From positions 6,216,127-6,280,126 of the forward strand of contig OW804100.1 in NCBI GenBank assembly GCA_942159475.1: a DNA stretch of 64,000 nt, written 5' to 3'. This stretch comes from Sthenelais limicola. Its lineage: Eukaryota; Annelida; Polychaeta; Phyllodocida; Sigalionidae. Positions 1 to 64,000 of this stretch are shown one piece after another (within the stretch, counting starts at the first letter, position 1; every line of letters starts with the position of its first letter). Both the position numbers and the translations under genes were made by a program. The notes under the pieces are model-generated. The model saw nothing but the letters and a program-made list of their open reading frames with translations, was not told the DNA's origin and did no database searches.

Positions 1-129
1 TCACTGACAGTTTCTGTCATACTTCATCAAAACATCATATCAACGCTTACTATGGTTGCACTTGTGGTTGTTCCGCTCTCCCTGTAGTGGTAATTGCACA
101 CTTACTTTCCTATTTTCTATCGCATATTT

Positions 130-364
130 GGGTTAGATTTTCAGAAAATGTACAATTGGCAGCTCTACACAATTAGGAAATTCTGCTAAATTAGGCTGAA
201 AAATGAAGAATACCGGGTATATCTGGGTATTTTTGGTATCGCATTGATTTAAAGTATCAGTTCTGTTATGTTTAACTGCACTTTGAAGCTCATTTTTGTC
301 TTAAATGTGGCTTATTTGAAAGGATTGGTGAAGGCGAATTGTACATTTTCTGAAAATCTGACCC
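130..364 (+). mobile_element. MITE-A copy 1 (A1 subfamily)
   Basis: About 235-bp non-autonomous DNA transposon. The termini are inverted repeats of roughly 28 bp beginning GGGTCAGATTTTCAG (here GGGTTAG at the left). The element is flanked on both sides by ATTT (126-129 and 365-368), which fits a 4-bp target duplication. It has no coding capacity. The internal part matches the A1 group (13542, 15874, 23771, 28650, 49011, 55023). The 109-residue reading frame across it is a by-product. Confidence 0.85.
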
Positions 365-474
365 ATTTTATTTGTATGCATTTCCCCCACGGTTGGATGC
401 TCTTGTCAAAATCCATTCCGTATTACACTTTACAAAAAATACTCTATGAAGTTATGAGGCATCAGCGGGGCACT

Positions 475-910
475 CTCTTTTTTCTTTTTTTATTTCGTTT
501 AAGGCCTATCACATTTATAAAGACAAGATACACAAAACAACAAGAAAAGAAAAGACGCAAAGTGCCCTACTCAGGTGTTTTCATGCGTTGCCTCTAGCAT
601 AATTGCTACAGTATTACTATAGTCTACATAGAGAAAAAGACAAGAAATACAGAGCATACTAAGTAAACGGTTTAAAAACTAAAAATTAGACGGACATTAT
701 CCCTGATAAGTGTCATATGTTCAATGAGATATTGCCCGGAGTCAGCTTATTCGACCAGTATGTTCTGTTTTTAATATTTTTCACAAATTGTTCTCTGTCC
801 TCTTCCATACGCAATAACTCAGGTAGTTCATTCCATATCTGTTTTCCCTTATAAAATACACTCATGTTGCGTCCCAAAGTAGACATATATACATGTACTG
901 ATGATGACAT
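475..910 (-). pseudogene. LINE ORF2 C-terminal tail and 3' UTR remnant
   Basis: The minus-strand frame at 713-870 reads YKGKQIWNELPELLR and then FVKNIKNRTYW. This resembles the extreme C-terminus of non-LTR reverse transcriptases, where a W-N-x-L-P motif precedes the last helix. Downstream on the same strand (475-712) is a T/C-rich stretch with TGCGTTGCCTCT. A similar motif recurs near 14320 and, inverted, near 15150, as expected for a shared 3' UTR. The first residues of the frame lie in repeat R1, so the LINE is truncated upstream. No catalytic motif remains. The assignment rests on this short tail motif only. Confidence 0.4.
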
Positions 911-1245
911 CCGTACAGACTTTTCCTCTGTGGTACAAGCTATTTCTCATATTACAAATTCTTTTCCAACTACTAACTTCCTATGTCCGGGCAGATTTTA
1001 CTATTTCCAGAACAAAAAGTTCCATGTCAGTGGCGATTTCTCCATGTCAGCCTTCTTTTCCACTATTTCCCTTAGATAATCACCACAGAAAAGTATGTCA
1101 CTGCACCTTTTTCCTATGTCTCCTATGGTATGTACGTCCTATTTCCTCTACATGAAAAGCCATGTCTGGCTGCCCTGACACCTATGTCAAGATTTGGTCA
1201 TCTTTTCCCTTGATGTCCTCCCTGGTACACTCCTTTTCTATCCAT
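864..1245 (+). repeat. Interspersed repeat R1 (left copy)
   Basis: Starts ATGTTGCGTCCCAAAGTAGA and ends near the TACACTCCTTTTC motif. An inverted, diverged copy lies at 53145-53492. The sequence is T-rich with many CTATGTC/CATGTCAG words. The overlapping frames have no recognisable domain. Confidence 0.7.
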
Positions 1246-2379
1246 ACAAAGTTGTACAGCATGTTTATTTTTGTAATTTAGAATATATGAAATCATGTGA
1301 TAAAATGTAATTTATAAACACCCAGCTGCAAATGGGGTAGCCTTCATTTCATATCAATTATTAAAATAAATATTCTTTCAAAAGAAATGAAATATACAGG
1401 TAATTAGTTTGGCTAATATGTGCTGCATAAAATAGCCTATAGGGGCTTGGAGCTAGTGTACTTGAGGAACTTCTTTTCTTGATTGTTCCAATGCACCACT
1501 GCATATCAATCCACCAGGAAATAGTCCCTTCTCACCTAGTACCTACTTTATGGCATTTAAGGTTGAATTTCTAAAAAGTGAATAGTCAACTGCTGCTCAT
1601 TTCTGACAATAAACAACAATTTACCTGCTTCATAACCAGTGACTACTTTAGAGTCCAGAAGTATCAAACCGCCCATAATATGTTTTTTCCTGTGATAAAT
1701 GAGGTGCTTGTGACTGACGTTTACCTTACAGATTGTTGAATGATCCCCCCCCCCCCCCCCCCACCTCTCCTGCCCCGTCCCCGCGCACACCACCGTGTGT
1801 GCGGGGAGCACGCTCAATGCTATAAGCCTGGCCTGGGTGCCCTTAGGGCTCCAACGGGGTGGCGCAAATGGCGGTCGGCAGTCCCAACGCATCCCCATAG
1901 GATTAGTATAGAAAACTCGAAAATCTATTTTACAGCGTAGATCGATTATTTCTTCAGACAAAACTTGCAGAGGACATCCTATCATTGCGATTTCTGGGTA
2001 AGGAAGTCGGCTATCGGTATGTTTAATAAGAAAACGACGCTGCCAGGTTGAGTTGTGGAATGTACTGAGACATGGCTGTGAAGGCCCGGGGCGACAGAAA
2101 GGTTCGAAATATGCCTGCTTGCGCACCGCCTTCTTAAGGCGGTCATTGGTCGCCTCTCGTCCAGAACAAGAGAAATAGGTCACACGTTTTGGAAGCCAAG
2201 AGACAAGTGAGTGTTAGTGAGTGTTAGTATAGCAGTGTTACATAACACACCCTAGTCAGTCACTGGTGTATACTAACCACTGCCTTCCCCCCACCAGCTG
2301 CATGCATGAGTGATCACACTGACCAGTCTGGTCACCATAGCAACACATACGCATGTCTCCTTCCCTGCCATGCTCTCTT
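1246..2379. other. Unassigned stretch with a poly-C run
   Basis: No recognised gene. It includes a poly-C tract at about 1744-1762 and a GC-rich block at 1780-2180. A 208-residue minus-strand frame (1557-2183) crosses that block, but I recognise no domain in it and the frame runs through the homopolymer. Near 2230 the words TAGCAGTGTTACATAACACA are shared, inverted, with about 52800, linking this region to the R1/R2 repeat pair. Confidence 0.4.
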
Positions 2380-2642
2380 CCTTTCTCTTTCTCCCTCTCC
2401 CCCACTCTCCCCCTCCCCTCCCGCTCACCCTCCCTTTCCCCTCCCCCTCCCCTCCTTTTCACCCTCCCTCTCCCCTCCCGCTCACCCTCCCTCTCCCGCT
2501 CACCCTCCCTCTCCCGCTCACCCTCCCTCTCCCGCTCACCCTCCCTCTCCCACTCACCCTCCCTCTCCCGCTCACCCTACCTTTCCCTCTCACCCTTCCT
2601 CTCCCGCTCTCCCTCCCTCTCCCTCTCCCTCTCCCTCTCATC
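2380..2642. repeat. Polypyrimidine minisatellite, about 18-bp unit
   Basis: Tandem array of CTCCCGCTCACCCTCCCT-like units that grades into CTCCCT simple repeats. It gives artefactual PSPAHPPSP-type frames in several phases. A related 24-bp array is at 17157-17568, and a short purine-strand counterpart is at 52703-52790. Confidence 0.9.
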
Positions 2643-2663
2643 CCTCTATTGTTTCATTGGAGT

Positions 2664-2890
2664 TATACATGTTGGCGTAGGAATATATCATGGTACATTT
2701 GGGTGAAAAGAACATAGAATAGCATAAGACGGTGGATATTCCAAAAAGCAAAAGGATATTCCAAAAGGAAAAGTCTTGGATATTTGAGATTTTTCCTATT
2801 TCACATAAATATCCTTTCAGATTGGGAACAAAACAACTCATCCTGGTTTTTTCACTTCTGACTCTCCTAATTTTTAACATACTTGCCTGT
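2664..2890 (+). repeat. Interspersed repeat R2 (left copy)
   Basis: Contains TGTTGGCGTAGGAATATATC, ATTTGGGTGAAAAG, GGATATTCCAAAA and ATCCTTTCAGATTGGG. The same words occur in inverted order at 52400-52700. Like that copy, it directly abuts a polypyrimidine/polypurine minisatellite. Confidence 0.7.
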
Positions 2891-2943
2891 CTACTTCTGA
2901 GGTGTCTGCCTTTATTTTCTAAATTCTCGTATTTGTCTTCTCA

Positions 2944-3154
2944 ACTCTAGGTCCAAACCATCAGATCAGATCAGATCAGATAAGAATGGTATGTCATCCT
3001 ACTTCCCTAATCGGTTTCCTGGCCTAGGACATGGGGTTTTAGTGAGAAAATAATGGCATTTTGTGGTCTTAATGGAATTATAATGGCACTTTGCGGTTTG
3101 AGGCGAGAGGCTTTCTCTTCGTTTGAAGGGACTCTCTCAACTTTGGGCCTAGAC
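2944..3154 (-). mobile_element. MITE-B copy 1
   Basis: About 210-bp element with ends CTCTAGGTCC and GGGCCTAGACTG. Internal words include GATAAGAATGGTATGTCA, GGCACTTTGCGGTTTGAGGC and GAAGGGACTCTCTC. These are shared with 13868-14051, 29090-29289 and 59549-59752. The last of these is complete, with a clear AGCT duplication. An ATCAG pentamer array (2963-2985) has expanded near the left end. Confidence 0.75.
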
Positions 3155-3193
3155 TGTATCGGTCAAAAACCAGTTTCATGGCTGTGATTTGTA

Positions 3194-3660
3194 TGGAAGA
3201 CCATTTACCCATATACCGAACTTCGGTTATCCGAATTGGATCAATTCGGCCAAAACTCGGCCAAAACCCGGCCGAGTTTTGGCCGAAACTCGGCCGAATT
3301 CGGCCGAAATACGGCATACGGCATACGGCATTCGGCAATCTTTTATGCTTAGATAACATACATATATATATGTGTATGTATGTATATATACATACACATA
3401 CATACATGTATACATACATACATACATACATACCTGACATACACACCTGACTCAGAAAATGATATAAAATGATTATGACAGTAGGAGACCAAATGTTGCC
3501 AAATTGGTGGAATTGGCCACATACACCATGATATACATACAATATATCATCCATACATACATGTATATATACCGCATACCATATATAACTAACATATAGT
3601 ATACATAATATACAGTATACATAACATACAGTATACATAACACATATATACATAACTCTG

Positions 3661-3701
<41 letters not shown>

Positions 3702-4489
3702 TTCTACACATAGTGCCACTCATTACTCATTATACTCAGGTATAACTAATTTGCCTAAATAATGTCTAAAATTATGTCTGAATACTTATGCTCATTACTC
3801 GAAAACTATTTGAGCCTTTTCCAGAATTTAAAATGTATTAAATACCTGAACATATCTATTTGACTGTCCTAAAATCATATAATTATTGAATCATTATCTG
3901 TACCTCATTTGGCAATCGTTGGTGGTAATGTATTATATAAGGTGAATATTTTACAATATGAAAAAATATATTAAATTATTAATTAACGTCTGTACAGGCA
4001 CGTTAATTAAGACTATGAACCTGTATTGTATACCAAACGAATCGGGAACATGTCAGCATTACAGAGCTTTTTAAAGTATTCCAATCCGTTGGGAAATGGG
4101 GACACAGTGGCCCAATATGTGACGTCTGAATTTAGTCCGAAGTTAGTCCGAATTCGTACTAAATTCGGCCGAATTCCGCCGAATAAAAGAGAGATTTTAC
4201 CGAATTCTCCCGAATTTATTTAATATCGGTTCGGCTTGGTTCGTATATCGGATCATTCGGCAAATTATAAAGGTCGGTGATTACCGAACCGAGGCCGAAA
4301 TGAGGCCGAAAAAAGACAATTTTTCCGAATTGTTTCTTTTCGGTGAGAGTTGTTTGCTATGCTTTATAATGGCGTATTGTCATACAGGGTTCGGTATGGG
4401 TTCGGGGTTCGGTTCAGTTCGGTTCGGGCATCGGATTTCGTCATCCGATTCGGCCATTTGACATCGGTTGATGGGTAAAAGGTCTTCCA
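3194..4489. mobile_element. TA-flanked DNA transposon, non-autonomous, TTCGGCCGAA-rich
   Basis: The terminal inverted repeats are TGGAAGACCATTTACCCAT at the left and the complement of TGGAAGACCTTTTACCCAT at the right, one mismatch in 19. The dinucleotide TA lies immediately outside each end (3192-3193, 4490-4491), as in the Tc1/mariner group. There is no transposase frame. Both subterminal zones (3225-3330, 4120-4440) consist of nested TTCGGCCGAA and CGGCC words. The centre holds tetra- and dinucleotide microsatellites. Confidence 0.75.
3357..3700. repeat. Microsatellite cluster ((CATA)n, (CT)n)
   Basis: Runs of CATACATA, TATATATA and an uninterrupted CT array at about 3665-3697, inside the TA-flanked transposon. 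The long minus-strand frame at 3078-3719 is produced by these repeats and is not a gene. Confidence 0.9.
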
Positions 4490-4547
4490 TAGATTTGGCC
4501 CTGTTCTCTACTGGTAGGAGGCGGGAGAGTGTGACAAGATCTAGACT

Positions 4548-4593
4548 GTTTTAGCAACCCTACCTATCCCGCCGACGCTAACCTAACCCTATC
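4548..4593 (+). repeat. Left arm of inverted pair around the minus-strand LINE
   Basis: Reads GTTTTAGC, then CGACGCTAACCT and CCCTATC. It is the approximate reverse complement of 11497-11543 and abuts the LINE 3' tail directly. Confidence 0.6.
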
Positions 4594-5401
4594 TTTTCAA
4601 TTTCAATTTCATTCAATTTCAAACATTCTTTATTGTCTTTTTTGGTACAGAACAATATTGGTTATCCAATTCTGGCGTGCCAGTTCTTCCTATGGGTGCC
4701 GTTACATTATTTCGTTTCAGGGACAATGATAAAGAAAAAAACAGTTGAGCAAGTAAAGTAAAGTAACACGAGTAGTAACATTAATGAACTCATCTCATGA
4801 TGAGGAACAATACTCAGCTTTGTGAGCTAATTAACATGTATTATGCATATTAGGTAAAGTTACCGGACGGAATCGCGGTAGTGTTGATTTAAAACGAGAA
4901 TTGATATTACACATATGTACAAGTGTTTACAAGTTGAAAGAATCACGGACGACAGTATACTCAGATTAAAATTAATGATGATAATAAAGTATATTAATAC
5001 TATTACAGATACATGTATACAGTAGTAGTAGTCGTGATATGGCAGTGGACATACATTTCAAGTAACTTGAATTTTTTACAAGAATTCAAAGGTTTACTAG
5101 CATATTAACTAGTTGATTCACATGTTTGGTAACTATAAATATATATATTTGTATATACAAATATAGCTACGCAACAGACTCCGATATCACATAGGGAGAC
5201 TAGAAATACAGTAGAGTATCAGTAAGCAGTAGGTACAAATATAACCAGGACACAAATTTATGGAGATCAGAGAAAAGTGTAAGAGCAGCTGACTGACCAG
5301 AGAGGATTATCCAAGTTGTAGCTTGGTACATTAATGAGAGAAAGTATATAGTAGTACTTGGTACATGCAAGAGAGCAATAGGCTGATACTAATGAGGGTG
5401 C

Positions 5402-8347
5402 TCACCCAGGGGCTAGAAGGCACTCAGTGTATTTTCTAAAAGTCACTTTATTATCTATTTTATGGGCAACTGGCTTAAGGTCGTTCCATCTCGTTTGGCA
5501 TTTAAATATTACTGAATTGAGAATTTTATTGGATTTGGAGGAGAGAACATTGAGGTTTCTCTTCCCTTCAGCGTGGCTACGTGTTGGAAGCTTCCTCAAA
5601 TCAAGTGAAGTTTGGTCCTGAGCCATATAATACGCCATGTCTAAAATGTGCTTATCTCTTCTCAATTGTAATGGCCAAACGTTGAGCATTTTATGCTCTA
5701 GATCGACATTGTCATATCTTGATTTGTTGAATATAATACGTAAAGCTAAATTTTGCTGGGATTGCAATCGATTCAGGAGAGTTTTAGGGGCCGAGTCATA
5801 AATAAAATCACAAAAATCGAGGTTTGGCAAAATGGCCATCTTATATAAATCATGTTTCGCCTTCTGAGTTAAGGAGTCCCTAGCTCTGTAGAGGAGCCTA
5901 ACCTTTGAGGTAACAGTACTTAAAGTGGTATTAACATGGGGTTTGAATGTCAGGGTGTTGTCGAATAGGAAACCAAGGTATTTATATTCATGTACTTCCT
6001 CAAGCTGTGACGTCCCAAGAGTTAGGGTGGGGGTGGGGGAGGATTGAGATTTTGATTTTGAGTAGCTGCTAAGAGAAAATGACATTGATTTGCACTTAGC
6101 AACATTAAGTGAGATTTTATTCTCGATGCACCAGGAAGAAATACTATCGAGATCTTGCTGGAGATCGTGATTTAGTGTCTCAGCACTATCGCTGTGATGG
6201 AATATTACCGTATCATCAGCGTAGTGCTGAACATTGGCATGTTTTATAACAGAGTGTAAATCATTGATGTAAATAGTGAACAGGATTGGGCCTAAGATAG
6301 TCCCTTGTGGTACCCCGTAGGTGACCACCCCCTCATCTGACTTCAAACCATTGACAGTAACAAATTGCCTTCTGCCTGAGAGATAGTTCGAAAACCAAAG
6401 GAGCTCCATACCATTGATACCATAATGTTTTAATTTTTCTAAAAGCGTGGGATGATGGACCGTGTCGAACGCCTTTTTAAAGTCAAGATATACTGTTTTA
6501 TTTAATAGATTATTATTCAGGTTCGTGTAAATATTTTTAAGAAAATCAATCTGGGCTTGTTGTATGGAATGGTTGGTCCTAAATCCGTATTGTTGGTTAG
6601 AGAAGAGATTATGTGATTCAAAATAATTTGTTAGCTGTTGCTGAACCGCTTTTTCGAGGATTTTCGCCGGCATGGAGATGCAGGAGATCGGCCTGTAGTT
6701 ATTGGTATCAAGCTTACTACCTGCTTTATGTAAAGGGGTAACTCGAGCAATCTTGAAGGCATCAGGCACTCTCCCTAGTAAGAGGGAGATATTTACAATG
6801 TGAGTCATCTGGTCAGTCAGCGCTAAGAGACACGACTTTAAGATATTGGCTGGGAGATATTCAATCCCCGAATTCTTTGTGGCATCAATACCCGAAATTA
6901 TTTTTCTCATTTCCACTGAAGTCATTTCAGAGAAAGCAAATACCGAATTGTTAGGTACATTCAATATAGAAGAAGAGGAAGCGGGAGCAACACGGTTCCC
7001 ACCATCCTGTGTATCAGGGACATTGTCAGGGGTCGCTTGAATAATTTGGTTGGCTAGGCTGGGGCCTACATTCAGAAAGAATTTATTGAAAATATCTGGG
7101 ACTAAGGAATGGTCCAGTTTCTGCCCACCCTTTTCCAGGTGTATCGTATTATTTGTTTTCGTTTTGCCTGGACTGATTATTGGTCTAAGAAATTCCCAGA
7201 ATTTTCTGGGATTTTTATTGTGGAATTCTAAATTTGATTTGATAAAGTTGTCCTTAGCGGCTTTACATTGTCTATTGGCTTGGTGCTTTAAAATTTTAGC
7301 CTTACGTAGCATATCTGGGTCATTTAATAGTTTGGCTTTCCTAAATAATTTATCTCTTTCATTCATAGTACTTACTAGATCATCATTCATCCATTTAGGC
7401 TTTTCTCGTACAGATCTAAATTGCTTGATTGGACACATTCTATTAAGGTAATATTCTATGTTGTTGAGAAGTAATTCCCAGCAAGATTCAGGGTTAGAGT
7501 TCGAGAAAAAGGGGCCCCAGTCTAAATTCTTCAAGATTTCATTCAGTATTTTTTGGTCGAGAGATTTAGTATTTCTCGCCCAAAACGACTTGACATTGTA
7601 CCTATTGCGCATTCTCTTCCTGACTAGAAAAATAGGGAAATGATCTGAAATATTCAAATCAATTACTCCCGACTGGCTGACATGAGAAGAGTTAGAGTAA
7701 AAATGATCAATTATGGTCTCTGACTTTAGGGTGGAGCGAGTGGATTTCGTGATGTACTGGGTTAAAGAGAAGTTATTCATGAGATTCCTAATCTCAGAAG
7801 ATAAGAGAGTTTTTGAATGAGCAATTGTTTTGAAATCAAGATTAAAATCCCCCATCAAGAATATTTCCAAGGAGTTATTTAATTTAGAAAGTATGTCCTG
7901 AAGACTGGTAAGAAAAGTTTTGGTACATCCACTCGGGGGCCTATACAGGTTAAGAACAGTGCAGCATTTATTCATGCCTTTCTTAATTACTGCTATTTGA
8001 ACCTCAAGATCCTTATTAGATACATTGAGGTGCTTGTATTTGTCGGCATCCACCACTAGTTCAGATTTGAAGTACATACAGAGTCCTCCTCCCCTTCTCC
8101 TGCCAGCTCTATCCTGTCGGTATAATGTATAATCAGGGAGTTGTATACTATTATCATGAGTTCCTCCATTCAACCAAGTTTCACAAAAACCTAGCACATC
8201 AACACCGGAACCAGACGTGAGCAACTCAATTTGATTGAAATGACGAAACAAACTTCTAATATTCCATGAGATAAACTTAACTCCTTTAACCTTCTGCAAA
8301 TCATTGAAGGTGTGGAGGAGCTCACAGTTTTCTGTGTTCAAGTTCAT
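5402..8347 (-). CDS. LINE ORF2: APE endonuclease and reverse transcriptase, intact frame
   Basis: 981 codons without interruption. The N-terminal apurinic-type endonuclease has SWNIRSL (near residue 27), CETWLNGG, RRRGGGLCMYF, NLYRPPSG, MGDFNLDF (near 166) and the final NISDHFPIF. The reverse transcriptase has RVTPLHKAG, NNYRPISC, QYGFR, VYLDFKKAFDTV, YGVPQGTILGP (near 678) and the catalytic YADD (Y709), followed by the thumb region NLDFCDFIYDSA. Length and domain order are normal for CR1/Jockey-type ORF2. It nicks target DNA and reverse transcribes its own RNA from the nick. The chosen start leaves only a short leader before the endonuclease. With no stop codons or frameshifts, this is the youngest coding element in the window and may still be capable of activity. 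Confidence 0.95.
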   Translation of the reverse strand: MNLNTENCELLHTFNDLQKVKGVKFISWNIRSLFRHFNQIELLTSGSGVDVLGFCETWLNGGTHDNSIQLPDYTLYRQDRAGRRRGGGLCMYFKSELVVDADKYKHLNVSNKDLEVQIAVIKKGMNKCCTVLNLYRPPSGCTKTFLTSLQDILSKLNNSLEIFLMGDFNLDFKTIAHSKTLLSSEIRNLMNNFSLTQYITKSTRSTLKSETIIDHFYSNSSHVSQSGVIDLNISDHFPIFLVRKRMRNRYNVKSFWARNTKSLDQKILNEILKNLDWGPFFSNSNPESCWELLLNNIEYYLNRMCPIKQFRSVREKPKWMNDDLVSTMNERDKLFRKAKLLNDPDMLRKAKILKHQANRQCKAAKDNFIKSNLEFHNKNPRKFWEFLRPIISPGKTKTNNTIHLEKGGQKLDHSLVPDIFNKFFLNVGPSLANQIIQATPDNVPDTQDGGNRVAPASSSSILNVPNNSVFAFSEMTSVEMRKIISGIDATKNSGIEYLPANILKSCLLALTDQMTHIVNISLLLGRVPDAFKIARVTPLHKAGSKLDTNNYRPISCISMPAKILEKAVQQQLTNYFESHNLFSNQQYGFRTNHSIQQAQIDFLKNIYTNLNNNLLNKTVYLDFKKAFDTVHHPTLLEKLKHYGINGMELLWFSNYLSGRRQFVTVNGLKSDEGVVTYGVPQGTILGPILFTIYINDLHSVIKHANVQHYADDTVIFHHSDSAETLNHDLQQDLDSISSWCIENKISLNVAKCKSMSFSLSSYSKSKSQSSPTPTLTLGTSQLEEVHEYKYLGFLFDNTLTFKPHVNTTLSTVTSKVRLLYRARDSLTQKAKHDLYKMAILPNLDFCDFIYDSAPKTLLNRLQSQQNLALRIIFNKSRYDNVDLEHKMLNVWPLQLRRDKHILDMAYYMAQDQTSLDLRKLPTRSHAEGKRNLNVLSSKSNKILNSVIFKCQTRWNDLKPVAHKIDNKVTFRKYTECLLAPG

Positions 8348-10213
8348 TACAGGTTATTAGCTATCTGTGAGAGAGTGCAAGGGCTAAAACATGTCATTAC
8401 CATTTAAAATGGATAATTCAGGTAGGTATAGCAGAAAACATACATTAATTTTAATATTAATTTTAAATAAATAAATAATTTAACTTAATTCAAGTAATTT
8501 AATTTAAGAATTAAAGCAATTTACACTGGAAATAATATGTGACTTGTTAAGAGTTACAAGTCAGCGCGCGGCAGCAAGTGTTTGGAAAGCGGTGAACGAA
8601 ACATTTCGACTTAGTTTGCAGTGTGAATAAAGACATTGAGTATACACGTGTACGATTTACAACAAGTTCTTAAGTAGTAGTAACTAGCAACAATCTATAA
8701 TCTATACATTCAGGGGTAACATACAAACGTAACTGTACTCATTATTATCACTAACATGAGTTTGTCGAGTTACAATATGTTTTATCGATTCATACCCATT
8801 TACGAGGCGGAACATTACAGTAGGTGACAATAAATGCTCTGTGATTTATCAGATTAATATGTGAATCACCAATGGCTAACCAACATAATCCATGGTGATA
8901 CATCGGTCAACTATTATACATTTAGTGATAAGGTAAGATATACATTCAGTGATAAGACAAGATAAGATAAGATAAGTAGGTCAGTCTTTGTGATAATGCT
9001 AAAGCTAAGTTCATAACGCTCATTATTTAATCAGCGATAAGGCAAGATAAATAGGCCAGTTCCTTATGATAAAGCGAAGTTATCGATGTTAAAATAAATC
9101 CGGTTAATTACCGGTATTATCATTGCTATAGTAGCTCACAGAGAATCGACCTTTTAAAGACGAGCAAGAAGAAATTGATCCTTTTGATTTCATAGATCTA
9201 AGCATACAATATACAGAATGTGTATGTATTTCTAGAGTCAAATAACATAAAATAAAATAAAATAAAATAACATAACATCAGCTCAGAAAATCGCCACCAT
9301 TGATGTTAAGATTAAAATCAAAATTATGATGACTAGTAAATAAAGGCACAACATATTACCACACAGCAGAATGATTCTGATGCCAATATAATTAGGTTAG
9401 TGCAAGTAAGTACTAGCGAGTAAGCACCATTTCTTGTCTTAAATACATAAATGACAGTTTGAGGTAGGCATCATCGACTCAGAAATCTAGTTATGAGCGA
9501 GTTAATTATTTTAGTATGTAGGGCCACAGATAAACAAACAAACACCTTCCCTTCAAGTGACATTGGGGTTGGACGGAGGAGGTAATATACATTGCCGACT
9601 ACCAATTATGAGTGATAGGTTACAAATGATACAACACTTGTTGTTAAGTCACATGTTTAAGGATTACAATCCACTTATTATACGTTAACATTAACCTATA
9701 ATATATTACAGCGGTCACTCATCGTGAATAGTATACGTAGTGCTACATTAGTGAAGTGAACATGTTTATGATTGAGACCAATCATTATCAGTTTTAAGCA
9801 CATTAGTGGGTCTAGGGGTCACCCTCAACACAGGATCCGAGGAGACACTAAAGCAAGTTGTACACCCCGGATCAAGATAAGTGGGATCTTCCTACACTCA
9901 ACAATGTTATAACAACTATTAATATTCAAAAACCAGACATTAGACAGACAGCAAGAGGTACTCATTAATAAGACCGAGTCATTGTGTTGTACTGTACAGA
10001 TAACCAGAAGTAGACAATAGCTATTAATAATAATTTAACCATTATTATCATATCATTTGACCAGTAAACAATATTGAATGAGTGGACATTTGATTGAAGA
10101 GAGGGGAAGGGAAGATGTTGGTACATGAGGCAGGGGAGCACTAAAGCAAGTTGCACCTCCCGGTTCACGACCAAATGTCCCCTTACCCTCAATTAATCTT
10201 GGCAATATTTAGA
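8348..10213. other. Non-coding spacer inside LINE-1
   Basis: AT-rich with AAATA and GATAA simple repeats (8937-8975, 9246-9275). No credible frame. It holds two diverged direct copies of a roughly 70-bp segment, at 9839-9908 and 10131-10200, both containing CACTAAAGCAAGTTG. Confidence 0.5.
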
Positions 10214-10885
10214 TTACAGATTAGCATTATAAACTTTGGAAATGGCCTTAGCCCAATAGAGATTTAATTTTGCCGACAGATGGCAACCGTCATCTGAAAG
10301 ATTGGCGTAATTGTGTGTAAAAGAGCCATTTTTTGGGTGGTATCTATGTACCAACCTCTGGGTCCATGGAGTACTCTCATTGTTATTTTTGTTGAAGTCT
10401 TTGATAACCAATGTAGCAGCTTCGATCTGAGTATTAAGCATGGCTTGGGAGGGATCTACTGGAACAGTCTGTGCGTCAATAAGTCCCTTTCGGATGTCAC
10501 GCCTGTTATTATAACAAGCAATGTCCATGCCCGTTATTGGTGAAAACATAATATTTGGCTGCCCCACTGTACGATTCTGTATGTAGTTGTAGGATTCCAA
10601 TAGTTCTGTATGTAAAGCATCAACCATGTCGCTGTTATTAACATGACGTACAGAGACCAAACCTGTAAATCTGTTTTTGAAGGTCAGGTTGCATAAGCCG
10701 GCGACGACAAACAGTTGAGTTGGGAGATTTCTCCTCATCTTCTCCTCGGCAAACATTGTAGATTGTAAGATGGTACTACCAGGTTTAGAGGATAAGGCGA
10801 TTTGTATGTTAGGGCCTAATTGTTCACGTAATGCAGGACCTAAAGGCCCAGCTCTGAAGTCTCCGATCACAAGTACGGAGTTCAT
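10214..10885 (-). CDS. SGNH/GDSL-esterase-like protein, possible LINE ORF1
   Basis: 223 residues. It opens with hydrophobic LVIGDFRAG (residues 5-13) in the position of the GDS block of SGNH hydrolases. It then has FVVAGLCNL, where these enzymes carry their Gly/Asn oxyanion blocks, and SPITGMDI. Near the C-terminus is DDGCHLS, matching the D-x-x-H catalytic block. The expected nucleophile serine of GDS is phenylalanine here, so hydrolase activity is doubtful unless another serine serves. Esterase-type ORF1 proteins are known in CR1-like LINEs, and this frame lies upstream of ORF2 on the same strand. Alternatives are an unrelated SGNH-like protein or a passenger gene. Family assignment is from motif spacing only. 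Confidence 0.5.
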   Translation of the reverse strand: MNSVLVIGDFRAGPLGPALREQLGPNIQIALSSKPGSTILQSTMFAEEKMRRNLPTQLFVVAGLCNLTFKNRFTGLVSVRHVNNSDMVDALHTELLESYNYIQNRTVGQPNIMFSPITGMDIACYNNRRDIRKGLIDAQTVPVDPSQAMLNTQIEAATLVIKDFNKNNNESTPWTQRLVHRYHPKNGSFTHNYANLSDDGCHLSAKLNLYWAKAISKVYNANL

Positions 10886-11496
10886 AATTGCATTGGGCGA
10901 TAATAAGGGATCAATTAACGATACACTGAGCTGAGGAAATCAGATAATGTCAACCTACTGATATGTCCGTGTAATCTTTTGTGCGTAATACGTCATCACA
11001 TCTTGCGCTGCTGCTTAGGTAATGAGCTAGATGCGTACGTTGGGACCCTATCTCAACCCATTTGTACGTCGAAGACCTACGCATCGTTCTCGGCGATATT
11101 TTTAATAACTTTGTTCAACTAAAATGATTTGGTTGCATGCAAAAAATAGCTCTTTCCCCTTAGAAGTGAAAGTGTGGCTCAAAGCCCGTTGATTCGGCTC
11201 CAAACACCTGATTGTTATGGGCAATATAACTCGCTATGAGAACGTCGGGCCGACGGGACTGGCTGACGGGACATCCTCAGGTTGATGCCCGATGCTACAC
11301 ATCAAAATTATTGCTATCAATTTTCACAATGTGAAAAGGGTAAACATATGCATCAGTTTTGTTCAAAAAGCGTCTCAACATAATATGTTCTTGCAATTGA
11401 CAAGAGAGAAAGACGCGTTCAATTGTGCGTGCGATGGGCCTGGTGCTAAAACTTTTTTGGTTGTGGGCGGCGCTAAGTTACAACGCATCTCTAAGC
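10886..11496. other. Unassigned sequence 5' of LINE-1
   Basis: I see no gene or repeat here beyond possible LINE 5' UTR. Frames are short and unconvincing. Confidence 0.3.
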
Positions 11497-11543
11497 GATA
11501 GGGCTAGGTTAGCGTCGGGGCGATAGGTTTGGAGCGCTAAAAC
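11497..11543 (-). repeat. Right arm of inverted pair around LINE-1
   Basis: Reads GATAGGGCTAGGTTAGCGTC and then GCTAAAAC. It is the inverted, diverged partner of 4548-4593. Confidence 0.6.
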
Positions 11544-11566
11544 AGCTACTGTGTCTTTGCCAAACG

Positions 11567-11830
11567 CTACCCTATAAGAGCTTTATTCCAAGTTCTTTGT
11601 ATTCTCTTTATTATTTTCTTCCCTAAATTTAGAATCAGAAAGTTCGAAAATTCAAACATGGGTAAGACATTAGTTTTGAAGAGAAATTTTTGCAATATTT
11701 CTGGGTGCACACGTACTAGTAAAGTAACTAAATATACTCGATAAGATGACCTTCGAAATGCATGAATATATTTTATACACTGTCCTGAAATTTGATACAT
11801 ACATTCATGCTACAATAAGCGTTAAACACC
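11567..11830 (-). pseudogene. LINE reverse transcriptase thumb fragment, repeat R4 copy 1
   Basis: The minus-strand frame (77 residues) contains NVLPMFEFSNFLI followed by KIIKRIQRTWNKAL. This fits the conserved LPxxxY...IQxxxxKAL region after the RT core of LINEs. Upstream the segment matches 55660-55800, sharing the ACTGTCCTGAAATTT word on the same strand. It is short, without a catalytic domain, and clearly a relic. Confidence 0.4.
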
Positions 11831-12084
11831 TCAAAAAACATTCCCACAAAGACATCTTGTAAATACAACACTTAGAAAAATAATAATTTTGCGACTTGGG
11901 ATTCAATTTCTCAAACGCATCACATATTTCCGGACTTGTAAACTTCCCCCTTCGAGGAATACCTCTCGTTAGAAAGCACAAACATGGCGGGGATCCTAAA
12001 GACCTTGTTTAAACTATAGCGTCTGCCGTTGCCTCGAACTACTCCCATTAGCTAATTTCAGCAGGGCAAAGTAAAAGCATATAT

Positions 12085-12319
12085 GGGTGAAATTGCTAGA
12101 AAATGTACAATTGGCCCTCACCAATCCTCTCAAATAACCCAAATTTAAGACGAAAATCAGGTTCAAAAAAGAGTTCAACCTAACCAAACAGATTTATTCA
12201 ATGAATATAATACAGAATACACTCAGATATACTCAGTAATTATCATTTTTCACTCTAATTTAGCAGAATTTGAGAGATGTGTAGAACTGTAGATTGTGCA
12301 TTTTCTGAAAATCTCACCC
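12085..12319 (-). mobile_element. MITE-A copy (A2 subfamily)
   Basis: Ends GGGTGAAATTGCTAGAAAAT and the inverse TTTTCTGAAAATCTCACCC. The internal words GAATACACTCAGATATACTC and GTAGAACTGTAGATTGTGCA define subfamily A2, shared with 17930, 44529, 53657 and 58719. The flanks show no clean duplication. Confidence 0.75.
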
Positions 12320-13150
12320 TAATCCAAATCTCGCCGCCACAACAATTATTTATGACCTGCTGTCAGGGATGGCGGTTATGCTTAAAAATTACATGTTTAC
12401 CGCGACCTACGCTCACGGCCACGGCGCACCTTTCTCTCGTTAACATGTTCTATTTCCCCATGGCTGGAAAAATATTTTATTCAGGAAGACAAATACATTT
12501 CGTCATAAGCAGTATTCTCAGTATAGCCTGACTTTAAATACAATTCATATTAACATTATATATTATAAAAAATAAATTAAATTTTAAAAATTTATAAAAA
12601 ATAAAAATAAAGGGACAATCAGCAGTCAAACGTCCATCGTGGAAAGACATAGTCAAACAATTAACATTTTAACGTTTTTTTTATATATTTTTAGCAAGAA
12701 TCAGTACATAGACAATTATAACAATATATGAAGACAAAAGAGTGGCTACATTATCTGCCATGTACAAGCTAAGATCTAGATGTAATATTGTGAGATACAC
12801 GATAATAAAGGTAGAATCCAGAAAGGAGGAAAAACAACTGTGGGGTCGCCTAACAGCTGATATGGAAGAATGTATCGAAATTCTTAGAGACTAGATTTTT
12901 GTAACAGTCCAGTTGGGCTAGGTCTCAAAATAAAGTTAAAAGGGCTAGTAGCCGATCTGGCAATGTCGCTGTCGACCGAAACGTCCAAGTAATGAATCTA
13001 ACTTTCGATGACCAGGTTTTGTTTACCCAAGTCTCCTTACTGTGTATAGATGTGTAATGGAAATAAAATTCATTTGCAAAAATAAAAACAATATATATAT
13101 ATAAAGACAGACAAAAATGAAGTTTCAACTTGAATGGCAAGACTGGAATA
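12320..13150. other. AT-rich unassigned stretch
   Basis: No gene recognised. It contains A/T-rich simple sequence (12540-12620) and a TA microsatellite at about 13092-13103. Confidence 0.4.
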
Positions 13151-13154
13151 ATGG

Positions 13155-13250
13155 GTATAGAACACAATCATGTAGGCGAGAACCCTCCGTTTGAAGGGAC
13201 TCTCTCATCTTTGGGCCTAGACTGTATAGAACACAATCATGTCGGCATAT
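13155..13250 (-). repeat. MITE-B end fragment between short direct repeats
   Basis: A 40-bp terminal piece of MITE-B (CGTTTGAAGGGACTCTCTC to GGGCCTAGACTG, about 13187-13223) lies between two copies of TATAGAACACAATCATGT (13156 and 13225). The direct copies differ only a few bases further on. Confidence 0.6.
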
Positions 13251-13541
13251 ACTGGTGCGACAATCCTTTCTGCCATGAAAGTGAGAAGACAGAGGAAAGT
13301 ACATTATAATAACATAATGTGACTTGTGTAATGACTAACACACCTAATTGTCATCGGATTTACCTTGTATCCCGACCATTACAAGTTCAGAATCGCACTT
13401 TTGGTGAACTTTTTATAAATAAATAATTGTTTCCTTCTTTTTTATCCAATTATCTATAGCCAGAAGACGATGACTAACACATTAAAATGATTTATGATTC
13501 AATATCGGTCAACCATGTTAAAAGAGCAAAATTAAGTATAA

Positions 13542-13774
13542 GGGTCAGATTTTCAAAAAATCTACAATTGGCAGCTCTACACATTTAGGAAATTCTCCTA
13601 AATTAGGCTGTAAAATGAAGAATACCGGGTACATCTGAGTATATTTGGTATTGGGCTAGTTTAAAGTATCAGTTGTGTTATGTTAAACTGTATTTCAAAG
13701 CTCATTTTTGTCTTAAATGTGGGTTATTAGAGGATCGGTGAAGGCGAGTTGTACATTTTCTGAAAATCTGACCC
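13542..13774 (+). mobile_element. MITE-A copy (A1)
   Basis: Full length, with termini GGGTCAGATTTTCAAAAAAT and the inverse ending CTGACCC. ATAA lies on each side (13538-13541, 13775-13778). Confidence 0.85.
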
Positions 13775-13867
13775 ATAAGATGAAAAGTGGTCGCAACGTT
13801 TATATTCTTATCTCAACATCTCAACACATCTAAATTACATCTAAATTACGAAGACATGTTTCTGTTG

Positions 13868-14051
13868 TTAAACGAAGGGAAAGCCTCTCGCCTCAAACCG
13901 CAAAGTGCCATTATAATTCCATTGAGACCACAAAATGCCATTATTTTCCCATTAAAACGCCGAGTTCTAGGCCAGGAAACCGTTTAGCGAATTAAGCGTC
14001 TAATCACTGACATACCATTCTTATCTGATCTGAGGCTTTGGACCTAGAGTG
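13868..14051 (+). mobile_element. MITE-B copy, 5'-truncated
   Basis: Begins at GAAGGGAAAGCCTCTCGCC and ends GGACCTAGAGTG. It lacks the CAGTCTAGG end seen at 59549. Confidence 0.7.
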
Positions 14052-14580
14052 TGTTCAGATCTGAGAATGATGAGCTGTTTAAATCTTTATATATATATAG
14101 AGAGAGAGAATTTTTATTCAATATCGTCATTTACATGAAAAGGACATACAAATCTAAAATTAGTCGTGCTAACTTTAGGTCTTCCATCTGGCCCTAGATA
14201 TAGTAGGTGGTATAGCGTCTTTATAATTGTAATTTCTGTTCTGTTTTTTTTGTTTTTTTATTTAATTGATCAGCCAACTAATATTTAACAATTGATAGAG
14301 AAAAACGCATGTCCGCCTTGCGGATGTATTCTTGCGTTGCTTGATACCATTACAATAAATTCTACTTATTATAAGCACAAAATATAACTAAAGAATATCG
14401 TTATACATAATCACATATCATTTACATATTCAAGTCTCAGTTCAAATTCTCCTTCAATATATATTCCCAGTCATTTTCTCCAAAAGAATTGCCTAGTCCT
14501 GAAAAGGACCTTTATGCACATACACTAAGAACAAAGGGACAGGATAAAAGAAACTTTTATCAATTCTCGTTCCTCCAATA
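14052..14580. other. Simple repeats and LINE 3' UTR relic
   Basis: TA and AG dinucleotide runs at about 14087-14108 are followed by T-rich sequence. A TGCGGATGTATTCTTGCGTTGC block near 14320 resembles the LINE 3' UTR at about 580. No frame. Confidence 0.35.
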
Positions 14581-14906
14581 GGGGACTTGCATAGCCGCCA
14601 TTTCGAATCTTGATTCGCATGGAATTATGGGACTAAAGGTACAGTATAAAATGAATAGAAAAATTCCATGTTTAGCGTGGACTATAATATCAATATCCAT
14701 GTGTTTTACATGTTTCCACGTCACTAGTCTCGATCTTTCCAATCATGCATTTGGTTTTCATAGAACATTTATACAAGCTTTGATATTGGTAAAACATTCT
14801 TGCAAATTTCGATAAAAATGTTGCAAAATATTTGTATGTCAGATTTCAACAGAATCCATCCCAGGATGTATTGTACAGACATACGCAGTGGCACATGCAA
14901 CTCCCC
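14581..14906. mobile_element. MITE-C copy 1, TA target duplication
   Basis: Terminal inverted repeats GGGGACTTGCAT and ATGCAACTCCCC, with TA directly outside both (14579-14580, 14907-14908), a Tc1/mariner-type signature. No coding capacity. A second copy is at 22380-22702, sharing ATTTGGTTTTCATAGA and ATTTCAACAGAATCCATCCC. Confidence 0.75.
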
Positions 14907-15323
14907 TATTCTGTTAATCTATTCAAATAATTTTTTTTAAATAGTTAGACAATATTTTTAAGTCCACACTCCTTCTAGTTTCTTCAGGTAATTCTGTTAT
15001 TGTCCCGTGTGCTGATGTTTTGCCCTGATTGTTCTGAGCTGTTGATATTACAGTTATTTAGCTCTGCATTATTTTGCCGCGCTGTGCCTTAATTATGATA
15101 GATACTTTAAGAGGTAATTTAGATATTAATTTTGTTTATTCTATTTAGAGAGGCAACGCCTGAGACCCATCCATGACGGATAGCGCGTTTTTTGTGTAAT
15201 GTATTAAATATTATATTGGCCTTAACGAAATAGAAAAACAAAAGTTTCATTTGTGAGCACGTAACACTGAGACGTAGAACAACTGTCGTGTGCTGGGCTT
15301 GGTTTCTTACAGATTCCGCATTT
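14907..15323. other. Unassigned, with inverted LINE 3' UTR relic
   Basis: At about 15130-15235 the block AGAGGCAACGCCTGAGACCC and the following T-rich part resemble, in inverted orientation, the LINE tails near 475-640 and 14210-14350. The rest shows nothing I can assign. Confidence 0.35.
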
Positions 15324-15558
15324 GGGTCAGATTTTCAGAAAATGTATAATTTGCAGCTGTACACATTTAGTAAATTCTGCTAAATTAGGCTGCAATTTGG
15401 TCAATACTAGGTGAATTCGAGTATATTCGGCATTGCATTGATTCTAGCAATCTGTTTGGTTAGGTTGGACTGTATTTTGAACTTTATTTTCGTCTGAAAT
15501 GTGGATTATTTAAGAAGATTGGCGAAGTTGAATTGTACATTTTCTGATAATCTGACCC
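15324..15558 (+). mobile_element. MITE-A copy (A3)
   Basis: Complete ends GGGTCAG and CTGACCC. The internal words TTCGGCATTGCATTGATTCT and TTTGGTTAGGTTGGACTG define subfamily A3. The flanks ATTT and ATGT are an imperfect duplication. Confidence 0.8.
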
Positions 15559-15679
15559 ATGTAACACATAATGATAATGATTAAAGCCTCATGTTTTGAA
15601 GTTGGAACAACATTTAGAATTTACTGAATGTGCACTGAATGGACCAATTCACATAATAGTGATATGTATCTATGTATAA

Positions 15680-15800
15680 TGCTTTATTTCCGGAAGTGTA
15701 CATTTTCAATAACACATCAAATTTTACACCGAAAAGGGGGTGGGTCTCCTCTATGAAACCATAGATCTTCCTGAGGGTCCCCTTTGGAAAAAATGTAGTT
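15680..15800 (-). repeat. Interspersed repeat R3, copy 1
   Basis: Shares GCTTTATTTCCGG, TTTTACACCGAAAA and CTCTATGAAACCATAGA with an inverted copy at 25575-25672 and a diverged copy at 44390-44520. Read on the minus strand it ends CCGGAAATAAAGCATTATAC, a plausible retroelement 3' end. Confidence 0.6.
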
Positions 15801-15873
15801 ATGTTATTGGTGTCACCACCCTGCCATTTCCCTTACATTATAACTAACGTAGATCTATCCTTTTTAACTATAT

Positions 15874-16108
15874 AGATCAGATTTAAAGAAAATGTACAAT
15901 TCGTCTTCACCAATCCTCTTAAATAATCCACATTTAGGACGAAAATGAGCTTCAAAATACAGTTTAACATAACAGAACTGATACTTGAAATCAATGCGAT
16001 CCCAAATATACTCAGATATACCCGGTATTCTTCATTTTTCAGTCTAATTTAGCATATTTTACTAAATGTGTAGAGCTGCCAATTGTACATTTTCTGAAAA
16101 TCTGACCC
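15874..16108 (-). mobile_element. MITE-A copy (A1)
   Basis: The left end is decayed (AGATCAGATTTAAAGAAAAT); the right end CTGACCC is intact. The internal sequence is A1 in reverse orientation. Confidence 0.8.
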
Positions 16109-16259
16109 ATCATGTGCTTGAAGTATATCATGGGGTGACAGTGAGGGGGCGACACCTGTGACCTGCCCTACATGTATAGTTGGTGTATATTAGTTATATA
16201 AATACTCTGTGACCCACATCATAGGCTAAGTATGATTTTCACTCTCAGTGCTCGTAATT

Positions 16260-16494
16260 GGGTCAGATCCTCAGAAAATGTACAATTCATCTTCCCAAAT
16301 TCTCTAAAATAACCCAAATTTCAGACGAAAATAAAGTTCAAAATACAGTTCAACCTAACCAAACAGATTCCTAGAATCAATGCAATGCCGAATATACCCG
16401 AATTTGCCTAGTATTGACCAAATTGCAGCCTAATTTAGCAGAATTTACTAAATGTGTACAGCTGCCAATTGTACATTTTCTGAAAATCTGACCC
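16260..16494 (-). mobile_element. MITE-A copy (A3)
   Basis: Both ends are complete, flanked by AATT at 16256-16259 and 16495-16498. The flanks continue as CGT and ACG, so the original target was itself a palindrome. Confidence 0.88.
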
Positions 16495-17156
16495 AATTAC
16501 GAACAATAGTTCCTCGTCCCCTCGCTTGTTCTAGAACGTTCGACACTCACTGAACAGGTGAATGCGTACCTAAAACGTACATATTTTCCAAAATAGATGT
16601 TGTATATATATCGAAACACTAAATCAATTATCTTGACTTAACATGACGGTGTTACAAGAAGCCAGCCAACAGGAACACTAACCTGAAAGTGCTAACACCA
16701 AGTATAGCACCACAATAACGTAAAGCGCAACTGAAGTGGAATAATGTCCCTACAATTTCACACACACTCACACAAATTAGGAAAGCTTTTAGAATTAACA
16801 TATATTTATAGCATAAAAATCTACTTTACTCGGGACGTTATTATTCCATTTGTGTGGCCAGTATAACTACTACGTACTAGTATTCACTCACAAGGCGTAC
16901 AGTATAAGTTAAACGGCTTGTTATAGGACTAAAAAATAGATCCGTAAATGACGTCACGATTGTTACAGTTCAAAGCACGCAAATCTGAAATACTTTACAA
17001 GTGTTATGAATTCTGGGAAAATTACATTTATATTTCAATCTAAATGTTTTTGAGACCTTATAATTCCTATCAAATCTTAAGAATATTTAAAGTTTTCAAA
17101 ATATTTCTATCACTAATAATGAGTATTTCAATAGAAACTTACTCTTTCCGTCCCTC
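16495..17156. other. Unassigned stretch
   Basis: AT-rich; no gene or repeat recognised. Confidence 0.4.
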
Positions 17157-17568
17157 TTCCTCTCATCCCCCCTCTCCTGCTCACCCTCCCTCTCCCTCTC
17201 CTGCTCACCCTCCCTCTCCCTCTTCCGCTCATCCCCCCTCTCCTGCTCACCCTCCCTCTCCCTCTCCTGCTCACCCTCCCTCTCCCTCTCCTGCTCACCC
17301 TCCCTCTCCCTCTCCTGCTCACCCTCCCTCTCCCTCTCCTGCTCACCCTCCCTCTCCCTCTCCTGCTCACCCTCCCTCTCCCTCTCCCGCTCACCCTCCC
17401 TCTCCCTCTTCCGCTCATCCCCCCTCTCCCGCTCCCCCTCCCGCTCCCCCTCCCGCTCCCCTTCCCGCTCCCCCTCCGCCTCCCTCTCTCCCTCCCTCTC
17501 CCTCTCCCTCTCACCCTACCTCTCCCGCTCACCCTCCCGGTCATCCCCCCTCTCACCCTCCCTCTCCT
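17157..17568. repeat. Polypyrimidine minisatellite, 24-bp unit
   Basis: Tandem units containing CTCCTGCTCACCCTCCCT plus CTCCCT. It encodes spurious PSPAHPPSP-type proteins in both strands. The unit is related to the 18-bp unit at 2380-2642, differing by one added CTCCCT. Confidence 0.92.
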
Positions 17569-17929
17569 TAAAACTTGATATTATTTTTTTCTAGGTTCTT
17601 AGTGTGTTTCATGTATAATATATCTCACTTTAATTGAGCTGCCATACCTTATATTAAACAACAAGCACACCGACCGCTGCAAAGTGGTTATCCATGGCTT
17701 TTTTACACTCGAAAAAACGCCTCGTGATAAACAGAGCATGTGAAGTGCGGCCATGGCCATTAATCTATTTCCGACACCGGTAATTTATCAATGAAATGCT
17801 GGCTTCGTACATTATGTGACATGTAAGACCAGACAGCTAATCCAGGCTCATTATGCAGCATTTATATGTGATAATCATCGCCTGCTACGCACAGACAATC
17901 AGGAGATAGGAAAAGGGTAATCTACATAA

Positions 17930-18171
17930 GGGTCAAATTTTTAGAAAATGCACAAGCTACAGTTTTATGCATGTCTCAAATTCTGCTAAACTAGAGTGAA
18001 AAATGATATAAATACTGAGTATATCTGAGTGTATTCTGTATTAGTAGAGTATTCATTCAATAAATCTGTCTGGTTATGTTGAACTGTATTTGAATCTGAT
18101 TTTTGTCTTAAATTTGGGTTATTTGAGAGGATTGGTGAAGGTGAATTGTACATTTTCTGAAAACTTGACCC
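17930..18171 (+). mobile_element. MITE-A copy (A2)
   Basis: Ends GGGTCAAATTTTTAGAAAAT and the inverse CTTGACCC. ACATAA lies on each side (17924-17929, 18172-18177), a longer match than the 4 bp usual for the family. Confidence 0.8.
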
Positions 18172-18177
18172 ACATAA

Positions 18178-19690
18178 TACACTAGCAATAGTATCCGTCG
18201 TTGGATGGTAATTAGAAGACAATGGTGCACTCATGAGGGATGAGATGTTGACATAATTGGAAAGGCCCCACTTTTGTGTTGTATAATCATAATCCACTAA
18301 TATGGAGTAAATGTAGTGTGTATATTATATGTCTAGCAAACAAACAGAGGAATAGTCTTGGATAATATATTTTATTTGGCTCGGTTAGGTGATATTTCAG
18401 TTTCTCTTCCATCTCCAAAAGGAGAGACAAAAAAAAGGAAAAGATTTTTCACGATCTAGTCCAACCGACTGCTTGGCAGCTTGTGTTTGAATAGAGAGTT
18501 TGTGCGCGCGTTTGACCTTGGTTGCTGGGGAAGGAATAGTTCCGGCTCCGGTGGGGTCACCAAATGTCTTGCCGCCTCAACATAGAACAATATGAAAGCA
18601 TACATATCGTCACCATATAGGCCCACAAAGCCATCATTTAAGATTTAAGAAGTTACCCCTAACCACTGCATGATAAACTTAATTTGAGGTATTTTATGTA
18701 ACATTTAAATGCCGAAAAGGCTGCGAGCATTCTCAAAACAAGCTGTTATTTTATGGTGATATTTTGCTATTTTAGCAAAAAATAGGTGATCAGTGTCCCA
18801 TTTTTAAATTCTGGAATGGGACGTAACATTTTCTCTCATGGAAATAGGACAATAGGGCGAAATGATTATCTACTTCATAAAAATTATAACTGATATTAGA
18901 CATGATTAAGGACAAGAAGAATTACCCATGCCTGACGTAATAGGCAACTTCCAAAATACACTGTTTGGTTTGAGATAGTGACAGCTTGCACTGATTTCAC
19001 ACAGGGATCGAGGCCTATCTGAGGGTGGGTGGGGCTCTGACGATGACGGATACTATTGCTAGTATATTATGTTGGGCGGTTAAATCCTGAGGCGTGGCCG
19101 GAAGTGGACGTCCAACACTAGTAGCACTGGTCTGTATGCTTACAACTGTCCCGGCCAGCCCAGCAAACGGTGACTCAAGGCCGGTATACAACATGTACCT
19201 CCACATACCCGCTCACACACAGTGCACGCACATGCATCATGCACTCAACCTGCACCTACATACAGAACATCCAATAACCTATTGAGAATTTGTTCTGAAA
19301 GTATATTGACCAGTACAATTGTCATAACATTTCAGGGATTGTTCCTTACTACAGAAGAATCAAATAAATGAAAGAAAAAAGGCATGTTACCCCGTTAGGT
19401 TTTTTTTTGGTAGAGTCCTTGAAAAAAAACCCCGTTTATTATGGGAGTCTATGAGAATGTGTAGTATTTTTTCACATTTTACAAAAAAAAATTAAACAAT
19501 GACCAGTCCAAATTAGTTTAGATTTGTTACACTTTTATTTGAGGTCATATTCCACTAATTAACACATAAAAATCATATCTTACCCTATATGAAGTCAAAT
19601 CAAGAACTGGAACACAATAAAGGGTTGGAGGAAGATCTCGACAGCCTGGCATTTATTAATTAATCATTCGGAAAAAAAGAAATAAAGTTC
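18178..19690. other. Unassigned stretch
   Basis: No convincing frame. There is a GC-richer patch at 19020-19200 with short overlapping frames on both strands but no domain, and A-rich and T-rich runs at about 19400-19490. Confidence 0.4.
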
Positions 19691-21016
19691 AGTTCAAGGT
19701 ATATGTGCGTCCACCCAGCATGGTGGTAAACATGCGAGTGTCAGTCAACTGCCAGCTAGGTGTGGTTTGAACTCCAACTGTAGGTTATTAGCAGCACACA
19801 CCCAGAAAATATCACGTAAGAGGCCATGCACCCGGGTTAGCTCCCATGCCGTTATTGAGCATTGATACCACTTGGGTCAGAGTACAAGTAGATAATGGTG
19901 TCCTGGTGAGATTTAGCATACCTGCTAATAGCAATCCACATAGGGATCAACTCCCAGTAGTGGATGTTGGAGAATGGTGAAGAGGGTAAGGTGACATTTT
20001 GCCAGTGGAAATGATCAATGTGAAGAAAGTCACTATACTGGGGTGATAGGTTTGAGTTGAAGAAGCCAGCCACCCAGTCAGCCCTAGAATGCAGGCCATA
20101 GCCAGTGGCACTCACATCGGTGTATATAACAGGGCCAAGGCAGGACTGTACAATAAGCCTCTTGCCATTGAACTGGGCGGCGAATTCTAGCCCCCAGCTA
20201 ACATCTAAGTGGAACTCATCAGTGAGGGACACACAACCTTGATCAGGGGCCCGCTTGAGCACATCTAGAAGACGTCTAGTGAAGGTGCACTCACCTCTAA
20301 CCACATGAGCACAGCACAGCTTCTTGGTAGCACGCCTCTTGCCAGAGATCCAAGTGAGTTCACTATTCAGACAATGCAGGTGTTTCTGAAGGAGAGAGAT
20401 CTCCATGGTACTAGAGTTGAAGTGAAGGCCCAGGAATACACATGACTGGGAGGGGGCAGAGATCTTTTGCCAAGCAATACCGAGGCCAAGATTCAATAAC
20501 AACCTGATCAGGACCCTTTGAGCCAAGGCATACTACTCGAAGGAGTCGCATACCAGGAAGAAGTCGTCAATATAATTAATGACACGAGTATATCCACGTC
20601 TGATCATTCACCTAGTGATGAAATTAGAGATCTGGACGAAGATGAAGGGGGCGCATTTGATGCCGAAGCATAAGCGAGTGTGCACATAGAAATGTTCTCC
20701 GTCACCCAGATCCCACCGAATGCCCTGACTGATGATCTTGCTCCCTGATAGACACATTACGGTAGGCTGCAGAGATGTTGATGGTGGACATGAAGCAATC
20801 ATGGGTCACCAATTTACAAGCGAGGTCGGACGTATAACAGAAAGAATGACAGGTTTCCAGCATGAAGTTTTTCACAGAACCATCTAAGGGCCTCCTACAA
20901 TCAGTGATAGGGCAATATTTATTGCCGGGCTTGGGGACAGCACCAATAGAGTGCACACAAACACGCTTCTCACTGACAGGAATGTACGTGAAGCATTCAA
21001 CCTCCAAACTAATCAA
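19690..21016 (-). pseudogene. DIRS-like retrotransposon RT/RNase H, decayed
   Basis: Minus-strand frames read in order through an RT and RNase H. The frame at 20702-21016 has GAVPKPGNKYCPITDCRRPL and STINISAAYRNVSI. The frame at 20608-20802 has GIRWDLGDGEHFYVHTRL and CFGIKCAPFIF. The catalytic YIDD is at 20563-20574. The frame at 19852-20526 has FLGLHFNSSTMEISL, CAHVVRGECTFTRRLLD and the RNase H-type YTDVSATGYG. Frames are separated by stop codons and shifts, and the reading continues recognisably to about 19700 in another phase. The arrangement fits the DIRS/Ngaro order, in which a tyrosine recombinase should follow downstream; none is visible between 18.2 and 19.7 kb, so the copy is truncated. 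Confidence 0.65.
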
Positions 21017-21099
21017 GTCAGGGATAAAAGCATGAGGCGCTAGTTCAATAGCAGTGAATAATCACGACGGTCATGAGACATGAAGAAGTCACTATCTAC

Positions 21100-21770
21100 A
21101 ATCTGGAATCCCTGGGTGACCCCTTCATTCAGGAAGAATACCAGTTCCAAGTCAGTTTCAAAAGCAAAGATTGTATAGCTGTCTCACAAAATGTAGCTTC
21201 AAAAGTAAATGGATGGATGTTAGCTAACAAATTACTTGTAAACTCAAAAAAATGCCTAGTGCAAATCATAGGCTCAGATGGAAGTTGAAAGGTATTGATT
21301 ATAATGCTGTTGGAGCTAGTTACATTAAAGGCAATGCACTAGAGATGGTACAAAATGTGAAGTATTTAGGCTTTAATATTGACAGGCACCTGAACTTCAA
21401 CAATCACTTTATGAAAATAAAGAATAGTGTCCAGTCGAAAGTTAACCAACTAGGAAGAATAAGGTATTACATTGACAAAGATGCTGCTGTGAAAATACTG
21501 AAAGTGCACATAATACCCTTAACGGAATATGGTGTAATATTCTCAAAATTGGCGAATAATACTATCATCCGTAAAGTACAAAGTGTAATTAACAGAGGTG
21601 TAAGAATGATTGATCTTAACAATCAATTGCCTGCAGCGGAGATCATGAACCAATACAACATTCTAACTGTTGATAAGAGAGGGTTTATTGCATTATTGGG
21701 TTTAATGTTCCACTTAAAGAATCTTGACTCGTATGTGCAATTATTATACACACATTCAATACTGAGGCCC
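21100..21770 (+). pseudogene. LINE reverse transcriptase C-terminal half
   Basis: Two plus-strand frames (21073-21288 and 21252-21809) join by one frameshift near 21285. They read VNGWMLANKLLVNSKKC, KYLGFNIDRHLNF and HIIPLTEYGVIFSKLAN, then IRKVQSVINRGVRMI, the segment after the YADD box in LINE RTs. The 5' part with the catalytic residues is missing. The end of the second frame is read into foldback FB-1, which begins at about 21739. Confidence 0.7.
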
Positions 21771-22011
21771 CGACAGCCGCACATTACTTGTAACATGGTA
21801 TTGGACTAGTACATTACCAGCTCGTTGTCATGGCGACGCAAGTTTGGTGGCGCAAGATTGCCGACGCAAGGTTGCCGACGCAATCAACTTACTATAAGGC
21901 ATGTATAATAATCAACTTATAGGACTCGTTGCCGCACGACGCGTAAATAAAGGACTCGACCTGCGGTCTCGTTCTTTATTTACGCGCCGTGCGGCAACTC
22001 GTCCTATAAGT
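21739..22011. mobile_element. Foldback element FB-1, copy 1 with long hairpin
   Basis: The outer part (21739-21913) has ends ATTATTATACAC and GTATAATAAT. It is followed by a near-perfect hairpin (21915-22011) with arms ACTTATAGGACTCGTTGCCG and GCGTAAATAAAGGACTCG around a 5-bp loop. The same two parts in the same order occur at 40353-40731. No protein is encoded; the 75-residue minus-strand frame here is a reading of the hairpin. Confidence 0.75.
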
Positions 22012-22250
22012 GCTAAATAGTGCCAAGAGATACTAGACTCGCCGAAGGTATTAATATGGTGATGACTCAACCAAAAACTGGCTACACAGTAGCTATAGTT
22101 ATTATAGATATTTTGTGAGTGATAGTGGATTAATTTCATATATATATATCACTGTACATTATGTATTTTACCCATTCAATAAGATCCCTACTTTATATCA
22201 AGGTATTAACATGATGTCATAAGTCTTGGACGATAATTAAACAGGAATTA

Positions 22251-22370
22251 ATGGCGGGGAAAATGACAGCGGGGAGGTCGTTTGGCGGGGAGAATGTATG
22301 GCGGGGAGAATGTCGGCAGGGAGATTGCGACGGGGAGATTGTAGGCCGGGAGAATGTTGGCCGGGGAAAC
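22251..22370. repeat. Degenerate minisatellite, about 15-bp GGCGGGGAGAATGT unit
   Basis: Seven to eight degenerate copies of a GGCGGGGAGAATGT-like unit. It abuts the 5'-truncated MITE-C copy at 22380 and may have replaced its end. Confidence 0.8.
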
Positions 22371-22379
22371 ACTGGACAC

Positions 22380-22702
22380 CGTTGCATAGATGCCATCTTG
22401 AATCCTAACAAGCATGGCATTATGGGACTAATGGTACAGTGTAAAATCTATAGAAATCAGGACATGTTCAATATGGATTATTTATCAATGCTCTAATATG
22501 TACGTCCATAACACAAGTCTCAATCTTTCCCATCATGTATTTGGTTTTCATAGATCATTTGTACAACCTATGATATTAGTGAAAACATTCTTGCAATTTT
22601 CGATAAAAATGTTAATTGCCAAACATTTGTATGTCAGATTTCAACAGAATCCATCCCATGATGCAGTGTAACAGACATGCGCAGTGAGACATGCAACTCC
22701 CC
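22380..22702. mobile_element. MITE-C copy 2, left end lost
   Basis: Homologous to 14581-14906 along its length. The right end ATGCAACTCCCC is followed by TA. The left terminal repeat is missing. Confidence 0.7.
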
Positions 22703-23364
22703 TAAAGAGTGAATTGTGTATGCTATGACCTTCAGCCAAGGTCAAATCTAAAGAATTCCTCAATAACCCATATTATCTAGACTAAATAAACCGCACACTA
22801 TCTGAACAAAGGCAAGATGACAAATGAAAGTGCTCTCAGAAATCTAACACATACTTACATTGAGAATACCCTTGAAGTTCGGGGCCACAGTTGTAAAAAC
22901 AGGAAAGATTTTAAGACGTTCCTGAGAACTGTTTTCCTTCAGGAGGTTTAGGACGGGCCTGGATGAGGGTTAGATGAGGGTTCCTCATGCCTTAAATTGA
23001 CACAAATTGACAGCAGCAGTGACAATCAGGGCCCATGTGGTATACCACCTTAGGCTGAATTGGGGAGCCATGTCAATTTATAATTGTTTAACATGTGCAC
23101 TGATGTAACTGCTCGTTAACCTGAATACAAATTATTAAAAACAATCAGAAAAATCGACAAAATCACTTTAATAGCCCACAAATTGACATTACTAGTCCTT
23201 AGCCACAAGAAATCGTCTATATTACTAAAAAAAATAATTAGGTGAGAAACGACAAAATAATTTTCTTAGTGACAAATGGCAATTGCTGTTTGTTGGTAGT
23301 GACAAGAGAAATGAGACAACACCCCCCTCATCAGATTGAAGCCCTTAGATGAGACCATGTAATT
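22703..23364. other. Unassigned stretch
   Basis: No gene or repeat recognised. Confidence 0.4.
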
Positions 23365-23516
23365 GGGTCAGATTTACATATGTACACAACCTAACCAAAC
23401 AGATTGCTAGAATCAATGCAATGCAGAATATACTCGAATTTACCTAGTATTGGCCAAATTAAAGCCTTATTTAGCAGAATTTACTAAATGTGTACAGTTG
23501 CCAATTGTACATTTAT
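23365..23516 (-). mobile_element. MITE-A fragment (A3), internally deleted
   Basis: GGGTCAGATTTACATATGTA jumps directly to the A3 core (CAAACAGATTGCTAGAATCA). The sequence stops at CCAATTGTACATTTATG without the CTGACCC end. Confidence 0.7.
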
Positions 23517-23770
23517 GTTAGTTTACCAACAATTAATTTGGTCCCTTAATAGGAACAACAGTTTCTGACAAGTTAGATATTAATTCTGTACATATTAGAG
23601 GAACAAGGCTCCAGCTGTATAACAATGTACTGGCGGGAAAACATGTAGAATGCATATATTGCTACTTGAGAAGCAGCACTGTCTGTGCATCTTAGAGTTC
23701 ACTTGAGACTCAACATTCACCAATGAACAAACACCAATGCCCTTGGTCATTTTTAGAGAGTAGAGATTAT

Positions 23771-24011
23771 GGGTCAGATTTTCAGAAAATGTACAATTGG
23801 CAGCTCCACACATTTAGGAAATTCTCCTAAATTATAGGCTGACAAATGATGGCTATCGGGTATATCTGAGTATGTTTGGTTTTGCGTCGATTTATAGTAT
23901 AGATCTGTTTTTCTAGGTTCAACTGCATTTTGAAGCTCATTTCTGTCTTAAATGTGAGTTATTTGAGAGGTTTGGTGAAGGCAAATTGTACATTTTCTGA
24001 AAATCTGACCC
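23771..24011 (+). mobile_element. MITE-A copy (A1)
   Basis: Complete. TTAT on both sides (23767-23770, 24012-24015). Confidence 0.88.
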
Positions 24012-24140
24012 TTATAAGACTTTTAAAATTACGAAATGTTCCAATTTTTCTTAATTTTGATATTTTTGTATTTTCCAATCCTGTGTAATTGGTTCCGGAA
24101 ATGCCCTAAGTCTCAACACTACTGTTAAAGGGGGGTATTT

Positions 24141-24375
24141 GGGTAAGATTTTGAGATAATGTACAATTGGCAGCACTACACATTTAGTAACATCTGCCAA
24201 ATTAGGCTGTAATTTGGCCAGTACTTCGTACATTTGATTATATTTGGCATTGCATTGATTCTAGCTATCCGTTTGGTTAGGTTGAACTGCATTTTGAACT
24301 TTATTTTTGTATTAAATTTGGGTTGTTTGAGAAGATTGGTGAAGGTGAATTGTACATTTTCTTGCGATTTCACCC
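24141..24375 (+). mobile_element. MITE-A copy (A3)
   Basis: Ends GGGTAAGATTTTGAGATAAT and TTTCACCC. ATTT on both sides (24137-24140, 24376-24379). Confidence 0.85.
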
Positions 24376-24389
24376 ATTTACACGACAAC

Positions 24390-25222
24390 TAATGCCCCGT
24401 CTACACAGGGGCCAATTAAAAAACTGCTGCGAATCTGGTGCTTGCGATCATTTGCATGTGAAATCGTAGAAATCCTGTGCGAATCGGCGGGGATCTTGTG
24501 CGATTTCAGAGATAATACTCTGCGATTTGATTTTTTAATCCCTACACAAGTGTGATTTCAGCTGCAAACTCATGTGAAATTGCAGGTCTGGATTCGCAGC
24601 AGATGTGCGATTTGGATCACTTCAAATTATAATAAAATAGAGGGAGAGAAGACCGAAAATATTTTTTTAGGTGTACTTGCGACGATTTGAAAAAAATGTA
24701 GAAAAAATCAATTTATAATCACAAAATCTTAACAGCTTGAGACAACATGTCTGTGCATGGTCTGTGAAAAAATCGTTATGATCCATCCATAATTCGTTAA
24801 AATACACCTGTTCAAAGATACCTGCAATAACATGCGAATTTCGGATATTTCCGATATTCGCCTCCTACGATTAGTCTTGGACAGTAACATAGGTCTACGA
24901 ATTGTCGTGGCTAGCCCTACACATATGCGAATGCTTGTAGAAGTATGTGCGATTCCATTTGAAATCGCATCAACTGAGATTTTTCACATACGATTTGGGT
25001 TATTTTACCTGCGATCTGGCATATCTGAAATCGCACATGAATTTGCATGTGTGTGGGACAATTTTTGCCCCTGTGATTAGTTGTAGGATTCTGCAACTGG
25101 TCGCAGCTGTCCCTACATAGGTGCGATTTAGTTAAAAATCAATGCGATTTCGTCTGAAGTCGCACGAATTGCCGCAAGGCCCAATTCGCATCCCAATTCG
25201 CCCCTATTTAGACGGGGTATTA
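24390..25222. mobile_element. Foldback DNA transposon FB-4 with GCGATTT subterminal repeats
   Basis: The terminal inverted repeats read TAATGCCCCGTCTACACAGG and, from the right, TAATACCCCGTCTAAATAGG. The 830-bp interior has more than ten copies of GCGATTT/AAATCGC in both orientations, crowded toward the ends. No protein is encoded. The flanks do not give an unambiguous target duplication, so the superfamily is unknown. Confidence 0.75.
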
Positions 25223-25574
25223 CAGGACCAATTTACGTGGTCATCACTAAGAGATCGGGAGACTGTTGTGAGAGGCTGCTTATGGCGGGTGTTTCTCCAT
25301 GGACTTACTATTGAGAAACGTATGGCTGTCTCTTTGTCTGTCTGGGTTGTGGGCATGACAATGACATGACAATTTCGTCAAAAGGACCAGCCGAGTTGGG
25401 GGAGTATAAAACCATTGATACTAGGGTTGTCTGGTACTTTGTGTCTCTGTCGAGCTCTAATAAATCTGGTTGATTTAGATTATACAGGTTGGAAATTACT
25501 GTGATTGCATCAATGATTAATCCGTAATTATATCGATGAAACATGGAAATAAATGCGACTTGTTTAGAGATAAT

Positions 25575-25672
25575 TACCGGGGCCCTCTATGGTTTCATAG
25601 AGGAGAGGCAACCCTTTTTCGGTGTAAAAATTGATTGACGTTATTGAAAGTCCGGAAATAAAGCATTATACA
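25575..25672 (+). repeat. Interspersed repeat R3, copy 2
   Basis: Reads GGGGCCCTCTATGGTTTCAT to CCGGAAATAAAGCATTATAC and is followed by ATACAT. It is the inverse of 15680-15800. Confidence 0.65.
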
Positions 25673-25787
25673 TACATCACGAATCATAGAATGTGGAGAG
25701 AAGAAGACCTTCAACTTGGGGATGAGACAAACAAATATATATTCGATGAGGGTTTAGATATAGGATCCCGGTCCTGAATGATATATA

Positions 25788-26023
25788 GGGTCAGATTTTC
25801 AGAAAATGTACAATTGGCAGCTGTACACATTTAGTAAATTCTGCTAAATAAGGCTGCAATTTGGTCAATTATTAGATAAATTCGAGTATATTCGGCATTG
25901 CATTGATTATAGCAATCTGTTTGGTTAGGTTGGACTGTATTTTGAACTTTATTTTCGTCTAAAATTTGGGTTATTTGAGAGGATTGGTGAAAGCAAATTG
26001 TACATTTTCTGAAAATCTGATCC
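25788..26023 (+). mobile_element. MITE-A copy (A3)
   Basis: GGGTCAG and CTGATCC ends. The right flank (26024-26100) matches, inverted, the flank of the MITE-A copy at 47923. Confidence 0.85.
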
Positions 26024-26105
26024 ATTTGTAACCTGGACCCCCCAAATTATATTTTGAGGATCAATTTTAATTGTGTTTTTTCACAGTCAACAAATAAACA
26101 CAAAC
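26024..26105. repeat. Interspersed repeat R5, copy 1
   Basis: TTGTAACCTGGACCCCCCAA through TTTCACAGTCAACAAA also occurs inverted at about 47765-47922. Both copies abut a MITE-A element at the same position. Confidence 0.65.
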
Positions 26106-26130
26106 CGCTTTACTGTGCCCGACCAGTGCA

Positions 26131-26212
26131 CCAGAGCTATTTTTGTTTGAAATTTGGGCAATTTGAAAGAATTGATGAAGGTGAATTGTACATTTTCTGA
26201 TAACTTGTCCCT
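26131..26212 (+). mobile_element. MITE-A right-end fragment
   Basis: From TTTTGTTTGAAATTTGGGC to TTTTCTGATAACTTGTCCC. Only the right third of the element is present. Confidence 0.65.
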
Positions 26213-26319
26213 TGTGTCACTGACTGTTATGTTCTTTCTTACGACACAGCCACAGCGTTGAACTCTGTCACTATGACAACACATTCTTTCTTACAACGTA
26301 GCACTGAATGTTGCAGTTG

Positions 26320-26600
26320 TCACATTTTTTTATTTCATTTTTTTTATTTAGTATTTTTATACAGCACATCTTTTTAATAATGACAGTTGAGTTATCAACA
26401 AACAAGTAAATTGTACAATGAAGTTCTGATAATCAACTGAGGACATTAACATTGAGATATGGGCTCACAGGTGATAATTCGTTACAGAATAGCCATGGTC
26501 TTCCGCCCACCGCTGTGTCTATCTAGACCTAACTCTACTGAACAATGTCCAAGACCAAAGGTCAAGATTAGAAATAAAATGAAATGAAATGAAATGAATT
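26320..26600 (+). repeat. Retroelement 3' end with GAAAT tail
   Basis: CCAAGACCAAAGGTCAAGAT is followed by an AATAAAATG motif and a GAAAT pentamer array (about 26570-26598). This is the usual ending of CR1/L2-type LINEs or their SINEs. Upstream, no coding part is recognisable. Confidence 0.4.
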
Positions 26601-28476
26601 TAGAAATAATTAGTTTGGTAAATCTAGTGGCAGCGTGAAGGTACAGCATGCTCTCAGTTTGTGTATGGTTGGGGTATTTTGTGGCAGCGTGAAAGCGCAT
26701 GGTTACTCGTTATACTGTAAACGTATTTATTTTCGCGCAGATACATTTTCGCGCACTAAATACAATGACACCTTTTCGCGGGGATTTAAATTCGCACAGC
26801 AAGGAAGTCTCACACCTTGTTTATGCAATAACAAAGTAGCGTTCTTCAGAGTTCTAGGCTAAATTTTAATTCCCTCAGGAGTTCAATGAGACAGATCTTG
26901 TTTTCATGTAAAAGCTACGTTTCGTATGTGCGTTTATAGTTCAACATTCTGTGTGTCCATGTATTTCTATATCAATTTAGTGATGAATGATTTTATTTTT
27001 AGATTAAACTGTAAAACATTGAATGGTGTAATATTGCTGTGGGGGTGGGGGGTTTCCAATTACTGTGAAGGGATTACCTGATGGTAATCCCTTCAGGTAC
27101 TTAACAGGTGGCTGGCGCACCTACAAGGGAACTTGCCATTACCACATCATATTTATCAGTATTATCCGATCAATTCATTACATTCATGATTTTGAGTAAG
27201 GGTTTGGCTCAATAATGCTGATTTTAATAAAAGGAGTGAAACGAAGTATAAATGTTAATTAAAACCTATACGAGACAAGAACAATGCCCCTGTTGCATAA
27301 CAATCTGCGAGCTCAATATTAACACTGAAAAAGCTACTCGCAGATTGTTATGCAACGGGGGCAATGAACATTATAATCTTTAAAAGTGAGAACTTCGCCG
27401 GATAAGAATATTGACGAAGGACATTTACCTGAACAGGTAGACCGGATTGTTTAACAGTATAATACAGATCAAATGGTAAGGTTACAGATAGGGGCAACTT
27501 GTTCTAGTACCTTCTCATATTATCTGTTTCCTACCTTTTATAGTTTATGTCAACTCTACTGCAACTGTTGTATACCTTCATTGGGGCCACTAGGCCACCA
27601 TACTTACTCTTAGACTATATGTTACATCTATGACATGAACTGATAATTTGATTGAATAATGTTGAGTATATAATGCAACCTTGTGCTCATTGGTATAATT
27701 GCAACGTGGCTCTGGCCATCAATCTGTCTTATAATCTTGCAAATCGATCAGTCAGTCTGGTGTTGTTATTATCGAATATTAACATGTAATTACATCCATC
27801 CAAATGTAAATATACATTTCCCATCTCATCACATCTATTGCACTGTATGTACCATTTAAACTTATTTTAAAACCAGTTTGTAACTTTTCCTGTTAACAAG
27901 ACAAAAATCTAAACCGGCACTCTCCGGGAGACCTAGAATCCAGACTTGAGCGACCGCTTTGTAAAAACCATCTGCAATTAAGGATTTTTGAATTTGAATT
28001 TTGAATTTGAACGGTATTGATGAGGTGGGAAAGGAAGTTTTGGTATTTAATGTTAATATATTGTATTGATGATTCGGACTACAAGACAAATGTACATCTC
28101 GCTATTTTATAATATAAAATAAATCCTTATTTTATAATCTGATGTTGGCCTCAATTAATTGTGAATGATTCATTTGAAGTGGTTTCATAATAAAAACATG
28201 TGATTAATAGTTTTATAAACACGATGATTTGTTCTCTCAAAAGACGATTCGTCTGACATGGCAAATCGTTTAGGTTTCTATAGATTGGGGTGAAAATGTG
28301 CTTATTGACCCTCATTGTTTTATATAACTTGTGGAATAGATACTGTTAACATATATTTTAAGCGGCCAAAATTAAAAACACAAACAAAAAAAACCATTTC
28401 TTTCTCTTTCTTAGGTCTGTGCCTTTAGTATAAATATAGCAGTTTGGTGCAGAATGTGAGAATATATTTACAAGAG
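26601..28476. other. Unassigned stretch with two hairpins
   Basis: No gene recognised. A 12-bp perfect stem GAAGGGATTACC with a 4-base loop lies at about 27066-27093. A separate small inverted-repeat element is listed at 27285. Confidence 0.4.
27285..27363. repeat. Short near-perfect inverted repeat, 25-27-bp arms
   Basis: Arms run TGCCCCTGTTGCATAACAAT through CTGCGAG and the complement ends CAACGGGGGCA, around a 25-bp spacer. It is probably a minimal MITE. Single copy in the window. Confidence 0.7.
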
Positions 28477-28620
28477 GGAAGTATTCCAGTAGATATTCCC
28501 CTCACTGGATGTGGAAGTATTCCAGTAGATATTCCCCTCACTGGATGTGGAAGTACTCCAGTAGATATTCCCCTCACTGGATGTGGAAGTATTCCAGTAG
28601 ATATTCCCCTCACTGGATGT
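28477..28620 (+). repeat. Four tandem 36-bp units
   Basis: Four consecutive copies of a 36-bp unit containing GTATTCCAGTAGATATTCCC and CTCACTGGATGTGG, with one base change in unit 3. The short frames on both strands are open because the unit length is a multiple of three. Confidence 0.95.
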
Positions 28621-28649
28621 GGCGACTATAGCCATACAATACAGTATTT

Positions 28650-28878
28650 GGGTCAGATTTTCAGAAAATGTACAATTCGCCTTCACCAATCCTCTCAAAT
28701 AACCCACATTTGAGACAAAAATGAGCTTCAAAATGCAGTTTAACATAACAGAACTGATACTTTAAATCAATTAATGTGATACCAGATATACCTGATATTC
28801 ATCATTTTTCAGCCTAATTTAGGAGAATTTCCTAAATGTATAGAGCTGCCAATTGTACATTTTCTGAAAATCTGACCC
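28650..28878 (-). mobile_element. MITE-A copy (A1)
   Basis: Complete ends. Flanks ATTT and ATCT (one mismatch). Confidence 0.85.
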
Positions 28879-29089
28879 ATCTAATAGCGCCCCTTGCATA
28901 CTACTTGAGAAGGGCGAGCCTGAGGCTGTCTTTGTATGTAGACAGGCCCAGACAATCATAGTGTCGAAATGTGCTCTAGAAAATGCTCAACCTAGGGCAG
29001 ATCCAGGATTTTAAAAAGGATCGAGGCGCGTTTTTAAATTTTATTTCAAAGAACATATTTATATTTATATTTACAGTCTATGTTGTGAG

Positions 29090-29289
29090 ATTCCCTTTAA
29101 ACAGAGGAAAAGCCTCTCGCCTCTCGCCTCAAACTGCAAAGTGCCATTATAATTTCATTAAGATCGCAAAATCTAATTGTATTCCCATTAGAACGCCGAG
29201 TACTAGGCCACGATACCGATTAGCGAAGTAGGCGCCCAATCACTAACATACCATTCTTATCTGATTTGAGGGTTTGGACCTAGAGTGTT
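29090..29289 (+). mobile_element. MITE-B copy, 5'-truncated
   Basis: GAGGAAAAGCCTCTCGCCTC to GGACCTAGAGTG. It carries a short local duplication of CTCTCGC. Confidence 0.7.
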
Positions 29290-29654
29290 TATTTTTATTT
29301 TTTTAAAGAATTTTATTTTCACATTTAACAGAAAAATCGCAGACGAACCCAGACGAAATCGCCTGAAATTGCTTTCAGGCGATTTTCAAGGCAATCTGCC
29401 CTTATCTATGTAAATACATTATACTATATAATACGAAAAAGATATGCATATTCAAAAACAGATTCAGGCGACTTAGTGCCAAAATTTCAGATTAAATTTT
29501 ATGTTTCTGTCTAGAATTGAATCAAATTATTCGCATATTGATATGAAGGATTGAAAAAGAGAAATGATGGTAGATGAAAAAGAATATTTACTTACTATAT
29601 TATCAAACAGTTCTTGAGGACAGACGGACATTGGAGAGAGACCGAGCAAGCAGA
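29290..29654. other. Unassigned, small hairpin
   Basis: AAATCGCCTGAAATTGCTTTCAGG forms a stem-loop at about 29364-29393. Nothing else recognised. Confidence 0.35.
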
Positions 29655-29849
29655 TTACTGATTTTTTCCTAAGTAATATTTTTGTATTTCATCTCTAAAT
29701 TGATCATGATTTTGTATATTTCGAATTTTGACGGATAATTTATTCCAGGTGAATGCGACCTGGTATTGGAGAGAGGATTTCTTTTTTTTCTTTTTGTGGC
29801 CTAAATATTGGGAGAATTGGTGCATCGTACAAGCTATATATGTTAACAA
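29655..29849 (-). pseudogene. LINE ORF2 C-terminal fragment
   Basis: 64 residues on the minus strand. QVAFTWNKLSVKIRNIQNHD and FRDEIQKYYL fit the terminal W-N-x-L motif and final helix of LINE RTs. Lys-rich low-complexity precedes it. It lies just outside the left inverted repeat of the large transposon. Confidence 0.45.
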
Positions 29850-29965
29850 TTTCGTAACCCAGTGTTATATATATATACATATTATTGTATTTTTATTCTG
29901 ATCACGTTCAATAACAATTACATCATCCAGAATTGGGATGGCTATCTCTGCCTTAGCAGGTCTAC

Positions 29966-30472
29966 TAGTGGGGCAGCTTAACCACATTTATGGATGATTT
30001 GGGGACGGAGCGGACAAAAGTACCAAATTTGGCATACAGGTACCTTTGGTGGTCCTCTTTCAAGTTAGAACCGGATCCAGCGCCACAGCATGCTGGATCC
30101 CCCTAAATCCAAGATGGCCGCCAGTCCACCTCTAAAAGGCCCCGAAATCCCCCTGAAGTTGCTATTTTATGACTTTTTATGTATAGATATAATGTTTTAT
30201 GATTTAATCATCCTTCTTAATCAAGGAAAATTACTTTCGTACAGTGCTTTATGTTAAAAATGTCTGAAAACACAAAAAAAACAAGATGGCTGCCAATATG
30301 GCTGCCATTTTTACCAATAAATCAGCATTAAGCAGAAGTTGGTTAATAATTGTCTGTTTCTTTAATGTGATACCTCATTTAGTGGTTTTGTGTGGGCAAT
30401 AAATCAATTGGGATCACTAAAAATGGAATTTGACAAGTATCCATGGAGATAGTGGTGCCCATGGTAACCAGG
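29966..30472 (+). repeat. Left terminal inverted repeat of the large transposon
   Basis: Contains GGGGACGGAGCGGACAAAAG, GGTTCTAACTTGAAAG (inverse), AAGATGGCTGCCAATATGGC and ends near GGTAACCAGG. It matches the right repeat along its length apart from scattered substitutions and a small indel near the tip. Confidence 0.9.
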
Positions 30473-30594
30473 GGTATATATATAGAGCATTTACAAACAA
30501 TAACACAATGTATATATCATGCTATATTGCTATTGCTATATTGTTATCATTTTTCCTTCTAAACTAATAAATAACTATTTTGACACAGGAAATT

Positions 30595-30785
30595 GTGTGA
30601 GAAAAAGCAAAGAAAACACAAAATGACTGCCAATATGACTGCCATTGACCTTGTGAAACAATTTTAGATGTGACTCTTTTAATAATTGTCCAATATCTAA
30701 ATATAATACCTCATTTTGTGTATTCTATGGTCAATCAATCAATGGAAATCTCTAAAATATGGTTAAAACCAGTATCCAGCATCAT
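30595..30785 (+). repeat. Subterminal diverged copy of part of the TIR
   Basis: AAAACACAAAATGACTGCCA, AATAATTGTC and ATACCTCATTTTGTG follow the order of the inner half of the left TIR (30260-30440). This indicates an old tandem duplication next to the transposon end. There is no counterpart at the right side. Confidence 0.6.
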
Positions 30786-31116
30786 ATGTTTATGAACACA
30801 CAGCACAAGGCAGACAATATCCTATTTACTCATCATAAACAGTTGATTCACCCATCATTTATGTAAGCTGTCCACAATATATATAGGTGGGCTCCACAAA
30901 TTAGGGCCCAACAAGGATAGGGCCCAAAAACCTTGGACGTTAGGGCCCAAAGTCTAGACGTTAGGGCCCACCCACATTCAGATGTCAGGGTCCACCCACC
31001 TTCAGATATTAGGGCCCTTGGCTGATTCTAGGGTAAGCCGTAACGTCTGCAAGTGGGTGGGCCCTAACGTCCAATGGGGGATGGGCACTAACGTCCGATG
31101 GGGGATGGGCCCTAAC

Positions 31117-32347
31117 CAGGGATGCAAGTTCTCAGATTATTGACTGAATTCAGATATATGGAAAAGTCAGCAAATGTCCCATACTATGATAGAACCTCAC
31201 GAGTAGGTATTATTAGCAATAGGATTGCATGGGTCAGAGTCAAATCTTTTCCATGGCAGCACTGTTATGTGAAAAGATTTGACGAGGACCCATGCAATCC
31301 TATTACTAATAATACCTACGAGTTGGGGTTCTATTTTTACTCCATGATGATAAAGGAAAATATGTCAAAATAACAGTTGACAGATTGGAAATATGACTGT
31401 CCTCACTTTAATAGTCAGCTTGGAGACAGGCGGGGAGACAGGTAGACCTGGTGTAACTTTTGGTCAATTTTTGATCGATTTTCTATGTAAACATTTGTCA
31501 TTACAGAACAATGGGACTTACAATTATTGTAAACTAAACTATCCCCTTACAGAATCTAGTTTCATTTAATAAATGATGTACCTAGGAGCTAGAGAAGCAG
31601 TGGAAACGACAGCCAAGGTTTCCATGAAACAAAACTTCATTTCACAGGAAGTAGAACAAATGGCTGTTCCTAAAAGCTCCCCCCTCCCTCCGGTGTATCA
31701 GTGAGATGCTATGTAACAGCATAGCAAAAGGAGGGAGGGAGTTTGCATGGTAGCAAACCGGAAACATGCTGCTGGGTTGCATGTAATCCTACACACATGA
31801 TTACACAGTAGGATTACACTCCCGCCCATACAAACTGCGGTTTATCCTCCCTTCATCATGGTGTAAAAGACACTAAATTGACTCATAAATGCCAAAATTT
31901 TCCCAAAATCTCATTTGACAATATTGTTGTTGATCATCTTGTGTTACCCCAACAAATGTAGGCAGTTTGAGTAGAGGTTGTACACACGCCATAAGGGAGT
32001 GATGTGTAGAGACCTCTATCTAAGTGTTCTCATGGGCCCTAGTGCTATCGGAGGCGACCTCAGTTAATATCTGAAGTGAGATTCCAGATATTTCCGTTAG
32101 TCTTTAGCATTGAGTCAATGGAGCTCACGGAAATCCCTGAGTGCCTTCGCTCAAGAACTCGGGAATGGTGCAGCAGGTGGCGATCTTATATACACCCCTT
32201 GGACTGACCTAGATACCCACCGGTAGTTACGCCACACTGCCCTACAAACACACATGGTCCTTTATATGACATGTGCGCCTTAATGTACCTCCCCTTGGAC
32301 CTTGTAAAATGATCAGATTATTTTACCATACCCAACTTGCATCCCTG
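31117..32347. mobile_element. hAT-like non-autonomous transposon with 6-bp target duplication
   Basis: Ends CAGGGATGCAAGTT and AACTTGCATCCCTG are perfect inverted repeats of 14 bp. CCTAAC flanks both sides (31111-31116, 32348-32353), and removing the element plus one copy restores the FB-2 repeat. CAGGG tips are typical of hAT elements; 6 bp is shorter than the usual 8. The interior has a long hairpin (31199-31325) and a second palindromic zone around 31675-31745, but no transposase. Confidence 0.8.
31199..31325. repeat. Internal hairpin of the hAT-like element
   Basis: Arms of about 50 bp, GAGTAGGTATTATTAGCAAT and its inverse ATTACTAATAATACCTACGAG-type end, around a loop of about 20 bp, with few mismatches. 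The 83-residue plus-strand frame here only reads this palindrome. Confidence 0.8.
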
Positions 32348-32537
32348 CCTAACGTCTGAAGGTGGGTGGGCCCTAACATCTGATGATAGTAAAATTTATT
32401 TTTGCAAGAAGTTAGATACAATAGCTACATATACAAGTAAATATTTCAGATGATATGGCCCATGCACCCTTCCTCAGATGCTAGGGCCCAGCTGGGATGG
32501 GTCCTAATGTCTGATAGAGTACTTATTTGATAGTTTC

Positions 32538-33969
32538 ATGTTCAAAAAAGAAGATTTTGAATTCAATGGTACATTTGCACCAGGCTGTCAACAAAAGTAC
32601 ATACCCTCCATGTTAAAAACACTGGTATCTATGCGATATACAAGACCAAGATGCATCAGAACATCAGCCAACTCTTGCAATATCACAGGTGATTTCATTC
32701 AACAGCAAAAGAAACTTCAAATCAAATGTCAAACAGCGCCACAATTTAATACATGAACAGCCTCTGCTACTCTATGTTGGTCTCAGCCTACATACCCAAA
32801 CCAGATCCAAGACTTTGGTATCCGAGATGTACAACTTTGGTTTCAGTGTCAGCTATGACCAAATTTTGGAATTTGAGTCATAGCTGGGCACTGCTGTCTG
32901 CATGAAAGCAGTTCAAAATGGTGTAGTCTGTCCTCTACAACTCCGCCGTGGCCTAGTCACAGACGGGGTCTTGGACAACCTGGACCATAATCCAACTAGT
33001 GCTACTGCAAAGGGGGCCTTTCATGGAACTGGAATCAGTGTTTTCCAGCAGCCCACTTAAAAAAAAATGGGCAAAGAACAAGAGCCAATATCTTTAGCTG
33101 ATATAACAAAGTCAAGTTACTTATTACCTGACAGCTACTGCCTCGTTCCAGCTGTATCTTTCTCCAAACTAACTGTTGGGCCAAGGCAGCCAAAGAACAA
33201 CTATCATCACTTTACAATGGATATGAATGATGCAATAACTGATGAGCAGAAATGGTTGAGTACTACATCTGTTCTTCTTGGAAAATCAGATTTAGAGAAG
33301 GAAGTTGTGGTAGCTTGGGCTGCATATCATGCTGCACATCAGACTGAACCTGCCGAGCTAATAAAACCAGCTATTAGTCAACTACTACCTCTCTTTAATG
33401 AAAAGGCAGCAACAAGGGCTATGGTAAAGCATGGCCTTGATATCCTGAGAGATTTAACTGAATTTTTAAATCCACGACAGATTCCAGTGATGACAATGGA
33501 TGAACCCTTGTTTGCATTAGGCAAGTATATTCAGTGGAAATGGCCAGAGGTTTATGGAGAGGACAGGTATGTTTTAATGTTAGGTGGTCTACACATTGAA
33601 ATGGCCATCTGGAGGACAGATTTTCTAGATGGTTCAGGCTGGACGACAGCATTTCTGGAAGCTGGTGTTACTACAACTGGTACTGCCAACTCATTTCTCC
33701 ATGCCGCACATCTCACCAAAACCAGACAATCTCACCAGATAAGTGCACTGGCCCTAGCCATGCTACAGGAAAAAGCCTTCATGCAATCTGGTCTCCCACA
33801 AACTGAAGAAGGTTGCAAAAGTTGGAAGGAGATGATGTCTTCTGAAAGCCCTACATTTCGGTACTTTGACACAGTGTTGAATCTGGAACTCAAAGGACTG
33901 ATATTTGTAAGAGCCCATCATGAAAAGAACTTTGCCCTGTATGTACAAAGTCTGAAAGCCATCGCACCA
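32538..33969 (+). pseudogene. Large-transposon protein, N-terminal half (decayed, then open)
   Basis: I recognise a multicopy, uncharacterised protein family common in invertebrate genomes. 32538-32680 reads FEFNGTF and MLKTLVSM. After frameshifts, 32689-32880 gives LLLYVGLSLHTQTRSKTLV and FGFSVSYDQILEF. After a stop come GVVCPLQLRRGL, LDNLDHNPTSATAKG and FHGTGISVFQ; another stop lies just before 33067. The frame is then open at 33067-33969 (MTMDEPLFALGKYIQWKWP, LMLGGLHIEMAIWRTDFLDG, HLTKTRQSHQISALALAML, VRAHHEKNFALYVQSLKAIA). At that point a LINE interrupts it, and the rest resumes at 38070. The clearest conserved block, GGLHIEMA...DGSGW...G...TANSFL, has no assigned function that I know of. 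Confidence 0.75.
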
Positions 33970-36900
33970 AAAAAGGCCACCTTAACTCCTACTCTAAATT
34001 AGCACCCGATGGATGCCATATTACGGAAGTGTGTGCTGACCACTGGGCCTACAAGCTATATAAAGCATGTGATCAGCTTTAAACAAGTCAACTCCCCGCA
34101 TATATTACTTATCTATAATAATTCGCCCCTTTTGTTGAAGACGGGCTATTTAAATAAATAATAGTAATATACTTCAGCCAATACTGAAATAATGAACTAT
34201 CTACCAATAGATGTCACACGGATGCCTAAGAAAGTTAACTATGAGTGATACATACATATTTCAGCGCTGGAACGAAGGTCGGTGACAATATACTTATATC
34301 TTTTTAACTGGTGCTACAGATTAGATACGAAGACCCCCAAAAAACTCTCATTACTAGACCGCGGCAATCTACCCTTGCCTACCAAAGACACTGACATTTT
34401 TCCCATTGACATTTTTTCCCATGATCTTTTAAAATTCCCAATTACATACCGATTCATTCATTCAATATTATTATTCAAAATGTACACCCTCTGTGCATAT
34501 GAATGTTTATGTGTTCTAAATGAATAAAACCCTGTGATAATCAGAAAACAACTGATATGATTACTGATCGTACCTTAGTATTAAGCATATATATTATACA
34601 TAACCTAACTGTGATACTCATATTTCCCTACATTCCTGACTAAACCCTATGGCAGAATCCTCTATTGAACAGATAGAGAATCTCGCCACTGCTAAGGGTT
34701 TCAGGATTGTTGAGTTAAATATAAGAAGCCTCATGAAAAACCATGAGGAAGTTGAAACTTTTCTATTTAAAACCAAGGTTGACATGCTGCTGCTGTCGGA
34801 GACATGGCTATCAGATAGGATGACTAACACCCAGGTATATGTTCCGGGTTATGATCTCTATAGACTGGATAGAATGAGTGGGAAGTCAAAGGGAGGTGGC
34901 CTGGCAGTATACGCACGTAATGATATTGATATAGACTGTAATGAATACTCAAAATTGAATAAAAGTGACAAAAATATTGAAATACAAGTCCTAAAAAATC
35001 ATGATAGCAAAAATAAAATAAAGGTTTTCCTAAACCTGTACCGCCCTCCTAGTGGCCAATATCAATTAGCACTGGAAACACTCCAGGCAACCCTTGATGC
35101 TATCCCCCCTAACCATGAAATTTATTAACTTTAAACTATTAACTTTAATGACAATACAACAATGAGTAACAAACTCAAAAAGCTATCCCAAACTAACCAA
35201 CTGAAACAATACATTATTGACCCTACCAGAACCACCTCCTCCACTTCCAATACTCTTGACCACATTTACTCAAACTCCAAATTCATAGCCTCAACAGGAG
35301 TCTTAAACCTAAATATTTCGGACCACAAACCCACCTTTCTCATAAGAAAAAAACAAAAACAAAAGCACACTAAAATTTCTTTTGAATCAAGAAGCTACAG
35401 AAATTTTGACGAAAACATATATCTGGAAATTCTGAGAGACCATAACTGGAACAAGTATTACTCCATGAGAGACCCAAACGAATGCTGGACATATTTTGAA
35501 CATTTTATTCTACAAATACTAGACAGGATGTGTCCAGTAAAGGAATATACAAATGTTAATGCCAGATGTGACTGGCTAACAGCCGACCTATTTATTTTGA
35601 TGAAACAGCGAGACCAATACTTTAAACTAGTGAACAAACACAAATCCCCAGACCTTCTTGATAGAGCAAAAAATCTGAGAAAAGAAGTAAATAAGCTAGC
35701 GAAAAACTTAAAAAACAATTACATCCAGGAGAAACTGGAAGAATGTTCTGATGACCCCCATAAGTTCTGGGAAAAGGTTAAACCCTTAATAAACCCAGAC
35801 AAAATCCATTCAAACGAAAATATAATCTTAAAAGAAAATGGGGTCATTCTAGACCCTGAAAAAATCCCTGATTGCTTCAATGAGTTCTTTATCTCTATAG
35901 GACAAAACCTAGCAGAGAAAATCCCCCCTTTAGATGAAGAGGAACATAAAACATATCAAAGAAATTCAACCAATGACACCCCTCCACCACCTAACTTCTC
36001 CTTCGGACAAGTGGATGTTGAAACTCTCAGAAAAATTATAAACAACCTTTCAAACTTCAAATCCTCAGGCCTACGACATTTAAAAAGTAGTTTGCTTAAG
36101 AAGGTGCTTCTCTCGCTGATCCAGCAATTTAAATACATAATCGAGCTCTCTCTGACTACTGGTATTGTTCCAATGAAGTGGAAGATGGGAAAGATTACCC
36201 CACTATTTAAAGCAGGCGATAGAGCAACTCCTGGTAATTATCGACCCATTTCTACCATTTAGCTTCCTGCAAAAGTATTGGAGAAAGTTGTGCAAAAGAA
36301 ATTAATGTCTCACCTAGAAGACAATAATATTCTAACACCAGATCAGTATGGATTTCGATCGGGGCTCTCAACTGGTGATGCAGTTGTCTCTTATTTGAAT
36401 GATGTATACAAAGCTCTAAATGACAAATCAAACTGTCATGCAGTCTACTTGGACTTCCGGAAAGCCTTCGATACAGTAGATCACAAAATTTTATTAGAAA
36501 AATTAGATAAAATAGGACTAAAAAATATGGAACTCAACTGGTTCCACAACTATCTATCGGATAGGACCCAAACTGTTTTTATCAACAATAAACTATCCAC
36601 ACCAAAAACTGTGGTATGTGGAGTTCCTCAAGGAACTACCTTGGGGCCGATATTATTTCTAGTCTATATAAATGACCTACCCATACATATCAAGCCTACT
36701 AATATCCAACTATTTGCAGACGATACCATCCTGTCACAATCAGACAAAAATCTAGACAAACTATCCCACCTTATACAAAATGACTTGAATAATGTACTAT
36801 TATGGTGTAGAAGAAACAAAATTTCACTGAATGAAGACAAATCGAAGGTCACAACTTTCCTTGAGAAACCTTCCCGGAGGTCCAAGTGGAAAAACGAATC

Positions 36901-38069
36901 CTCTGCTTACAAACTAAACTTAGCTGGTATCATGTTAGAAGAGGTTGATGATTACAAGTATTTGGGAACTATCGTCGACGGTTCCCTAAAGTTCAATAAA
37001 CATCTCGCCTCAATCAAAAAGAAAATATCGTACAAACTTTGGCTACTGAAACACCTGAGGGGTAGGCTAAACCAAAATCTAAGCGCACAAATCTACAAAA
37101 CTTCTATTTTACCCTTATTTGACCAATCAGATATTTTTCATGATTCAGCTGCCAAGACCAAATTAACTGCCCTACAAATTCTCCAAAATAAAGCCTTAAG
37201 AATTATCACCAAAAGTAATAAATATCAATGCGTAATGCACTTCCACCAGAGGTTCGGCCTACTCCCCCTTAAGCAGAGGAGGAGGCTGCACTTACTCCAA
37301 CAATGTTACAGGATGAGAGCCCTGACTGAATATATTGACAATAGAATATTACCCACCAGACAACACCAGCCAGATCGTACTGTTTTTAAATGCCCCTTAC
37401 CAAAAAGCGAACTTATTAGAAACTCTATATATTACAAAATCCCTTTATACTGGAATAACCTTGATACAAGATTACAAAATTTAGATACCCCCAAAAAATT
37501 CGCAAAACAAGTAAAACCCCTCCAAATCTGGAGAGACATTGATTTCTTATACTGATTCAAATACTCCGCTAGAGGACTAACTCCAAGATATATATATATA
37601 CATGTATTGGATGACCCTCTGAGGAGTGATCCATGTCCCCGACAGCATCAGCAGCAATAGCAACAACAACAACAACAGTAAATACAAAAAAACTAGTTCA
37701 TACTCTTAGCCCGGCCCACATGGCGGGTATAAGAACCTTGTACATAAAAAAGACCCAACACGGATTGTTCCCAGTGATGGGCAACTATATAAATATTGAA
37801 TTGTAGAACCATAAGTATAGAATGACCATGAGTCAAATATAGAACTTATGTTTATATAAATCTATATTACCATCTAGCAAATTGAATCTACAAATGACAC
37901 CAAAACTTCGAGGGCCACCTTTGAGGCGTTGACTCACTGGTGGACTGTTCCCTCAAGCATATTGTAAATTTTATATCCAGCACGGCACGTACATCTCCTA
38001 AATTAATGGAGTAGCCCGGCTGACGTAATCAGTTTTGATAAATAAAAGTATAACAAACAAACAAACAAA
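33970..38069 (+). mobile_element. CR1/Jockey-group LINE inserted in the transposon gene (LINE-2)
   Basis: The boundaries are set by the interrupted protein: reading stops making family sense after ...SLKAIAP and resumes at WFFALNHQNY, directly after an ACAA tetramer tail (about 38050-38069). The element is about 4.1 kb: a 0.68-kb leader, ORF2, and a 0.5-kb 3' region with a CAA array and an AATAAA motif before the tail. No ORF1 is present, so it may be 5'-truncated. No clear target duplication could be read because the tail is low complexity. Confidence 0.85.
34649..37555 (+). pseudogene. LINE-2 ORF2: endonuclease/RT with three nonsense codons
   Basis: Three open segments (34649-35128, 35162-36262, 36278-37555) are all in the same phase. 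They are interrupted only by TAA at 35126 and 35132 and by TAG at 36260. Endonuclease motifs are VELNIRSLMK, SETWLSDR, KSKGGGLAVYAR, NLYRPPSG and LNISDHKPTF. The GDFN box falls exactly where the first two stops lie and is destroyed. RT motifs are ITPLFKAGD, NYRPIST, QYGFRSGLSTGD, VYLDFRKAFDTVD, CGVPQGTTLGP and LFADD, then the thumb SILPLFDQSDIFHDSA. About 969 codons overall, normal for the family. Point mutations without indels suggest a fairly recent death. Confidence 0.92.
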
Positions 38070-40157
38070 TGGTTCTTTGCTCTGAACCATCAGAACTATA
38101 CCAGATGGATTCCAGTTCATCTTCATGACATGGAACACTTGCCGCCATCCATCTTGAACAAGTTTATGGAGGAGGCCCAATGGGTTGTACAGAAGACAAA
38201 AAATTGATTCTCAGCCATGCCAATCGACCAGGCCCATGACCAGAATAATGAGAGAGTAAAGGGTGGTAGAGGTGCAGTTGGTTTAACCGAGAACCCAGTA
38301 GTGGATGCTCGCAGGCCCAGAGCAAACAAGAATATTGGAGGAATTTCAAAACTCTCTCTCAAGTGATCAGCATGATATCGGTAAGCATCATGAAGAAGGA
38401 CCAAAGTTTCAAGCTGACTTTAAGAAGGAGGCTCTTGATTTAGTTAGAGCAATGGAAAGTATGGGAAATCCCTTTCTAAACAACACAGTTGATCTACTCA
38501 CCTTAGACAACCATCTGGTTATGAATGATGCAGTTGTGAATACTATCAACACTATTGAAGAAATTGGTAAAACACAGTATGCTCACTACTACCAGAAATA
38601 CCTTGTTGACCGTTCAGGCTTCTTTCATGAATCAATCAAAAGGGAACTCCTTGCCAACCTTTCAATCCAAGGGAGAAATCAAAATAGCAAATCAAAACAG
38701 GTGGCTGCTTTGAAAAATGATTGTGACCTCTTTGCTAAACTCTTCATTGTTGCACAACAGAAAAAGTGGACATGGATGACCTGTTTTCATATGAGAACCA
38801 CCAAGCTCCCCCATCTGTATTTGATGATGACAATTTGTACCTACCTGGTGGAAAAAGTGAGTTACTGAAGTGTTTTGATGGAATGAATGTTATTCAAGTG
38901 GATGCACCTTACTCTTTTGACATGGGAGTTTTTGACGGAGGTCTTCTACATACCCTGGCCCCAAAACAAGTAACTACATTCAGAGAGTACAGCAATGACA
39001 TATTTCTCCCATATGTAAGACAAAAACTAAGTGCATTGACAAGATTGGACTGGGTATGGGATTCTTACTTTGAAGGCAGTATCAAAGAGTCCACTCGACA
39101 GAGGAGAGGGCAAGGCACTGGAACAAGGCGCAAGGTTAGTGCAGAGAAGAGAATACCTGGCAACTGGGACAACTTCCTCAAGGAACCTGGTAATAAGATG
39201 GAGCTGGCTAATCTTTTAACTGAATCTGTAATGAAAATGGAGATTTCTGCAAACAAGGAAATAGTTTTCACAAATGATCAAGAGGTGCTCTGCAGTGACC
39301 AAAACCACACAATGCCGGCATCCAATCACAAGGAAGCTGATACAAGGATGTTATTACATATCCATGATGGCTTGAATAATGGATGTTGCTCCATCTATGT
39401 CCGTACATGTGACACTGATGTTGTAGTTCTTTTGATTGGAAAGTTGAACGAGCTCCTTCAAACAAATCCAGACGCTGATATCTGGGTGGGCTTTGATACT
39501 GGAAAAAGTTATAAAGATCTTCATATCAACTCCATCTGCAACAGTCTTGTGCCAGATAAATCAAAGTCACTGCCATTCTTCCATTGTTTCACAGGGTGTG
39601 ATACAGTCTCTGCCTTTCATAACAAGAGGAAAGTGTCTGCATGGTCGGCATGGATGGCCTTCCCAGATGTCACTGAAGCTTTTCTGCACTACATGACCAA
39701 TCCGTTTGCTGATGTCCAAGATGACAGTGAACATTTCAAACAGTTGGAGAGATTTGTTATAATCATGTATAAGAGAGACTGTGAAGAAGAATGCATCAAT
39801 GCAGCAAGGAGGCTTCTGTATTGCCAAGGTACAAGCAAATCCCTTCTGCTAATACCACTTATCAAAGGTGCCTTGGTGGAGCATACAAAGAGAACCTTGT
39901 TGCAAGGTGGTATCTATGCACTTTCCGTGGAACATGCTCCAAACATACCATCTCTTGAAGGCATGGGCTGGTCATGGGACAATGATGAAGAATGCTGGAT
40001 GCCTTGGTGGTCACTATTGCCTGTGTCATCACCAGAAGTGGCAAATCTTCACAAATGTGCCTGCAAAACTGAGAAGGGATGCGAAAGCAATAGATGTAAG
40101 TGTAACTCCAACAAAAAAGCATGTACAGCACTGTGTACATGTCCATGTAACAAATGA
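38070..40157 (+). pseudogene. Large-transposon protein, C-terminal half: PIN/XPG-like region plus CXC module
   Basis: Resumes at WFFALNHQNYTRWIPVHLHD, with a TGA in KTKN*FSAM. One frameshift lies near 38290 before RWMLAGPEQTRILEEF and another near 38763 in an A-run. The final 463-codon frame (38766-40157) is intact. It has HKEADTRMLLHIHD (from 39328), RTCDTDVVVLLIGKL (around 39411) and FHCFTGCDTVSAFHNKRK (around 39588). These acidic boxes are spaced like those of PIN/XPG-type nucleases. The C-terminus CACKTEKGCESNRCKCNSN and the following ACTALCTCPC form a tesmin/TSO1-type CXC module, which in other proteins binds zinc and DNA. Together with 32538-33969, the ancestral protein exceeds about 1,170 residues, apparently intronless. 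Nuclease function is inference. Confidence 0.8.
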
Positions 40158-41166
40158 AGTTGAATGGCTGTAATTGACCATGATCTCGCCATTGAATTGT
40201 GCAATATGTAACACAAGTCTTCAAGGAAAATACCAAAGTACAGTGACTAATTATCTTCACATACTTATATTTATTGAGACCACAATTATTGGTTGATTGA
40301 AAGTTTGATTCTATGTCTTAACAAATAAGATGATTATTGATGCTGTATTGTGGATTATTATACACGCATTCAATACTGAGGCCCCGACAGCCGCTCATTA
40401 CTTGTAACGTGGTATTGGACTAGTACATTACCGGCGCATTGTCATGGCGACACAAGTTTGGTGGCGCAAGATTGCTGACGCAAGTTTGCCGGTGTGCGAG
40501 GGCTTTCTTCCTCCATCATTTCAACTGTTTCTAGTTATATTCCTCTTGTATGAAAACCAGATATGGTAAATTATGTTAATATCTTTTTAATTAAGCATGT
40601 TTTACATGCAAAACTAGGCATGTATAATAATCAACTTATAGGACTCGTTGCCGCACGGACGCGTAAATAAAGGACTCGATCTCCGATCTCGTCCTTTATT
40701 TACGTGCCGTGCGGCAACGAGTCCTATAAGTGCTAAATATAGGATGTTTCTTTCAATAACAACAGTCACAAAATATTGTTCAACAAAGGTCTTAATTACC
40801 TTTCAATACAGCTTCAATTATAGTCAGTTCATACAATTATTGAAATAAGATAAATCTGCTAAAATGTGATAATCATAGGCTTACAAGCAATAAAGTTTCA
40901 TATGCAGTAAAAGGTAAATGGACAAAATATCTCAATCATTCATAACTATTCGATATATGTTCATTAAAGATCCTTGAAAATTAATTTGTGCAACTGTCTT
41001 GTATGTTGATTATTTTTAAGCATCATTTTGATGATAAAAAAAATAATTAAAGTTTTACTGACCATTGACACATGCCTTGAAATGCCAGAGTAATACAACA
41101 CAGGAGTGATCCAGAACAAGTATATTACTGATGAATGCGGTTCAAGATCATTCATAATTACATAAT
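40158..41166. other. 3' region of the large transposon
   Basis: Non-coding apart from foldback FB-1 copy 2 (40353-40731). It runs to the inner edge of the right TIR without further frames. Confidence 0.5.
40353..40731. mobile_element. Foldback element FB-1, copy 2
   Basis: GATTATTATACACGC and GCATGTATAATAATC bound the outer part (40353-40632), followed by the hairpin CTTATAGGACTCGTTGCCGC (40634-40731). Same order as 21739-22011, but with about 100 bp more between GCAAGTTTGCCG and the second outer end. Confidence 0.75.
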
Positions 41167-41662
41167 CCTGGTTACCATGGACACGACTATCTCCATGGAT
41201 ACTTGTCAAATTCCATTTTTAGTGATCCCAATTGATTTATTGCCCACACAAAACCACTAAATGAGGTATCACATTAAAGAAACAGACAATTATTAACCAA
41301 CTTCTGCTTCATGCTGATTTATTGGTAAAAATGGCAGCCATATTGGCAGCCATCTTGTTTTTTTGTGTTTTCAGACATTTTGACATAAAGCACTGTACGA
41401 AAGTAATTTTTCATTGATTAAGAAGGATGATTAAGTCATAAAACATTACATCTATACATAAAAAGTCATAAAATAGCTACTTCAAGGGGATTTCTGGGCC
41501 TTTTAGAGGTGGACCGGCGGCCATTTTGGATTTAGGGGGATCCAGCATGCCGTGGCGCTGGATCCGGTTCTAACTTGAAAGAGGACCACCAAAGGTACCT
41601 GTATGCCAAATTTGGTACTTTTGTCCGCTCCGTCCCCATCCAAACCCTAAGCTGCCCCACTA
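41167..41662 (-). repeat. Right terminal inverted repeat of the large transposon
   Basis: Inverse of 29966-30472: CCTGGTTACCATGGACACGA through CTTTTGTCCGCTCCGTCCCC and ending GCTGCCCCACTA. Outside it is TAC. Confidence 0.9.
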
Positions 41663-41874
41663 TACCTGGTGCAACCCAATTAGTTCCTTACAAGTTATTT
41701 TACCTTCATAAGAACACGAAAGCGATGTGCACTTGTTTTGTTGGCCGGATCATTATTAATAGTACAATATATTAACATCTACCCGTACCATCATTATGTA
41801 CCATCACTTGAAATTATCAGATTTTAATTTAGAAGGGCCACCAGGAAGATCACCAGTGGTGAGGGCTGTGTCCT

Positions 41875-41992
41875 ATTGTATGTATGCATATATGTATGTA
41901 TGTGTGTATGTATGCATGTATGTATGCATGTATGTATGCATGTATGTATGTATGTATGTATGTATGTATGCATATATGCATGTATGTATGCA
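41875..41992 (+). repeat. TATG/CATG microsatellite
   Basis: About 30 tetramer units of GTAT/GCAT type. The 88-residue frame over it is repeat-encoded. Confidence 0.95.
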
Positions 41993-42202
41993 TGATTTGT
42001 TAGTATGTTTGCACTGGCAACAGGTTCTAACTCATTATTTCTTTGGGGATGTAGAAATATAATACTTTTATATTTTTTCTTCTTTATTTTATCGGAGAAC
42101 TGATTTTGATTTTTTTCCGAATCAACAAAACTGCAGCATTAGCTGGCAGTTCTGCATTGTTTTGTACCGTAGGAAAGAAAATAGGGTATAAATCTATCAA
42201 TT

Positions 42203-42735
42203 TCAGCTGAGTTTAGATGAAACTAACATATTACTGATATTTGGGTTTCTTCTGTATCCAAAGACTAGCTCATCTCTAAAATGTCCACGATATAAGTTTT
42301 GCAGGTTTTGGTATGTGTTTTTAACAATTTCGGTGATTTTTGTGGAGGTTGCATTATATACTGTGACAAAGGCAATAGTTCCCATTTCTGTCAATTTTAT
42401 GTTCATTCCATTAGGTTTGACAGTGTTGAGTGCCTGTATCCATTTCCCTTCAATTTGTATTCTTTTTTTATGTTTTTTTTCGTCTGAGCCTTGTTCTAAT
42501 ATTTGTTCTATTGGGTAAATTACCATATTTTCCTCTGCAGTATGGAATATATCATTGAAATGTTCAGCAACTGTTTTTTTCTGTTCAGACCGAATATCAT
42601 GAAGGTGGCCTAGTAACCTCTGACGTAATGAATTTGAGGTTTCCCCTACATAGTATTCTTTGCATTTAATGCATTCAATGATGTAGATGATATTTTTGGA
42701 ATTACATCTTATTATTTGTTAAACTTCTGAACTTT
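42203..42735 (-). pseudogene. Penelope-like element fragment with GIY-YIG endonuclease
   Basis: The minus strand, from 42735, reads RCNSKNIIYIIECIKCKEYY and VGETSNSLRQRLLGHLHDI, a GIY-YIG nuclease core. It continues to the KWIQALNTVKPNGMNI box that closes this domain in Penelope-like elements. In the same frame it then reads TIAFVTVYN, FGYRRNPNISNMLV and, after a stop, a Cys-containing stretch (GTKQCRTAS). The last motifs normally sit before the GIY-YIG core in the proteins I know, so the order appears permuted. No RT domain is within reach on either side; upstream a TAA precedes QIIRCNS. Confidence 0.65.
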
Positions 42736-42739
42736 TCTT

Positions 42740-44310
42740 AAATACAGCGTTAGTTAGGCCTATTCACCATTCAATGATTCATTTTAATTAAGAGCATCCA
42801 AGTATTTTCCTTAATGCCCGATTTCATTATATATTTTATTTTCACTTTTAGATTTTACTTCTAACGATAAAATTAACATTGGGGAACTCTTGTACAATGG
42901 TCAACGTGTGAGAGCACGGCCCTGGTGGATGGGTATTTTTAGTTATGTCTAAACTGTGTGCGTATCTTTAATATATGTCAACAGAATTGATGTGATATAT
43001 TTTTTAGCATTATGTTTAATCACTAGATCTCATTTGATTATTATTTAGCTGAGTCTATGTCGATCCATTTGATTACTTAGTTAATTGATATTTTACTTAA
43101 AATGTATATATATATGATGAAATCAGACTATTTTGAGAAAATGTGTACTATATGTATGGAAATGTCTATGACCTGAATAAAATATTTTCAAAATCAAAAA
43201 TCAAAATCATATTTCTAAACTCACATTGGCCTGCGTCGGAAAATTATCTAACTTGTATGAGGTAATGCCTGACATTAACTACTAGTTTTGCATGTGTATT
43301 TGTAAACGTTTATTTCGATCTTGATCATGTTAAGGGGACTAATGACCGCCTATTTTTAGTGATTATTAGTAAACTTCGCCAAAGGAATCAATAAAGATCA
43401 GGAATTCGGTGTAGCTATTAAGGTTTCATGAAATAGTTTGTGTTCTAGGTATATTTAGATACTTGAAGGTGCATTTATGTCATCAACTATAATCGAACTA
43501 TTTCATAACCTATTTACACCCCCTCTCACCCTCACGCTCTGTAAGAAACTGAGAACTGAGAAAGGCCATTTAAAATATTCCAACAGGATTCAAGGCTACG
43601 TGATGATATTTCAGGCCGTTCGACATATATAATATGTTAGTTTTCAATCCTTGAATCTATTTGCCCAAATTCTTTTCCAAGCCCTATTATTGGAATACAG
43701 TTGATAAAGTGTACATAGAAGTATATCCTATTTCATAGTTAGTGTTACAGGAATGTTTTTCATGAGTTCTTTGCACCACAAATACCTTATACCCTACAAA
43801 TACCACAAAATCTTGGTTTTGAATTAAGACACTCATTAACGTCTATTCCCGATCGGCTTTTGACATAATAAGATCAACCCTCGATAGCTTCGCTTGGTGG
43901 TGCGTGATGATGACCTTATTAATTACATCGTGACATATTAACATAATTATGCGTCTGCCACGATACATCAGTTACCTGCTCCTGCCACAATACACTCATT
44001 AATAATCACATGGAAATGTTGTGTGAATTCTGATAGAACCTCGTGAGTTATTGATAATAAATTCAACTTTTTCGCAACTTTCAACTCACTTGCACATCGT
44101 GTTTGTGTTGAAGAAAGACTTTTCTCGCATGATCTGTTCTCATTAACTGTAAGTTGTGTTTCTATACTCCACAGTGTTACCAATAATATGAATAAAGAAA
44201 GAAAAAGGTTATTGTCATTTACTAAATCTACAGCTGAATACGATACACCCTCAGTGCCTGGCATTGTTGTACCTTTATTTCCACTACACATGTGTACAAC
44301 CGTGAGCATA
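42740..44310. other. Unassigned stretch
   Basis: No gene recognised. At 43165-43205 an AATAAAATATTTTCAAAATC motif followed by AAATC repeats looks like a retroelement 3' end. The 113-residue minus-strand frame (43968-44309) has no recognisable domain. Confidence 0.4.
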
Positions 44311-44342
44311 CAACGCCAACGCCAACGCCAACGCCAACAACA
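44311..44342 (+). repeat. AACGCC hexamer array
   Basis: About five tandem AACGCC units, read as GVGVGVGV on the other strand. Confidence 0.9.
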
Positions 44343-44389
44343 ATAGCATGATTATCGACAAGACTAGGCCTTAAGCAGAAGAATATGGG

Positions 44390-44520
44390 ACCCTCTTTAA
44401 GGACCCCCTTTAAGGGACCCTCTGGAAGAGCTATGGCTGCCATAGAAGAGGGCAAACCCATTTTCGGTGTAATTTATCTTATGTACTGTTTTCTGGAAAT
44501 AAACAATATACATACATACA
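44390..44520 (+). repeat. Interspersed repeat R3, copy 3 with ACAT tail
   Basis: GGGACCCTCTGGAAGAGC, ATTTTCGGTGTAATTTA and TTCTGGAAATAAACAATATA, followed by several ACAT units. The AATAAA plus microsatellite end suggests a LINE or SINE 3' terminus for this family. Confidence 0.55.
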
Positions 44521-44528
44521 TACAATAT

Positions 44529-44764
44529 GGATCAGATTTTCAGAAAATGTACAATTTACAGTTCTACACATCTCTCGAATTCTGCTAAATTAGAGTGAAG
44601 AATGATGAGTACTGAGTATATCTGAGTCTATTCTGTATTGTATTCATTCAATAAAGCTGTCTGATTATGTTGAACTGTATTTTTTTAACCTCATTTTTGT
44701 CTTAAATGTGGGTTATTTGAAAGGATTGGTGAAGGCGAATTGTGCATTTTTTGACGATCTGACC
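44529..44764 (+). mobile_element. MITE-A copy (A2)
   Basis: GGATCAGATTTTCAGAAAAT and the inverse ending CTGACCC. It abuts the LINE-3 reading frame immediately to the right, so it marks the truncation or insertion point of that LINE. Confidence 0.82.
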
Positions 44765-47240
44765 CATTTGTCCCAAATTAGTGATAACAAAATATTCTGG
44801 CAACAAGTTCAAAAACTATTACCAAAAAAATCTAACAACACTGGGAATGAGATAAACATAGTTGACAGCACCACTACCCGTCCAGTTAAAAAAGAAATGA
44901 CCGCTGATTATTTCAATTGTTATTTCTCCACTATTGGAGAAAAATTAGCATCAACAGTGCATGATAATTGGCAGTTTTAAGGCGACAAGCCAAACTGCTC
45001 CATTGAGGTAATTACCACAACCACTGAAGAGGTTCTGAAATCTGTTAAACTGATTGACTGCAACAAAAGCAGCAACATAAAAGATTTAAAAACAACAGTA
45101 ATTAAGAAGCACTCTTGGTGCTACCTGAGCTGCTAACTCATATCCTAAATTGCATATTCAGAAGTAGCGAGATTCCAGCAAACCGGAAGATAGGCAGTGT
45201 CACACCTCTCTTTAAAGGAGGAGATCCCTCTCAGATCACAAATTATAGACCCATTACCCAATTACCAATTCAAGCTAAACTACTGGAAAAAATTATCCAC
45301 AATAGATTGATAAATTATTTCGAGGAAAATAACTTGTCTCCAAACCAAAATGGTTACAGAACAAACAGATCCACCATGGATACTGTATCTGATTTAACAG
45401 ACGATATTAGAATTGGCAGAAATAGTGGCTGTTCAACTGCATCAGTTTTCTTTGACTTAAAGAAAGCCTTTGATACAGTCAACCACAAGACTATAGGAGA
45501 TAAGTTAAATATTTATGGTGTTAATGGCTCCCTACTGTCTTTATTGAAAAACTACCTAACTGACAGAAAACAGATAAGTATTTGTAAAGATGTAATTTCA
45601 TCACCACACGATATAGCCTGTGGAGTCCCACAAGGATCCATATTAGGTCCTTTGCTCTTTCTTATATATGTAAACGATGTGACTTCTTGTCTCAAACACT
45701 GTAAAGTCAAACTATTCGTGGATGACACTGTCATTTATGTATCGGGCAAGGAAATAGAGACCATAAATGAAAGATTACAACAAGATTGCACGAACTTCCA
45801 GTCCTGGTGCACCAAAAACAAATTATCCCTTAATGTAGGCAAAACTAAGTCAATGTTATTCTTTGGCAACAATGCAGAGATAAACATATCCTTGAACGAA
45901 CAAGAAATTCAGAGTGTTCTAAATTATAAATACCTGGGGATCATCCATATAATATAAAGCTAGAGCGATTTCTAGGAAAGGAGGTAGAAAAGAAATGGTA
46001 GAAAGAAGGTTTTCTTTGTCCGGAATGTTCTCGGAATTTGTTGAATTACAAACTACTTTACTCATCTGTAGATGTCAATCCCCCCTCTCTGGATGTCGTC
46101 GTATGTGGTTTGTGAGGGTATTTGGGGTGGAAATGTGGTTTTGAAGCCTTTTTAAAATTGCGATCTCTTCACTCTATTTATAGCCTGGGAAAGACCCTGT
46201 GAGATACTACGTCATTTCCCACAACCTACGTCCAGGGGGACCTAACTATAAGTGACCAGCCAAACAGAAGGGGACCCCAGGGTCAAATTTTCCAATTTGG
46301 GTTTATTATAGATTCTGAATCTGCATGTCCCCCTGGAAAATAGTTGAAAAGTCCCAGAATTTGAAATATGGGCTTTTTTGTAAAGTTATGTGAGTTTTCA
46401 GTAGATGCTCTCAAATAGGTTGGGGGAGTGACTCATTTTCCTGTGACACATCACATGTACAAAAAATAAATATCAAAAAATTGGTTTTGGTTTAAATGAC
46501 AGCGATGTACAGAAGGGGAAATGAGCATTATAAAAGGGAAATCGGAGATGGGGTTGGGAGAGAAAAACAGGTATGAAAGTCAGAGAAGAGGGGGAGGGAA
46601 AAGAGGGAGAGGGGGAAATGTGGGGAGAGAGGGGGACCGTCCGGAGGACGGGTACTTTTCTAGTACTAGATAAGAATCTAACTTTCAAAGACCAAGCATT
46701 ATACACAATAAAGACTACTTCTCATAAGTTATACCTTCTGAGAAGAATTGCAAGGTTTCTACCATCACTTGTCCTCCAAAGGGTGTACAAGGTGTATATT
46801 TTGCCAATTCTGGATTATGGTGACCTATTGTATGACACCAATGTTGTAAAACATCTGAACAGACTGCAAATCATTCAAAACAAATGTATAAAGATAGCAC
46901 TTAAAGTACACATGAGAAGCCTTACCATGTTAATTCACGGAATTATTAATGTACCATTACTTTGTGACAGAAGGAAAACACATCTGCTACAATTTGCTTA
47001 TAGAAGAAGTAGAAAAGAAATATACATTGATCAGAGAGGAGGCAGAACGAGACAATGGAATGCTCCTGTATTAAAAATTGAAAAACCAAAATTGACTTCA
47101 TACAAAAGCAGTATACAATTCAGAACAGCCTCTTTATGGAATAATACCGCAGCTGATGTTAGAAATATTCAAACATATGAAGCATTTAAAATATTAACAA
47201 AACAAGAATCCCTTATTCCAATGTACAATTTGTAACAGCA
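44765..47240 (+). pseudogene. LINE-3 reverse transcriptase, 5'-truncated and split
   Basis: Plus-strand relic with no endonuclease. 44770-44980: IFWQQVQKLLPK and TADYFNCYFSTIGEKLAS, then a TAA and a frameshift near 45110. 45115-45946: SVTPLFKGGDPSQITNYRPI, NQNGYRTNRST, VFFDLKKAFDTVNH, ACGVPQGSILGPLLFLIYVN, catalytic FVDD (usually YADD; the first two positions are F and V) and LNYKYLGI. The frame is cut there by about 0.7 kb of foreign sequence and resumes near 46660 with LDKNLTFKDQ, VYKVYILPILDYGDLLYDT, LQIIQNKCIKIA, then SLWNNTAADVRNIQTYEAFK, ending at 47232. YLGI and LDKNLTF would be adjacent in an uninterrupted element. Confidence 0.85.
45950..46658. mobile_element. Unclassified insertion inside LINE-3
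   Basis: About 0.7 kb separating two RT segments that should be contiguous. It includes a purine-rich block (46530-46635) and a CCGTCCGGAGGACGG palindrome near the right edge. No clear TIR or target duplication and no frame. The exact borders are uncertain by a few bases. Confidence 0.55.
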
Positions 47241-47764
47241 CACATCTTATTCAAGTCTATCCGTCTATTATAGTAACAGACAAACAAAATTGACAAACCT
47301 TGCCTTCCATTTCTCCCTCCCTATCTCATCCTCTTCATTCAACAAATCATTCTGTTTTTTATCATTTATTTGATCCTACTTCTACGCACAATTGCTCTAA
47401 GTCCATCGAAAATGAGACCAGTAAAAGGCACTTTATCGGTATACCAGCAAGAGGTATTGAGCTTGAGCTGAGATATTATGCCTATTGTGAGTTATAAAGT
47501 CTATGTGCATGAATAACTTATGTCAAAGATCCTCCTCCAAACGTTCAAACACTCAATTATATGTTAACTCATAATAAACCTTTTCAAAAAAGAAAAAAAA
47601 TATGTGAATATAATGAAAAGAACAATTATTGGAAACTTATGCTTCCAGTCTACAAAACGATATTACTGTCTGAGTGATCATCCATAACTAATAACGTTGA
47701 ACCCTACCACACTGACTGGCACAGCTCTGGCGCACTGATTGGGAACAGCAAGGTCTTTTGTGTT
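47241..47764. other. LINE-3 3' flank, unassigned
   Basis: May include the LINE 3' UTR up to an A-rich run near 47590. Otherwise nothing recognised. Confidence 0.35.
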
Positions 47765-47922
47765 TCTTTGTTGACTGTGAAAATTCTAAAAATCTGTGGG
47801 AACAATCTTGATGTTCATAGATTCCACTGCTTATTTAAATAGGGTTTGTGAGACGACAAACCTATATTGAGAAAACATGGTAACACAATTGAAATATTAT
47901 TTTGGGGGTCCAGGTTACAAAT
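47765..47922. repeat. Interspersed repeat R5, copy 2
   Basis: TTTGTTGACTGTGAAAA to GGGGGTCCAGGTTACAA, the inverse of 26024-26105. As there, it runs straight into a MITE-A end. Confidence 0.65.
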
Positions 47923-48502
47923 GGGTCAGATTTTTAGAAAATGTACAATTTGCCTTCACCAATCTTCTCAAATAACCCAAATTTCAGACGAGAATAAAGT
48001 TCAAAATACAGTTCAACCTAACCAAACAGATTGCTAGAATCAATGCAATGATGAATATACTCGAATTTACCTATACAAGTTACAAAGTGGAAATTGGCGA
48101 TTCGAAATCAGGAGATTCTGGAAATTTTGAATCAATCATAAAACTTTGGTAGGACCCAGAATTCAACGTTTACCAACTAAATGATGGACTATTAAAATAA
48201 CCATTAAACATGAAGCCAGGCCATCAGCTCCATAGGCTTTGCACTATGTGATTGATTGCTCAATTTCTCAAAAACTGGCACGAATATCATGGAGAACCTT
48301 TAGGATATTATAATGTAGACTATTAGCAATAGGAAACTGCTCACGAAAAGTAGTGCCCAAAATCCAGAACGAAATTCACTTTCTAGCGACATTCTGGGTC
48401 TCAGCTGATAGCCTACTAGTATTGACCAAATTGCAGCCTAATTTAGCAGAATTTACTAAATGTGTACAGCTGCCAATTGTACATTTTCTGAAAATCTGAC
48501 CC
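47923..48502 (-). mobile_element. MITE-A copy (A3) interrupted by a 345-bp insertion
   Basis: AAAT on both outer sides (47919-47922, 48503-48506). The core breaks at ...GAATTTACCTA (about 48071) and resumes at CTAGTATTGACCAAATTG (about 48414). The inserted 345 bp has no frame and no obvious inverted ends. Confidence 0.85.
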
Positions 48503-49010
48503 AAATAACAACTCCACAATAATGGGCTGGATAGTACTGCAAGTTAGGCAGCTATACAGAGACAAAACTAGTTCACAATGGCGAATTGTTGTTTAAATCA
48601 TCTTAGCAGATCTAAAATCGAGATGTCAGATAGTTCACTATCACAATAACAAATTGACAAAAGGTGAAAAAAAAGTCCAAGAAGATTGGAGAAAAGTATT
48701 TGCTGAGTTATGTGAAGGGTGCGAAATAAACACCAAAAAGCGAAATTTAATCTGAAATCATTGAGATTAGTTGTATGGCCTGCCATATTTTTGCTGCGCT
48801 GACTATTCGTTTTTTTCTTCACTCTAATACTTCCAGCAATAAATCTAAACGAAGCAACTTAGCGAGGCGAAATAAGTCCATAGCGGTAGAGTTTAGTGAT
48901 CTGGTAATGTGATACAACCATCCCCACTTGGTTCATATAAAGCTTCAAAGCAAGATACATCATGAGCTGAAACCGGAAGCAGTACTCTCGCTAAAGGAAA
49001 AAGATGTAAC
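48503..49010. other. Unassigned stretch
   Basis: No gene or repeat recognised. Confidence 0.35.
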
Positions 49011-49209
49011 CAAAATGTACAATTCGCCTTCACCAATCCTCTCAAATAACCCAAATTGAAGCCAAAAATGGGCTTCAAAATGCAGTTTAACATATGCGAT
49101 ACCAAATATACTCAGATATACTCGGTATTCTTCATTTTTCAGCATAATTTAGGAGAATTTCTCTAAATGTGTAGAGCTGCCAATTGTACATATTCTGAAA
49201 CTCTGACCC
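49011..49209 (-). mobile_element. MITE-A copy (A1), left end missing
   Basis: Starts at AAAATGTACAATTCGCCTTC without GGGTCAG. The right end CTCTGACCC is present. Confidence 0.75.
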
Positions 49210-49775
49210 AGATGTGATCAAGGAAAGTGGAAGGAGGACTTCCGGTTACTAATCTTAAGCGACAGGGTGCTCGGAGCCTAGCTCCCCAAAGTTTTATCCT
49301 TTTTTTCAGATTCCAGAAGTGATAGAGTTTCTAAAAGTGGTTAGAATGGACAGTTCATACGCAAGATCAAAGTGGTGCTTCAAATCAGTGGAAAATCATT
49401 CTGGATTAACAAATAGAGAGACTTTGAAAATCGAAGCGTACAACGTGGTTGCCGCCATTGTACCAGCGCTACTAAGCTGGGATTATCCCGGGATTATTGC
49501 CCATCTAACCGGAGCGAAACGCCTTAAAAGAACTGTCGCCCTGGATTACGATTTGAGGAATGTTTATTTAAAGACACATGCTTTAACACTGCGGATTAAT
49601 GTTTATACAGTTTAAATCTTCGCGGGACAAGCGTGGATTAGCTATATAGGTCGGACCTTGTCACGTGGAGTATATAGTATAGACTAGACACACTGGACAG
49701 TAAGTGAGTAGAGGCGCCACCTCGTGATATATAATTATAAGACTTGCACTCTTCTTTCCTCCTTCCTCCACCACT
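49210..49775. other. Region upstream of the 171-codon frame
   Basis: It holds a 98-codon plus-strand frame (49319-49615) with unbiased composition (LTNRETLKIEAYNVVAAIVP) and no recognisable domain. A pyrimidine stretch CTCTTCTTTCCTCCTTCCTC directly precedes the next start codon. Confidence 0.3.
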
Positions 49776-50291
49776 ATGGGTGAAGAGGGAGAATCCCCTG
49801 GGGAGTTAGGCCTCTTGGCACTGGTGGAAAAAATGAGGGTCGAATCTCTGGAATACCACCGAAAAACTCAGGAAAACTATAAAACCCTATTCAGATTGCT
49901 GGAGAAACGTGAAAAATTGCTTGAGAAATGTGATGAAGTTGAAGGTGGTGTAAGATACAACGAGGTGGATGATGAAGTTGAAGTGGATGTAAGTTCCAAC
50001 AAGGTGGATGTAAGTACCAACAAGGGAGCCATGCTGGAGGACCAGAAGTCCAACCTCAAGGTACTGTTGGAAAGGCCTGATAACATTGAGAAGAATGATT
50101 ACCTAGAACAGATGATGACAGAGCAAAGAGCTGCAGAACTCATTCAGAAAATATATTCCCCAGGCAACGAATCCCAAGACAACCTATACACTGAAGTCTC
50201 CAACATTATTGAAAAGCTCTTGGCTTTCCCAGGCACAAAAATAAGGAGATATTATAGAGTAATTGGACAGTTGTGGTTGGATACAGGTTAG
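49776..50291 (+). CDS. Unidentified acidic, charged protein
   Basis: 171 residues. I do not recognise the family. The N-terminal part is helical and charged (LALVEKMRVESLEYHRKTQE, LLEKREKLLEKC), likely a coiled coil. An Asp/Glu/Val-rich repeat follows (EVDDEVEVDVSSNK, with VDVSTNK repeated) and then a second helical part (EQMMTEQRAAELIQKIYS). The ATG sits after a pyrimidine tract. The stop is preceded by ACAGGTTAGA, which could be a splice donor, so this may be one exon of a gene or a retroelement gag-like frame. An AATAAA lies 530 bp downstream (about 50822), followed by A-rich sequence, compatible with a retrocopy. No neighbour supports any of these over the others. Confidence 0.35.
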   Translation: MGEEGESPGELGLLALVEKMRVESLEYHRKTQENYKTLFRLLEKREKLLEKCDEVEGGVRYNEVDDEVEVDVSSNKVDVSTNKGAMLEDQKSNLKVLLERPDNIEKNDYLEQMMTEQRAAELIQKIYSPGNESQDNLYTEVSNIIEKLLAFPGTKIRRYYRVIGQLWLDTG

Positions 50292-51770
50292 ACTGGCCAA
50301 CATATATCAGGCAGCTTCTGGAGCAGAAGAATAGGTTGAGTGTTCTTGTTCTAGAAAACAATATTCCTCATAATTCCTTGAAATGGTGATGAAACGGATA
50401 TCATTCAATATATTATGAATAAGTTGGTATAAACACATGGAAGAGACAAATCTTTGAACATTGTTCTTTCATGCTTGAGTCATTTTTATGTGTCCTTTGT
50501 AATTGAGTATTATCATAATGGCACTATATAAGAAGTAGGAATACGTTTTAAGGGAGGTAGAAGTTAATGACCAATAATAATGGCAGTTGATATAGTCCAC
50601 TTTTACATGTTTTTGTGGGGTTATCCAGGACAAAATATGTTGTTCATTTAACTGCCATGATCCGTTCTATATGTAACATCAGAATTAAAATCGCTGCACA
50701 GTTACCATGGAAAAAGAAAGAAGAAAAGGAGATATTACTAATGTTTATATCATTCAATTATTGTTCAAGCTTGTTCAGTCAGCTTGATGTAACTTGTTTC
50801 GAATATGTCCCAGTTTGGTAATAAAATCGTTTTGGAAAAATAAAAATTAAAAAATATATGGGTCATTTGATATAGTAATTAATATCTACAGTGCCCTTAA
50901 AAAGAATGTATATAATGCTCTCATTCTAGTTTTAAATGAGGAGTCTGATCTTATTGTAATAAATTAAATCTGGAGATAAATTATGACAGATCGCTACTGG
51001 TCAAGATTGTTTGGGACAAGCTACTTAAGTGATGAGATATGGAGAGACACATATATAATACATGGTTTAACAATATCCTGTGCCTTAGAGCATAGATAAT
51101 TTATAATTGTTCTATACTTCCGGATAAAAATGTAAGCGGTTTATATTCATAAATGTATATTCATTAGGTGAGTATATGGTGAAACCTAGGGTTATAACAC
51201 AAATGATAAAACCAAAATAAAGGTTGTTTTAGCGTTGTAGAGGCCAAGACGGCAGGTTAAGGAAATGAAGCGGATTTGCAAAAATAAAAAAATATATCAG
51301 GTCCCTTCCCCCTTCTGCAAAGGGGGTGGAGTAATGTATGACAGGTATATTTATCCTCGATGTAACACAAATGAAGAAAACTGTCTACATGTGAAAGAAA
51401 TAAATGGATGTTGCAAAAATAAAAGAAAAATGATAAAAAAGAAAGTGTGTTTAAAGAAAGTGTGTTTTGAAGGTTCTCATAATCTATAAGATGCATTGAG
51501 ATTGTATGTTCAATAGAAAAATCAACAAACAAGTAATGAGCATCTATATGTGATTCAAGTAACAAATTATTTCGGTAGAAATATAGCTGTAGTCTGTGTG
51601 TATTAGCCAAACCTTGGTCCCAAATTGTATCAAACAGAAGAGAAAAATGGTCCAAGTGAACATCTCCGAGTACATTGAGCTATTAAAGTCTTAAGTAAAG
51701 AATTCATCATTGTCAATGTTCCCTACAGCAAAACGACAAAAAATATATTTAGTTGTATTGTGTATTGTGA
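50292..51770. other. Unassigned stretch
   Basis: No gene recognised. The 132-residue minus-strand frame (51257-51655) is rich in F/L/S from AT-rich DNA and has no convincing domain. Confidence 0.35.
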
Positions 51771-51774
51771 AAAC

Positions 51775-52060
51775 TGTATAATCATGTCGTAATAAAGATC
51801 CATTGTTCAAAAAGAAATAAAAAGATAAGAGCAACAGAAGCAGAAAGAAAATAGAGCTGATTGTAATTCTAGATGTCTATCGCTCTAGGTCGATGGGATT
51901 TGTTGATAAGCTGAATAAAGATAAGTTTGTAAAAAGAAAAAAAAAGGAAAGTGGAAGGAACTCGTTTATATGTGATCTCTTCCGAGGAAAGAACCGTTGT
52001 TGACATATTGAATAAAGTTTTGTAAAAAAAAAAATAAAAAAATAAAAAATAACGATGACG
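51775..52060 (+). repeat. Three successive A-rich retroelement-type tails
   Basis: ATAAAGATCC then an A-rich end (about 51795-51825); GATAAGCTGAATAAAGATAA plus an A-rich run (51905-51950); and GACATATTGAATAAAG plus an A-run (52000-52048). The last two share the word TGAATAAAG and their spacing to the A-run. Confidence 0.5.
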
Positions 52061-52399
52061 ATTGTTCGTTTGCATTCTTTTTTTTTCCGCGGACGTGGTA
52101 TTTTACATTTACCCCCTCCACAGAGAAACACCAAGCTAAGTATTTATAATATTTGTTTCTATTCACTTTCAGGCCAAGACATTTAACAAATGAATATTCA
52201 AGTGTAATGACGTATTGTCCACCATGGACGTGCTTCATACGGTGCCTATAAAAATGACAAAAACAATATCTCTTAGGGAGATCTACAATACAATGTGACA
52301 TGAGATATTAACTCCTGTATTAGCCACAAAAAAAGGCTTTTATTAGGAGTAAAAACTGAAAATAACGGACACAAATCCCCGAAAACCAATATTTTCGAT

Positions 52400-52700
52400 A
52401 AATTAGAGGGATGTTTTGTCCCCAATCTGAAAGGATATAAACGTGAAATAGGAAAAATAAAAAATATCCAAGACTTTTCTTTTTGGAATATCCAATACCT
52501 TTTTGTCAACTTTCTTTTCCTTTTTGCCAATGTCCTTTTCCTTTTCGGATTATCATTTTCCTTTTAGGAATATACTTTTCCCTTTTGGAATATCCTTTTC
52601 TTTTTGGAATATCCTTTTCCTTTTCCGAATATCCACTCCTTTTCCAAATATCCACTCCTTTTCACCCAAATGTACCATGATGTATTCCTACCCCAACATG
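52400..52700 (-). repeat. Interspersed repeat R2 (right copy) with TTTTGGAATATCC expansion
   Basis: Inverse of 2664-2890: CCCAATCTGAAAGGATAT, AAGACTTTTCTTTTTGGAAT and CACCCAAATGTACCATGA. Between them the motif CCTTTTTGGAATATCC has expanded into 6-8 degenerate copies (52495-52650). Confidence 0.7.
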
Positions 52701-52702
52701 AC

Positions 52703-52790
52703 TGGGAGGGAGAAGGAGTGTGAGCGGGGGAGGGGGGGGGGAGGGGGAGGGGAGAGGCAGAGAGGCAGAAAGAGAAAGGAAGAGAAGATG
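52703..52790. repeat. Purine-rich low-complexity tract
   Basis: GGGAGGGAGAAGG and long G runs, the opposite-strand counterpart of the pyrimidine array beside the left R2 copy. Confidence 0.85.
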
Positions 52791-52893
52791 TATTGGATGT
52801 GTTATGTAACACTGCTACACTACAAAGATAGCTGGTGGGCCCCCACTCAGGGGTAGTGGATAATGTTACGTAACACTGAGCCACTACTCATGT

Positions 52894-53128
52894 GGGTTAG
52901 ATGTTAAGAACATGTACAATTCATCTTCACCAATCCTCTCCAATAACCCAAATTTCAGACCAAAATAAAGTTCAAAATACAGTTCAACCTAACCAAACAG
53001 ATTGCTAGAATCAATGCAATGCCAAATGTACAGGTATTTACATAATATTGACCAAATTGCAGCCTAATTTAGCAGAATATACTAAATGTGTACAGCTGCC
53101 AATTGTATATTTTCTGAAAGTCTGACCC
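52894..53128 (-). mobile_element. MITE-A copy (A3)
   Basis: Complete. ATGT on both sides (52890-52893, 53129-53132). Confidence 0.87.
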
Positions 53129-53144
53129 ATGTCTGCTTTTGTAT

Positions 53145-53492
53145 GGGTAGAAAAGGAGTGTCCCAGGGAGGACACCAATGAGAAAAGATGGTCAAATCTA
53201 GACATAGGAGTCACAGCAGCCAGACATGGCTTTTCATGTAGGGGAAATAGGAAAAAAGGTGCAGTGATATACTTTTCGGTGGTGAATATCTAAGGGAAAT
53301 AGTGGAAAAGGAGGCTGACATGGGAAAATCGACACTGACATGGAACTTTTTGTTCTGGAAATAGTAAAATCTTCCCGGAAATAGGAAGAAAGCAGTTGGA
53401 AAAGAACTATAGTATGTGAAATAGCATGTACCACAGAGGAAAGGTCTGTACCGATTTCATCATTTGTACATATGTCTACTTTGGGACGCAAC
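53145..53492 (-). repeat. Interspersed repeat R1 (right copy)
   Basis: Inverse of 864-1245; shares AAAAGCCATGTCTGGCTG, AGTTCCATGTCAGTG and TGCGTCCCAAAGTAGACATA in reverse complement. The 86-residue minus-strand frame corresponds to the plus-strand frame of the other copy but has no known domain. Confidence 0.7.
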
Positions 53493-53656
53493 AAGGGCTA
53501 GACAAACTAAGGAAGAATTCAGCCATACATGAGAACGGTTCTAGATGTGATAAACAATAAACTTCAGAGAAAAACATAAAACACACTTGACACAGTTTAA
53601 TACTGCTTCATGTGTGTCTTGTAGACAGCTCTAAACATGAGGCACAATTCCTAGAT

Positions 53657-53891
53657 GGGTCAGATCTCCAGAAAATGTACAATTCACCTTCACCAATTCT
53701 CTCAAATAACCCAAATTTAAGACGGAAATCAGGTTCAAAATACAGTTCAACATAACCAGACAGCTTTATTGAATGAATACAATACAGAATAGACTCAGAT
53801 ATACTCAGTATTTATCATTTTTCTCTCTAATTTAGCAGAATTTGAGAGATGTGTAGAACTGTAGATTGTGCAGTTTGTGAAAGGTTGACCC
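53657..53891 (-). mobile_element. MITE-A copy (A2)
   Basis: GGGTCAGATCTCCAGAAAAT and the inverse ending GTTGACCC. Flanks do not match. Confidence 0.8.
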
Positions 53892-55022
53892 ATAATGACG
53901 CCGTTTCTCCCTATACCAATCACTCAACTCAACCTTAGATCCACCATCGGCTGTCACAATAACACCTTTACCCACCAACTAATTTTTGAATATTCATATT
54001 ATCGTGTTATAATATTGCACCCGTTGCTACGCAACACGTGCAATATTTACGGTCCTTCTTATATCTAGGAAACTGCATCTAGAGTTCATATTCACTATAC
54101 TAATGTTAGTTGAATTATATATAAAGATTGTGACGGAATAGGTTAATAACTATAAGATCACAGGGAAGATAAAAACATCATCAGAAAAAAAAAGAAAATT
54201 GTTAAACTAGCAATGATAACAGCTAGGGACACCCTGGAAGACCTGCGAAGGCAAATCCGCAGATGGATATTATCTTTGATTAAATTGTAAAATGATTGTC
54301 CAATTTCTAGACGTGATGTAAAATGAATCTGGAAATAAAACTATTACAACAACAATGTCACAATGCCTCTGCTTTTTTTGCTTTTTGTTTAAAGTATCAA
54401 CTGTTTGTTCATCTTGGCAACAAATCCTCTCTCTGAGTGAGTAACATCTAGATTTTACAACTCACCTTTCATACTCATCTGAGCTGTGAAATTATCCCTT
54501 TTCATTTCACTCTGGGAGGTAAGAATATGTAAATACACGTATTACTTTAGCTACAAAAATATATTCATGGTCTGCTACGTCTACCTTTTTCTGCGACAAC
54601 TATATTTCTGTTCCATTACTTTAGTGCGGTAATGAAGGATCCTCCACACCTGCGGCATACGCCGGTACTAGCTAGGTCACATACATGTATAATTAGCTAG
54701 GTTACATGATATATTATGGTCATACTCTGGATGCTTCTCAGAGTGAACTCCGCAGTTGTCATCTTCCTCGGCAGATGGCAGTGTAACCTACGTACGCTCA
54801 TTTGTTTTTCAAATTCATTTAAGGCCAATATGTCATTGTACTTTCAATAAATCTTAATCAGATACCTTACACAACTCATTTGAAATAGTGAGTCGGCCAC
54901 ATTATCAAAGGGACGGACGATCTCAGCGTATAAAATACATTGAGAGGGCCATTAATTCCTTTTAAGTATCGCATTATAACAGAAATATATATATGTTTAT
55001 TGAATAAAAGTTTTGTATACAT
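53892..55022. other. Unassigned, with a possible LINE tail
   Basis: 54195-54350 (GACACCCTGGAAGACC through TGGAAATAAAACTATTACAA) resembles a plus-strand retroelement 3' end. The rest is unrecognised. Confidence 0.35.
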
Positions 55023-55258
55023 GGGTCGGATTTTCAGAAAATGTACAATTGGCAGCTGTACAGATTTAAGACATTCTCCTAAATTAGGCTGTAAAATGAG
55101 GAATACCAGGTATATCTGAGTATATTTGGTATCACATTGATTTAAACTATCAGTTCTGTCATGTTAAACTGCATTTTGAAGCTTATTTTTGTCTTAAATG
55201 TTGGTTATTTGAGACGAATTGTGAAGGCGAAAATCTACATTTTCTGAAAATATGGCAC
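55023..55258 (+). mobile_element. MITE-A copy (A1)
   Basis: GGGTCGGATTTTCAGAAAAT; the right end is altered to TATGGCAC. ACAT on both sides (55019-55022, 55259-55262). Confidence 0.82.
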
Positions 55259-56379
55259 ACATTATCCCTTCTACCTCTGTTGTTGGGCGAATTTCTCAGA
55301 GATCCTGCAACAACCTATTAATGTAAGGGCCGATGTTACTGTTTATTCCAGAATGCTCTTTATTTTATGGTCATCAGTGCGCATGTTTCATTCCTGACAT
55401 TTTGAGAATGTTGAATGCATAAGGGGATTCAGTAATATTTAAGAATATGGATTGCTCCATCTTCGCAAGAATATAGAACATAATATTAACTTATAATACA
55501 CGCATAATTATGTGATGTGTTCAAGGAAAATGAGTCACAAGTCGCGAAAACTGCGATTTTGAGATATCATCATATTTGAAAAGATGAGATCAAGCGGATT
55601 CCATAGTAAACAGTTGTACATAGATAATATGTATTTCTATTTTTAAAGTTTGATATTTTCATTTAGTAAAAGAAATATTCTTGGTGGATTTACAAGTAAA
55701 GTAGCAAAATAAACTCTATACAATCACCTTAGAAATGGATAGATATAATTTTATATACTGTCCTGAAATTTAGAACGTTGATTCATATGACTGAAGGCAC
55801 TAAACCCTAAAAACCCTATTACCCCATGCACCCCATGGCATTCGTGACCCCCAATTAATTGATTAGAGTAAAGGAATGAAATCAAAGGAATAAATGAAAT
55901 ACCTGAGGCGATGTTTGGGCGACGACATTGTTAAAAGGTTTTATTTATTGTATAAGTGGTAAATATGAATAGAAATGAAGAAGATGTAATAATACTTTTA
56001 GGTGAAGATATAAGGGAGGAAATAATGTAATGCGCTAGGGAAATTACAGTTATAGTCATATAATATTGTATAATATAATTTTAATTTCCTACCGGCGGTA
56101 TGTATTTTTTGGTTGTTGGGTGGGAGGGATGGAAATTTTAAATGAGTAGGTTTTGTAATTGGATCGAGAGAAGGAGGAAGAATGGGGTTTTGTGGGAAGG
56201 GAAGTTAAACCGGTAGGAGATAGGGGGCAGCACCAATGCCTTGGAATCCAAAAGATTCCCGCAACATGACAGAAAAATACGATAGATTATTAAGGAAGAA
56301 ATACTCCTTTATTTTATCCATCCATAGCCAGTAGTAGAATCAGCCCATTTAGTAGCCCTTAGGTAATGCTATGTTATGT
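55259..56379. other. Unassigned, includes repeat R4 copy 2
   Basis: 55660-55800 matches 11680-11830 (TACTGTCCTGAAATTT and upstream), a LINE RT-tail relic. The remainder shows no gene. Confidence 0.4.
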
Positions 56380-56615
56380 GGGTCAGATTTTCAGAAAATG
56401 TGCAATTCACCTTCACCAATTCTCTCAAATAACACACATTTAAGATATATGAAAAATACTGTTCAACATAACCAAACCTGTATTTAGACTCTTTGAATCA
56501 AGGCAATACCAAATATACCCATATATACCTAGTGTTGATGATTTTTCAGTCCAATTTAGCAGAATTTACAAAATATGTTGAGCTGCCAATTGTGCATTTT
56601 CTGAAAATCTGACCC
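56380..56615 (-). mobile_element. MITE-A copy (divergent subfamily)
   Basis: ATGT on both sides (56376-56379, 56616-56619). The interior differs from A1-A3 (AAACCTGTATTTAGACTC). Confidence 0.86.
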
Positions 56616-56891
56616 ATGTCACACATCCTCAGTACGTTTCAATCAGTTTAAATTCCCACACTCAAGGATATGCATGGAAATATACTCAGCCGGGTTCTAC
56701 CCAGTGGGGGTCTGCTCTATAGATGGGTTTGGTCTGGGAAATGTAATGCATAATGTAGTATGTGTCTAAAAAATATAAAGGCGTTTTATAGTTGATTTAT
56801 AAGCACTCATTTCTAAGCATGCATGACTTAACGTAAGGACTATTGAAGTGTTACTGGTTCAATGATAATAATGGCAATGGTGGTAACCCGG

Positions 56892-58690
56892 TGTAGCAGT
56901 TCTAATGTACCCCCCATCAGATGTACCCCCCGGTATAACTAACCTAGGTCTAATGTACCGGGGGTACATTTGACCTAGGTCCAATATACCCCCGGGGGTA
57001 CTTTAGACCTAGGTTGGATATACCCCCTCCAGTTTTAATGTACCCCCCGGGGGTAAAATAGACCTAGGTCAAATGTACCCCCACCAGGTTCAAAGTACCC
57101 CAAAGGGGGAAACTAAACCTAGGTCTAATATACCCCAAATATTTGAAAATAACCAAGTACTGATCGAAACATTAATTCTTTAAATTATGACAATAAAAGT
57201 AATAGTACATACCTATAATAATCAGAACTGAATAGATTTTAGTAATGAATTATTGTGATCTGAGAAAAGTATTTAATTCAGGATATGAATTACACAGAGT
57301 GCTGTTCTCATCACATCCCGTAGCATTTTATTAGATATTAAATTATTGACATAATATTATAATAGTGACAATTCTATTATAGGCATTACATAGAGCAAAA
57401 ATCGTAATTTCCAATCTACAATAGTTCAATTCAATTTTAAATGTGGGTTGTAGCATAATCTTAATTTGAGGCAAGTAATGGAATCAATAGAATTTACAAA
57501 ATTCAAGATTATCAAAGAAACAAAGGGGGGTAATTTGAACCTAGAGGGGGTCATTTAAACCTGAGGTCTAAATTACCGGAGGGGTACATTAGATCGGGGG
57601 GTAGTTTAGAACTGTTACACCGGTGTAGCAGGTCTAAATTACCCCCCCCCATCTAATATACCCCCCGGTAATTTAGACCTTAGGTTTAAATTACTCCCTC
57701 TAGGTTTAAATTACCCCCCTTTGTTTCATTGATAATCTTACACCAACACTTCTAAAAGAACATAATTATTGGGAGAGAAGGTCATATCTAATGCATATGG
57801 GAAAATAATTAAAGATCAATGTGAGGGTCTAATAATGAAATTTATTGTAATTCTGTATAATAATCCTTTTTTCTTTTTATTTATTTAAACTGAAAATATC
57901 ATTGTAACTGAATGACCATGGGAGCTTATTGCAAATAAAAAAGCAAAACAACTAAAATCTATTCAGTTCTGTCTATCAGGCCTGTACTCTATTCATTATT
58001 TACTTTATTCATTATTACTTTTCTTCTCATAATTAAAAGAATTCATGTTTCAATAGAGTGCGTAAGTGTCATGGCGGCGGGGCGCGAATTAATGAAAATT
58101 AGTCGCATAGTTGTACCAATGTGTGGACCGGAAGTAAATAATCCCCATGGAGTTAGCATTGGGGTGATAAATAATCACTCTATACATCGCACCAATAACG
58201 GTTTGACGATTATGAAGGCTATAGTTGAAATTGTTTGCCTCTAAAGATGTATATATGTAAGTTAGAACTCTCAAATCTAGATGATCGATGAACAAACAGA
58301 GTTTATTTATCTCCGCAATTATGCGGCTATGGGAGCTTTGCATGACATGTCCACATGACGTCATGAAACTGCTACAGTAGCGCGACTCAAAAAATCGCTG
58401 CCGTGGACTACTTACGCGCCCTATAGGGGTACATCAGTACTAGATTGGTAACACATACTGGGGGTATATTAGACCTAGGTTTAGTTTCCCCTTTAGGGGT
58501 ACTTTGAACCTAGTGGGGGTACATTTAACCTAGGTTTAATATACCCCCGGGGGTATATTGAAACTGGAGGGGGTATATCTAACCTAGGTCTAAAGTACCC
58601 CCGGGGGTATATTGGACCCCCGGTACATTAGACCTAGGTTAGTTATACCGGGGGGTACACCTGATGGGGGGTACATTAGACCTGCTACAC
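56892..58690. mobile_element. Foldback complex FB-3: two abutting elements of CCTAGG and CCCCCGGGGG palindromes
   Basis: The outer ends are inverted repeats of about 245 bp (56892-57141; 58453-58690) starting GGTGTAGCAG. Two further copies of this tip meet head to head at the centre (GTTACACCGGTGTAGC, about 57606-57622), each followed by its own 90-105-bp arm (57525-57609; 57615-57727). So the block reads as two TIR elements, about 0.72 and 1.08 kb, sharing a border. The arms consist of TAATGTACCCCC, GGGGGTA and ACCTAGGT words repeated every 25-35 bp. There is no protein; the interiors are AT-rich. Confidence 0.75.
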
Positions 58691-58718
58691 CTGTACCGAC
58701 TGAGAATTATGCATACAT

Positions 58719-58862
58719 GGGTCAAGTCTTCAGAAAATGTACAATAGGCCTTCACCGATCCTCTCAAATAACCTGAATTTAAGACGAAAATCAGGTACAA
58801 AATACAGTTCAATATAACCAGACAGATTTATTGAATGAGTACAATACAGAATACACTCACTG
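58719..58862 (-). mobile_element. MITE-A left half (A2)
   Basis: GGGTCAAGTCTTCAGAAAAT to ACAGAATACACTCAC, then unrelated sequence (TGACCGAGTGG). The right half is absent. Confidence 0.78.
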
Positions 58863-59378
58863 ACCGAGTGGTATAATGCCTTGTGGCGAATCCCAGGAAA
58901 CAGAAAACCGTTATGAATATTTTAATAGTTTATTAACATGAATTTAAAACAAATGATTGCACAAATTAATTAAAGCAAATTGCACAAATCCCCTGTTTCC
59001 CCTTGTAGATGCTAGTGTAGTTAGACACAGCAGTGGGTGGAAGACCATGGTTATTCTTCATTGAATTGCTGCCTGTGTGAGCCCATAATCTTCTCATGCT
59101 AATGAATCTCTTTGTTTATTATAGCCAATGTACTTTGTGCCAGTCTACCAATAATTCCAATTGTCATTTGCAATGATGTTTGATGTTTGCTGTATAAAAA
59201 TTCTAAATAAAAAAATGTGTATTTCTGATGGTAGGCTATATTTGGATTCTAAATGCAATACAAACGAGGGATGGGTGGGTGGGTGTTGGAAGAGGTGTGT
59301 GTGTGTGTGTGGGGGGGGGGGGGGTCCTAGGTAAAATGACTTTTACACTTAATGCTCCTTCTGAACTAACCTGATATC
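58863..59378. other. Unassigned with GT and poly-G microsatellite
   Basis: GTGGGTGG, (GT)n and a poly-G run at about 59268-59324. No gene. Confidence 0.5.
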
Positions 59379-59787
59379 AAAACCTTTCTCAAATAACCCA
59401 AATTTCAGACGAAAATAAAGTTCAAAAACCAGTTCAACCTAACCAAACAGATTGCTGGAATTAATGCAATGCTGAATATGCTAAAAACTTAGCTAGCATT
59501 GACCAAATTGCAGCGTAATTTACCAGAATTTACTAAATGTGTAGAGCTCAGTCTAGGCCCAAAGTTGAGAGAGTCCCTTCAAACGAAGGGAAAGCCTCTT
59601 GCCTCAAACCGCAAAGTGCTATTATAATTCCATTAAGACGGCAAAATGCCATTATATTCCCATTAAAACCCCGAGTTCTAGGCAAGGAAACTGATTAGCG
59701 AAGTAGGCTGACATACCATTCTTATCTGATCTCCGGGTTTTGACCTAGAGTGAGCTGCCAATTGTACATTTTCTGAAAATCTGACCC
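59379..59787 (-). mobile_element. MITE-A copy (A3), left end missing, split by MITE-B
   Basis: Starts at CTCAAATAACCCAAATTTC and ends CTGACCC. The core is interrupted after GTGTAGAGCT and resumes AGCTGCCAATTGTACA across the MITE-B insertion 59549-59752. Confidence 0.85.
59549..59752 (+). mobile_element. MITE-B, complete copy with AGCT duplication
   Basis: 204 bp from CAGTCTAGGCCCAAAG to TTTTGACCTAGAGTG, imperfect terminal inverted repeats (CAGTCTAGG against CACTCTAGG). AGCT at 59545-59548 and 59753-59756; the pre-insertion MITE-A sequence is restored by removing one copy. This copy defines the family. Confidence 0.88.
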
Positions 59788-60615
59788 ATATATCTATCTA
59801 TATACCCCAGAGGTTCTATAGAGTCAAGTTTTAGTGGCCTGCGTCATAATTATGTTCACTGTACGGATCCATATATTTCATACTTAATCATCTTTATTTA
59901 ACTTGCTACATTATAAACATCCTGAATAAACGAACTATACCACCCCCAGTTTTGGTAATTTCAAATAAACGGAAACCCGTCGAGCTGGTTCTGTAGGTGG
60001 AGAGGAGTGGCGAGCTCCTCCATACATGGTTCACTGGTCTATTGTATTATATTATTCTGTTAATTATTATCATTAGATTAATACATTTCGGTTCCATTGA
60101 CAATTCCCTGCATGTATGGATATATTCTGACATATTGAACAACCGAAAGCATATTTAGGAAATGATAAAAGAAAGAAATACGAGATGTCTTCCTGTCATT
60201 TCGCAACGAATCTAAAAGTTGAACGATTCCCATCAGCTCAATATTAGATCCAACCTTTTATCCCAGTCAAACAACTACACATGCCTAATATGCATTAATC
60301 AGCGAAACGACTTCTGAAAACGAATAGTTATTTCTTTACTATTGACAACATGCTTGCGTAGGTAACACTGCTGTCCATTCACTTGAATAAATATTTGACA
60401 TTAACATATTCCATACAGACAATCATTATTATTTAATCACTTCTGCCTTAAAAGCGAGACACAATGAGCGATATCACATTACGATAAGATAAGATACTAC
60501 TTTATCACACAGTACATTATGAAGTTACGAAAACAGACAAATAGGTACACAGACTTCTAGATCCAGTTCTCCCAGACGTTACCATCTCTCTCAAGGCAGA
60601 GTTAACTATTAATTT
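59788..60615. other. Unassigned flank of the LTR element
   Basis: No gene recognised; a short GATAA run lies near 60484. Confidence 0.4.
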
Positions 60616-60620
60616 AGATG

Positions 60621-61044
60621 TGTAGTGAACCGCAGATTCGTGGGCACGAGTTTACAAAATTCCGGAAAGAATCACGAATACGAGGAGATTCGTTTGAACC
60701 TGGTTTATTTCCCAAAGGTATACAGTTACAAAGGTATTGTCACTGAAGCAAGGGTGCTTAATTTGAACAACAGAAGTATCTCGGTCCGCAGCGCGGCTCG
60801 AGTCCGTAGTGTTAAGCGAAGCCTGGATCCCCTTGCGGAGGTAGTAGTATCCTCCGCCTACCGTCCGTCGGAGGGTGTCTGCAGTGTCGTCTGCACGGTG
60901 GTGAATGTCGCCCCCTGACGGAACTGGCCGGAACTGGTGGTAGTCGTCTCCGGCGCTGGTAGAAGTGCCCCCGCTGTCGTAGCCTGGTTGGTGCTCGGCG
61001 ATAGTCAACAGCCTCGCTGTATTCCGGGTGGCGGACCCACTACA
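60621..61044 (-). repeat. 3' LTR of a minus-strand LTR retrotransposon
   Basis: 424 bp bounded by TGTAGTG and CACTACA, i.e. TG...CA ends within a 7-bp inverted repeat. On the minus strand it carries GGGAAATAAACC, a poly(A) signal, about 330 bp in. The outside flank AGATG (60616-60620) would be the 5-bp duplication to look for at the far end. The 207-codon minus-strand frame overlapping it (60652-61275) is LTR read-through and not a gene. Confidence 0.82.
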
Positions 61045-61058
61045 CTGCCCCCTCACTA
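61045..61058 (-). promoter_or_regulatory. Polypurine tract
   Basis: Minus strand AGTGAGGGGGCAG ends directly at the LTR start TGTAGTGGG. That is where the plus-strand DNA primer of LTR elements lies, and it fixes the orientation and identifies the LTR as the 3' copy. Confidence 0.75.
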
Positions 61059-61465
61059 GTTGGAGTTGAGGAGGTCCACGATAACTAGTTATGTAGGGTC
61101 CGCCGTGGCACCAAGGAGATCCTCGTGGCTCCAGATCCTCGTGTGCAGCGGGGCAAATGTTATGCCACTCCGCCGCACAGATCCTAGAGCCAGGCTTGCA
61201 CTCGCCCCCAAGGTTTGTACCCTTCAAGAGGCCACCGGACATGCCTGTCCATCCCGATCTCGGGGCGCGGTACAATCGGAAGCGTACATCCGAAGCATTA
61301 AAAACGAGCTTTATTATTAAAAGCGAGACTAGTGAACCATACTAGTCTTGCGGATAAAACCACCACCTGCGAGGAGGAGAGCCCTCCCCTCGCTGTGAGA
61401 TGAACCCACACGAGACTGCCGCCTCGGGGAATCGCAGTGCTAATCCCGAGCCCTATTGGGGAGTT

Positions 61466-62089
61466 CTAGACGAACTCACCCGTCTCCTTCGCCTCAGCTT
61501 CACCCTCCGTTTTGGAGATGCCGTGAAGCGAAAGATTCCCAATATTGGCTTCATCGAACGGGTCGAAACGCGGATCTGGGACGACAACTACGTTGTCTTC
61601 CTGTCCCAGATCATCGTAGATCAACCCCGTATCGGAGTCCGACTCCTGCAGTAGCTCGTGCTCTTCCCCGTCTGATATTTCTACCGACTTGTCAGAGCCC
61701 GAGCCTGCTGTCACCGGACCGTCCACGGAGCTGGTACACTCGCCCGTGCGAGGCCATGGTAACGGAATTACGTCACCATTTCCCTTGACCTCTTCCGTAC
61801 TCGTACCCGTGGGTGCGGTTACGGGAAGAGGTGCCGCTGGTTCGGTTGCCAACGGACCCTTCGTGGACGTATCCATCGAAGGTAGCGCTTCCTTAAACTT
61901 TGGGGGGGCCTCTCCGCTCGGAGGCGGTTCCGGCCGTGCCACCAAAGTTTTCTCCTCTATAAAGGAGAGGCGCTTGGTCGCCGAGGAGAAGTCTCCTCGG
62001 GGTGGTCTGTACGAGCGGGGAGTGGAGGTGGCAGTCGGAGTTGCTACTGCCGAATCCTCCGATTCCGCGGAGTGGCTACCCGGGAGCAT
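61466..62089 (-). CDS. LTR-element accessory/gag-like frame 2
   Basis: 207 residues, Ser/Thr/Pro/Glu-rich and probably disordered: SEDSAVATPTATSTPRSYRP, FIEEKTLVARPEPPPSGEAP, then an acidic end (SDGEEHELLQESDSD, LIYDDLGQEDNVVVVPDPRF). No zinc knuckle, protease or envelope signature. Its ATG starts one base after the TAA of the preceding frame (TAAGATG), in another phase. This suggests re-initiation or a frameshifted fusion of the two. It ends about 420 bp before the LTR. Function unknown. Confidence 0.5.
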   Translation of the reverse strand: MLPGSHSAESEDSAVATPTATSTPRSYRPPRGDFSSATKRLSFIEEKTLVARPEPPPSGEAPPKFKEALPSMDTSTKGPLATEPAAPLPVTAPTGTSTEEVKGNGDVIPLPWPRTGECTSSVDGPVTAGSGSDKSVEISDGEEHELLQESDSDTGLIYDDLGQEDNVVVVPDPRFDPFDEANIGNLSLHGISKTEGEAEAKETGEFV

Positions 62090-62090
62090 C

Positions 62091-62903
62091 TTAGGGCCTC
62101 ACGTAGCTGCCGACATCCGCGGGTTGGTTCCCATGTCCGTACTCACGCCCTGGTTTTTCGCGTTGCCGAGTTAGATCAGTAACGCCGATGAGCGTGCCAC
62201 CAGTGTCCATTGGGATCCCCGCAGAGTCCACTACCTGGACGGAGGGAGGTTCTATCCTGTGGGATAGGGGAAAGGCCGGCCGGCGCGAATGGAGAGCCTC
62301 AACTCGCAGCCGACTTTCTGTTTCGCGGAGCTCCTGTATCACCCGATCCAGTTTGGCCTGCTGACGTTCAGCTTCCTCCTTCTTGTCTTCCTCGCGGAAG
62401 TACGCCATGTACGCCATGGCCTGTTCATGGTCTCTCTGACGGTGTAGAGCGAAAGCAGCCTCCCGCTTGGCCGTATCAGCTAGCTGCTGACGAGCGGCCT
62501 CCTCCTGTTGGAGTCGTCGCTCTTCCGCTTGCCGTAGAGCGGCCTCCTCCTGTCGGAGTCGTTGCTCTTCCGCTTGCCATAGAGCAGCCTCCTCCTGTCG
62601 GAGTCGTAGATCCTCCGCCTGCCGTAGAGTTTCCTCTTCACGGAGTTTCCTCTCCAAGGCCTCTTTGATCAGGCGCGTCTCAGCTAGTGCAGTCTCACGT
62701 TTGACACGGAGCTGTTCTGCCTCAACCCGATCCTGCTCGAAACGATGCTGTACCGTCGCCTTTTCCTCCTCCTTCCGAGCAGTTGACCCCTCATGGGGGT
62801 CTACCTCCATCTCTGTTTCCGTGCTACGGAGAGGAGTTGCATTAGCGAGCGCTGATCCACCAGCGGTCGGTGTCACCTTCGTAGCCGCGACGCGTGTGGG
62901 CAC
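62091..62903 (-). CDS. LTR-element coiled-coil frame (gag-like)
   Basis: 270 codons counted from a GTG; an ATG lies about 30 codons further in (MEVDPHEG), so the true start is uncertain. Residues 45-190 are a long Glu/Arg/Gln helix with 15-residue repeats of the type EAALRQAEERRLQQE, encoded by a 45-bp tandem repeat (62494-62628). The end is basic and Gly-rich (LTRQREKPGREYGHG). Long coiled coils occur in gag proteins of some LTR elements, where they drive assembly, but no capsid motif or CCHC knuckle is visible here. It could equally be a captured host coiled-coil segment. Confidence 0.5.
   Translation of the reverse strand: MPTRVAATKVTPTAGGSALANATPLRSTETEMEVDPHEGSTARKEEEKATVQHRFEQDRVEAEQLRVKRETALAETRLIKEALERKLREEETLRQAEDLRLRQEEAALWQAEEQRLRQEEAALRQAEERRLQQEEAARQQLADTAKREAAFALHRQRDHEQAMAYMAYFREEDKKEEAERQQAKLDRVIQELRETESRLRVEALHSRRPAFPLSHRIEPPSVQVVDSAGIPMDTGGTLIGVTDLTRQREKPGREYGHGNQPADVGSYVRP
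62494..62628 (-). repeat. 45-bp in-frame tandem repeat, three units
   Basis: GCGGCCTCCTCCTGT recurs at 62494, 62539 and 62584 (CAGCC in the third). It expands the coiled coil by whole 15-residue blocks. Confidence 0.85.
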
Positions 62904-62924
62904 ACGGCTGAGGTGTTGGTTGGA

Positions 62925-63563
62925 GCGCCACGACCTATACCTCCAAAAAGAGGTTTGGCGGTCTGACGATCACCCGGTGCGAAACCCGGAGGAACAGCTG
63001 GTGCTACGCGCAAAGCTCTGTTGAACTTCAACAGAAACGGTCCACGTTATTGAGAGGCCTGTAGGTCTCTGCGATATCCACACAGAAGCCTTCCAGTGAC
63101 TCTTGTAGAGCCAGCCGGAGGACCGCTGCGCGATCAGCCACCACCTTCTGGGTGCGAGCGATGCCTACCCGGTCGACCTCGGGTGGGGGTACCCTTGCGG
63201 TAGCCGCAGGCCGTGACGGACCAGGCTGGGGGTCTGGCACGGGCGCCACAACCTATACCTCCAAAAAGAGGTTTGGCGGTCTGACGATCACCCGGTGCGA
63301 AACCCGGAGGAACAGCTGGTGCTACGCGCAAAGCTCTGTTGAACTTCAACAGAAACGGTCCACGTTATTGAGAGGCCTGTAGGTCTCTGCGATATCCACA
63401 CAGAAGCCTTCCAGTGACTCTTGTAGAGCCAGCCGGAGGACCGCTGCGCGATCAGCCACCACCTTCTGGGTGCGAGCGATGCCTACCCGGTCGACCTCGG
63501 GTGGGGGTACCCTTGCGGTAGCCGCAGGCCGTGACGGACCAGGCTGGGGGTCTGGCACGGGCG
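62925..63563. repeat. Tandem duplication of 318 bp, essentially identical copies
   Basis: Copy 1 at 62925-63242 and copy 2 at 63243-63563 match base for base over the parts I compared, differing at the junction (CCACGACC against CCACAACC). On the minus strand each carries the same frame (PDPQPGPSRPAATARVPPPE ... YRPLNNVDRFC) ending in a stop. Confidence 0.92.
63028..63249 (-). pseudogene. Duplicated C-terminal segment of LTR-element frame, copy 1
   Basis: About 70 codons, VPDPQPGPSRPAATARVP, VGIARTQKVVADRAAVLRLA and LQESLEGFCVDIAETYRPLN, ending NNVDRFC-stop. It is the second exemplar of the same tail because of the 318-bp duplication; being downstream of a stop codon, it should not be translated as part of the main frame. 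Confidence 0.45.
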
Positions 63564-63866
63564 AGGTGGCACGAGGTGCTCTACCCTCCGCGGCTGCGGG
63601 TGCGGGGCGTCGCGACTTCTGCAGGAACGTAAGTCCTGTAGGCAGGGCCGTAAGTCCAAGGCGGGGAATTCCTTCTCCTTAGAGGACGGAATTTTATACC
63701 TGTCTAACCAGGTGTTCTTATCGGGAATCAGGGCGGGCACGAGTTTCGGACGTTTCTCGGGCCGCTTTTCCATATCGGAACGATCCGATTTGTCCGACTT
63801 ATCGGAGCCCTTCTTCTTCCTCTTGGTCTTCCCCGTTCGTTTAGGCTTTGTTATATCCTTTTCCAA
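63346..63866 (-). CDS. LTR-element basic frame, open toward the window edge, with tail copy 2
   Basis: The minus strand is open from the window edge. Before the first listed start it reads GDKKARSTSATSEAILRNAK and EQGFTSKYPLEKD, so the true start is beyond 64000. Then come a Lys-rich block (TKPKRTGKTKRKKKGSDKSD) and LVPALIPDKNTWLDRYKI. Near 63600 the meaningful phase appears to shift to the segment VPDPQPGPSRPAA ... NNVDRFC, which stops at 63346. The basic cluster could be a nuclear localisation or nucleic-acid-binding tail of gag. No family recognised; a frameshift or assembly error between the two phases is possible. Confidence 0.45.
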
Positions 63867-64000
63867 CGGGTACTTGGAGGTGAAGCCTTGCTCCTTCGCG
63901 TTCCTCAGAATGGCTTCCGAGGTTGCAGAGGTGGAGCGTGCTTTTTTATCCCCACTGTGGGAGATACGAAACGCCTGCGTGCTCGAGAGCCGGCATAATT

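What the first reader, a model, noticed from the sequence alone, without database searches (positions are those of the whole stretch)
29966..41662. A large long-TIR transposon whose cargo is a PIN/XPG-like, CXC-domain protein
Seen: inverted repeats of about 500 bp with matching TAGTGGGGCAGCTTA tips, TAC outside both tips, and one intronless plus-strand gene between them. The gene has acidic boxes (HKEADTR, CDTDVVVL, TGCDTVSAF) and a C-terminal CXC cysteine module. Known from memory: this protein family is present in many copies in invertebrate genomes and is usually annotated only as uncharacterised. Inference: it is the mobility protein of this transposon class, possibly a relative of Academ, rather than a host gene. 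A family assigned to a transposon by its own terminal repeats would explain its large copy numbers.
Basis: partly seen in the sequence, partly recalled or inferred. Interest (0 to 1): 0.88.

Follow-up and report, generated by a model that had tools for sequence, protein, structure and literature searches.

The report
Jumping gene with two DNA-cutting domains
This is a damaged copy of a large animal DNA transposon whose single protein carries both a transposase engine and a flap-nuclease-like domain, and it most likely belongs to the known Academ group.

Summary
The observation largely holds. Window 29966-41662 has ~515-bp inverted repeats with matching 15-bp tips and a TAC duplication. The gene inside, however, is broken: a 4.1-kb non-LTR retrotransposon splits it, protein residues 1-313 have no match, and the frame is disrupted. 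It is one of many copies: the repeat gave 47 genome matches, and 15 of 19 places I fetched carry gene sequence.

An intact copy encodes 1497 aa. AlphaFold models of relatives show a DDE transposase core like P-element, Hermes, Transib and RAG1, and an EXO1/FEN1/XPG fold with a full set of invariant acids, followed by a CXC cysteine module. Target duplications are exactly 3 bp in 11 of 12 elements with both tips, including two families only 35-45% identical. One array preserves a self-insertion: right and left ends joined to one interior site with a 3-bp duplication.

Best fit: AcademX, a known lineage with a nuclease and 3-4 bp duplications; no named Academ protein was available for comparison. 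New here: DUF6589 placed in a transposase core, the two-nuclease model, and the self-insertion fossil. Empty-site search did not complete.

The parts
29966..41662 (+). whole transposon, 11,697 bp including a later retrotransposon insertion
   Evidence: matching tips, long inverted repeats, TAC outside both
29963..29965 (.). target-site duplication TAC, left copy
41663..41665 (.). target-site duplication TAC, right copy
29966..30480 (+). left terminal inverted repeat
   Evidence: 47 genome matches
41159..41662 (-). right terminal inverted repeat
32538..33969 (+). gene piece, protein residues 314-797 in two frames: first part of the DDE transposase core
   Evidence: tblastn with the intact protein P0001; fold by model of relatives
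33970..38069 (+). non-LTR retrotransposon inserted in the gene; fragments with endonuclease and reverse transcriptase
   Evidence: RVT_1 E 2.8e-32, Exo_endo_phos E 2.9e-4; absent from other copies; joins compared with the intact copy
38070..38766 (+). gene pieces, residues 798-1034 in two frames: rest of the DDE core with the conserved E
38850..39965 (+). EXO1/FEN1/XPG-like nuclease domain (approximate limits, transferred from the model of P0047 residues 571-935)
40056..40154 (+). C-terminal CXC cysteine module
   Evidence: conserved cysteines C1465-C1495, approximate placing

Best explanation
A defective copy of an animal DNA transposon of the AcademX type. The intact element encodes one protein of about 1,500 aa. 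Shown at sequence or model level: two N-terminal C2HC-type cysteine/histidine sets, a DDE (RNase H-like) transposase core with a helical insertion, an EXO1/FEN1/XPG-fold domain with a full set of invariant acids, and a CXC cysteine module. Inferred: the zinc-type modules bind the long terminal repeats; the DDE core cuts the 3' ends and joins both to target DNA with a 3-bp stagger; the FEN-like domain processes the 5' strands or flaps. Gene-damaged copies can still be moved in trans because they keep the repeats.
Against: No named Academ protein was compared. Foldseek alone reached no E of 0.001 or less for either model, and no PDB match came by sequence. L045 has no matching duplication. 4 of 19 repeat places gave no gene sequence. 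The relative at C6:116767035 showed no repeats in the flanks fetched. No paralogous empty site was obtained. No activity is shown.
Confidence: 0.86

Rival explanations
1. The gene is cargo or a captured host gene and a protein encoded elsewhere moves the repeats.
For: 4 of 19 fetched repeat places lack gene sequence; gene-broken copies L033-L036 spread recently, so they are moved in trans.
Against: The protein itself has a transposase fold with an invariant D-D-E; gene and repeats stay together in families at 35-45% identity.
Confidence: 0.05
2. A transposon superfamily of its own, not Academ, that happens to pair a DDE core with a nuclease and makes 3-bp duplications.
For: No sequence comparison with a named Academ protein was possible; the XPG type of the Academ nuclease is recalled, not read (papers not held).
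Against: DDE core, nuclease and 3-bp duplication match what a held paper says of AcademX.
Confidence: 0.12
3. The FEN-like domain does not cut element ends but binds DNA structures or helps repair the gaps after insertion.
For: Transposases of the hAT and P groups work without such a domain (recalled); nothing here shows cutting.
Against: The seven acids in the order of the FEN1 active site are kept in 51 of 51 proteins, as expected for an active nuclease; this does not say on which substrate.
Confidence: 0.4
4. The C9 array arose by ordinary tandem duplication plus a chance inversion, or is an assembly error, and says nothing about transposition.
For: About 650 bases of the inverted stretch and most of the units' interiors were not read; assembly errors in long tandem repeats are common (general knowledge).
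Against: Both joints lie exactly at the element tips and at one interior site with a 3-bp overlap, and the period, 6,371 bp, is the element length 6,368 plus 3.
Confidence: 0.12

Closest known systems
AcademX lineage of the Academ superfamily
   Same: DDE transposase, a nuclease, 3 or 4 bp target duplications (PMC10045372, passage); bivalve Academ elements average 5,565 bp (PMC10294476, passage)
   Different: No named Academ sequence compared; whether known AcademX has the CXC module, C2HC sets or ~500-bp repeats was not checked
AcademH lineage
   Same: Same superfamily if the filing is right
   Different: 9 or 10 bp duplications and a helicase; here 3 bp and no helicase match in Pfam scans of P0001 and six homologues
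P element, hAT (Hermes), Transib/RAG1 transposases
   Same: Fold of the DDE core with a helical insertion before the last E
   Different: They lack a FEN-like domain and make 8- or 5-bp duplications (recalled)
KolobokP
   Same: Animal DNA transposon pairing a DDE transposase with a second nuclease; tandem multimers inside one duplication (PMC9587614, passages)
   Different: Long direct rather than inverted repeats; separate His-Me nuclease gene; 3-5 bp duplications
EXO1/FEN1/XPG nucleases
   Different: About 12% identity over the aligned part; here fused behind a transposase core

Membership tests
AcademX (Academ superfamily) | DDE-type transposase | tested here: met
   fold of the core and conserved D464/D467, D639, E854
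AcademX (Academ superfamily) | encodes a nuclease (XPG type, recalled) | tested here: met
AcademX (Academ superfamily) | 3 or 4 bp target duplications | tested here: met
   3 bp in 11 of 12 elements with both tips
AcademX (Academ superfamily) | sequence relationship to a named Academ transposase | not testable with these tools
   no named Academ protein among the names shown; the defining papers are not held
AcademH | 9 or 10 bp duplications | tested here: not met
   3 bp
AcademH | helicase domain | tested here: not met
   no helicase match in P0001 or six homologues
KolobokP | long terminal direct repeats | tested here: not met
   repeats are inverted
PIF/Harbinger | 3-bp TWA target (recalled) | tested here: not met
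   duplications include TCC, TAC, GTA and CCT
hAT or P | 8-bp duplications (recalled) | tested here: not met
   3 bp, although the core fold resembles both
FEN1/XPG nuclease fold (domain) | fold and seven-acid order | tested here: met
   acids matched by order and spacing, not by superposed active sites

The most novel reading that the evidence does not exclude
One polypeptide makes both strand cuts: the DDE core cuts and joins the 3' ends and the FEN-like domain cuts the 5' strands, so the element leaves as free double-stranded DNA. When it inserts into itself it makes an inversion circle that recombination can recapture into tandem arrays, as at C9:6133933-6153042. It would be a single-chain animal counterpart of the split cutting by TnsA and TnsB in Tn7 (recalled), with a natural fossil of self-insertion.
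Probability: 0.3. Interest if true: 0.72.

Novelty: new member of a known kind. Interest (0 to 1): 0.52.

Why it matters
A multi-copy 'uncharacterised' animal protein, and part of a Pfam family without a function (DUF6589), are tied to a transposon through its own ends, so such gene models can be recognised as transposon-derived. The two-nuclease protein gives candidate catalytic residues for each domain in a little-studied superfamily. The self-insertion array is sequence evidence, independent of the flanking duplications, that both ends join a target in a concerted way with a 3-bp stagger.

Tried and rejected
No PDB match by sequence or profile; Pfam gave only weak or marginal DUF6589 matches. 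Foldseek alone was weak; the structural second look was clear. Viral contigs gave no relative. Rejected: host gene or cargo, KolobokP, AcademH, Harbinger (table). Against a uniform picture: L045 lacks a matching duplication, 4 of 19 repeat places lack gene sequence, and the relative at C6:116767035 showed no repeats in 2.1 and 1.7 kb of flank. Cut-and-paste and a circular copy-out route were not distinguished. The paralogous empty-site search did not complete.

Full report
Observation. The repeat search shows the inverted arms reported. Reading the sequence and aligning the two ends gives tips TAGTGGGGCAGCTTA at 29966 and its complement ending at 41662, TAC outside both, then about 20 bp (left) or 10 bp (right) that differ, then a match of roughly 460-480 bp at 96-97%. 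The plus-strand gene is broken in this copy. tblastn with the intact protein places residues 314-345 and 350-797 at 32538-33969, 798-875 at 38070-38303, 879-1034 at 38302-38766 and 1003-1497 at 38667-40154, in several frames; residues 1-313 have no match in the window. Between 33970 and 38069 sits a non-LTR retrotransposon (RVT_1 E 2.8e-32) that other copies lack; the joins were read against the intact copy.

Copies in the genome. The window lies in a 1.13-Gb assembly of 161 contigs; the left repeat gave 47 matches, with 40 of 64 candidates scored, so this is a lower bound. I chose 20 regions covering 19 places. Gene pieces occur in 15 of 19; L043, L044, L048 and L049 gave none within the DNA fetched. 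Both repeats are visible in 10 of 19 (L031-L037, L038/39, L045, L050) and all 10 contain gene sequence. L036 (right end truncated) and L050 (left end not at the tip) were left out of the duplication count. With the window and three elements examined later (L051, the C9 array, C2), 12 have both tips; 11 of 12 show a duplication of exactly 3 bp and L045 shows none. The chance of a 3-bp match is about 0.018 per element from the window's base composition. L031-L036 share a gene lacking its C-terminal part; L033-L036 are 99.5-99.7% identical, and L033, L034 and L035 each carry their own duplication. Gene-broken copies therefore spread recently, presumably moved in trans.

Relatives. The protein search of the genome returned 103 matches with 92 of 1,537 candidates scored. 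I examined the ends of three more distant groups. A 45% relative (C6:33453300, L051) has a 1,484-aa frame, repeats of about 440 bp at 84%, tips TAGTAGGGCAGCTTA and an AAT duplication; it is 6,366 bp long. The C9 array belongs to the same family. A 35% relative at C2 has repeats matching at 83% over 330 bp, tips TAGCAGGGGAG and TAGCGGGGGAG, and a TTT duplication. A third, at C6:116767035, showed no repeats in 2.1 and 1.7 kb of flank.

The protein. One copy (L038/39) has an intact 1,497-aa frame. A search of 5.8 billion proteins listed 100 homologues, of which most carry no source name; named ones come from Synaphobranchus, Aldrovandia, Myxine, Amphimedon and Nymphon, plus one 'Sedimenticola' metagenome bin. 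In the 51 proteins of 1,400-1,570 aa (P0001 included) two sets of acids are conserved in at least 50 of 51: D464, D467, D639, D817, D850, E854, and D1091, D1129, D1133, E1224, D1226, D1250, D1252, D1313. Conserved cysteines and histidines make two N-terminal C2HC-type sets and a C-terminal CXC module. Pfam sees only part of DUF6589, over the stretch that carries E854, above the curated cut-off in 4 of 7 full or partial proteins scanned. DUF6589 gave 45 matches in this genome and none in 14 control genomes.

A fossil of self-insertion. At C9:6133933-6153042 an element of the L051 family, 6,368 bp by its tips, is followed by two units of 6,371 bp, all inside one CCT duplication. After the right tip of the first element and again after that of the first unit, the sequence runs directly into the element's interior from position 3281 of L051, reading backwards. 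In the first unit the backward stretch was read to position 934 and, after about 650 unread bases, at its end, where the left tip is joined to position 3279 reading forwards. Positions 3279-3281 occur at both joints, a 3-bp duplication, and 6,371 is 6,368 plus 3. The left-tip joint was read in the first unit only. This is the structure of an inversion product made when both ends of an element attack its own interior, as described for Sleeping Beauty and piggyBac (PMC3952818, passages). Recapture of such a circle by recombination with a resident element would give the array; that step is inference. The C9 target lies in a frame resembling tyrosine recombinases (PF00589, E 5e-4, below Pfam's cut-off) that stays open across the joined flanks.

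Mechanism. Shown: repeats, 3-bp duplications, a transposase fold and a nuclease fold in models, invariant acids in both, self-insertion joints. Inferred: that the DDE core makes the 3' cuts and joins, that the FEN-like domain treats the 5' strands or flaps, and that the zinc-type and CXC modules bind DNA.

Known or new. A held paper states that AcademX makes 3 or 4 bp and AcademH 9 or 10 bp duplications and links this to nuclease and helicase (PMC10045372, passages). That the AcademX nuclease is of XPG type is from memory; the paper on the two lineages (Kojima 2020) is not held. On the features tested the element fits AcademX. In the held library, no paper contains 'DUF6589', and the five papers holding Academ-, XPG, transposon and superfamily are on other subjects by title (listing only). 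Searches were seen as listings, with passages read from nine papers; none described natural inversion circles of this group in what I saw. The finding is a new member of a known kind, with a clearer anatomy than 'uncharacterised'.

Noticed in passing
G000:C9:6133933-6153042 (L052-L057, L062): Array of one intact element and two 6,371-bp units with the left part inverted, joints at the element tips with a 3-bp duplication: reads as a recaptured self-insertion circle.
   Followed up: partly
window 33970-38069: Non-LTR retrotransposon with a short AAAC-rich tail inserted in the transposase gene; no clear target duplication at its joins.
   Followed up: partly
window 5402-8347 (-) and 45115-45957 (+): Two more reverse-transcriptase frames; the first, 981 aa, also has an endonuclease domain.
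   Followed up: no
window 31203-31319 and 30957-32385: A 49-bp near-perfect inverted pair and several copies of a TAACGTC-containing repeat inside the element, in a stretch partly missing from other copies.
   Followed up: no
window 62925-63563: Two tandem copies of a 318-bp unit at 99% match.
   Followed up: no
G000: DUF6589 matches with 408-aa frames score well above those in long intronless frames, suggesting another DUF6589 lineage in this genome, perhaps with introns or a different partner domain.
   Followed up: no
protein P0056: A homologue named as from a Sedimenticola metagenome bin on a 6-kb contig; probably animal DNA in a bacterial bin.
   Followed up: no
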